Part shown: positions 1-35,957 of the stretch, piece by piece
Layout: every line of letters begins with the position of its first letter
Position numbering within the stretch: the stretch's first letter is position 1
NCBI GenBank assembly: GCA_947628675.1
Contig: CANRAR010000014.1
Span: 1-35,957 of the forward strand
DNA length: 35,957 nt
Reading direction: 5' to 3'
Origin: an uncultured Clostridia bacterium
Lineage (GTDB): Bacteria; Bacillota; Clostridia; Christensenellales; Borkfalkiaceae
Program-made: the position numbers and the translations under genes
The notes under the pieces: generated by a model
Told to the model about the DNA's origin: nothing
What the model saw: the letters and a program-made list of their open reading frames with translations, nothing else
Databases searched by the model: none

Positions 1-371
1 CGCTGATACGAAGTGCATATTTAACGCCGCCTTGCGTTCCCTCAAAATAACCTTGCCAATCCGCGTCGATCTCAATGGCCTCCGCCGGTTCCTCTGTGCG
101 CAAGCAATTGGTAGATTTGAGACTGTCGGGCCCGCCACTGAGCATGACCGACTGATACGGACTGCCGCTCCACGGCGCTTCGATTTTCCAAGTTCCGCCC
201 GAGAGTGTAAAGCTGATGTGATCGCCTTTCACACACTCCGTCACCGTGCCGACACTGAACTCTCCGTCGCCAATCTTGAGTTCCACCTGCGTTGCGCTGA
301 TACGAAGTGCATATTTAACGCCGCCTTGCGTTCCCTCAAAATAACCTTGCCAATCCGCGTCGATCTCAATG
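1..371 (-). repeat. 294-bp (98-codon) direct repeat, second copy cut by the edge
   Basis: Bases 1-77 are identical to 295-371, an offset of 294 bp or 98 codons. The repeated module begins DADWQGYFEGTQGG. A more diverged copy lies at about 1213-1500. The array continues out of the window, so its total copy number cannot be read here. Confidence 0.92.
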
Positions 372-2791
372 ACCTCCGTCTCCGTTATGCGATCCAAAAG
401 TACGCACTCCGTCGCCCAACTGCCGTAAAAGAAATTCATTTTATCGTAACTGTCGGCATAATTTTGCAAACGATATACTGTCTCGTCGTCGCCAAGCGTA
501 AAGGTATAACCGCGCCCGTCGGTATATCCCGTAAGCGTCGCCTGCACAGGCTGAGCGTCGCCGATCGTCACGAAGATGCCCTCGTCCGTCACCGATACAT
601 GGTACTTGGTGCCGCTCTTTTCGCCCTCGAATTCGCCCTTGTATTCCTCTAAAATTTCCACTTCCGGCGGCGCGATGGGCTCGCCGTCCTTCACCGTAAA
701 CTGAATGCTATTGCCCGTGTTCTCCTTCTCAGAAACGCTGAGCGTATTGTCAGCGCCGAACATCATGGTATAGTCCTTGCCGCCCGCCGTAAAGTTGTAG
801 TACACGGTGCTTGCCTCTTGCAGCGTTTCAAACGCCGTTGCGGACGCGCCGTCAAGGGTGAGCGCCGTTTTTGTGACGGTCATCGTGTGATCGCCGGCCG
901 TCGTCGTCCACACGCCCACAAGGTTGTCGGGAATGGTGAGTTCGGGGGGCGTTATTTGCCCGCCTTGACGCGTGAATACGATGGGGTCGCCGCTGCCTCC
1001 CGAAAGAGTAAAGGTGTCGCCTTCCAACTCACCGGAGTATACCACGCCTTCCACCGTAAACGAATAGGTGGTAAAGGTCAATATGGTGTCCTTATGATAC
1101 GTAGTCGCCTGCTTGCCGTCCAAATCGATGGCCTGTTTGGTGATGGACAACGTGTGATCCGTGGCAGTCCATACGCCAATAAGTTCATCGTCCACGCCAA
1201 GCCCCGGATCTTCTGCGCGCGTACAAGTGGTAGATTTAAGATTATCGGAGCCGCCGCTGAGCATGACCGATTGATACGGACGTTGTGTGCCCCACGGCGC
1301 TTCGATTTTCCAAGTACCCTTGCCGGGGAGCGTAAAGCTGATATGATCGCCGTCCTTGTACTCTGTCACCGTGCCGGTGGCGAATATTTCGTCGCCGATC
1401 TTGAGTTCCACCTTCGTTTCGCCGATGCGCAGAGCAAAATTAACAGTTTGCGAATTGACAGTCTGATGACCTTCGTAGTATCCCTGCCAATCCGTGCCGA
1501 TCTCGATGACCTCCGGCGTGTCGGCTTCGTACTCCACCGTCACAGTGGTATCGGTGGTAAGTTGAATTTGCAACGTATTATCTTCTACTTCCGAGATCTT
1601 CTCCACGTTGTTGACTTTGATGGACTTCAACTTCTGTCCGCTCGGCGCGGTGATCGTCAGCGTGACGGTATCCCCCTCATGGTAGGTTCCCGTGGGCGCC
1701 GCCGTGACCGTTCCGTCCGCAGGCAACGAAAGCGTCACTTCTTGCGGCGGCGTGGGGATGTTCTCATACTCCACCGTAACAGTGGTATTGCCGCTGAGTT
1801 GAATCTCCAACGTGTTATCATCTACTTCCGAGATCTTCTCCACGTCGTTGACTTTGATGGACTTCAACTGTTGCCCATTCGGTGCCGTAATCGTGAGTAT
1901 GACGGTATCGCCCTCGTGGTAGGGCGCCGCGGGCGACGCCGTGACCGTATTATCCGCAGGCAACGTAAGCGTCACCACTTGCGGCGGCGTGGGGATGTTC
2001 TCATACTCCACCGTCACGGTGGTATCGGCGGTAAGTTGAATTTGCAACGTGTTCTCCGTCACTTCCGAGAACTTCTCCGTGCCGTTCACCTTGATGGACT
2101 TCAGTTGTTGCCCGCTCGGCGCGGTGATCGTGAGCGTGACGGTATCGCCCTCATGATAGGGCGCCGCGGGCGACGCCGTGACCGTATTATCCGCAGGCAA
2201 CGTGAGCGTCACCACCTGCGGCGGCGTGGGAATGTTCTCATACTCCACCGTCACGGTGGTATCGGCGGAGAGCACGATCTGCAACGTGTTCTCCGACACT
2301 TCCGTGACCTTCTCCGTGCCGTTCACCTTGATGGACTTTAACTGTTGCCCATTCGGCGCGGTGATCGTGAGCGTGACGGTATCGCCCTCATGGTAGGGAG
2401 CCGCGGGCGACGCCGTGACCGTTCCGTCCGTCGGCAATGTGAGCGTAACCACTTGCGGCTGGGCGGCGGTTTCTTCAAACGTCACCGCAACCGTCGTGTT
2501 TTTGCTCACGGCAAAGGTGAGTTTGCTCTCGACGAGCTCCTTATCTTCGCCGTTCAAAGTGACCTTCTTTACTTCAACGCCACTGTTGGGGACAACGGTC
2601 ACTGTAACCTGTTCGCCGGCCACATAACCGTTTTCCGATGCGGGCTTGCTTACGGTAACGCTGCCCAGCGTTTCATCGTACTGCGCTTGCACCGTGTAGT
2701 AAGCGGGCTGCATCAGATCGCCACAGGCGGTGCAGATGCCGAGTGTAAGGGTGAGCACCGCCAAGAACAAGAAAATTTTACGTAGTTTCAT
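1..2791 (-). CDS. Secreted repeat lipoprotein, C-terminus beyond the window
   Basis: The frame is open from the ATG at 2791 to the window edge (930 codons), so the gene is partial. A good ribosome site (GAGGTG) lies 6 nt before the ATG. The N-terminus is a signal peptide (KLRK, then a hydrophobic stretch) ending in CTAC|GD; Cys23 is the likely lipidated residue, although -3 is Cys rather than Leu. Next come one divergent beta-rich repeat (about residues 28-108), four 79-residue repeats of the VTLTLP...YHEGDTVTLTITAP type, and several beta-rich modules starting DWQGYxEG or GVWT. The 79-residue modules resemble bacterial surface 'divergent repeat' domains. The later modules resemble those at the C-terminus of the large protein at the other edge of the window. 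I see no enzyme motif. A role as a lipid-anchored adhesin or binding protein is inference. Confidence 0.85.
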   Translation of the reverse strand, partial: MKLRKIFLFLAVLTLTLGICTACGDLMQPAYYTVQAQYDETLGSVTVSKPASENGYVAGEQVTVTVVPNSGVEVKKVTLNGEDKELVESKLTFAVSKNTTVAVTFEETAAQPQVVTLTLPTDGTVTASPAAPYHEGDTVTLTITAPNGQQLKSIKVNGTEKVTEVSENTLQIVLSADTTVTVEYENIPTPPQVVTLTLPADNTVTASPAAPYHEGDTVTLTITAPSGQQLKSIKVNGTEKFSEVTENTLQIQLTADTTVTVEYENIPTPPQVVTLTLPADNTVTASPAAPYHEGDTVILTITAPNGQQLKSIKVNDVEKISEVDDNTLEIQLSGNTTVTVEYENIPTPPQEVTLSLPADGTVTAAPTGTYHEGDTVTLTITAPSGQKLKSIKVNNVEKISEVEDNTLQIQLTTDTTVTVEYEADTPEVIEIGTDWQGYYEGHQTVNSQTVNFALRIGETKVELKIGDEIFATGTVTEYKDGDHISFTLPGKGTWKIEAPWGTQRPYQSVMLSGGSDNLKSTTCTRAEDPGLGVDDELIGVWTATDHTLSITKQAIDLDGKQATTYHKDTILTFTTYSFTVEGVVYSGELEGDTFTLSGGSGDPIVFTRQGGQITPPELTIPDNLVGVWTTTAGDHTMTVTKTALTLDGASATAFETLQEASTVYYNFTAGGKDYTMMFGADNTLSVSEKENTGNSIQFTVKDGEPIAPPEVEILEEYKGEFEGEKSGTKYHVSVTDEGIFVTIGDAQPVQATLTGYTDGRGYTFTLGDDETVYRLQNYADSYDKMNFFYGSWATECVLLDRITETEVIEIDADWQGYFEGTQGGVKYALRISATQVELKIGDGEFSVGTVTECVKGDHISFTLSGGTWKIEAPWSGSPYQSVMLSGGPDSLKSTNCLRTEEPAEAIEIDADWQGYFEGTQGGVKYALRIS
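1528..2475 (-). repeat. Four tandem 237-bp coding repeats (79 codons each)
   Basis: The same phrase around 'tactccaccgt' recurs at 1527, 1764, 2001 and 2238, exactly 237 bp apart, so four near-identical in-frame copies encode 79-residue modules. Similarity is high at DNA level, including synonymous positions. That points to recent duplication or gene conversion and makes copy-number change by recombination likely. Confidence 0.93.
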
Positions 2792-2813
2792 ATCCTACAC
2801 CTCTTTATTGCTG

Positions 2814-2843
2814 ATAATACACCCCCCCCCGTAAAAATGTCAA
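2814..2843 (-). promoter_or_regulatory. Sigma-A promoter with a G9 tract in the spacer
   Basis: On the minus strand a perfect -35 TTGACA (2843-2838) and -10 TATTAT (2819-2814) are separated by 18 nt. The spacer reads TTTTTAC, then nine G, then TG. The start codon of the lipoprotein lies about 22 nt past the -10. Loss of one G would give the optimal 17-nt spacer and gain of one would give 19, so slippage in the tract should change promoter strength. Confidence 0.8.
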
Positions 2844-3252
2844 GCAAATTTACGTAATTTTATAAATTTATACTACAAAAATTAAAAAAATTTTGAAACA
2901 AAGGATCGTTTTTGCGTTTTTTATTCATTATCTCTAAATATATTCATTTTTCGCCGTTTGCCGCCCAAAAATCCCATCTTTGCCTGTTTTTCTGCCCCAC
3001 CCCCCTATCGCCCGCACGTATTATGCCGCCCGCACGTATTATGCCGTCGAAGGGCGGCGTGATATTTTTGGGGCAAGGCAGACTTCGTTGTTCGGGATTC
3101 TTCCGTCGCTACGCTCCGTCAGAATGACGCGGTAACACAGGGCAGAGGCGGCGTGATTGGTTCCCGAGGGGGGCGGAAAGGAAGGCTCCCGAGGGGGGGC
3201 GGAAAGGAAGACGGCCGCGGAGGGGGCTTCTCACAAGATATAAAGGCATAAG
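2844..3252. other. Intergenic stretch with an 18-bp tandem repeat
   Basis: I see no convincing gene here. The first 110 bases are AT-rich. At 3010-3045 the 18-mer GCCCGCACGTATTATGCC occurs twice in tandem. Then come G-rich phrases (CCGAGGGGGGCGGAAAGGAAG occurs nearly twice at 3164-3211) and the phrase CAGAATGACGCGG. The reverse complement of that phrase recurs in the 25.4-25.5 kb intergenic region. This looks like lineage-specific intergenic repeat material. Confidence 0.6.
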
Positions 3253-3281
3253 AAAAAAGCGGCCGAGGGGGTCGCTTTTTC
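3253..3281 (-). terminator. Rho-independent terminator of the MarR/ABC operon
   Basis: The minus strand reads AAAAAGCG, a short inner stem and loop, then CGCTTTTTT. An 8-bp stem extended by two or three pairs is followed by a T run. It lies about 20 nt after the stop of the 25-residue peptide. Its symmetry would also allow termination on the plus strand. Confidence 0.8.
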
Positions 3282-3299
3282 TTGCTCCAAAGGGGGAGC

Positions 3300-3377
3300 T
3301 CACTTCTTCAAAAGATTCTTGAGGTACTCTTCGTACTCCTCTTCCGTGATCGCCTTCACCTTGTTCTTCTTTGCCAT
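3300..3377 (-). CDS. Predicted 25-residue charged small protein
   Basis: A short frame encodes MAKKNKVKAITEEEYEEYLK followed by NLLKK. It starts with ATG at 3377, has a GAGG ribosome site 8 nt upstream, and ends with TGA at 3300. It lies 51 nt downstream of the ATPase-permease gene and just before the operon terminator. The peptide has a lysine-rich N-terminus and a probable amphipathic acidic-then-basic helix. It has no membrane segment and no signal peptide. I do not recognise a family. Co-transcription with the transporter suggests a link to it, or an independent small regulatory or ribosome-associated protein. No function can be assigned. Confidence 0.6.
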   Translation of the reverse strand: MAKKNKVKAITEEEYEEYLKNLLKK

Positions 3378-3428
3378 GGGAAAACCTCGCTGGTTGGATT
3401 ACCGTAAGTATTCCCCACGGCGTGGAAT

Positions 3429-6227
3429 TTATTCGGTGCGCAGGGCGATGACGGGATCCTTCTTCGCCGCCTTCGCCGCGGGGATGAGCCCCGAGATGAG
3501 GGTTAGGGCGACGCTGACGCAGATCATGATGAACGCCGTGAGCGGTTGCAGGGAGGCTATGCCCGCGATGCCCGTAAACGACTTGATGACCGCGCTGACG
3601 ATGAAACTCAAAATGTAGGTGACGGCAACGCCGAACACGCCCGCGGCGAGCCCGATGATGAACGTCTCCGCGTTGAACAGGTTCTTGATATCCCGCTTGC
3701 TCGCGCCGAGACTTCGGAGAACCCCTATCTCCTTGACGCGCTCTACGACAGATACGTAGGTGATGATGCCGATCATGACCGACGAGACGATGAGCGAGAT
3801 GGACGTAAACGCCACGAGTACGTAGGTGATGACGTCGAGCATGGTCTGCATGATGCCCATGAGGAGCCCCACGCGGTCGGTATAGGTGATCTTATCCTCC
3901 TCGGCGCGCCCGTTCGCATTGTTCCATGCGTCGAGATATTCGAGCACGTGCTCCTTCGCGTCGAAGTCGGAGGGGTAGAGAAAGACGCCGTTGGGCTTAT
4001 CGCTCCCGCCGAGGAGACGCAACACGGTATCCTGCGTGACGTTGATATACATCGTCGTCGTGCCGAGCGGCAGTTCGACGGGGAAGCCGAAGTAGTTGCC
4101 GTTGCTGAGGTGCATCGAGGGCGAGAGGTAAACCGTGCCGTCCTCGTTGATATACGGCTTGATGTCGTCGGGAATTTCGACCCCCGCGGGGATCTTCATC
4201 TTCGCGCCGCCCTCATCCGCAAGCATCCACTTTACGATCTCCGACTTCATATTGTGGGAGATGTAATTTGCGATCGCAGCCTCGGTGAAATTGAGCCCCT
4301 CGGTGAGGCACCCGTATGTGCGCCCCTCTTTGAGACGTACGATGGCGGAGACGTGCATGGGCATACCGAGTTCATCCTCCCCATCCGTTGCATTGAGGCT
4401 GCTGCGCGAACCGCTATATGTAAAGGGTTGGGCGGTCGGGAGAGCATTCGCGTCCTTTGTGTAGACCGCATCGTTATAGAACAGCGTGTACTGCTTTTTC
4501 AGAATGTCGTCGAAGGAGACCGTCATGGGCTCGGTATCTTTTCCCTCCTCCTGCTGTTCGCCGAGTTTGAAGAGATCCATAAAACTCGATTCGGGGATAT
4601 AGCCGAGCTGGGCGAGGGTGAGGTCGGTCATTTCGTTGGTCTCGCCCACGACGAGCACCGCCTCGTTCATGTTCTTGGGGAACTCGCCCGCAATGATGTC
4701 GTACTGATCCTGCACATACTTCCCGTATTCCTCCGCCTCGAAGTCGGAAGTTCCCGGCATGACGCCGAGAATATCGTCGAAAAAGTTGACATACTGCAGA
4801 AGCGACTTGTACTCGGGCGCAAGGGTGACGAGGTCGTTGGAATAGAAATCCCGCAAAAAAGACAACGAGACGTTCTGATCTTTTACTTCGGTCGTATTGC
4901 CCGCCTGATCCTTCACGCCGCCCGTTGTGACCTGCGTGAACAGGTTATCGGTGAGCGTGACGCCATACGAATATTTGATGGCGGAGATCCAATCGGGGTG
5001 ATCGGCCTTGCCCTTTTCGAGATAGTTGAGATAGTCCTCGGAGATGTTGTTGGTGACGGCGATGCCCTGCGCGAGTTGCGTCAGGAAGGAGTTGACGTAC
5101 ACCTTATCGCCGATCTGATCCATATCGGGCATATCGTTCATGGAGCCCGCGTTATCCATGACCGCCGAAAGATCGAGCGTGTTCTGCTGGATCTCCACGG
5201 GATAGTACGAGAGCATATCTTCCTCGGTGCGGCGGATATAACTGTTGAAGCCCGAGGAGAGCGCCAAAACGAGGCAGACCGAGATGATGCCGATGCTCCC
5301 CGCGACCGACGTGATGATGGTGCGTCCCTTCTTTGTAAGCAGGTTGCGCGCCGAGAGCGCGAGCGACGTCAAAAAGCCCATCTTCGCGCGCGGTTTTTTC
5401 TCCCTCTTCTTCTTTTTCGGGGGCTGCTCCGCCGACACTGGCTGCGCCTCGACCTCGGACATGGTGGGCTCCTCCGCCGTCTCCGCGGGCGCCGCAGCCT
5501 CTGCGGACTGTTCCGCGGCCTTAGCGATCTCCGCCGCCTCTTCCTCCGCGGAATAGGGGGCGGAATCCTCCTCCACGAGGCCGTCGTGCAGGCGCACGAT
5601 GCGCGTTGCGTACTGCTCGGCAAGTTCGGGGTTGTGCGTCACCATGATGACGAGCCGCTCGGAGGCGATCTCCTTCATGAGGTCCATGATCTGGACGCTC
5701 GTCTTGCTGTCGAGTGCGCCCGTGGGCTCATCGGCAAGCAAAATATCGGGGTTGTTGACGAGGGCGCGCGCAATGGCGACGCGCTGCATCTGCCCGCCCG
5801 AGAGTTGGTTAGGGCGCTTGTTGAGTTCTTCGCCCAGCCCCACGCGCTCCAAGGCCTCGGCGGCGCGCTTCTTGCGCTCCTCCTTGCCGACGCCCGCAAT
5901 GGTGAGCGCGAGTTCCACGTTGGAGAGCACGTTCTGGTGCGGGATGAGGTTGTAGTTCTGGAACACGAACCCGATGCGGTGGTTGCGGTAGACGTCCCAA
6001 TCGCGGTCCTTGAAGTCCTTGGTGGATCTGCCTTGAATGACGAGATCGCCCGAGGTATAGTGGTCGAGCCCGCCGATGATGTTGAGGAGCGTCGTTTTGC
6101 CGCAGCCCGAGGGGCCTAAAATGCACACAAATTCGCTCTTGCGGAATTGGAGGCTCACCCCTTTGAGGGCGTGGACGGCGCCCGAAGCGACCTTATAGTC
6201 CTTTTTGATGTCAGTCAGTTTGAGCAT
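3429..6227 (-). CDS. ABC transporter: MacB/LolD-type ATPase fused to FtsX-like permease
   Basis: The 932-residue protein joins an ATPase and a permease. The ATPase has Walker [10 protein letters not shown] at 38-46, Q-loop Gln90, signature LSGGQ at 142-146, Walker B ILLADEP at 162-168 and His198. An acidic Ala/Glu-rich linker (about 220-270) and a KKKKREKK basic patch follow. The permease has one membrane helix (about 303-327), a long extracytoplasmic region, three C-terminal helices and the motif [13 protein letters not shown]. This is the four-helix MacB/FtsX layout. Such proteins drive periplasm-facing mechanotransmission or export of peptides, lipids or drugs; they often give antimicrobial peptide resistance in Firmicutes. 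The gene starts 9 nt after the MarR gene, whose stop overlaps its ribosome site, so the two are likely translated from one mRNA. The substrate cannot be told. Confidence 0.93.
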
Positions 6228-6236
6228 ATCTCTTCC

Positions 6237-6698
6237 TCATTCGGCGTGTTCGCTCGAAATTTTTTTCTTCGCCGCGCCGAGAGCGGCGCAAAATTCTCTG
6301 TACAGTTTGACGAGTTCGTTCATCTTCCTCTCGCCGAGCGTCACCGAGACGCGCTCCATAATGGCGTTTGCCTGCGCGCACTGCTCGTAGAACACGGCGA
6401 GGGAGTGCTCCGTAAGCCGCACGTAGGCGATCTTCTTGTCGTTCGGCGCCGACGTGCGCATCACGATGCCCCGCTCTTCGAGTTTGGTGACGACCTGCGA
6501 GACCGCCGACCGCGTGATGCCGAGGCGGCGCGCAAGTTCGGAGGAGATGATGTCCTTTCCCTTCTCCCGTTCCATGAGGATCTCGCGGATCATGCGGAAC
6601 TCCGTGCGGGAAAGTTTTGCCGCGTCCGCAAAGAGGTTCAGATCCTCCATTTCCTTGGTGATTTGGATAAAGTTGATGAGATGTTCGTTGATTTCCAT
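6237..6698 (-). CDS. MarR-family transcriptional regulator
   Basis: The 153-residue protein has the MarR winged-helix layout: helical N-terminus, HTH at about 53-75 (SSELARRLGITRSAVSQVV), wing with NDKKIAYVRLTE at about 86-98, and C-terminal dimerisation helices. Its length is typical. The ATG at 6698 has a GAGGA ribosome site. It is the first gene of the operon with the ATPase-permease, and a palindrome overlaps the operon start. By analogy with the family it likely represses its own operon until a ligand, perhaps an antimicrobial or a lipid, binds. The ligand is unknown. Confidence 0.93.
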   Translation of the reverse strand: MEINEHLINFIQITKEMEDLNLFADAAKLSRTEFRMIREILMEREKGKDIISSELARRLGITRSAVSQVVTKLEERGIVMRTSAPNDKKIAYVRLTEHSLAVFYEQCAQANAIMERVSVTLGERKMNELVKLYREFCAALGAAKKKISSEHAE

Positions 6699-6714
6699 TT
6701 TTTCCTCTGCTTAT

Positions 6715-6736
6715 GATTGTTTCGTACTGAACAATC
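6715..6736. promoter_or_regulatory. Palindromic operator at the MarR operon start
   Basis: GATTGTT and AACAATC form 7-bp inverted arms separated by 8 nt. The site lies 6 nt past the -10 box, over the expected transcription start. The arm length and position fit a MarR dimer site giving autorepression. Confidence 0.7.
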
Positions 6737-6742
6737 CTATTT

Positions 6743-6772
6743 ATTATATACATTCACCCGCGGAATTGTCAA
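6743..6772 (-). promoter_or_regulatory. Sigma-A promoter of the MarR-ABC operon
   Basis: On the minus strand a perfect TTGACA (6772-6767), an 18-nt spacer and a perfect TATAAT (6748-6743). The start codon follows 44 nt further on. Confidence 0.85.
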
Positions 6773-6837
6773 CAAAATTAAAGTATAAAATTCATAAAAT
6801 TTACAATTTTTTTACAAAAACCCACAAACGCTACGAA

Positions 6838-6872
6838 AAAACCGCCCTCACGGCGATCGCTTGGGCGGTTTT
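6838..6872 (-). terminator. Rho-independent terminator overlapping the methyltransferase 3' end
   Basis: The minus strand has AAAACCGCCC and GGGCGGTTTT arms (10 bp) around a 15-nt loop, followed by more T. The TGA stop of the methyltransferase gene sits in the loop, so the last codons double as the first arm of the hairpin. Confidence 0.85.
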
Positions 6873-7975
6873 CCGGGATAGGCATAAAACGTACACGGAA
6901 TATGGGCGTTCGAGAGCGGCTTTTTCTTGGGACACCTGCCGAACGCGCGCTCCGCGCCCTCAAAGGCGGAGAGAAAATAACAACTCCAATCGGGCAGGCG
7001 GCGGAAGGTCGTTGCAAAGTCGCGGTAGAGCGAAAAGAGGTCGTCGTCCCGCCCCAACCGCTCCCCATAGGGCGGATTGGAGACGAGTACGCCGTAGGGC
7101 TCGGCGGAAGTGAACGCGCGCATATCGGCACATTGGAAGCGGATGTGCTCAAAAACGCCCGCCCGCGCGGCGTGAAATTTGGTGATCTCGATGGCGCGCA
7201 TGGAGATGTCCCCCGCAAAGACGGGCGGAATTTCGCCGCGGAAGCGTACATCCGCCGCCTCCTCCCGCGCCTTTTCAAGGGCGCCTGCGGGCGCACATTT
7301 CCACCGCACAAAGTCGAAGTCCCGCCCCGCGCCGGGGGCAATGTTCAAAGCGTACATGGCGGCCTCGATGGGCAGAGTTCCGCTCCCGCAGAAGAGGTCG
7401 GCAAAGGCCTTGCCGCGGCGGAAATAACTACTCTCCACCATCGCCGCCGCCACCGTCTCGCGGAGGGTCGCGTCGTACGTCCTGACGCGGTAGCCGCGCT
7501 TGTGGAGCCCGTCGCCCGAGGTGTCGAGGGTGATGCTCGCAACGTCGTTTATTATAGAGACGCCTACCACGGCGCGCTCCCCTTTCTCGTCAAAAGAGGT
7601 CGTGCCGAGTTTTTCCGAGAGCCGACGAAGGACTGCCTTTTTGGCGACGCCGCCCGCCGCCTTCACCGCGACGAGTTTGCTCTTGTGGCTTTTCCCGTCC
7701 ATAAAAATCGCAGAATGGGGTGCCAAAAACTCCTCCCACGGAAGGGAAAACACGCCGTTAAAGAGTTCATCGAAGGTGTGCGCGGGAAACCGCCCGAGTT
7801 CGATGAGTACCCGCTCGCCCGCGCGCAGAAAGACGTTGAGACGGGCGACGTCAAAGAAGTCGCCCGCAAGCGAAATGCGCCCGGCTTCGGCGGGACAGTC
7901 GCCGTAGCCAAGCGCCTTTAATTGCCGTTTGACGGAAGCCTCGCATCCCGCCGTCACGGGAATGAGGAGTTTCAT
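6848..7975 (-). CDS. THUMP-domain class I SAM-dependent RNA methyltransferase (YpsC/RlmL-like)
   Basis: The 375-residue protein has an N-terminal THUMP region (about 1-160, RNA binding) and a Rossmann methyltransferase domain. That domain carries the SAM motif DLFCGSGTLPIEAA near residue 193 and the catalytic motif NPPYGERLG near 300. The NPPY motif fits N2-guanine or N6-adenine methylation. In this family (B. subtilis YpsC, N-terminal part of E. coli RlmL) the likely product is m2G in 23S rRNA; the exact base is inference. The ATG has an AAAGGA ribosome site 10 nt upstream. No promoter is obvious in the repeat-rich DNA before it. It stands alone and ends in its own terminator. Confidence 0.88.
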   Translation of the reverse strand: MKLLIPVTAGCEASVKRQLKALGYGDCPAEAGRISLAGDFFDVARLNVFLRAGERVLIELGRFPAHTFDELFNGVFSLPWEEFLAPHSAIFMDGKSHKSKLVAVKAAGGVAKKAVLRRLSEKLGTTSFDEKGERAVVGVSIINDVASITLDTSGDGLHKRGYRVRTYDATLRETVAAAMVESSYFRRGKAFADLFCGSGTLPIEAAMYALNIAPGAGRDFDFVRWKCAPAGALEKAREEAADVRFRGEIPPVFAGDISMRAIEITKFHAARAGVFEHIRFQCADMRAFTSAEPYGVLVSNPPYGERLGRDDDLFSLYRDFATTFRRLPDWSCYFLSAFEGAERAFGRCPKKKPLSNAHIPCTFYAYPGKPPKRSP

Positions 7976-8251
7976 AATCTGTGTTCCTTTCCCCCACCCC
8001 CGTCTCTTTGAGACACCCCCTCCTCGGAGGGGGCTGGGGGGAGGCGGTTATCGCGCCGCCGAGCTACCGCACGGCGACGCTTGGTGCGAGGCGGGTCTCC
8101 CGCCGCTGCACGACCCAATTTGCCGCATACTTGCGGCTTAATGTCTGGTCGAACGCCCCGCGCGCACCATTTACAATCTAAGCGCGGCACGAGCGGCGCA
8201 GCCGCGAAGTAATGAGACGTTGACCCAAGAGGACGCAAACGCCTATTTCCC
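7976..8251. repeat. Intergenic stretch of dispersed repeats
   Basis: I see no credible gene in this gap. It holds a G/C-rich hairpin (CCCCCTCC and GGAGGGGG near 8016-8033) and the phrase at 8184-8211: GCGGCACGAGCGGC, three variable bases, then GCCGCGAAGTA. The same phrase with a different middle triplet recurs at 25577-25604, also between genes. Frames open across it on either strand have low-complexity, Arg/Pro-rich translations and no ribosome site. Confidence 0.65.
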
Positions 8252-8315
8252 TCGTTCAATTTATTTTTGAGCATACGCCCCCCAAGGGGCGGAGACGAAA
8301 AAAGAAATTGAACGA
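8252..8315. repeat. Long inverted repeat with nested GC hairpin
   Basis: Arms TCGTTCAATTT (8252-8262) and AAATTGAACGA (8305-8315) are perfectly complementary over 11 bp. Inside lie a second GCCCC/GGGGC hairpin (about 8277-8291) and T/A-rich sides that can also partly pair. It follows the CNNM gene stop directly, so it may end that transcript. It could also be the remnant of a small inverted-repeat element. Confidence 0.65.
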
Positions 8316-8320
8316 AATTT

Positions 8321-9388
8321 TTACTCCTCCGTCTCGTCCACCGTTTCGGGCGTCTCGGGCTCGGGAATGAACGGTTGCAGGGGCGAAGTGATGGGCGTGA
8401 GATCGTACTTATCGTCGATGTCGCCGCCTAAGAGTTCTTCGAGCATATCCTCGCGCGTGATGAGCCCGAGGGCGTTCCCCTCCGCGCCGACGATGACCAT
8501 CTGTTCGCGCATCGCCTGCATCCGCTTCATGAGGTCGGAGACCTTCTCGTCCGTCGTCGTATAAGAGACGGGGCGGATGATATTCTGGAAATCCCGCCGC
8601 CCCGCGAGCAAATTTTCGTAGAAGTCGGCGCGGTACAAGACGCCGATGATGTTTTGTTTCGTCCCCTTGTAGACGGGGATGCGCGAGAAGTTGGTCTCGC
8701 GGAAAATTTTATAGACGAGGTGGGAATTATCGCGCACTTCGGCGAGGACGACGCGCTCCAAGGGGATCATGCACGAGCCCACGTGCAGTTCGTCGTAGCG
8801 CAGGGTGCGGTTGATGAGTTCGTGCTCCGTATCGTTCAGAACGCCCTCTTCGCGGACGTCGGAGACGAGCATCTTGAACTCCGCCTCGGTGTATTTTTTG
8901 CGCTTCTTGTTGAGCCCGAACACGAGGAACAGGAACTTTTTCCAATACCCGAACACATAGTTGAGCGGCCAGCAGATCCACGTGAGCACGAGGAGCGGGT
9001 ACGCCGTAAAGCAGGCAAACCGCTCCGCCGCCTCCCTTGCGAGCGTCTTGGGCGTAATTTCGCCGAAGATGAGAATGACCACCGTGAGCACAATGGTGGA
9101 GAGCGTGGGTGCGAGTTCGGGATCGGAGATCCACCTTCCGAACAGGATGGTGGAAATAGTCGCCGCCGCGATATTCACGATATTATTTCCGATAAGTAAC
9201 GTCGTGAGAACCTTGTTATAGTCCTCGCCGAGCCGTAAAACGATGCGCGCCGAACGCTTTTTTTGCGCCATGCGGCGCATCCGCACCGTACTGAAACTTG
9301 TGTAAGCCGTCTCCGTTGCGCTAAAAAAGGAAGAGAGCACAATGAGCACGATAAGGGCGATTAGCAGACCTATGTCGCCGCCGTCCAT
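8321..9388 (-). CDS. CNNM/CorC-family membrane protein (DUF21 plus CBS pair)
   Basis: The protein has 355 residues from the ATG at 9388. Frames open further upstream lack a start signal and would overlap the promoter; this ATG has GGGAGG 11 nt before it. An N-terminal DUF21 membrane domain (about 1-175, three to four helices, FFSATETAY and GEITPKTLA motifs) is followed by a tandem CBS pair (about 205-330). The acidic tail is rich in Pro/Glu/Thr, and the HlyC/CorC C-terminal domain seems absent. Members act in Mg2+ or other divalent cation transport, often Mg2+ efflux, with CBS domains sensing nucleotides. Assignment of the ion here is inference. Confidence 0.9.
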   Translation of the reverse strand: MDGGDIGLLIALIVLIVLSSFFSATETAYTSFSTVRMRRMAQKKRSARIVLRLGEDYNKVLTTLLIGNNIVNIAAATISTILFGRWISDPELAPTLSTIVLTVVILIFGEITPKTLAREAAERFACFTAYPLLVLTWICWPLNYVFGYWKKFLFLVFGLNKKRKKYTEAEFKMLVSDVREEGVLNDTEHELINRTLRYDELHVGSCMIPLERVVLAEVRDNSHLVYKIFRETNFSRIPVYKGTKQNIIGVLYRADFYENLLAGRRDFQNIIRPVSYTTTDEKVSDLMKRMQAMREQMVIVGAEGNALGLITREDMLEELLGGDIDDKYDLTPITSPLQPFIPEPETPETVDETEE

Positions 9389-9411
9389 AAAAAATAAAAC
9401 CTCCCGTTTCC

Positions 9412-9438
9412 CTCGGCAAAATTGCCGAGATTTTTTTT
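9412..9438 (+). terminator. Hairpin with T8 tract, antisense to the CNNM leader
   Basis: CTCGGCAA and TTGCCGAG form an 8-bp stem with a two-base loop, followed on the plus strand by A and eight T. No plus-strand gene lies upstream. On the minus strand it sits in the 5' leader of the CNNM gene, about 25 nt before the start codon. It may stop antisense transcription or affect the leader. Confidence 0.5.
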
Positions 9439-9467
9439 CGCGCCCGCAGAGAGCGCGTCGTATTCCT

Positions 9468-9496
9468 ATTATACAAAAGTTCCGCCCGAAATACAA
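9468..9496 (-). promoter_or_regulatory. Sigma-A promoter of the CNNM gene
   Basis: On the minus strand TTGTAT (9496-9491), a 17-nt spacer and a perfect TATAAT (9473-9468). The predicted leader is about 70 nt and includes the hairpin at 9412-9429. Confidence 0.75.
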
Positions 9497-9523
9497 GGGG
9501 TTTCGCGCGGATTTTTCCGAATT

Positions 9524-10387
9524 TTAACCGTTTTTCGCCGCGGAGAGGTATCTTCGCGCCGAATAGGCGGCAACGAGCCCCTCCCCCGCCGCCTTCGCGT
9601 ATTGGTACGGCGCGCCCGTCACGTCGCCCGCGGCGAACAGCCCCGCAAGGTTGGTGGAGCCGTCCTTTTTCGTCACGATGTGCGCGCCGTCGGTTTCCAG
9701 CCCGCCGCAGAGCGCCCGCGCAGGGGTGCTGTCCTTGAGGAAAAATACGCCCGAAACCGACAGCGTTTTATTGTTTTTGACGATTTGCTCCACGCGCGCC
9801 CCGCCCGAAATTTCCTCGGGGGCGCCCATATGGACGACGATATTTTTCGCCTTGAAATGCGGCTCCTTATAGAGGCAGAAGCAGTGCACCGTCTCCGCGA
9901 GCGAGGCGAGATACTCCGCCTCCTCCTTGTAGCGGGGCGAAAAGAGAACGGCGGCGACCGTCCTGTTGCGATAGAGCGCGCCGTCGCACACGGCACAGTA
10001 ACTCACGCCCCTGCCGAAAAATTCGCGCTCCCCTTTGATGTCACCCTTGAGATCCACGCCCGTCGCAAGCACGACGGTGCGCGCGGAGAACATCTCCTTC
10101 CCCGCCGTAATCAAATATCCGCCGCCCTGCGCGAACACGCCGTCCGCCCGCGCCCGTGTGAGCGCCACGCCCTCGCGGACGCGCTGGGCTTCGAGCGCAG
10201 AAGAAAATGCCGCCCCATTCCCCGAAAACGCGGGAAAGTTGCGCACATATTCGGCGGCGCGCGTCTTCTCCCCGAATGCCTCGGGAGCGATCCAAAGATA
10301 GTCGAGCCCCAAATTTTTCGCAGTCAGCGCGGCGGTATAGCCCGCAATGCCGCCGCCCACGACGGCAATTTCGTACACTCTATCCAT
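9524..10387 (-). CDS. Thioredoxin reductase-like flavoprotein lacking NADPH motifs
   Basis: The protein has 287 residues from the ATG at 10387. A TTG 3 nt after the upstream stop is the alternative start. FAD motifs are present: VVGGGIAG near residue 10 and GDVTG...YQYAKAAGEG near the C-terminus. The redox-active CAVCDG has Cys131 and Cys134. The second nucleotide-binding domain, however, reads AAVLFSPRYKEEAEYL where NADPH enzymes have a GGGxxA motif, and CLYKEP where they have HRRxxxR. Loss of both motifs is the hallmark of ferredoxin-dependent flavin thioredoxin reductases of clostridia. I infer that reduced ferredoxin, not NADPH, drives it. It follows the YitT gene by 36 nt, probably in one operon. 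The ribosome site is weak. Confidence 0.8.
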   Translation of the reverse strand: MDRVYEIAVVGGGIAGYTAALTAKNLGLDYLWIAPEAFGEKTRAAEYVRNFPAFSGNGAAFSSALEAQRVREGVALTRARADGVFAQGGGYLITAGKEMFSARTVVLATGVDLKGDIKGEREFFGRGVSYCAVCDGALYRNRTVAAVLFSPRYKEEAEYLASLAETVHCFCLYKEPHFKAKNIVVHMGAPEEISGGARVEQIVKNNKTLSVSGVFFLKDSTPARALCGGLETDGAHIVTKKDGSTNLAGLFAAGDVTGAPYQYAKAAGEGLVAAYSARRYLSAAKNG

Positions 10388-10423
10388 ATGCAAAGTTTGC
10401 GCCTTTTTTGCGCCGTCCAACCC

Positions 10424-11368
10424 CTATTTCGCGAATTTTCCGTACACCTCGGAGGTGGGCGAGAAGAACGCAAACGTATCGGGATATTGCTTGATGATGC
10501 GTTGAAGTTCGGCGATCTGCCGCTTGCGGATAATGCAGACGAGCATACTCTTGTCCTCGTGCGTGTACATCCCCGTGGCGTGTACGAGCGTCACGCCGTG
10601 ATGGGTGCGCTCCATGATCTCTTTTGCGACCTCTTCGGGGTGGTCGGTGACGATCTCGAACTTATACGCCGTCTTGAAGCCGTGCAGGATGAGGTCGCAC
10701 GTCTTGCTCGTCACGAACAGAGAGACGAGCGCGGCGAGCACGGGCACGAGGTTTACGGCAAACCCTACATCCCCTCTGTAATACACAAAGAATGAGGCGA
10801 ACACGACGACGGCGTCGAAGGCGGAAGTCATCCAGCTCACGCTCAAAAACCGCCATTTTTTGTGGACGACGGAGGCAAGCACCGCAGTGCCGCCCGCCGT
10901 GCCGCACGCGCGGAGCATGATGGCGAGCGCCACGCCGAGAAAGATACCGCCCGCGACCGCCCCGTAAATGCCGTAGGCGATGGGTTCGGCTGTTTTCAGC
11001 CCGTCAAAGGTGAGTGCCTGCGCAAATCCGGGGATATAATCGAATACGATGAGAAGAACGGAGGTGAGCGCCATGGAGGCGGTGGAAAGAATGGCGTCCT
11101 TCTTGCCGAGGCAGAAAAACGCAAGGAAGAAGAGCGGTACGTTGAACGCGATGAGGAAGTAGCCCGAATTGATCTTGACGCCCGCCCGATCGGTGGCATA
11201 TTCGAGCATGACGGCAAGCCCGTTGATGCCGCCGGGCGCGAAGTGGTTGGGCGAGACGAAGATATACAGCCCGATCGCCCGCACGATGCCCGACATGAGG
11301 ATGGGCAAAATCACGGCCAGCAAAAATTTGCCGACCTTCTTCCAAGTGTTCTTTGTCTTATCTTGCAT
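10424..11368 (-). CDS. YitT-family membrane protein (DUF161 plus DUF2179)
   Basis: The 314-residue protein has five to six membrane helices in its first 210 residues, with the family phrase FVSPNHFAPGGINGLAVM near 35-52. A C-terminal soluble DUF2179 domain (about 225-310) contains THHGVTLVHATGMYTHEDKSMLVC. Function of the family is not firmly known; transport or sensing at the membrane is suspected. It is the first gene of a unit with the thioredoxin reductase-like protein. The ATG has only a weak GAGAG ribosome site. Confidence 0.9.
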   Translation of the reverse strand: MQDKTKNTWKKVGKFLLAVILPILMSGIVRAIGLYIFVSPNHFAPGGINGLAVMLEYATDRAGVKINSGYFLIAFNVPLFFLAFFCLGKKDAILSTASMALTSVLLIVFDYIPGFAQALTFDGLKTAEPIAYGIYGAVAGGIFLGVALAIMLRACGTAGGTAVLASVVHKKWRFLSVSWMTSAFDAVVVFASFFVYYRGDVGFAVNLVPVLAALVSLFVTSKTCDLILHGFKTAYKFEIVTDHPEEVAKEIMERTHHGVTLVHATGMYTHEDKSMLVCIIRKRQIAELQRIIKQYPDTFAFFSPTSEVYGKFAK

Positions 11369-11403
11369 GGTATTCTCTCGCTGCGTTCCACGACGCCTTC
11401 CCT

Positions 11404-11432
11404 ATTCTACCATGGAAATTGAATAAAATCAA
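11404..11432 (-). promoter_or_regulatory. Promoter of the yitT-type operon
   Basis: On the minus strand TTGATT (11432-11427), a 17-nt spacer and TAGAAT (11409-11404), about 35 nt before the start codon. Confidence 0.7.
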
Positions 11433-11453
11433 CATAATTTTGAAAAAAGTTAC

Positions 11454-11483
11454 AAAAAATCGGCGCGATCGCTCGCACCGATT
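11454..11483 (-). terminator. Rho-independent terminator after the six-helix membrane protein
   Basis: The minus strand has AATCGGTGCG and CGCGCCGATT arms (10 pairs with one G-T wobble) around a 6-nt loop, followed by T6. It lies 15 nt after the gene's stop codon. Confidence 0.88.
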
Positions 11484-11497
11484 GAAATATCAAACCG

Positions 11498-12175
11498 TCA
11501 ACGCCTGTGTGCGCTCTTTTTCGGAGGCGCGGCGTCCACTGGCGGTTCCAAGGTCTCCTCCGAGGATTCGCCCCCGTCGTCCTCTTCGGGCTCCTGCTTC
11601 TTGACGGGGCGGAATTTCAGCTCCTCCGCCTCATCCAACAGACCCCCGAGCCACGCAAACACGAGCGAGCACACCGCATACGCGAGGTAACTCACGCCCG
11701 CGAATATCCAATCGCCCTGCGCGCTCAAAAGGCGCACACACGAGAGCACCCCCAAAACGGCGAACGCCGAGCCAAGCACGACGCGCGCGATGAACTCCGC
11801 TTTTTTCTCCTTCCGCATCTGCAGGCCGCCGTAGAACATCGCCGCCGCATGGAGGATGAGCGAGATGCCGAGCGCAATGGGCACGACGTACCGCTTTGCA
11901 AGCGGCGGTACGAAGAGATAGATGGCAACGGAGACCGCCCCCACGCCCGAGAGGAGCATGAATACGTCGTCCTGTCTGCCGAGGAAGTAATAGGCAAGGG
12001 CACACGCCCCCGCAATAAGCAGAAGCGCTGCTGCGGTGAACTCATAGGCAGTCCACGTTGTGCCGCCCGACGTGGAGGGGTACATCGCCGCCGTCATCAC
12101 GCCGACTATAAAGTACAGCACTGCGGGGACGAACACGCCCCAGCGGAACCGTTTGAGCCATTCTTTTGCCGTCAT
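11498..12175 (-). CDS. Six-helix membrane protein of unknown function
   Basis: The protein has 225 residues from the ATG at 12175, chosen because AAAGGAGA lies 5 nt upstream. About six hydrophobic helices fill residues 10-185. The cytoplasmic tail of about 40 residues is highly charged (EPEEDDGGESSEE, then a basic KKSAHRR end). I do not recognise a family. It begins 10 nt after the Re-citrate synthase stop, so the two are almost surely one transcript, but no functional tie is evident. Confidence 0.85.
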   Translation of the reverse strand: MTAKEWLKRFRWGVFVPAVLYFIVGVMTAAMYPSTSGGTTWTAYEFTAAALLLIAGACALAYYFLGRQDDVFMLLSGVGAVSVAIYLFVPPLAKRYVVPIALGISLILHAAAMFYGGLQMRKEKKAEFIARVVLGSAFAVLGVLSCVRLLSAQGDWIFAGVSYLAYAVCSLVFAWLGGLLDEAEELKFRPVKKQEPEEDDGGESSEETLEPPVDAAPPKKSAHRR

Positions 12176-12185
12176 AATGTCTCCT

Positions 12186-13580
12186 TTATTGCATTCCGTA
12201 ATAGTTGAATTCCCGCACCCGCCGCGAATCAATGGCGTAGATAAGGTTGAGAAGTTCGTCATCGCCGAAGGAGGAATTGCGTCCCTCCTCGTACTCCGCA
12301 TCCACGGCGGCCTTCATCATGCCCACGAGGGGATCGCTCTTCTCCACCTTGTGCTCCTCGGGGAGTTTGAAGTAGTCGTTGATCCAAAAGGCGATGCCCG
12401 CGAGCCCGCTCGTCTTGTTCACCGTCACGCGGGCGGGGCGTCCCAAAATTTTCGCCGTATCGAAGATGTTGTAGATCTCCTCGTCCTTGAGCATTCCGTC
12501 GGCGTGGATGCCCGCGCGGGTGGAATTGAACGCCCGCCCCACAAAGGGCGTCTTGGGGGGAACGGCGTAGTTGATCTCCTTCTCGAAGTAGCGCGCAATG
12601 TCGGTGATGGCGGTAAGATCCATGCCGTCCATCGTGCCGCGGAGGGAGGCGTACTCCACCGTCATCGCCTCGAGCGGACAGTTGCCCGTGCGCTCTCCGA
12701 TGCCGAGCAGGGAGCAGTTCACCGCCGAGGCGCCGTACAGCCACGCCGTAGAGGCGTTGGTCACGACCTTGTAGAAATCGTTGTGCCCGTGCCACTCCAA
12801 AAGTTCGTGCGGCACCCCCGCATAGTGGTGAAGCCCGTACACAATGCCCTGCACACTGCGGGGCAGGGTCACGCCGGGGAAGGTGACGCCGAAGCCCATC
12901 GTATCGCACATACGGATCTTGACGGGAATACCACTCTCCTCCGCAAGGCGCATGAGTTCGCTCGCAAAGGGCACGACGAAGCCGTAGAAGTCGGCGCGCG
13001 TGATGTCCTCGAAATGACAGCGCGGGCGGATGCCGTAGGAGAGCGCGCTCTTCACGATGCCGAGGTACTTATCGAGCGCCTGGCGGCGCGTCAGGTTCAT
13101 CTTCTTGAAGATGTGATAGTCCGAACAGGAGACGAGGATGCCCGTCTCCGCCACGCCGATCTCTTTGACGAGGGCGAAATCCTTCTCGTTCGCGCGGATC
13201 CACGTCGTGATCTCGGGGAATTTCAGCCCCGTTTCGCGGCAGGCCTCGAGGGCTTCCCTATCCTTCTTGGAATAGATGAAGAACTCCGACTGCCGCACGA
13301 GCCCCTTCTCGCCGCCGAGGCGGGACATGAGTTTGTAGAGATCCACGATCTGTTTGACGGTAAAGGGCGACGTGGACTGCTGCCCGTCGCGGAAAGTGGT
13401 ATCCGTCATCCAGATCTCCTCCGGCATATTCATGGGAACATGGCGGTTGTTGAAGGCGATCTTGGGGATCTCCTCGTAGTTGAACAGTTCGCGGTAGAGT
13501 TTGGGCTCCTTCACGTCCTGCAATTCATAGTGATAGACGCTGTCCTCGAGCAAATTGGACTTATCGTTAAAGACGATCAA
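12186..13580 (-). CDS. Re-citrate synthase-type DRE-TIM acyltransferase
   Basis: The protein has 464 residues and is related to homocitrate and 2-isopropylmalate synthases. The barrel begins with TDTTFRDGQQ, and the metal site includes EWHGHND. Further hallmarks are PRCHFEDITRADFYGFVVPF and GIGERTGNCPLEA, which match my memory of the clostridial Re-citrate synthase group (acetyl-CoA plus oxaloacetate to citrate). I could not align it, so another synthase of the superfamily is possible. The start is placed at TTG 13580 (AAGGAG 7 nt upstream) because the in-frame ATG at 13613 overlaps the -10 box and would lie ahead of the transcript start. With PFOR nearby, acetyl-CoA supply for glutamate synthesis is a plausible role. 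Confidence 0.82.
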   Translation of the reverse strand: MIVFNDKSNLLEDSVYHYELQDVKEPKLYRELFNYEEIPKIAFNNRHVPMNMPEEIWMTDTTFRDGQQSTSPFTVKQIVDLYKLMSRLGGEKGLVRQSEFFIYSKKDREALEACRETGLKFPEITTWIRANEKDFALVKEIGVAETGILVSCSDYHIFKKMNLTRRQALDKYLGIVKSALSYGIRPRCHFEDITRADFYGFVVPFASELMRLAEESGIPVKIRMCDTMGFGVTFPGVTLPRSVQGIVYGLHHYAGVPHELLEWHGHNDFYKVVTNASTAWLYGASAVNCSLLGIGERTGNCPLEAMTVEYASLRGTMDGMDLTAITDIARYFEKEINYAVPPKTPFVGRAFNSTRAGIHADGMLKDEEIYNIFDTAKILGRPARVTVNKTSGLAGIAFWINDYFKLPEEHKVEKSDPLVGMMKAAVDAEYEEGRNSSFGDDELLNLIYAIDSRRVREFNYYGMQ

Positions 13581-13602
13581 AATGCGGTCTCCTTGGATAG
13601 AT

Positions 13603-13618
13603 TTACAATCCATTGTAA
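13603..13618. promoter_or_regulatory. 16-bp palindrome over the -10 and start site
   Basis: TTACAATGGATTGTAA (minus strand) is a perfect inverted repeat with 7-bp arms and a GG centre. It covers the -10 box TACAAT and the probable first transcribed base. That is the classic place for a repressor dimer. Confidence 0.65.
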
Positions 13619-13640
13619 CAATTCCGCGCGGACTTGTCAA
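13612..13640 (-). promoter_or_regulatory. Sigma-A promoter of the Re-citrate synthase operon
   Basis: On the minus strand a perfect TTGACA (13640-13635), a 17-nt spacer and TACAAT (13617-13612). The predicted leader to the TTG start is about 25 nt. Confidence 0.85.
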
Positions 13641-13722
13641 GTAAGACCGCCCCGTCTTTCACAAAAATATTTTATAAAAATAACTTTTTTGCCCGAATTA
13701 TGCAAATAAACGTATAAACCCG

Positions 13723-16473
13723 TCAGAACAGCCGCCTGCGCAGCAGCACGACTGCGAGCGCAATGAGCCCTACGCCCGCCGCACCGCCGACGGAGATGCC
13801 AGCAATGGCTGCGGGTGAAAGCCCGCCCGCCTTTTCTTCGTCCGCGCCGTCTCCCTTGTCCGCATCGTTGCCGCCGCCCGAGCCATCCGAGCCGTCCGTC
13901 TTTGCGCCGTCCTTGTCTGCGCCGTCTGTGTCGTCGGCGCTGTCTGTGGCGTCGGAACCGCCCGTATCGCCGCCGCCCGCATCCCCCGTGTCGCCGCCGC
14001 CCGTTTCACCTGTATCGGGTTCGGGGTCGGGTTTTGGATCAGGCTCGGGTTCGGGGTCGGGGTCGGGTAACGCCGCTTTCTCTATCAGTTCAAACGTCAC
14101 TTCGCGCGTAAGCACGGCATAATTGTCCGCATCCGCGCCCACGTATTCGCAAGTCGCCCCCACCGTGCCGAGGGCGAGCGGCGCAGTTTCGTCCGCCCAC
14201 CGCCAACCTTCGGGCAGTGCAATATCTCCGAGCGTCTCCATGCCCTCTTCTTTTTCGATGCTCTCGGGCAGCACGAGCCGCGGCGGCTCCTGCGATTTTC
14301 CGATCGTAAATGCAAAGGTTTGGCTCCCCGTGAAGGTGAACGTGCCCACGACGGTCGCCGTTGCATTCCCCGCATCGACGGCGGTAGAAACGACGTTATA
14401 GTGAAGACCCCGCGTAAGCACACAGCCGTTTACCTTCACGACGACCTCGGGCACAATATATTCACCCGAATAGAAATATTCCCCCGTCCCCGTGACTTCT
14501 GCGCCCGTAATCGGGGCGGGCATATGCGATTTGCTCTCGCGCTTGACATAGACGCCCGCCTGAATATACTCCTCCCCCGTCTCTTTGTCGTGCACATTCG
14601 GCACATAATTGCCGTCCGTCACGGGGAATTTGATCGCCCAACCCATGGGCTCGTCGGAGGCGTATTTCGTGAGATCGACGTCGATGCACCATTCCCACCC
14701 CTCCGGAAGCGGGATCTGGCCGAGGTGGGTCACTTCGCTCCCCACGACGATGGGGCTTTGGGAACTCGTAACGGGCTTATTCGGCGCCTCTTTCGCCTGC
14801 GCGATATAGAAGTGCGCCCGCGCCTCGCCCGTGTACTCGCCGCGCCCCTCTGCGATCGCAACGGCGTTCCCGAGCGCATTTTTGTTGTTCTCGTAGCGGA
14901 GTTCGAAGTCCTGCCCCTCGCGGAGCGTTTTTCCGCCGAGTGTGACCGTCACTTTGGGCATATACATTTCGCCGGAATATGTGAAATTGTGCTCGTCAAG
15001 GGTCATCCGCGCGAATTGTAGGTCGTTTGCGGATACCTCTTCTTCCCGCGCGACGTTCCTCGTATAGGCGCGGACGTGGGCGCAGTAATTGCCGTAATTT
15101 TTAAGATTGCTCCACGCGCCGTCCTTGTATTCAAACGTCATGTCGTTGGTGCTGAAATAGTCCTGCGTACCGAGGATGCGCGCCTTTTTCTCCGTTCCGC
15201 TCGTCGCCTCGACGACGACGGAGAAGGACTCCCCGTTCTCGAGGGGCACACTTTTATCGAGATAGAACGTATAATATCCGTCCCGCGTGACCTTCGCCGA
15301 GGCGGTCGAAACGGGCTCGCCGCAGACGGGGTCATTCAGCGGCGACGAAGGGTTGCCGTAGTTGGGCTGAAGCCCCGTATACACGGATATGTTGACGGTG
15401 ACATCCTCCCCGCCGATGCCGACGTTGACGGCGGTGAGTTCCTCGCGCGTCTCGCTCGTACCGCCCTGCGCGCAGTAGATGGCCGCGGCACGGGCAGTTG
15501 CGTCGTCCTCGCCGTAAATGGAGACGGAGCCGCGGCCTATGGTGCCGTTGTAGAGGTATTGATTGTCGAATGCTTCCGCCTTTGTATAGTCGAACGCCCA
15601 GATGTCGTAGATGTCGGAATCGTAGGAGAGGTAGAAGTACCCCTCGTCATGTCTCTCCGATCCCCAACTGTTCTTCACGATCCACCCGCCGTCGCCCGTG
15701 GAAGCCCGCGGCTTGAATTTGGAAGCGGGAATGGTATCGTCCCAGCCGACGATGATGCAACCGTGCGGATTTGCTTTGGATTGCCCCGTGTTGTTGAAAT
15801 ATGTATCGATATCGTAGTAGCCCGTCGAATAAGTATGGATCGGGAAGGAAAACGCCGCCGCCCCGTACTCCGCGACGAGCAGTTTTACGGCGTCCACCGA
15901 ATACTTCACGGTCATCATGCTCTCGAGTTTGTACTTGATCTCATAGTCCTCTCTGCGGACGGCGGCCGCGTCGTTTGTATCGTAATATTGCATGGTGGGG
16001 CCCCGCCACTGCAGCAGCGTCTTGCCCGCCGCCTCCACATAGCCGCCCTTGTTCCACGATCCGTCGCCCTCTGTCACGTCGTCGTCGATGAGGTGGAAGG
16101 GATCGCCCACGGGGTTGTGCGCACGATAGGCGAGGACACGCTCTTCGAGGTCGAAATACGGCGACTGCACCGCGAGCCCCTCGCGGAGGATGGAAGCCTC
16201 GGAGGCGGCGTACGTTGCGAATGCCCAGCAGAGGCTGTACCCGCCCTGGTTTTTCACCGTCGAGACGATGCCGTAGTCACGGCCGCTGTACTGCGAGCGC
16301 GCGGCAATCTCGGCTGGATCGGCGCTTCGGAGGTCGGCCACGTTCTTTGACCCGAAGTAGGTCTGCGCGGCCGCATCCTCGCGGGGCACAACGAACAATA
16401 AGCCCGCGCCCAGCGCGAACAGGCAAAACGCGATCAAAATGAGAAGAATGATTTTGCGCCTGCGCCTCTCCAC
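13723..16473 (-). CDS. Surface-anchored papain-like (C1) cysteine protease
   Basis: The 916-residue protein starts at GTG 16473 with a GGGGAGGTG ribosome site. A basic N-terminus and a hydrophobic signal (about 8-29) precede a C1 peptidase domain: Gln76 and Cys82 in NQGGYSLCWAFA, His237 in NPHGC, Asn268 in WIVKNSWGS. About residues 300-460 look like the lectin-like beta domain often fused to such proteases. Several beta modules follow, with tandem Pro/Asp/Glu repeats, then a Gly/Asp/Ser/Thr linker of about 80 residues. One C-terminal membrane helix and RRRLF end the protein. No LPXTG is visible, so anchoring is by the helix. A role in degrading host or dietary proteins, or in surface turnover, is inference. 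Confidence 0.9.
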   Translation of the reverse strand: MERRRRKIILLILIAFCLFALGAGLLFVVPREDAAAQTYFGSKNVADLRSADPAEIAARSQYSGRDYGIVSTVKNQGGYSLCWAFATYAASEASILREGLAVQSPYFDLEERVLAYRAHNPVGDPFHLIDDDVTEGDGSWNKGGYVEAAGKTLLQWRGPTMQYYDTNDAAAVRREDYEIKYKLESMMTVKYSVDAVKLLVAEYGAAAFSFPIHTYSTGYYDIDTYFNNTGQSKANPHGCIIVGWDDTIPASKFKPRASTGDGGWIVKNSWGSERHDEGYFYLSYDSDIYDIWAFDYTKAEAFDNQYLYNGTIGRGSVSIYGEDDATARAAAIYCAQGGTSETREELTAVNVGIGGEDVTVNISVYTGLQPNYGNPSSPLNDPVCGEPVSTASAKVTRDGYYTFYLDKSVPLENGESFSVVVEATSGTEKKARILGTQDYFSTNDMTFEYKDGAWSNLKNYGNYCAHVRAYTRNVAREEEVSANDLQFARMTLDEHNFTYSGEMYMPKVTVTLGGKTLREGQDFELRYENNKNALGNAVAIAEGRGEYTGEARAHFYIAQAKEAPNKPVTSSQSPIVVGSEVTHLGQIPLPEGWEWCIDVDLTKYASDEPMGWAIKFPVTDGNYVPNVHDKETGEEYIQAGVYVKRESKSHMPAPITGAEVTGTGEYFYSGEYIVPEVVVKVNGCVLTRGLHYNVVSTAVDAGNATATVVGTFTFTGSQTFAFTIGKSQEPPRLVLPESIEKEEGMETLGDIALPEGWRWADETAPLALGTVGATCEYVGADADNYAVLTREVTFELIEKAALPDPDPEPEPDPKPDPEPDTGETGGGDTGDAGGGDTGGSDATDSADDTDGADKDGAKTDGSDGSGGGNDADKGDGADEEKAGGLSPAAIAGISVGGAAGVGLIALAVVLLRRRLF

Positions 16474-16499
16474 TTTGCACCTCCCCTAATGATAGTTGT

Positions 16500-16528
16500 A
16501 TTATATCATATTCCGTCTTCCTTTGCAA
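16500..16528 (-). promoter_or_regulatory. Promoter of the surface protease gene
   Basis: On the minus strand TTGCAA (16528-16523), a 17-nt spacer and a perfect TATAAT (16505-16500), 27 nt before the GTG start. Confidence 0.8.
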
Positions 16529-16614
16529 CACTTTCCGGAAATTCCGCATTTTTGCCCACCGTCCTCTCCCCCTCATCCGCCGCCTGTTCGCTCTTTCTCC
16601 GTCCGTTATTTTAT

Positions 16615-16647
16615 CCCCCTCCCCGCGGCGTTTCCGCGGGGAGGGGG
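16615..16647. repeat. 14-bp GC-rich perfect hairpin
   Basis: CCCCCTCCCCGCGG and CCGCGGGGAGGGGG enclose the 5-nt loop CGTTT. No T run follows on either strand. It lies between the feo operon end and the protease promoter. It resembles the other GC hairpins of this window but lacks their conserved flanks. Confidence 0.75.
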
Positions 16648-16682
16648 ACACAGGGGGCGGGGCATAAAAATGCAACCAAACC

Positions 16683-16716
16683 GTAAGAGCCACTCCGCAA
16701 CGGGAATGGCTCTTAC
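16683..16716 (-). terminator. Probable terminator of the feo operon
   Basis: Arms GTAAGAGCCACTCC and GGAATGGCTCTTAC pair over 14 bp with one mismatch and a 6-nt loop, 5 nt after the Cys-rich gene stop. A T5 stretch comes only about 15 nt later on the minus strand, so termination may be partial or the hairpin may protect the 3' end. Confidence 0.65.
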
Positions 16717-16721
16717 AAGAT

Positions 16722-16907
16722 TTATGGAGATTGCGTATGGTCGGTTTTTTCGGGCGGCTTGCTGTATTTACAGCCCGCGCAGGCGGAGCAGTTTCCCCCG
16801 CAGTCGCAGGAACTCTTCCCATGCTTTCTGCGAATGATGGAGACCGCCGCCACGGCAACGACGAACCCCGCCGCCGCGATGATGAGAAGAATTTCCCACC
16901 AGCTCAT
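16722..16907 (-). CDS. FeoB-associated Cys-rich membrane protein
   Basis: The 61-residue protein has one N-terminal membrane helix (about 5-24), a basic RRKHGK stop-transfer and a Cys cluster CDCGGNCSACAGC at about 34-46. This is the small Cys-rich protein family found next to FeoB in Gram-positive anaerobes. Its ATG overlaps the FeoB stop by 4 nt (ATGA), indicating translational coupling. It may bind Fe2+ or help FeoB function in place of FeoC. The exact role is not established. Confidence 0.9.
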   Translation of the reverse strand: MSWWEILLIIAAAGFVVAVAAVSIIRRKHGKSSCDCGGNCSACAGCKYSKPPEKTDHTQSP

Positions 16908-19255
16908 AATTTTTCCTCCTGTCCGTCGTCCGCCGCTGCGACTTCGGCAGCCTCTTCGTGCGCCTCTTCCTCGGACATGGGTGCCTCGTTTTGCTTCACG
17001 GGGTGCTTCTTATTCCAAAACCAAATGCCCGCAATGGCCGCCGCCGCGACTGCCGCGAAGATGAACACCGTCCACCACCAACTGCCGATGAGGTAGATGG
17101 CCATGGCTGCCGTATACGAGGTGCACACCCAGAAGAGGAGCGTCCACTTGAACTTGCCCTTGGGCAGTTCCGCCCGCGCCGTGGCGCAAGCCGCAAAGCA
17201 GGGAATGGTGAGCATATTGAAGGCGATAAAGGCGATGAGCGCGGGGATCGTGATGCCCGTCTGCCCCATGAGGGTGATGACTTCGCTCACGCCCTCTTCT
17301 GTAGCCTCGAAGCCCGCCACGAGGGAGGCTGCGAGCGTCGAGAAGGTCGCAATGACGTTCTCCTTTGCAATGAGCCCCGTGATGGCGGCGACGGCGAACA
17401 CCCAGCCCGCGGCCCTACCCAGCTGCGAGCCGAACCCGAGCGGCGTGAAGAGCGGCTGGATGAACATCCCGATGCTCGCAAGGATGCTCGCGCCCATCTC
17501 CTCGTCCGGGAGGTACCGCCAATCCCACGAGAAGTGCGAGAGGAACCACACCACGATGGTGGAGGCGAGGATGATGGTGAACGCCTTCTTGACGAAGTGT
17601 TTGAGTTTATCCCACAGGTGGATCATCAGCCCCTTGAAGAGCGGCTTATGATAGGGCGGGAGTTCCATGATGAAGGGCGGCACGTCCCCCCGCATCGTCG
17701 TGGCGCGCATGAGAATGACCGTCGTCACGGCGACGAGAATGCCGAGAACGTACATCGAGAGCACGATGAGATCGACCATGGGCGCATCCGCCGCCCCCAA
17801 GATGCCGCCCGCGATCGCCGTGAGAATGGGCAACTTTGCGCCGCAGGAGAAGAACGGGATGACGCGCACCGTACTCGTTCGTTCGTTGTCGTCCGCGAGT
17901 GTCCGCGTGTTGATCATGGCGGGAATGGAGCACCCGAAGCCCATGATCATGGGCATGAACGCCCTGCCCGAGAGCCCGAAGCGGCGGAAAATTCGATCCA
18001 TAATGAACGCAATGCGCGCCATGTAGCCGCTATCCTCCAGAATGGAGAAGAACAGGAACAAAACGAGAATCTGCGGAATGAAACTGAGCACCGCGGCGAG
18101 GCCTTCCCAAACACCATTCACGATGAGCCCCGAGACCCACTCGGGCGCATTGGCGCAGGCCTCCTCGAAGCCCATGCCGACGAGCCCCGTCAGCCATCCC
18201 ATGAGATTTTGCAAGATGACCCCGGGCGAGAACAGCGCGCCGTCGTAGAAACAGGCGAGCAGTTGCACCCCGATGTTCTCCGTATCGTAGCCGAGGTCGG
18301 CAAGTGCGGGAAGCGGTGTGCCCGCGAGCGACGCCCAGCCGCTGATATAGAAGAAGTCCTCGGCGAACGTCACATGGAAGATGCAGAAGAGAATGACGAT
18401 GAAGATGGGGATGCCCCAAACTTTATGCGTCAGAATTTTATCCGCCTTGTCGCTCCGCGAGAGTTGTTCGCGGCGCTCCTTCCTGCGGTAGGCGGAGGAA
18501 TAGTTGGCGGAGATGTACTTATACCGCGCGTCGGCGACGACGGCCTCCAAATCGTCCCCGAAGGTGTCGTCCTGGAAGGTCGCTTTGAATTCGTCCACCA
18601 TGTTGACGAGTTCGGGGTGCATCCCCGTCTCGATCTCGTCCATCTCGGCGAGTTTGACGGCGTGGAAGAGCGGCGCACCCACCTTTGCGCCCTTTAAGGC
18701 GATGGTGACGTCCCGCACGAGGTGGGCGAGCGGAGAATCGTGCAGCACCGTCGTGCCCTCCCTCCCCTCTTTGGAGACGGAGATCGCCCTGTCCATGAGT
18801 TCCTTGATGCCCGTGCCGTGCAGGGCGGAGATAGCGACGACGGGCAGCCCTATCTTGCGTTCGAGTTCCTTGGCGTCGATCTGATCCCCCTGCTTTTCCA
18901 CGGCGTCCATCATGTTGAGCGCGATGATGACGGGCACATCGATCTCCATGAGTTGGGTCGTGAGGTACAGGTTTCTCTCGAGGTTGGTCGCATCCACGAC
19001 GTCGATGACGCAGTCGGGCTTCTCGTCGAGAATGAAGTTGCGCGAGATGACCTCCTCGGGCGTATACGGCGAGAGCGAATAGATGCCGGGAAGATCGACG
19101 ATCTTCACGGGTTCCTCCCCCTTCTTGTAGGTGCCCTCGCGCTTATCCACGGTGACGCCGGGCCAGTTCCCCACATACGCCGTCGAGCCCGTCAAGAGGT
19201 TGAAGAGCGTCGTCTTGCCGCAGTTGGGGTTGCCCGCCAAAGCGAAGTTTTTCAT
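16904..19255 (-). CDS. feoB: Ferrous iron transporter FeoB
   Basis: The 783-residue protein has the standard FeoB layout. The N-terminal G domain has G1 GNPNCGKT at 8-15, a VGNWPGVTVD switch at 28-37, DLPG at 54-57, NMMD at 114-117 and SAL at 143-145. A helical regulatory domain follows to about 270. A membrane domain with two Gate segments and a Pro/Cys-containing FeoB core completes it. The C-terminal tail is acidic (SEEEAHEEAAEVAAADDG). It imports Fe2+ across the membrane, driven or gated by nucleotide hydrolysis. Its ATG overlaps the upstream FeoA stop (ATGA). In this organism it feeds Fe-S proteins such as the PFOR encoded nearby. Confidence 0.97.
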   Translation of the reverse strand: MKNFALAGNPNCGKTTLFNLLTGSTAYVGNWPGVTVDKREGTYKKGEEPVKIVDLPGIYSLSPYTPEEVISRNFILDEKPDCVIDVVDATNLERNLYLTTQLMEIDVPVIIALNMMDAVEKQGDQIDAKELERKIGLPVVAISALHGTGIKELMDRAISVSKEGREGTTVLHDSPLAHLVRDVTIALKGAKVGAPLFHAVKLAEMDEIETGMHPELVNMVDEFKATFQDDTFGDDLEAVVADARYKYISANYSSAYRRKERREQLSRSDKADKILTHKVWGIPIFIVILFCIFHVTFAEDFFYISGWASLAGTPLPALADLGYDTENIGVQLLACFYDGALFSPGVILQNLMGWLTGLVGMGFEEACANAPEWVSGLIVNGVWEGLAAVLSFIPQILVLFLFFSILEDSGYMARIAFIMDRIFRRFGLSGRAFMPMIMGFGCSIPAMINTRTLADDNERTSTVRVIPFFSCGAKLPILTAIAGGILGAADAPMVDLIVLSMYVLGILVAVTTVILMRATTMRGDVPPFIMELPPYHKPLFKGLMIHLWDKLKHFVKKAFTIILASTIVVWFLSHFSWDWRYLPDEEMGASILASIGMFIQPLFTPLGFGSQLGRAAGWVFAVAAITGLIAKENVIATFSTLAASLVAGFEATEEGVSEVITLMGQTGITIPALIAFIAFNMLTIPCFAACATARAELPKGKFKWTLLFWVCTSYTAAMAIYLIGSWWWTVFIFAAVAAAAIAGIWFWNKKHPVKQNEAPMSEEEAHEEAAEVAAADDGQEEKL

Positions 19256-19488
19256 GCTTTCACCTCCATCGTCACGAGCCCCGCCTCCGACTTGCGCAGG
19301 GTAAGTTCATACCCACGGATGGTCACCTCAATGGGGTCGCCGAGGGGGGCGCGCTTGCGGAGCATGACCTCCGCGCCGGGCGTCACGCCCATATCGAAGA
19401 GGCGGCGACGGATCCTTCCCTCGCCCGCGACGGTCTTGATGACGCCCCTCTCTCCGATGGAAAATTCATCGAGTGTCTTGGTTGCCAT
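19252..19488 (-). CDS. feoA: FeoA-type SH3 protein, second copy
   Basis: The 78-residue FeoA-domain protein carries GERGVIKTV, RRRLFDMGVTPGAEV and GDPIEVTIRGYELTLRKSEA, all diagnostic of FeoA. The ATG at 19488 has GGAGG 12 nt upstream. It is the second of two FeoA genes, and its stop overlaps the FeoB start. FeoA binds the cytoplasmic side of FeoB and is needed for transport. Confidence 0.95.
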   Translation of the reverse strand: MATKTLDEFSIGERGVIKTVAGEGRIRRRLFDMGVTPGAEVMLRKRAPLGDPIEVTIRGYELTLRKSEAGLVTMEVKA

Positions 19489-19550
19489 AAAAAATTTGTT
19501 CCTCCATGGCAGATCGGCTCTTCGGCGCGTCTGCCCGATATTATCCAATA

Positions 19551-19763
19551 TTATCCAACGTAAATGTGGGAAGCGATATTCCGATCGAGGGCGAGCCTGC
19601 CCTCCTTCACGCGGCACACGGTGCTCCCGCCGCTCGCGGAGAGCACGGTGATCGTCCCCTGCACGAGGACGCCCAAATTTGACAAATGCTTTTTGGTTTT
19701 GTCGTCGGCGACGATCTTCACGATGGTCACCTCCTGCCCGATGGGCGCGAGTACTAACGGCAT
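19551..19763 (-). CDS. feoA: FeoA-type SH3 protein, first copy
   Basis: The 70-residue FeoA-like protein (IGQEVTIVKIVADDKTKKHL, then LGVLVQGTITVLSASGG) is shorter and more diverged than the second copy. The ATG at 19763 follows AAGGAGA. One of the three palindromes lies directly upstream, so a bound protein or an RNA hairpin there could block this ribosome site. Two FeoA genes before FeoB are common in clostridia. The division of labour is unknown. Confidence 0.92.
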   Translation of the reverse strand: MPLVLAPIGQEVTIVKIVADDKTKKHLSNLGVLVQGTITVLSASGGSTVCRVKEGRLALDRNIASHIYVG

Positions 19764-19775
19764 AGATCTCCTTCG

Positions 19776-19793
19776 AGTTCGCCATTGCGAACT
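19776..19793. promoter_or_regulatory. feo palindrome 1, next to the ribosome site
   Basis: AGTTCGC-AATG-GCGAACT (minus strand), with 7-bp arms and a 4-nt centre. It ends 4 nt before AAGGAGA of the first feoA. It is identical to the copies at 19810 and 19893. Confidence 0.85.
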
Positions 19794-19809
19794 TCATCTC
19801 CGAAAAAAC

Positions 19810-19827
19810 AGTTCGCCATTGCGAACT
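19810..19827. promoter_or_regulatory. feo palindrome 2, just past the transcription start
   Basis: The same 18 bp as palindrome 1, beginning 10 nt past the -10 box, at about +3 to +20. This is a typical repressor position. Confidence 0.85.
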
Positions 19828-19836
19828 TACGGGCAT

Positions 19837-19865
19837 ATTGTATCAGAAACATTTCACTCTGTCAA
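19837..19865 (-). promoter_or_regulatory. Sigma-A promoter of the feo operon
   Basis: On the minus strand a perfect TTGACA (19865-19860), a 17-nt spacer and TACAAT (19842-19837). It is bracketed by palindromes 2 and 3. Confidence 0.88.
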
Positions 19866-19892
19866 CTGTTTGAACGCCGTTTTTACAAAAAA

Positions 19893-19910
19893 AGTTCGCC
19901 ATTGCGAACT
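19893..19910. promoter_or_regulatory. feo palindrome 3, upstream and flanked by A/T tracts
   Basis: The same 18 bp, 27 nt upstream of the -35 box, flanked by A7 on the left and T7 on the right of the plus strand. With these tracts it also looks like a bidirectional terminator between the feo operon and the plus-strand XRE genes. Confidence 0.8.
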
Positions 19911-19981
19911 TTTTTTCTGCGCCCTCTCTCGGAATATTCTTCATTATAATTCCAATTCGGCATAATATCGATAAAACGCCG

Positions 19982-19990
19982 TGCTATACT
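19982..19990 (+). promoter_or_regulatory. Extended -10 promoter of the XRE pair
   Basis: TGCTATACT fits an extended -10 (TGn then TATACT). No good -35 is seen 17 nt upstream. The start codon follows 22 nt later. Confidence 0.5.
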
Positions 19991-20012
19991 TCCAAATGAG
20001 AAGTAAAAAGCC

Positions 20013-20258
20013 ATGAAACCGAGAAAGAATTACGGAACAAGCAACCGCATCGGCAAAAATGTGGAACAACTCCGCCTTGTGCGCGGCATCAGCCAAAAGG
20101 ACTTCATCGCGCGGTTACAGACGGACGGGCTCGACATCAACCCCACGAGTTATTCCAAACTCGAGGGGCAACATCGCATTGCGACGGACGCCGAAGTGTT
20201 TACGATCGCAAAGGCGCTCGGCGTTCCCATGGAGGCGCTCTTTTCCGCGGAAAAGTAG
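20013..20258 (+). CDS. Small XRE-type HTH protein (first of two)
   Basis: The 81-residue protein is essentially one XRE/Cro helix-turn-helix domain: NVEQLRLVRGISQKDFIARL, then SYSKLEGQHRIATDAEVFTIAKALGV. It has no ligand-binding domain. The ribosome site (GAGAAG) is weak. It diverges from the feo operon, sharing the intergenic region with palindrome 3. It could therefore regulate feo or its own pair, but nothing in the sequence proves this. Confidence 0.85.
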   Translation: MKPRKNYGTSNRIGKNVEQLRLVRGISQKDFIARLQTDGLDINPTSYSKLEGQHRIATDAEVFTIAKALGVPMEALFSAEK

Positions 20259-20274
20259 AACAAATACTGACGGC

Positions 20275-20514
20275 ATGAAACTTTGCGAAGCGATTTCAAA
20301 ACGTTTAAGGGAGCTCATGAAGGAGCGCAAACTGACGCAATACGCTCTTGCTATGAAAACGGGCGTTTCGCAGTCAACGATCAGCGCGGTGGTGCGCTCC
20401 TTGCACGATAATCCAAGCGTGACGTTGCTCTACGAGATCACCGCGGGGCTCGACATCACGTTGTCCGAATTCTTCGCCTCTCCCCTCTTCCGCTACGAAA
20501 ATATCATCGATTGA
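20275..20514 (+). CDS. Small XRE-type HTH protein (second of two)
   Basis: The 79-residue protein has the XRE core AISKRLRELMKERKLTQYAL, then TGVSQSTISAVVRSLHDNPSVTLLYEITAGLDITLSEFF. It starts 16 nt after the first XRE stop, with no clear ribosome site, so translation may depend on the gene before it. The two proteins are not close copies of each other. Confidence 0.85.
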   Translation: MKLCEAISKRLRELMKERKLTQYALAMKTGVSQSTISAVVRSLHDNPSVTLLYEITAGLDITLSEFFASPLFRYENIID

Positions 20515-20539
20515 CCTCACATCATTTTCTCATATCGTC

Positions 20540-20576
20540 CGTCCGCCCCGCACCGTACGCGGGGCGGACGCATTTT
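20540..20576 (+). terminator. Terminator after the XRE pair
   Basis: CGTCCGCCCCGC and GCGGGGCGGACG form a perfect 12-bp stem with a 7-nt loop, followed by CATTTTC. It lies 26 nt after the stop. Confidence 0.78.
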
Positions 20577-20640
20577 CTCCCCTCACGCGTACGCGCGCGT
20601 CGCGCCCATTAAAAAATGCAAAATATTTTCACGCGCGCCC

Positions 20641-20669
20641 TTGACTTCCCAAATAAAATGCAATATAAT
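20641..20669 (+). promoter_or_regulatory. Sigma-A promoter of the PFOR gene
   Basis: TTGACT (20641-20646), a 17-nt spacer and a perfect TATAAT (20664-20669). The leader of about 65 nt can form a hairpin (GGCGAAAAAC with GTTTTTTGCC, near 20679-20702) before the GGAGG. Confidence 0.85.
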
Positions 20670-20742
20670 GATTTCGGCGGCGAAAAACCGGCTGTTTTTT
20701 GCCGTGCTTTCTACATGAAAAACAATTTTTGGAGGTTTTTTG

Positions 20743-23700
20743 ATGACAAAGATGACGATTGACGGCAACACCGCCGCCTCGCACGTCGCTTACGCATTCA
20801 GCGAAGTGGCGGCGATCTACCCCATCACCCCCTCCTCGCCGATGGCAGAATCGGCAGACGAGTGGGCGACGCAGGGCAGAGTGAATATGTGGGGACAGAA
20901 ACTCCGCATCACCGAGATGCAGTCGGAAGGCGGCGCCGCGGGCGCCGTGCACGGCTCCCTTGCCGCGGGCGCTCTCACCACGACGTACACCGCCTCGCAG
21001 GGGCTTCTTTTGATGATCCCCAATATGTACAAGATCTCGGGCGAACTTCTCCCCATGGTCATGCACGTTTCGGCACGTGCCCTTGCGGCGCACTCGCTGA
21101 ACATCTTCGGCGACCATGCCGACGTCATGGCGTGCCGTCAGACGGGCTTTGCGATGATCGCCTCCTGCTCCGTGCAGGAAGTCATGGATCTCGCCACCGT
21201 CGCGCACCTTGCAACGCTCCGCGCCCGTGTGCCCTTCCTCTCCTTCTTCGACGGCTTCCGCACCTCCCACGAGGTCTCCAAGATCGACGCCATCGACTAT
21301 GACGAGATGAAGGCGCTCTTCGATAAGAAGGGGCTTGCCAAGGACGTAGCCGAATTCAAGGCGCGCGCCCTCAACCCCGAGCACCCCGTCCAGCGCGGCA
21401 CGGCGCAGAACGGCGACACCTACTTCCAGAACAGGGAGACGGCGAACAGTTACTACGCGGCGACCCCCGCCATCGTGCAGGAGATGATGGACGAAGTCTC
21501 CGCCCTCACGGGCAGGAGTTACCACCTCTTCGACTATGTGGGCGCGCCCGATGCAAAACACGTCATCGTCATCATGGGCTCCGGTGCGGAGACCGTGGAA
21601 GAGTCCATCAACAAACTCAACGCGAAGGGCAAGAAGTATGGCCTCATCAAAGTCCGCCTGTACCGTCCCTTCGTCGCCGACGCCTTCGTCGCAGCCATTC
21701 CCAAGACCTGCAAGAAGATCGCCGTCTTGGATAGGACGAAGGAGCCCGGCTCCCTCGGCGAGCCCCTCTACCTCGACGTGTGCACCGCGCTCCTCGAAAA
21801 GGGCGTCAAGAACATTCAGGTCGTCGGCGGCAGATACGGCCTCGGTTCCAAGGAGTTCAATCCCTCCATGGTGCTCTCCATCTATAAGAACCTTGAGCAG
21901 AAGGAGCCCAAGAACCACTTCACCGTCGGCATCTATGAGGATGTGACGAACAGTTCTTTGGACTTCTCCGAGAAGTTCGATGCCGCGCCTGCGGGCTCCA
22001 CTTCGGCGAAGTTCTACGGCCTCGGCTCGGACGGCACCGTCGGCGCCAACAAGAACAGCATCAAGATCATCGGCGACCACACCGATATGTACGCGCAGGC
22101 CTACTTCTTCTACGACAGCAAGAAGTCGGGCGGCATCACCGTCTCGCACCTCCGCTTCGGCAAGACGCCCATCCAGAGCGAATACCTCATCGACGCGGCG
22201 GACTTCATCGCCTGCCACAACCCCTCGTACGTCATCCGCTACGACATGACGAGCGACTTGAAGAAGGGCGGCAGTTTCCTTCTCAACTGCCCGTGGACGA
22301 CGGTCAAGGATCTCGAAAAGAACCTGCCCGCCAAGATGAAGAACGCCCTCGCCCAGAAGAAGGCGAAACTGTACGTCATCGACGCCATCAAGATCGCGCG
22401 CAAGTTGGGGCTCGGCGGCAGAACCAACACCATTCTGCAATCGGCGTTCTTCCTCATCAACGAGCAGATCATGCCCTACACCGACGCCGTCGAATACATG
22501 AAGAAGATGGCATATAAGTCCTTCGCAAGAAAGGGCGACGCCATCGTGCAGATGAACTACAACGCCATCGACAGCGCGAAGGCCAATTTGAAGCAGATCC
22601 GCATCCCCGCCTCGTGGAAGACGACGACGGAGGGCGCGGAGATGGTCAAACTCGCCGACAACGAATACTTCAAGAGCGTCATCGCTCCCATCCTCGCCCT
22701 CGAGGGCGACAAACTCCCCTCCTCGGCATTCAATGCGGACGGCTCCGTCCCCACGGGAACGACGAAGTACGAAAAGCGCGGCGTCGCCGTCATGGTGCCC
22801 AAGTGGGTGAAGGAAAACTGCGTCCAGTGCAACCAGTGCTCCTTCGTCTGCCCTCACGCCTGCATCCGTCCCGCCCTCGTCGCGGCGGGCGCCGAGAAGC
22901 CCGAAGCGTTTGAAACCAAGCCCGCAACGGGCATCCCCGGCTACGAGTTCAGAATGCAGGTGAGCCCGCTCGACTGTATGGGCTGCGGCGTCTGCGCCGA
23001 AGTCTGCCCCGGCATGAAGGGCAACAAGGCGCTCGTCATGGTGCCGTTTGCCGAACTCGAGGAGAAAGAGGCGAAGAATTGGAACTACGCCGTCGATCTC
23101 CCCGAAGCCGACCTTTCCAATGTCAAGATGGCGGACGTCAAGAAGTCGCAGTTCACTCCGTCCCTCTTCGAGTTCTCGGGCGCCTGCGCAGGCTGCGGCG
23201 AAACGCCCTACGTGAAGGTCGTCACCCAGCTCTTCGGCGACAGAATGATCGTCGCCAACGCCACGGGTTGCTCGTCCATCTACGGCGGCTCCTCCCCCAC
23301 CTGCCCCTACACGACGAACAAGCAGGGCAAGGGGCCCGCTTGGGCGAACTCCCTGTTTGAAGACAACGCCGAATTCGGCTACGGGATGCACCTCGCCTAC
23401 AAGGCGCGCCGTACCGCCCTCGCCGAGAAGGTCACAAAACTCGCCGAGATGTGGAAGGAATATCCCGAGTGCGTGAAGCCCCTCACCGATTGGCTGGAGG
23501 CCATCGGCGAAGCGGAGGCGAGCAAGACGGCAGCCGCCGCCCTCGTCAAGGAACTCGAAGAGTGCCGCAAGGAGTGCGAAGGCGAAGAACTCGCTCTCGT
23601 CGATGAGATCCTCGCCGATAAAGATTGCCTCGTCAAGCCGTCCTTCTGGATCATCGGCGGCGACGGCTGGGCGTACGACATCGGCTACGGCGGCCTCGAC

Positions 23701-24282
23701 CACGTGCTTGCGAGCGGGGAAGACGTCAACGTCCTCGTCCTCGATACCGAGGTGTACTCCAACACGGGCGGTCAGGCAAGTAAGTCCACCCCCATCGGCG
23801 CCGTTGCGAAGTTCGCATCGAGCGGCAAGCGCGTCAAGAAGAAGGATCTCGGCATGATCGCCGCCTCCTACGGCTACGTGTACGTCGCGCAGGTCGCCAT
23901 GGGCGCCGATAAGGGTCAGCTCGTCAAGGCGCTCAAAGAGGCGGAAGCCTACAAGGGGCCGTCCCTCATCATCGCGTATGCTCCCTGCATCAATCACGGC
24001 ATCAATATGACGAAGTCCCAGCAGGAAGAGAAGAACGCGGTCGAGTGCGGCTATTGGCAGCTCTACCGTTACAATCCCGAACTCGCGGCGAAGGGCGAAA
24101 ATCCCTTCACGCTGGATAGCAAGGATCCGACGGGCGACTATCAGGCATTCATTTTGGGCGAAACGCGCTACGCGTCCCTCAAAAAGACGCAGCCCGCCGT
24201 CGCCGAAGAACTCTTCAAGAAGACGGAGGAGAGCTCCAAGGAGCGCCTCGCCGGCTACAAGAAGATGGCAGGCAGAGAATAA
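20743..24282 (+). CDS. nifJ: Pyruvate:ferredoxin (flavodoxin) oxidoreductase
   Basis: The 1179-residue single-chain enzyme converts pyruvate, CoA and oxidised ferredoxin to acetyl-CoA, CO2 and reduced ferredoxin. The start is ATG 20743, with GGAGG 7 nt upstream; a TTG just before it is less likely. The order of domains is as usual. YPITPSSPMAE near residue 26 opens the pyruvate/TPP domain. Two 4Fe-4S motifs follow: CVQCNQCSFVCPHAC from about 693 and CMGCGVCAEVCPG from about 745. The C-terminal TPP domain has CAGCGE from about 815, GDGWAYDIG near 973 and NTGGQASKSTP. All cluster ligands are present and the length is standard. The gene is monocistronic between a strong promoter and a terminator. 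It is the main source of low-potential electrons visible here. Confidence 0.98.
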   Translation: MTKMTIDGNTAASHVAYAFSEVAAIYPITPSSPMAESADEWATQGRVNMWGQKLRITEMQSEGGAAGAVHGSLAAGALTTTYTASQGLLLMIPNMYKISGELLPMVMHVSARALAAHSLNIFGDHADVMACRQTGFAMIASCSVQEVMDLATVAHLATLRARVPFLSFFDGFRTSHEVSKIDAIDYDEMKALFDKKGLAKDVAEFKARALNPEHPVQRGTAQNGDTYFQNRETANSYYAATPAIVQEMMDEVSALTGRSYHLFDYVGAPDAKHVIVIMGSGAETVEESINKLNAKGKKYGLIKVRLYRPFVADAFVAAIPKTCKKIAVLDRTKEPGSLGEPLYLDVCTALLEKGVKNIQVVGGRYGLGSKEFNPSMVLSIYKNLEQKEPKNHFTVGIYEDVTNSSLDFSEKFDAAPAGSTSAKFYGLGSDGTVGANKNSIKIIGDHTDMYAQAYFFYDSKKSGGITVSHLRFGKTPIQSEYLIDAADFIACHNPSYVIRYDMTSDLKKGGSFLLNCPWTTVKDLEKNLPAKMKNALAQKKAKLYVIDAIKIARKLGLGGRTNTILQSAFFLINEQIMPYTDAVEYMKKMAYKSFARKGDAIVQMNYNAIDSAKANLKQIRIPASWKTTTEGAEMVKLADNEYFKSVIAPILALEGDKLPSSAFNADGSVPTGTTKYEKRGVAVMVPKWVKENCVQCNQCSFVCPHACIRPALVAAGAEKPEAFETKPATGIPGYEFRMQVSPLDCMGCGVCAEVCPGMKGNKALVMVPFAELEEKEAKNWNYAVDLPEADLSNVKMADVKKSQFTPSLFEFSGACAGCGETPYVKVVTQLFGDRMIVANATGCSSIYGGSSPTCPYTTNKQGKGPAWANSLFEDNAEFGYGMHLAYKARRTALAEKVTKLAEMWKEYPECVKPLTDWLEAIGEAEASKTAAAALVKELEECRKECEGEELALVDEILADKDCLVKPSFWIIGGDGWAYDIGYGGLDHVLASGEDVNVLVLDTEVYSNTGGQASKSTPIGAVAKFASSGKRVKKKDLGMIAASYGYVYVAQVAMGADKGQLVKALKEAEAYKGPSLIIAYAPCINHGINMTKSQQEEKNAVECGYWQLYRYNPELAAKGENPFTLDSKDPTGDYQAFILGETRYASLKKTQPAVAEELFKKTEESSKERLAGYKKMAGRE

Positions 24283-24295
24283 TTCTTCCGAAAAG

Positions 24296-24328
24296 ACTGC
24301 CCTCTCCTCGGGGAGGGCAGTTTCTTTT
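24296..24328 (+). terminator. Rho-independent terminator of the PFOR gene
   Basis: ACTGCCCTC and GAGGGCAGT (9 bp) around an 8-nt loop, followed by TTCTTTTT, 13 nt after the stop codon. Confidence 0.92.
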
Positions 24329-24370
24329 TGCTCTCCCCATACTGTCCCCTGCCCTGCCCCACTCCACGAC

Positions 24371-24402
24371 AAAAAAGAACGATTGCAAGGCCGTTCTTTT
24401 TT
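24371..24402. terminator. Second, bidirectional terminator hairpin
   Basis: AAAAAAGAACG and CGTTCTTTTTT pair over 11 bp around a 10-nt loop. The A and T tracts make it usable on either strand. It backs up the PFOR terminator. Confidence 0.82.
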
Positions 24403-24404
24403 TG

Positions 24405-24471
24405 TCCCTCCTCATACCGAGGCGGCGGTTCCGTCCGCCATTGCGGACGGAACCGCCGCCGAGTGTATCTT
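24405..24471 (+). repeat. Conserved-flank hairpin element, copy E1
   Basis: The left flank is TCCCTCCTCATACCGA. The perfect 18-bp stem GGCGGCGGTTCCGTCCGC (24421-24438) pairs with 24443-24460 around the loop CATT. The right flank is GAGTGTATCTT. The flanks match the elements at 25702, 30028 and 31864, while the stem sequence differs. Confidence 0.85.
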
Positions 24472-24491
24472 GCCAAACCCTTGTAAACCTA

Positions 24492-24520
24492 TTGACAACC
24501 CCGTCTTTCTGTGTTATACT
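24492..24520 (+). promoter_or_regulatory. Sigma-A promoter of the YugP-like gene
   Basis: A perfect TTGACA (24492-24497), a 17-nt spacer and TATACT (24515-24520), 24 nt before the ATG. Confidence 0.85.
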
Positions 24521-24544
24521 GCCCGAAAAGGAAAGGAGGCCACC

Positions 24545-25369
24545 ATGCAAAAGCTGCTTTTGAGTATTTTCGACGATTGGGCGGCGGAATTGGGCGTCGG
24601 GCTCTGGCTCATTTTTGCGCTTCTCGTCGTCGGGATCGCCATCGTCGTCGCAAGTATCGTATTCGGCATCTTGCGGCTCATCATCGCGTGGAATTATTGG
24701 ATCGCGCGCAAGCCCATTGCGAGCGGCATCACGGGCGAACAGGCGGCGCTCAACGTCTTACAGCGCTTGGGCATCACCGACGTCAAGGTGGAAATGGAGG
24801 GCTTTTTCCGCGCCCTCTTCTACAACAACCACTACAATCCCTCCAAAAAGACGATCTATCTCCGCAGGACCACCTTCTATGGGAGAAACGTCTCGGCGGT
24901 GGCGCTTGCGGCACAGAAGGCCGTGCTCGTGCGGCAAGACAAGGAGGACAGCGCGAAGTTCCGCGCGCGGTGGAGATTGCAACAGTGCGCGGTATTCGGG
25001 CCCATGTTCTTCATTCCGCTCGTCCTCATCGGGCTCGTCATCGACCTCGTCCTGACCCTCAACGGAATAGATTTCACGGGTATCGCAACGCTGATCATGA
25101 CGGCGATCGGGCTCGCGTTCTTCGTCATAGCCATGGTGCTCGCCGGGCTGACGGTCTCGGTGGAGCGGCGCGCCACGCGCGAGACGATCGAACTTTTGCC
25201 GCAGACGGAACTCTTCCAGCCCGAGGAAATCGACAAGGCGGAGCGGGTGCTGAAAACGTACATCCTCGCGTACATCACCGACTTCATCATCGCCATCCTG
25301 AAACTCATCCAGTTCATCCTCAAACTCCTCCTTCAAATCTTCGCCCTGTTTACGAATAAGGATAATTAG
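24545..25369 (+). CDS. YugP-family membrane protein with a destroyed zinc protease site
   Basis: The 274-residue protein starts at ATG 24545 with a strong AAGGAGG site. It follows the YugP (zinc_peptidase_2) pattern: N-terminal helix, SGITGEQAALNVL near 60, GITDVKVE near 77, HYNPSKKTIYLR near 96, YGRNVSAVALAA near 112, then two to three C-terminal helices and a VLKTYILAYITDFI segment. Active members have AAHEVGHAIQD at the position that here reads AAQKAVLVRQD (122-132), so all three HExxH residues are gone. The downstream LPVEFxAS motif is also changed (LTVSVERRAT). Promoter, ribosome site and frame are intact, so I read it as an expressed pseudo-protease, not a decaying gene. Its role is unknown; it could be a scaffold or regulator of an active homologue. 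Confidence 0.88.
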   Translation: MQKLLLSIFDDWAAELGVGLWLIFALLVVGIAIVVASIVFGILRLIIAWNYWIARKPIASGITGEQAALNVLQRLGITDVKVEMEGFFRALFYNNHYNPSKKTIYLRRTTFYGRNVSAVALAAQKAVLVRQDKEDSAKFRARWRLQQCAVFGPMFFIPLVLIGLVIDLVLTLNGIDFTGIATLIMTAIGLAFFVIAMVLAGLTVSVERRATRETIELLPQTELFQPEEIDKAERVLKTYILAYITDFIIAILKLIQFILKLLLQIFALFTNKDN

Positions 25370-25645
25370 CGCTCACCCTCGGAAACCAACTCACCGCCCC
25401 CTTATCCCACGCGTCATTCTGAACTCACCACCCCCCTCCTCGGGAGCCTTCCTTGAGGCTTTCGGGAAAGGCGACCTATGATATGTGGAGCCTTTCTCCG
25501 CAATGGGGGTGCCCCGTAGGGGCGGGGGTGGGGTAGCCGCGTCATTCTGCCCCGCCCGCACTATTTTCGACTAAGGGCGGCACGAGCGGCACCGCCGCGA
25601 AGTAGCCGCCGCCCGCGAAATCACCGCGTCATCCCCCCATCCTTC
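25370..25645. repeat. Intergenic repeat cluster after the YugP-like gene
   Basis: No gene is seen. The stretch holds two CGCGTCATTCTG phrases (about 25410 and 25537) and a third shorter CGCGTCATCC (about 25627). The phrase at 25577-25604, GCGGCACGAGCGGC then ACC then GCCGCGAAGTA, is also found at 8184-8211. There are also short G/C-rich hairpins. It is the same class of material as in the 3.1 kb and 8.1 kb gaps. Confidence 0.65.
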
Positions 25646-25676
25646 GACCCGCCCCAATCGGAGCGGGTCTCCTTTT
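25646..25676 (+). terminator. Possible terminator for the YugP-like transcript
   Basis: GACCCGC and GCGGGTC (7 bp) around a 10-nt loop, followed by TCCTTTTA. It lies 276 nt after the stop, so it would only be a late terminator. Confidence 0.5.
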
Positions 25677-25701
25677 ATGTACCCCGCCCGCTTCCTCCCC
25701 A

Positions 25702-25766
25702 CCCTCCTCATCCCGAGCGGGGCGCCCGCCGCGTTTTGCGCGGCGGGCGCCCCGCGAGCGGATCTT
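25702..25766 (+). repeat. Conserved-flank hairpin element, copy E4
   Basis: The left flank is CCCTCCTCATCCCGA. A perfect 17-bp stem starting GCGGGGCGCCC (25717-25733) pairs with 25739-25755 around the loop TTTTG. The right flank is GAGCGGATCTT, then TTTC. A C9A8 tract follows at once. Confidence 0.85.
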
Positions 25767-25771
25767 TTTCA

Positions 25772-25788
25772 CCCCCCCCCAAAAAAAA
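25772..25788. repeat. C9A8 homopolymer pair
   Basis: Nine C then eight A lie between the convergent YugP-like and GH127 genes. It is one of three nine-base C/G runs in the window. Being outside genes, it has no obvious effect. Confidence 0.9.
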
Positions 25789-25812
25789 GCCCGCCCTTCC
25801 CCATACAGAAAA

Positions 25813-25837
25813 GCGCCGCGGCCAAAAGCCGCGGCGC
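25813..25837 (-). terminator. Terminator of the GH127 gene
   Basis: GCGCCGCGGC and GCCGCGGCGC form a perfect 10-bp stem with a 5-nt loop. On the minus strand TTTTC follows. It lies 22 nt after the stop codon. Confidence 0.82.
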
Positions 25838-25859
25838 CCTCTTTCCCCCCTTACATCGA

Positions 25860-28800
25860 TCATCCCGCATACGCGATGATGATATACGCAAGGTTGATGC
25901 ACTTATCTCCCGCCACCTCATTCACGGGGTTGGTGACATCCAGCGTCAGCATCCCGTCCGTGATGTTCACGGTAAAACTCACTTCCTGCCCGCAGGCGGC
26001 GTTGGTGAGTTTATTCGTCCCGTTCGCCGCCACGTCGGCATTTTTGGAGCACTCCCACGGGTCGGCAAAGTACATCTTCACCGTGTAATTGCCGTTGGGC
26101 AAGACGAATTTGTACGAAAGTTTCATCGCCGTCAGTCCGCACTCGTATTGGTTCTTGGTGTAGCGGTTGGAGATCGTCTTATCCGCGCCGTCATCCACGT
26201 CCTCTTTCGCCCACGTGCTGTTCGTGGAGACCCCGCCGTTCGGCACTTGCCCGCGTATCGCGTCAGCATTTCCATGCGGCGTGGAATAAGCAAGCCCCGT
26301 GCCCCAGGTCTTGTTATATTCGTCCACAACGCCCCAACTTGCGCCCGTTACTGCGTCCGCACCGAACACTTGGTCGGTGACCGACTGAAACAGCCCGAGC
26401 GTATCCCCCGAAGAGAGCGTCGTGGGGTCGTGATCGCCGCAGTCCACAAAGTAGGCGATGCTGCCCTGTTTGAGTTCGCGGGTGAGCGTATTGAACGCAC
26501 TCACGACCCTCGCGGAGGCCTGCCCCGCCACTTTGCTCTCGATCTTGATGAGAATGCAGTCCATTTCTCTCGTGTCGATGGTTCGTTTCGTCGCCCCGTT
26601 CACGACGTCCTTGGGAATGGGGATATACACCTCGTACATGGTGTCCGTACCCGTATAGTTGAGGGTCGCCGAGAAGATCACCTTGCTCCCCACGCTCATC
26701 TTGATGGTCTTGCCGTTGTCGGCCTTCATGAAGTTGGTCATGAGGTAGTTGACGTCCGGCTTGCTCTTATCCACGCCCATATAGTAGGAGAAGGAGCCTC
26801 CCGCGTTGGCATAGCGGCTGGTCTCGGAATCGGCGCCCGTGCTGTTCGTCGCATTTATCATGCGCTCCGACGTCTCATATTGCCCGCGTCCGGGCTGGAT
26901 GGAATCGACGGTTCTCTCTGTGAAGCCGTTGTCCGTGTCGGGCGCAGAGTCCTTGCCGATAAAGCGGAAGTAGAGCGAATACCGCTGCGTGTGCTGCTTG
27001 TAGTGGATGGAGTAGGTGAGCGGGCCGCCCTCGATGCCCGTCAGGGTGAACTTGCCGTCCTCGCCCCGCGCCATATAGGTGTTGATGTTGGCCTTGAAGT
27101 CGCTCATGGAGTCGTTGGAGATGTTGTAATCCTCCTTCAATCCCGCGAGTTTGTTGGGCACTTCGATGGAGCCCGCCCAGCCGTGCGTACCGCTCTTCAT
27201 GTTCTCCGTGCCGAGTTCGGCGGAGAGCACGTAGGGGCCGTACTTAAAGGCATACACATTCTGCGCGTCGGGCAGGTTGTGCATCGTGATCTGCTTGCCG
27301 AGGGTGAGTTCCACTTCCGCGCCGTCGGAGACCTTCACGGAGACGAAGTCCCCGCTCTCCGAAACGTCCAGCGCCTCGCCGTTGAGTTTCACCTCGAATC
27401 TCGTCGTCCAGTCGGGGCGGCGCAGGCGGAGAATTGTCTCCCCGTCCTCCACTTTCACGGTCACCTTGTCGGAGTTCTCGAGGTCGGCGGTCATCGTCAG
27501 CGAGACGTCCTCCGTCTTATACGTCGAACTCATATACATCGCAACATACGTCGCATTGCCTGCCGTGTAGTAGATGCTGTCGCCGAGTTTGGACATACTC
27601 TCCATGCCGCTGCCCGTACAGCACCAGAAACTGCTCTCGGGCGTGGAGTACGTCTTATAGTAGCCCGAGGCCATGGGCTGGAAGTACATCGTCATGCCCG
27701 TCTCGGGGTTCTGCGACGAGAGAATGGCGTTGATATAGGTGTTCTCGTAGTAGTCGAGATATTTCTTATCCTTGGTGAGCGAGAACAGCATCCGCGTCAG
27801 TTTCAACATATTGTAAGTGTTGCACGTCTCGCAGTTGTCGTAGTCGCGGTACCTGTTCTGCGTATCGTCGGCGCGGAAGTGCTCGTCCTCCGAGTTGCCG
27901 CCCGTCACATAACTCAAATGCTCCACGACGCGCGTCCAGAAGTTTTCGGCGACTTCGAGATACATCGAGGGCTTCGAGGCGCGCCCGCCAATTTGTTCGG
28001 TCACACCCTCTATGGACTTATCCTTGGTCTGGATGTAGCCGTTGAGAAGCCCGATGATCTTGGGAATGGTCGTGTTGGCGTGTTGCCCTTGGAGATAGTT
28101 GTTCGTCTCGTTGTTGTACATGAGTTCCACCATCGACGTCTGCGAAAAACTCCCTTGCGTGGGAATATCCTCGTCGAATTGGTGCGCCGCAACGGCGTAC
28201 TTCTCGTCGCCCGTCACGGCATAGAGGTTATAGAGGCAGTCGTTCATGCCCCCGTATTCGGTGGAGAGAACTACCCGCCTCTTCGCCTCGGTCCAATCCG
28301 TCACGCGGTCATACGTCCAGTCGCCGAGCGCCTTCGCAACGGTGAGCGCCTCCTCGCTGCCCGCGAGCCTGTACGCGTCGATGAGCCCCGCGAGGATCTT
28401 GTGCATGGTGTACCACGGCACCCACGCCTCGGTATTTATATTCGTTTTCCCGATCTCCACATTGTCGAATTGGAACTCCACATTCGAACTGTTCGTCTTG
28501 TTTCCGCCCCACAAAAAGCCCGCCTCCGCCTTGCGGGGATTGCCGTCCACGCCGCTCTCGGCTTGGCACAGACCGAGTTCGCTCACGATGTAGTCGAGGC
28601 GGGTCTTGAGTTGCTTCTTTTTGGCGTCAGGCGTCCCGCCGTTTGCGTACGCCTGCGAGAGCGCCGAGAGGTAGTGCCCCATCGTGTGCCCCGCAATGAG
28701 GGAGTTCTCCCACGAGCCGCTCCCGCTGTACTTCTGCGCGCCCTGTACGCTCAGCCCCGCGTTGTCGCGGAAGTTGTAGAGGAGCCGCTTCGCATCGAGG

Positions 28801-29021
28801 GAAAGGAGATAGGTGATTTCCTTTTCGAGCGCATTTGCGGCATACGCATCGGTGTCGGCGACCGCCCCCATATCCGCATAGGAAATGGCGCCGCTGTCCT
28901 CCTCCGCCGTCAATCCGTCGCTGCCGCCGCCGCACCCCGCGAGCGTCCCCAAAAGGATAGGTACGCAAAGTAAGGAGGCAACCGCCGAAGCAACCACTCT
29001 CTTTCTGATGGAATGTTTCAT
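25860..29021 (-). CDS. GH127-family beta-L-arabinofuranosidase-like lipoprotein
   Basis: The protein has 1053 residues from the ATG at 29021 (GGGGAGA 10 nt upstream). The signal peptide ends in LAGC, so Cys30 is lipidated and the enzyme is exported. The catalytic region matches GH127 (former DUF1680). It carries NCETC with Glu398 and Cys400, and FWCCTGSG with Cys467 (nucleophile) and Cys468; these are the Glu and Cys ligands of the zinc-thiolate site. Beta-sandwich modules follow. The last about 150 residues look like a malectin-type carbohydrate-binding domain (YSTPHGNADAI...NGNYTVKMYFADPW). It likely removes L-arabinofuranose from plant arabinan, arabinoxylan or glycoproteins outside the cell. 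The exact linkage is inference. An AraC regulator is divergently transcribed, consistent with sugar-controlled expression. Confidence 0.9.
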   Translation of the reverse strand: MKHSIRKRVVASAVASLLCVPILLGTLAGCGGGSDGLTAEEDSGAISYADMGAVADTDAYAANALEKEITYLLSLDAKRLLYNFRDNAGLSVQGAQKYSGSGSWENSLIAGHTMGHYLSALSQAYANGGTPDAKKKQLKTRLDYIVSELGLCQAESGVDGNPRKAEAGFLWGGNKTNSSNVEFQFDNVEIGKTNINTEAWVPWYTMHKILAGLIDAYRLAGSEEALTVAKALGDWTYDRVTDWTEAKRRVVLSTEYGGMNDCLYNLYAVTGDEKYAVAAHQFDEDIPTQGSFSQTSMVELMYNNETNNYLQGQHANTTIPKIIGLLNGYIQTKDKSIEGVTEQIGGRASKPSMYLEVAENFWTRVVEHLSYVTGGNSEDEHFRADDTQNRYRDYDNCETCNTYNMLKLTRMLFSLTKDKKYLDYYENTYINAILSSQNPETGMTMYFQPMASGYYKTYSTPESSFWCCTGSGMESMSKLGDSIYYTAGNATYVAMYMSSTYKTEDVSLTMTADLENSDKVTVKVEDGETILRLRRPDWTTRFEVKLNGEALDVSESGDFVSVKVSDGAEVELTLGKQITMHNLPDAQNVYAFKYGPYVLSAELGTENMKSGTHGWAGSIEVPNKLAGLKEDYNISNDSMSDFKANINTYMARGEDGKFTLTGIEGGPLTYSIHYKQHTQRYSLYFRFIGKDSAPDTDNGFTERTVDSIQPGRGQYETSERMINATNSTGADSETSRYANAGGSFSYYMGVDKSKPDVNYLMTNFMKADNGKTIKMSVGSKVIFSATLNYTGTDTMYEVYIPIPKDVVNGATKRTIDTREMDCILIKIESKVAGQASARVVSAFNTLTRELKQGSIAYFVDCGDHDPTTLSSGDTLGLFQSVTDQVFGADAVTGASWGVVDEYNKTWGTGLAYSTPHGNADAIRGQVPNGGVSTNSTWAKEDVDDGADKTISNRYTKNQYECGLTAMKLSYKFVLPNGNYTVKMYFADPWECSKNADVAANGTNKLTNAACGQEVSFTVNITDGMLTLDVTNPVNEVAGDKCINLAYIIIAYAG

Positions 29022-29063
29022 TTTTTCAAAATCTCCCCTTTTTTCGGTTTTTTTGTTCAGCCC

Positions 29064-29092
29064 TTGTATTTTCCGAAAATATATGCTATCAT
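29064..29092 (+). promoter_or_regulatory. Promoter of the AraC gene
   Basis: TTGTAT (29064-29069), a 17-nt spacer and TATCAT (29087-29092). The palindrome ATTTTCCGAAAAT (29068-29080) sits in the spacer and is a candidate regulator site. The -10 box lies 1 nt from the opposing -10 of the GH127 promoter. Confidence 0.65.
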
Positions 29093-29093
29093 C

Positions 29094-29122
29094 ATTATAG
29101 AAAAACACGGCGCAAAAAGCAA
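29094..29122 (-). promoter_or_regulatory. Promoter of the GH127 gene
   Basis: On the minus strand TTGCTT (29122-29117), a 17-nt spacer and a perfect TATAAT (29099-29094), with about 65 nt of leader. Its transcript start falls inside the AraC promoter, so the two cannot be occupied together. Confidence 0.75.
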
Positions 29123-29157
29123 TCTCATTACGCCATGCGAGGGTATCAAAAAGTAAG

Positions 29158-29964
29158 ATGTTACACTTCGATTTGCGGGTGCCCATCGATATGCTGTGGT
29201 TCGGGGAATTCATCTCGCCCGCCCGCGGCTGGAAGCACCTCACCCGCCGCCTCTACGAGTACGAGATGATGATCGTCACCGAGGGCGAACTTTTCATCGC
29301 CGACGAAGATCGGGAGTACGAAGTCCGCGCGGGGGAATATCTCATCATGTCGCCCACGCGCTTCCAGCACGGCACGAGGGAGTGCAAATGCCGCTTCTAT
29401 TGGATGCACTTCCACTGCCCCGCCCTGCCCGCGAGCGTCTCGCTCCCGCCGCAGGGAACTTACGAAAATGCGCAAACGCTGCGAGTTTTAGCGTCCATGC
29501 TGCTCGCCTCGGAGGCGGAAGCGCCCCGCTCCACGCGCTCCAAATACCTCGCAACGCAGATCCTCATCGAACTTGCACGGGGGCACGAAGAACGGGAATC
29601 GGAGGGCGCCCCGCCGCGGAAATTGCTGTGCGAGAAGGTCAAAAATTTCGTCTCCTTCCACCGCTTCTCCGAGATCCGCGTCCGCGACGTCGCAAGGGAA
29701 CTCGGCTACCACGAGAAGTACCTCTCCGCCGTCTTTCACGAGACGGAGGGCGTCACGTTGAAGCACTACATCACGGCGCAGCGAACCGCCGAGGCAGAGC
29801 GCCTTTTATTGGAGACGCAGTACACCGTCGCGCAGGTCGCCCTCTACCTCAACTTCGAGAGCGCACACAACTTTTCCCGCTTCTTCAAGAAGGCGACGGG
29901 CTCCTCCCCCGTCGAATTCCGCCGCTCCCACCACCCTTCCCACCGCCCCTCCACTCCTCTCTAA
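29158..29964 (+). CDS. AraC-family regulator, probable control of GH127
   Basis: The 268-residue protein has a cupin-like sensor domain (about 1-105; EGELFIADEDREYEVRAGEYLIMSP and the WMHFHCP strand) and a C-terminal pair of HTH motifs (about 165-262; VRDVARELGYHEKYLSAVF and TVAQVALYLNFESAHNFSRFFKKATGSSP). This is the standard layout of sugar-responsive AraC activators. It is divergent from the GH127 gene, so L-arabinose or an arabino-oligosaccharide is a likely effector by inference. The ATG at 29158 has only GAGGG 12 nt upstream. Confidence 0.9.
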   Translation: MLHFDLRVPIDMLWFGEFISPARGWKHLTRRLYEYEMMIVTEGELFIADEDREYEVRAGEYLIMSPTRFQHGTRECKCRFYWMHFHCPALPASVSLPPQGTYENAQTLRVLASMLLASEAEAPRSTRSKYLATQILIELARGHEERESEGAPPRKLLCEKVKNFVSFHRFSEIRVRDVARELGYHEKYLSAVFHETEGVTLKHYITAQRTAEAERLLLETQYTVAQVALYLNFESAHNFSRFFKKATGSSPVEFRRSHHPSHRPSTPL

Positions 29965-30027
29965 TCCCCACCGCCCCCACTATAATCCCATCCCTTTGTA
30001 CCCCCTCCACCCCTCTCTGATCCCCCA
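29965..30027. other. Pyrimidine-rich gap after the AraC gene
   Basis: This gap is C/T-rich. I see no gene, hairpin or promoter before the E2 element. Confidence 0.5.
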
Positions 30028-30094
30028 TCCCTCCTCATACCGAGCCCTGCCGCCCGTCCGCAAAAGCGGACGGGCGGCAGGGCGAGCGTATCTT
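30028..30094 (+). repeat. Conserved-flank hairpin element, copy E2
   Basis: The left flank is CCCTCCTCATACCGA. The perfect 18-bp stem GCCCTGCCGCCCGTCCGC (30044-30061) pairs with 30066-30083 around the loop AAAA. The right flank is GAGCGTATCTT. It lies between convergent AraC and DUF1858 genes. Confidence 0.88.
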
Positions 30095-30213
30095 TCCCTA
30101 ATGGCAGGGGCAGACTCTGAACTCCACTTGGCAGGGGTAGGCTTTTATCTTACCCTCCCCCCTTCCCAAGGGGGAGGGCGCGGGAGGGGGTTCCCCTCGG
30201 GCAGCGCCCCTCA

Positions 30214-30251
30214 TAAAAAAATCGGCGCGCCGCACCCACGCGACACGCCGA
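30214..30251 (-). terminator. Terminator of the DUF1858 gene
   Basis: On the minus strand TCGGCGTGTCGC pairs with GCGGCGCGCCGA (12 pairs, two G-T wobbles) around a 6-nt loop, followed by T7. It lies about 40 nt after the stop. Confidence 0.88.
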
Positions 30252-30289
30252 ATTTCTTCAAATTTCCCCCGCGCAAACCGCGCGGCCTT

Positions 30290-30487
30290 TTATTCCACCC
30301 CTTCGTTGAGTTTTTCCAAGAGTTCGTCGAGGTCTTTGCCGTGGACGGCGACCGCCTCCGCAATGGTCTCGCCGTGGGCGAGGGCGCAGCCGAAGCAGTG
30401 CATCCCGGCGGAAAGCAAGATCTCCGCCGCGTTGGGGTTGCGTTCAAGGCACTCCGCAATGAGGGTGTCCGCCGTAATTTTCGCCAT
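30290..30487 (-). CDS. DUF1858 redox-disulfide protein
   Basis: The protein has 65 residues from the ATG at 30487 (AAAGGAG 8 nt upstream). It matches the DUF1858 / hybrid-cluster-protein-associated domain: ADTLIAECLERNPNAAEILL, then GMHCFGCALAHGETIAEA, with a CxxC pair near residues 30-33. The family is thought to act in redox or metal chemistry in anaerobes and is often found near hybrid cluster proteins, but none is encoded here. It is monocistronic, with its own promoter and terminator. Confidence 0.9.
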   Translation of the reverse strand: MAKITADTLIAECLERNPNAAEILLSAGMHCFGCALAHGETIAEAVAVHGKDLDELLEKLNEGVE

Positions 30488-30514
30488 ATGTTTTACTCCT
30501 TTGATTTTTTCTTT

Positions 30515-30543
30515 ATTGTACCACAAAAAATCGCCGTATGCAA
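30515..30543 (-). promoter_or_regulatory. Promoter of the DUF1858 gene
   Basis: On the minus strand TTGCAT (30543-30538), a 17-nt spacer and TACAAT (30520-30515). Confidence 0.78.
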
Positions 30544-30560
30544 CAATTTGCAACAATTTG
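30541..30560. repeat. Tandem 10-mer overlapping the -35 box
   Basis: CAACAATTTG occurs twice head to tail, overlapping and extending just upstream of the -35 of the DUF1858 promoter. A regulator binding two adjacent helical turns would fit, but none is known here. Confidence 0.7.
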
Positions 30561-31091
30561 CTTGAATTTCCCCTTCACGTTCACATCTCTTCCCCGCCGA
30601 CTTTTTATGTATTCAATATAAGGTAGAACTTTCTCTCCTCTATCCCCTCATCCTTCTCCTGTTACTCTATCCTCTCGCCCCTCTCACTTCTTTGTCCTCT
30701 CTCACCCTTCTCTTACTATACTACTCCGTCCACCCCCATCCTCTCTCGCTTCTCATCCCCCCATTTCTTTCTCTTTCTACTCTATCCTCTCGCACTTCTC
30801 TCTTCTTTGTCCTCTTTCACCCTTTTCTTACTATACTGCTCCGTCTTCTCCCACCTCGCCGTCCCCCTCGACCTCTCACTCTTTCTTGTCTTTACTGTCA
30901 TCGGCTTCATTATTTTATTCGTTTTTTTGATGCGCCCCGATCCATATCTACTCACAGTAGAATTCTATCATCCTCGCCTTTTTACTGCACTTCCCACCCG
31001 TAGGGCGTTGCACCACCTCCGTCAACGATAAACCAAAGCGCACAACCAACCGCCCCGCCTCATCGTCGCACCAGTCTTTGTCCCAAAAAAA
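30561..31091. other. 531-nt gene-free polypyrimidine region with a 115-bp-spaced duplication
   Basis: The plus strand is strongly C/T-rich between about 30625 and 30890. The 68 bp at 30663-30730 recur at 30778-30845 with 6 differences and no indels. Frames across it give low-complexity Leu/Ser/Pro peptides with no ribosome site, so I call no gene. The last 200 nt are less biased and show nothing recognisable. Confidence 0.7.
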
Positions 31092-31547
31092 TCACAGCCC
31101 GATGAGCCAATAAATAAGCCCCACGGCGGCGCCGGCGCTCACGCCGAACACGATGATGGGCCCGGCGACCACAAACATCTTTGCGGCCATGCCATAGACG
31201 AACCCCTCGGTCTTAAACTCGATGGCGGGCGAGGCAACGGAGTTGGCGAAGCCGGTAATGGGGACAATGCTGCCCGCGCCGGCGTTTTTGCCGATGCGGT
31301 CATAGACGCCCACCCCCGTCAAAAAGGTGCCGAGGAAGATGAGGATGGCGGAGACGGTCCCCGCGAGCACATCGCCCGTCAGCCCCGCCATTTCGAGCAT
31401 AAAACGGAAGAATTGCCCGATGCAGCAGATAAAGCCGCCGACGAGGAAGGCTCTGCCGCACGTTTTGAAGTGTTGGGTGGGCGGGTCGAAAGAATTGACG
31501 TAGTTGATGTAGTTGCGGTTATAGTTTTCTTTGGAGCGGCCCGTCAC
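31092..31547 (-). CDS. spoVAC: Stage V sporulation protein AC
   Basis: The 151-residue membrane protein matches SpoVAC: FLVGGFICCIGQFF near 37, LGTFLTGVGVYDRIGKNAGAGSIVPITGFANSVASPAIEFKTEG, and AGPIIVFGVSAG in the last helix. SpoVAC forms the dipicolinic acid channel in the inner spore membrane. The start is set at GTG 31547: GGGAGG lies 10 nt upstream and the GTG overlaps the stop of the preceding small frame (GTGA). The usual partners spoVAD and spoVAE do not follow within the window; only the polypyrimidine region does. Either they lie elsewhere or the set is incomplete. Confidence 0.88.
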   Translation of the reverse strand: MTGRSKENYNRNYINYVNSFDPPTQHFKTCGRAFLVGGFICCIGQFFRFMLEMAGLTGDVLAGTVSAILIFLGTFLTGVGVYDRIGKNAGAGSIVPITGFANSVASPAIEFKTEGFVYGMAAKMFVVAGPIIVFGVSAGAAVGLIYWLIGL

Positions 31548-31672
31548 GGTTTCAGCGCCTCCCTGTCGGGGTGCGGAAAGCAAACCTCGCCCTTTTTCCC
31601 ACCCGCCGCCGGAAAACACGCCTCGCGTTCATCGACGGACTGCGCGGGGATCTTCCCGATGATTTTCTTCAT
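31544..31672 (-). CDS. Putative 42-residue protein coupled to spoVAC
   Basis: The frame MKKIIGKIPAQSVDEREACF...DREALKP ends in a TGA that overlaps the spoVAC GTG by 4 nt. I see no ribosome site before the ATG at 31672. The peptide has two Cys and no membrane segment, and I do not recognise it. It may be a leader peptide that couples translation to spoVAC, or a chance frame. An upstream-extended start is possible. Confidence 0.4.
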   Translation of the reverse strand: MKKIIGKIPAQSVDEREACFPAAGGKKGEVCFPHPDREALKP

Positions 31673-31772
31673 GCCAATACTTTGGGAAACGCGCCCGCAT
31701 TTTATACATCCCGCCCCGTTCCCCATATCCGCCGCCCCCCCTTATACCGACCTGCCCGCCCCGACATTACCC

Positions 31773-31818
31773 CCGCCGCGCGCCGCCTTCTCCCGCGGGA
31801 GAAGGCGGCGCGCGGCGG
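31773..31818. repeat. 46-bp perfect palindrome (E5)
   Basis: Bases 31773-31795 and 31796-31818 are exactly complementary (23 bp per arm, centre CCGCGG). Upstream is CTTATACCGACC, which resembles the left flank of elements E1-E4. Downstream, CTTCGGACATGGTACCCCCATTTT resembles ACTTCGGTACCTCCCCGCCCATTTT at about 32017-32045. It lies upstream of the spoVAC unit. Confidence 0.8.
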
Positions 31819-31863
31819 CTCCGGCTTCGGACATGGTACCCCCATTTTCCTTCATATGACCTT

Positions 31864-31934
31864 CCCTTCCTCATACGCTCACCGTGCGCCCGCCGACGCA
31901 AAGCGTCGGCGGGCGCACGGTGAGCGTATCTTCC
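31864..31934 (+). repeat. Conserved-flank hairpin element, copy E3
   Basis: The left flank CCCTTCCTCATAC runs into a perfect 27-bp stem (31873-31899 with 31903-31929, loop AAA) that takes in part of the flanks. The right end is GAGCGTATCTTCC. Unlike E1, E2 and E4, the flank bases next to the stem (GCTC/GAGC) also pair. Confidence 0.85.
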
Positions 31935-31947
31935 ATTATGTGGAGAC

Positions 31948-31974
31948 CGCCGCCGCGGCAGAGCCGCGGCGGCG
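31948..31974. repeat. 12-bp perfect GC hairpin (E6)
   Basis: CGCCGCCGCGGC and GCCGCGGCGGCG around the loop AGA, 14 nt after E3. About 30 nt further on, CGGGGAG and CTCCCCG (32008-32039) can enclose another stem. The whole 31.7-32.06 kb gap is packed with hairpins and holds no gene. Confidence 0.75.
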
Positions 31975-32068
31975 CGCACAAAGTTCCCGCCTCCAATTGC
32001 GGTCGGGGAGAAGCCGAAACTTCGGTACCTCCCCGCCCATTTTTGCGCCCCCGCCTTCCTCCTTACAC

Positions 32069-32102
32069 AAAAAAATCTCACGGTTACCCGTGAGATTTTT
32101 TT
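32069..32102 (-). terminator. Terminator of the large surface protein gene
   Basis: AAAAAAATCTCACGG and CCGTGAGATTTTTTT (15 bp including the A/T tracts) around a 4-nt loop. It is usable on both strands and lies 18 nt after the stop at 32121. Confidence 0.92.
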
Positions 32103-32120
32103 GCGTTTCTTTTCGGCTAA

Positions 32121-35100
32121 TTACGCCTGAGTAAGTTCGACGGTGGAGGGGAACGCATCAATATATGCGTAAACTCGATTCCCGCTCTTATAGACAAACA
32201 AACTTGCATTTTCCATGTTCGGCAATTGGATGACAATAAAATCACCGACATCTATAAAGGTAGCCTGTTGAGAACCACTCATAGAAAATGTTTTATCTGT
32301 GAAATTGATCGTGATTCCGTTACTTGTTTCTTTATACTCGCCTTCGAGCGCGAGCGGCGTGAGTGCCTGCTTTTCCGTAAGGGTCGTATCCGCGCTTTGG
32401 CCATCGTTATAGACGAGGCCTTCCGCGGTGAGCTTAAACGTAATCGGATAATAATTCACAGTCCCCGAATATTCGTCGCCGTCCTTGGTAAGTGCGGTGT
32501 AAAAGTAGTTAGTGCCATTTTTTACGACTGCATGACCCGTTTCGCCGCCTTCTTCGAGCTTGATGGTTATCGTGAGGTTATCTTTCGTCCAAACGCCTTC
32601 GATATCCGTTGCGGTCTGAGGCTCGGTCTCGGTCTCGGTCTCGGCGGTGCCGCCTGCGCTCGTGAACTCGGCGGGAGTATACAATTCTAACGCAGGGATC
32701 ACGCCGTAATACTTATCCGCATCTTTGTAGATATAAAGACCCGCATCTTGGTAGGTACTCATTTTGAAATACACGACCACATAACCGCCGGCAACGACTT
32801 CGGTAAAGTCATATGAGCTACCGACTTCAATTTTCTTACTATCGAAATCGACCTTAACCTCTCCCGAGGTGGTAGTCATCGACCATTTGCCCGCGAACTT
32901 AATATGCGCAGGAAGATCGGTTCTCGCCGAGAGGGTGACATCTCCGCTGCTGTATTTCAGGCTATCTCCCTCAATGGCGAATGTGACAGGCATATAATTC
33001 ACAGTCCCCGTATACTCATCGCCCGACTTGGTGAGCGCGGTATATTGGTAGTTGGTTCCTGTTTTGATGACCGCATAGCCCGTTTCGCCACCTTCGTCAA
33101 GGTCGATGGTGATCTCGATGTTGTCGCCCGTCCAAACGCCTTCGATATCTACAGTAGGTTGAGGCTCAGTACCCCCCCCCTGCTGTTTGAGTTCAAGCGT
33201 AAAATTCGCCGTAGAGACATAGAACTTCTCGCCGTCTTTATAGACAAGATAGTTGCCCGTGGCTTTGACCAAGATATAGTCGCCGATATTTTCAAAGGTC
33301 GCTTCGGCGCCGTCTACCGTTTTATCCGTGAAGTTGATCGTCACAGAATCATAGCCGTCGTCTCCCTTATACGTGCCCTCGATCTCGAGAGCCGCGGGAA
33401 GATCGGACGTGCGGGTGTAGGTCACGAAGGCTCCGAACCCACCATAAGCTATCTTCACGGAAAGATCAGAACCCGCAGGGGTGATCGTGATCGTCTGGCT
33501 CACTGTACCGCCCGAATACGTGCCGTCTGCTTCGGTGAGCGCGAAATAGGTGTACGTCTCTCCATCCGTGCTCTTTACGATCGCGTGGCCGGTACTGCCT
33601 TCGACTTTCACGGTGAGAATATAATCTTCACTCGACCAGACGCCGTTGATATCCGTCGTGGGCTCTTCCGCGTCATCCCACTGTGCCACAAAGGCAAGGG
33701 CGACGGGCTCTTTTTCGGCATTCTTGTTCTCGGAGTTGTCGGGCGTGTAGGTAGCATGGTCGGTGCCCTTCTTGTAAAGGATATCCTCAACCGCGCGGAC
33801 GGGCGTATACGTCCCCTGATCCGCGTTATAGAGATACAACTTCCAACCAAGGAAGGTGGCATCGCCCTTGCTGGGCTCGTCGTCAATGATGGAGATCTGC
33901 TCGTTGGTCTTATAGGTCTTGCCATCCGTACCGCACGAAACGGCGGTATCCTTCGTGCCGTCCTCGGTAAGGGAGAGGTACTCAACCTTGTATGTCATCG
34001 TCCATTCGGCCGTGAATACGATCTTGTAGCCCACGACCTGCGGATTGAACCCTTCGCCCATAACGGCCTCTGCGTCCGCGGCCTTCACTTCGTACGATGC
34101 GCCGGCAGCGTAGTGATCGCCATTCGCAGTCTCCCACCAGACGAACTCGCGTGCGCCGTTCTCATCGGTAGGCGCAGTGGGAAGGTTGAACGACTGTCCG
34201 ACACGGTGCGTGCCCGTAAAGTCTTCGGCCGGCATGCCCTGCGGCTTAACGCCGCTTCTGTTCGGGTTGGAAGTAAACTCGAACGTAATATCCGCCGTTT
34301 CGGGCGTGAGGGGCGGCTCCTCTGTCGTGAGTTGCGCGTCGGTCTCATCGTTGTTCAAAAGGGTCGTGTAATAGAGATTCCCGTTCTTATAGAGCGTGTG
34401 CGTCGCAACGCCGTCGCCCGAGATCACAAGATAGCTACCTACTGCCTTGTAGCTGATGACGATCTCCGAACCGCTCGCAGAAGTCTTAATGGTATCGTTG
34501 CCTTCTGCCGCAAAGGTATATTTCGTTTCGGTATAATCACTGCGAGTATACCTTACATAATACGTGCCGGCCGCGGGCTCTGTAATTCTCACCGCGGGAA
34601 GGGGATCGTGATCTCCCTCCAAGGTCGCATTGAAAGGATCGCCTTCCGTAAACGTTTTGCCGAGTACGAGTTGATACTTCGCGTTGACCTGCAAGGTGTA
34701 GGCCGTCCCATCTTTCGCCGTCATTTTGTAGACGGAACCTTCTTTTTTGAAGTTACCGAAGACATAGGTCGCGTGATCTACAAAATCGTCGTCGGTGTAA
34801 TACTCTTTCCAAACGACGTCAAAGCCGTTCGCTTCGTCCGACTGAATGGTGATCTCGAAGTACAAATCGAATTTATCCGAGCCGACTTTGTACCCGTTGA
34901 TAATATAGTCCGTCCACACGCCGGTGTAGTCGGGCTCGCCCCACTGCGCGGTGAAGGTGATCTCGTGCACGGCGGTGTTTTCGGGAAGGTCGGTATCTTT
35001 TACCTGATAGGTAGCGCCCGTCTTGGTTTCTTGGGTGGTGGAAAGTTTCCAGCCCGTGACCACATAGCCCTCGAGCGAGACCGAGGGGAACGTTACTCGC

Positions 35101-35957
35101 CTGCTCGGCATATCTTCAACGGTGATCGTCGCATCGGTATGCGCACCCTGCACGGCGGCATCAACCTCCGCGGGCTTGCCGCTATCGACGTCAAATTTCA
35201 CGGTATACGTAATGTAGTCATACTGCGCGATGAACACGATCTCGCTGTCGGCCCCCGAGACGGTAGCCGCATCCGCAGCGGTAACCGTATACTCCGTCGC
35301 ATCTTTTTCCAACGTTGTTTCCTTGTCTTGAAGCTGCCAACCTGTGAGTTCATACCCCTTAAACGTGTTGACTTTGGGGATAGCGACATTAACTCCGGCT
35401 CCCTTTTCGGTAAAGGTAACTGTGTCGGTCGTGGAGCCGCCGCTACCGAGGTTAAACTTTACGGTATAGGTCACCAATTTCCACTGCGCCGTAAAGGTGA
35501 TCTCATGCGTAGCGGAATTTTCGGGTAAGTCGGATTCTTTGATCGGATACGATGCCGCCAAATAGGCCGAAGCATTGGGATCGGTGGAAATTTTCCAACC
35601 CAAGAATTTATAGCCGTTGAGCTTCAATGAGGTCGGGGTCGCAACGGATCCTCCGATTTGCACCGTCGTATCGGCGATGCTATCGGTATCGCTATTGTAC
35701 GTTACGTCGTCCGTTACGCCTGCCGGCTTATTCAAAATATAATGCACTTGATACGTAATTTTATCATAGGTCGCGGTGACGGTAATATTATCGGAGACGG
35801 TGATCTCATCGCCGGCCTCCTCCGTCGCGTTGCCGACTTGCCAACCGGCAAATTCATAGCCTTTGGCGGCTGCGGGCGCTGCGGGAAGTTCGACCGTGTA
35901 TGCGTTGGCAGCATTCGCGGTAGCCTGAGGAGGAACCTCCGCCTCGCTCGCCGCGTG
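32121..35957 (-). CDS. Giant InlB-repeat surface protein, N-terminus beyond the window
   Basis: The frame is open to the right edge (1278 residues visible), so start and signal peptide are outside. The upstream part has several Listeria InlB B-repeat-like modules (Flg_new type): phrases YTVKFNLGSGG, GYELTGWQL, EITFTAQW, YKFLGWKIS. These give beta-grasp rods that hold adhesins off the cell wall. A middle beta region follows. The C-terminal 480 or so residues hold three tandem modules that start D-I-(E/N)-G-V-W and contain GETGxAVxK and YTALTK...YxGTV. They resemble modules in the lipoprotein at the left edge. There is no LPXTG or C-terminal helix (it ends STVELTQA), so an N-terminal lipid anchor is likely. 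A TETETE codon run and a G9 tract lie in the gene. Confidence 0.9.
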   Translation of the reverse strand, partial: HAASEAEVPPQATANAANAYTVELPAAPAAAKGYEFAGWQVGNATEEAGDEITVSDNITVTATYDKITYQVHYILNKPAGVTDDVTYNSDTDSIADTTVQIGGSVATPTSLKLNGYKFLGWKISTDPNASAYLAASYPIKESDLPENSATHEITFTAQWKLVTYTVKFNLGSGGSTTDTVTFTEKGAGVNVAIPKVNTFKGYELTGWQLQDKETTLEKDATEYTVTAADAATVSGADSEIVFIAQYDYITYTVKFDVDSGKPAEVDAAVQGAHTDATITVEDMPSRRVTFPSVSLEGYVVTGWKLSTTQETKTGATYQVKDTDLPENTAVHEITFTAQWGEPDYTGVWTDYIINGYKVGSDKFDLYFEITIQSDEANGFDVVWKEYYTDDDFVDHATYVFGNFKKEGSVYKMTAKDGTAYTLQVNAKYQLVLGKTFTEGDPFNATLEGDHDPLPAVRITEPAAGTYYVRYTRSDYTETKYTFAAEGNDTIKTSASGSEIVISYKAVGSYLVISGDGVATHTLYKNGNLYYTTLLNNDETDAQLTTEEPPLTPETADITFEFTSNPNRSGVKPQGMPAEDFTGTHRVGQSFNLPTAPTDENGAREFVWWETANGDHYAAGASYEVKAADAEAVMGEGFNPQVVGYKIVFTAEWTMTYKVEYLSLTEDGTKDTAVSCGTDGKTYKTNEQISIIDDEPSKGDATFLGWKLYLYNADQGTYTPVRAVEDILYKKGTDHATYTPDNSENKNAEKEPVALAFVAQWDDAEEPTTDINGVWSSEDYILTVKVEGSTGHAIVKSTDGETYTYFALTEADGTYSGGTVSQTITITPAGSDLSVKIAYGGFGAFVTYTRTSDLPAALEIEGTYKGDDGYDSVTINFTDKTVDGAEATFENIGDYILVKATGNYLVYKDGEKFYVSTANFTLELKQQGGGTEPQPTVDIEGVWTGDNIEITIDLDEGGETGYAVIKTGTNYQYTALTKSGDEYTGTVNYMPVTFAIEGDSLKYSSGDVTLSARTDLPAHIKFAGKWSMTTTSGEVKVDFDSKKIEVGSSYDFTEVVAGGYVVVYFKMSTYQDAGLYIYKDADKYYGVIPALELYTPAEFTSAGGTAETETETEPQTATDIEGVWTKDNLTITIKLEEGGETGHAVVKNGTNYFYTALTKDGDEYSGTVNYYPITFKLTAEGLVYNDGQSADTTLTEKQALTPLALEGEYKETSNGITINFTDKTFSMSGSQQATFIDVGDFIVIQLPNMENASLFVYKSGNRVYAYIDAFPSTVELTQA
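32624..32645 (-). repeat. Hexamer microsatellite coding for Thr-Glu
   Basis: CTCGGT repeats about three and a half times on the plus strand, giving a Thr-Glu run in the linker before the last module. Being a multiple of three, slippage would change linker length without a frameshift. Confidence 0.85.
33172..33180 (-). repeat. G9 tract inside the surface protein coding sequence
   Basis: On the coding strand CAGCAG runs into nine G and then TACTGAG, encoding QQGGGTEP in a linker between two C-terminal modules. One base gained or lost would shift the frame and remove the last two modules. Confidence 0.92.

Follow-up and report, generated by a model that had tools for sequence, protein, structure and literature searches.

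Four intergenic hairpins, E1 to E4, lie in a DNA stretch of 35,957 nucleotides from an uncultured Clostridia bacterium (GCA_947628675.1, contig CANRAR010000014.1; the whole stretch is called the window). Their stems differ in sequence and each is perfectly paired. The locus raises an old question: how do long stems keep perfect pairing as their sequence changes? Template switching has recently been offered as an answer, for the most part on evidence from RNA genes. The first-pass annotation had asked whether selection acts on the pairing or whether one arm is copied from the other. This was the right question, and the evidence (rectified arms, matched changes and inverted loops) leans to copying.

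A dispersed family of intergenic palindromes

The four hairpins, their single orientation and their perfect stems were all confirmed (Table 1). Folded as single-stranded DNA they give z = -7.9 (E1), -7.0 (E4), -7.8 (E2) and -14.0 (E3), none of 200 shuffles being as good in any case. Rfam gave no match above the gathering score within the window.

Table 1. Positions of the hairpins and neighbouring features in the window
Feature	Position	Strand	Description
Sister family B copy	3093..3131	-	CGTC tag, ATTCT/AGAAT foot, GA motif, short inner hairpin, CCCG tail
Terminator-like hairpin with T-run	24294..24323	+	directly after the pyruvate:ferredoxin oxidoreductase gene, upstream of E1 (terminator scan)
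E1	24410..24471	+	CCTC tag, ATAC/GTAT foot, CGA/GAGT motif, loop CATT, CTT tail
E1 stem, 18 bp	24421-24438 with 24443-24460	+	
Promoter-like site	24492..24520	+	TTGACA, 17 nt, TATACT; 20 nt past E1; 11/12 match
E4	25706..25766	+	CCTC tag, ATCC/GGAT foot, CGA/GAGC motif, loop TTTTG
E4 stem, 17 bp	25717-25733 with 25739-25755	+	
E2	30033..30094	+	CCTC tag, ATAC/GTAT foot, loop AAAA
E2 stem, 18 bp	30044-30061 with 30066-30083	+	
E3	31869..31932	+	CCTC tag, left arm rectified, loop AAA
E3 single stem, 27 bp	31873-31899 with 31903-31929	+	

The first-pass annotation had made its reading depend on the presence of further copies in the genome, and these were found. A flank-only pattern, in which no pairing was demanded, matched 41 places in the 1.53-Mb source genome, while the reversed control pattern matched none. 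Contig C23, a duplicate of the region, accounts for three of the 41 by repeating three window copies, and three more are matches spanning short copies or unclean elements. The hairpin family is not due to chance: E1 to E4 are copies of an intergenic palindrome dispersed in some gut Clostridia.

The sample of copies was drawn from DNA stretches of three related genomes, by a search that required CCGA, allowed at most one mismatch per flank and included the CTT tail in its pattern. Six of 156 copies were dropped because their inner part exceeded 56 nt (two-element joins or misfits), and 150 were kept, 106 with a long stem and 44 short. As the stretches were picked around copies, comparing their density of perfect stems with that of other bins is biased.

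The elements are built from a CCTC tag, an ATAC/GTAT foot, a tandem G·A, a stem of variable sequence, a bulged Y and a CTT tail. The tag is present in 147 of the 150 copies (with one mismatch per flank tolerated by the search), the AT...AT foot in 149, the exception being ACAC/GTAT, and CTT directly follows the foot in 149, this tail belonging to the search pattern. The long inner hairpin of the 106 copies is usually of 13-20 bp, with a maximum of 26 bp, and stands above a 5-bp foot with the internal G·A motif; loops are mostly of 3-4 nt. Among the 80 of 114 stretches listed, close pairs of elements (dimers) have their tags outside in 21 cases out of 25. The conserved flanks described by the first-pass annotation do exist, but the outer flanks pair as well, as ATAC/GTAT or, in E4, ATCC/GGAT (itself a matched two-sided change), and this outer pairing is followed by the tandem G·A mismatch and the bulged Y.

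Changes in stems, arms and loops

Together, the stems of the 106 long copies comprise 1691 Watson-Crick pairs and 43 defects. Seventy-four are entirely Watson-Crick, and a mismatch or bulge occurs at 43 of 1734 stem positions (2.5%). The earlier statement that not one pair is broken is therefore true of E1 to E4 but not of the wider family. Among the mismatches, A·C (14) is nearly as frequent as G·T (18), which argues against selection at the RNA level. In 14 copies of equal length, changed cells are two-sided in 36 cases and one-sided in 3, a value as high being reached in none of 500 shuffles. Transversion-type changes account for 40 of the 74 two-sided ones; a G·U step is therefore no explanation for them. 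Where near-neighbour copies are distinguished by just one pair, the change affects one side only in 16 of 29 cases; thus ordinary mutations do occur and last for some time.

Comparison of syntenic intervals gives several outcomes. At the E1 position in genome G008 the stem differs by two compensated pairs, the loop is AAAA and the tag is degenerate. A matched indel of one base pair was seen in a syntenic interval, and one syntenic copy has an identical stem and loop. At several other intervals the entire stem is different, including that of E3 and that of E2, where G008 has an element with another stem; replacement or re-insertion, not arm copying, is needed in these cases. Syntenic intergenic DNA is too diverged to show the clean empty sites used to look for target-site duplications or MITEs.

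In at least eight cases the left arm has been overwritten with the sequence complementary to the right flank. Distinct rectified left arms number four in the source genome, one in G008 and at least three in G047, contig C23 being excluded from the count. The reverse, right-rectified, form was absent from the retrieved DNA stretches and also from the matches listed in a separate scan, which are complete for the source genome but not for the others and include no G008 or G046 copies. The G047 copies were counted by eye: one of the three has A·C in its rectified part, and a further one, partly rectified, was left uncounted. E3 belongs to this class. Its left arm is exactly complementary to its own right flank, and it lacks the CCGA motif for this reason. 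Because the search demanded CCGA and tolerated no more than one mismatch per flank, rectified copies are absent from the 106. A copy on contig C13 has a stem identical to that of E3 and the loop TTT, so the eight rectified copies may represent seven events. One pair at the same locus in G008 has CGA on one contig and ACTC on the other, with stem and loop unaltered, and ACTC is the complement of the GAGT of that locus.

Loops are also inverted. Under the same 7-bp tip, 10 of 126 pairs of loops are reverse complements (null mean 2.9; 0 of 5000 as high). Seven of the ten are also plain complements; the three unambiguous pairs compare with none that is complement-only and one that is reverse-only.

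Origin of the matched arms

We consider it probable that E1 to E4 are a long-stemmed CCTC variant or close relative of the CGTC-tagged REPs, with arms matched mainly by template switching during replication. Switching at the hairpin, outweighing selection, is the likeliest process. Replication would change template there, one arm would be copied from the other and complementarity would be kept. In this way a single mutation, an indel or the G·A motif itself could become a matched two-arm change, and loops could be inverted. The constant parts are the tag, which stays unpaired, the helix of the AT foot, the tandem G·A motif and its bulged Y, and the CTT tail, the inner hairpin being free to vary; the conserved ends may be the feature recognised, during spread, by a putative single-strand DNA enzyme or by the replication process. 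More tentatively, the element could be a self-rectifying repeat, with a body continually rewritten by template switching, fast sequence drift and hardly any decay of pairing, in which only the asymmetric ends would be recognised during spread and inner hairpins would be swapped between copies via short shared ends. Loss of SbcCD, considered as a reason for the survival of long palindromes, was rejected: SbcD is matched in 96 of the 101 genomes, with G000, G008 and G047 among them.

The stem could instead be a structured site in DNA or RNA, such as one for protein binding, mRNA stabilisation, gyrase or the nucleoid, its pairing being kept by selection acting on ordinary mutations. The few broken pairs, the strongly conserved ends and the one-sided changes between the closest copies would fit, as would the location of the copies, which lie between genes and are under-represented in divergent gaps (by rough gene calls, 8 of 124 copies, whereas such gaps make up 13-15% of intergenic length). 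But the near equality of A·C and G·T, the transversion-type two-sided changes, the inverted loops and the replacement of the conserved G·A motif by a sequence complementary to the opposite arm all argue against it, as does a G008 copy whose tag is degenerate and whose stem is still perfect and compensated. We regard selection as the main cause as rather unlikely. A function as intrinsic terminator or 3'-end element, suggested by the first-pass annotation, is the least probable of the readings. The hairpins are GC-rich and often 3' of genes, 83 of 124 copies lying between co-directional and 33 between convergent genes; this context, which excludes contig C23, rests on rough codon-usage gene calls, those by ORF length having been discarded since they placed many copies in doubtful ORFs. 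E4, the sole window copy with five Ts, is followed by TTTTT. Yet a T-run follows only 12 of the 150 copies, 31 of the 83 copies in co-directional gaps are oriented against the upstream gene, and the terminator scan lists none of E1 to E4 while reporting separate terminator-like sites nearby. E1 itself sits between such a hairpin and a promoter-like site, the latter weak because two such sites were found in the region for 2.6 expected by chance. A second terminator-like hairpin, A/T-flanked and read by eye at about 24370-24402, is absent from the scan list.

It also appears improbable that a Y1 (RAYT-like) transposase, a mobiliser that the first-pass annotation had proposed to look for, moves the family as a non-autonomous element of REP/REPIN or IS200 type. 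The tag at the hairpin foot, the tags-outside dimers and the many identical copies in certain genomes (7 of 7 in G095, for instance, and 4 of 5 in G059) speak for it. Against it, the source genome, 93.9% complete, has no Y1 match; such matches are not enriched in element-bearing genomes (2 of 12, versus 22 of 89 others), and none of ten Y1 loci examined has an element in its retrieved flanks. When 13 further genomes were covered, two carried a Y1 match; these seem to be two of the genomes already scored. One element of G047 lies about 1.6 kb from a Y1 gene.

Relatives and meaning

The first-pass annotation knew of no named element with this pattern. One does exist, at least in part: the CGTC-tagged REPs agree in tag, AT foot and dimer layout, though not in the long variable stem. 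These REPs, which include neisserial dRS3 and rickettsial RPE-4 and RPE-6, have an unpaired CGTC tag (TGTC and CCTC variants are listed), complementary A and T at the first two stem positions, a stem of 8-9 bp, a loop of 4-5 and an unpaired 3-nt tail, mostly CCA; their dimers are mostly HH (tags outside), and they are intergenic, with no associated transposase gene, in five phyla, Clostridia not being among them (Di Nocera, De Gregorio, Rocco 2013; PMC3733652). Our elements share the unpaired tag (CCTC, or CGTC in sister family B), the AT pairs that begin the stem, the mostly tags-outside dimers, the intergenic location and the lack of a linked transposase (here as to the Y1 family). The CTT at their 3' end, part of the search pattern, may correspond to the unpaired tail, but its sequence is not CCA. 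They differ by their mostly 13-20 bp stems, which vary in sequence almost from copy to copy, by the tandem G·A and bulge, and by their host.

GTAG REPs and REPINs (PMC3116915, PMC2817692, PMC6006769) are similar in their tagged hairpins, dimers and intergenic dispersal; the tag here is CCTC and, unlike in the systems with RAYT, a Y1 gene is absent here and is not flanked by copies at the loci examined elsewhere. Hairpins attributed to template switching (PMC8794818, PMC8604942) show the same matched multi-base changes on two arms, perfected stems and inverted loops, but in RNA genes and yeast coding palindromes rather than in a dispersed bacterial repeat with fixed asymmetric ends. A literature search by sequence, REP names and variable-stem elements returned the GTAG and CGTC work and, among the papers covered, none that describes the long-stem form. 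The double-hairpin elements of fungal mitochondria are likewise dispersed and have stems that vary with compensation, in a different genome; they are not known to carry such a tag.

The bacterial repeat studied here occurs dozens of times in a genome; its fixed asymmetric ends serve as an internal control, and comparisons at the same locus allow the rewriting of an arm to be read directly. The repeat also suggests that the hairpin body is replaceable while the ends persist. With it the CGTC-type REPs, a class without known mobiliser, are extended to Clostridia. Exonuclease VII probably suppresses template switching. If the repeat is indeed self-rectifying, then in a genus that lost this enzyme the genome would be a natural recorder of template-switch events.

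Anatomy, placement and spread of the E elements

The E1, E2, E3 and E4 hairpins lie where the first-pass annotation had placed them. In 150 copies, collected from fetched stretches of three congeneric genomes by a search tolerating one mismatch per flank, the CCTC tag is present 147 times and the CTT tail 149 times. The foot is ATAC/GTAT in 144 copies, with matched variants ATTC/GAAT (two) and ATCC/GGAT (one). The left CGA is found in 147 copies and a right GAGT or GAGC in 145. The free hairpin begins with a G-C, A-T or G·T pair in 127 copies, so both G·A steps mostly stand in a pyrimidine-GA-purine context, in which such steps are stable in DNA. The loop is of the GNA type in 30 of the 44 short copies (GCA 14, GTA 9, GAA 6, GGA 1).

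According to rough gene calls, 12 of 143 placed copies fall in predicted ORFs and 7 at stretch ends; the others occupy 83 co-directional, 33 convergent and 8 divergent gaps. A terminator role, suggested initially by the position of some copies downstream of genes, is unlikely: E1, which lies between the genes for pyruvate:ferredoxin oxidoreductase and a putative zinc peptidase, is preceded by a terminator-like hairpin and followed by a promoter-like site.

That the four hairpins belong to a larger family is supported by 41 places in their own genome matching the flank pattern, pairing not being required, versus none for the reversed pattern. A stricter pattern has matches in 12 of the genus's 101 genomes, and its control in none of them. 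G047 has 82 matches, G008 46, the own genome 33 and each of the remaining nine 1–7; some of these nine carry short forms as identical copies (G095, 7/7; G059, 4/5). In a scan of named records, rabbit-gut "uncultured Clostridia" assemblies are the source of most stretches among the 80 of 114 listed, and 11 inspected matches from other records showed no E-type hairpin by eye. The sister family B (CGTC-ATTCT-GA-hairpin-GA-AGAAT) is present in 43 of the 101 genomes of the genus and, in a phylum sample, in 14 of 199 genomes.

According to Di Nocera et al. (PMC3733652), CGTC-tagged REPs have a tag and an AT foot, a stem of 8–9 bp and a tail of 3 nt; their dimers mostly have the tags outside, they lack an associated transposase, and their spread is left without explanation. 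The E elements share the tag, the AT foot, the tags-outside dimers (21 of 25 close pairs among the 80 of 114 stretches listed) and the absence of a linked Y1 gene, but differ in stem length, outside 8–9 bp, and in tail sequence. On this comparison, we regard the E family as a variant with long stems or a close relative rather than as an ordinary member.

Other palindromes occur in the own genome. One family, of 66–71 bp with A/T-rich ends, has perfect 32–34 bp stems whose sequence varies by copy; a syntenic G008/G047 pair is strongly different, yet both are perfect. Another has the form TCCCCCTCCCCG...CGGGGAGGGGGA, often followed by CACAGGGGGAGGGG. A unit of roughly 280 nt, in which a large GC hairpin accompanies a stretch rich in A/T, recurs beside E elements at several loci in both species.

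Coordinates of E elements and other palindromes (L numbers, fetched stretches; the rows for the two other own-genome families are examples)
Feature	Location	Detail
E1	window:24410-24471	(+)
E4	window:25706-25766	(+)
E2	window:30033-30094	(+)
E3	window:31869-31932	(+)
GC-rich palindrome flanking E3, outside E family	window:31773-31818	perfect, 22-23 bp
GC-rich palindrome flanking E3, outside E family	window:31948-31974	perfect, 12 bp
66-71 bp palindrome	L099:18665-18735	own genome
66-71 bp palindrome	L106:12054-12124	own genome
66-71 bp palindrome	L112:8853-8921	own genome
66-71 bp palindrome	L113:11777-11843	own genome
TCCCCCTCCCCG...CGGGGAGGGGGA hairpin	window:16614-16648	
TCCCCCTCCCCG...CGGGGAGGGGGA hairpin	L111:10579-10615	
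TCCCCCTCCCCG...CGGGGAGGGGGA hairpin	L111:16868-16904	
A/T + GC-hairpin unit	L010, L014, L091, L095	roughly 280 nt

Pairing: selection or copying

A search with the flanks only gave 156 copies, of which 106 (inner parts of 22–56 nt) form the long-stem set. Their stems are fully Watson-Crick in 74 cases, and total 1691 Watson-Crick pairs versus 43 defects. In 14 copies of equal length, 36 changed cells are two-sided versus 3 one-sided, and 99.4% of cells are paired, a level reached in 0/500 shuffles; sliding the partner by 1–3 columns lowers pairing to 24–53%.

Selection at the RNA level is expected to bring G·U well above A·C, but the defects comprise 18 G·T and 14 A·C, the rest being mismatches of other kinds (6) and unpaired bases (5). 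Likewise, a route through G·U should give transitions, but 40 of 74 two-sided changes between near-neighbour pairs, which are not independent, are of transversion type; in such non-independent pairs transitions make up 31 of 40 classifiable one-sided changes. Against pure copying, one-sided changes account for 16 of 29 between copies differing at one single pair.

Rectified motifs are more direct evidence for copying than these substitution counts. The left motif has given way to the right flank's complement in E3, in copies on contigs C9, C13 and C22 of the own genome, in one G008 copy and, by eye, in at least three G047 copies among the matches listed. The reverse form, the right rewritten from the left, was absent from fetched DNA worth 136 native copies and from the places listed in the rectification search. 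G008 contigs C20 and C43 carry the same locus, with about 89–92% identity around the element; stem and loop are the same, while one contig has CGA and the other ACTC, the complement of its own GAGT. The adjoining family-B element keeps its ends and has a different inner hairpin. Since C20 and C43 overlap at about 92% identity, the G008 assembly seems to mix two strains. In the own genome, contig C23 has the same E1–E3 copies at the same spacing as C14, with 100% identity over 1651 bases, so that this assembly represents this region twice.

Same-locus changes and proposed template switching

Between E1 and its G008 counterpart, whose tag is degenerate, two compensated pairs and the loop differ; at this locus G047 has another element further on, and no element lies in the stretch shown for 17 other relatives. 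In an interval syntenic between G008 and G047, the two stems differ by one base pair absent from both arms, the loop being unchanged. Outside the E family, one hairpin has A-T in one species where another has C-G, again a compensated change. Of 126 loop pairs standing under a shared 7-bp tip, 10 consist of reverse complements (null mean 2.9; 0/5000 as high), three of the ten being unambiguous. A four-base loop is also inverted between species in a syntenic hairpin whose own-genome copy is without E flanks. Matched arm changes, perfected stems and inverted loops are among the marks ascribed to template switching in PMC8794818 and PMC8604942, and the changes seen here are of the kinds described there. 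Because stems differ wholly or partly in several syntenic intervals, including those of E2 and E3, replacement or re-insertion of whole hairpins is needed besides arm copying; in one interval the stem is identical.

The large subunit of exonuclease VII (PF02601) is over the cut-off in 190 of 199 genomes of the phylum sample and in none of the 101 of the genus (three weak matches). The enzyme is also missing from members of the genus without long stems. If exonuclease VII does restrain template switching, its loss in the genus could be permissive.
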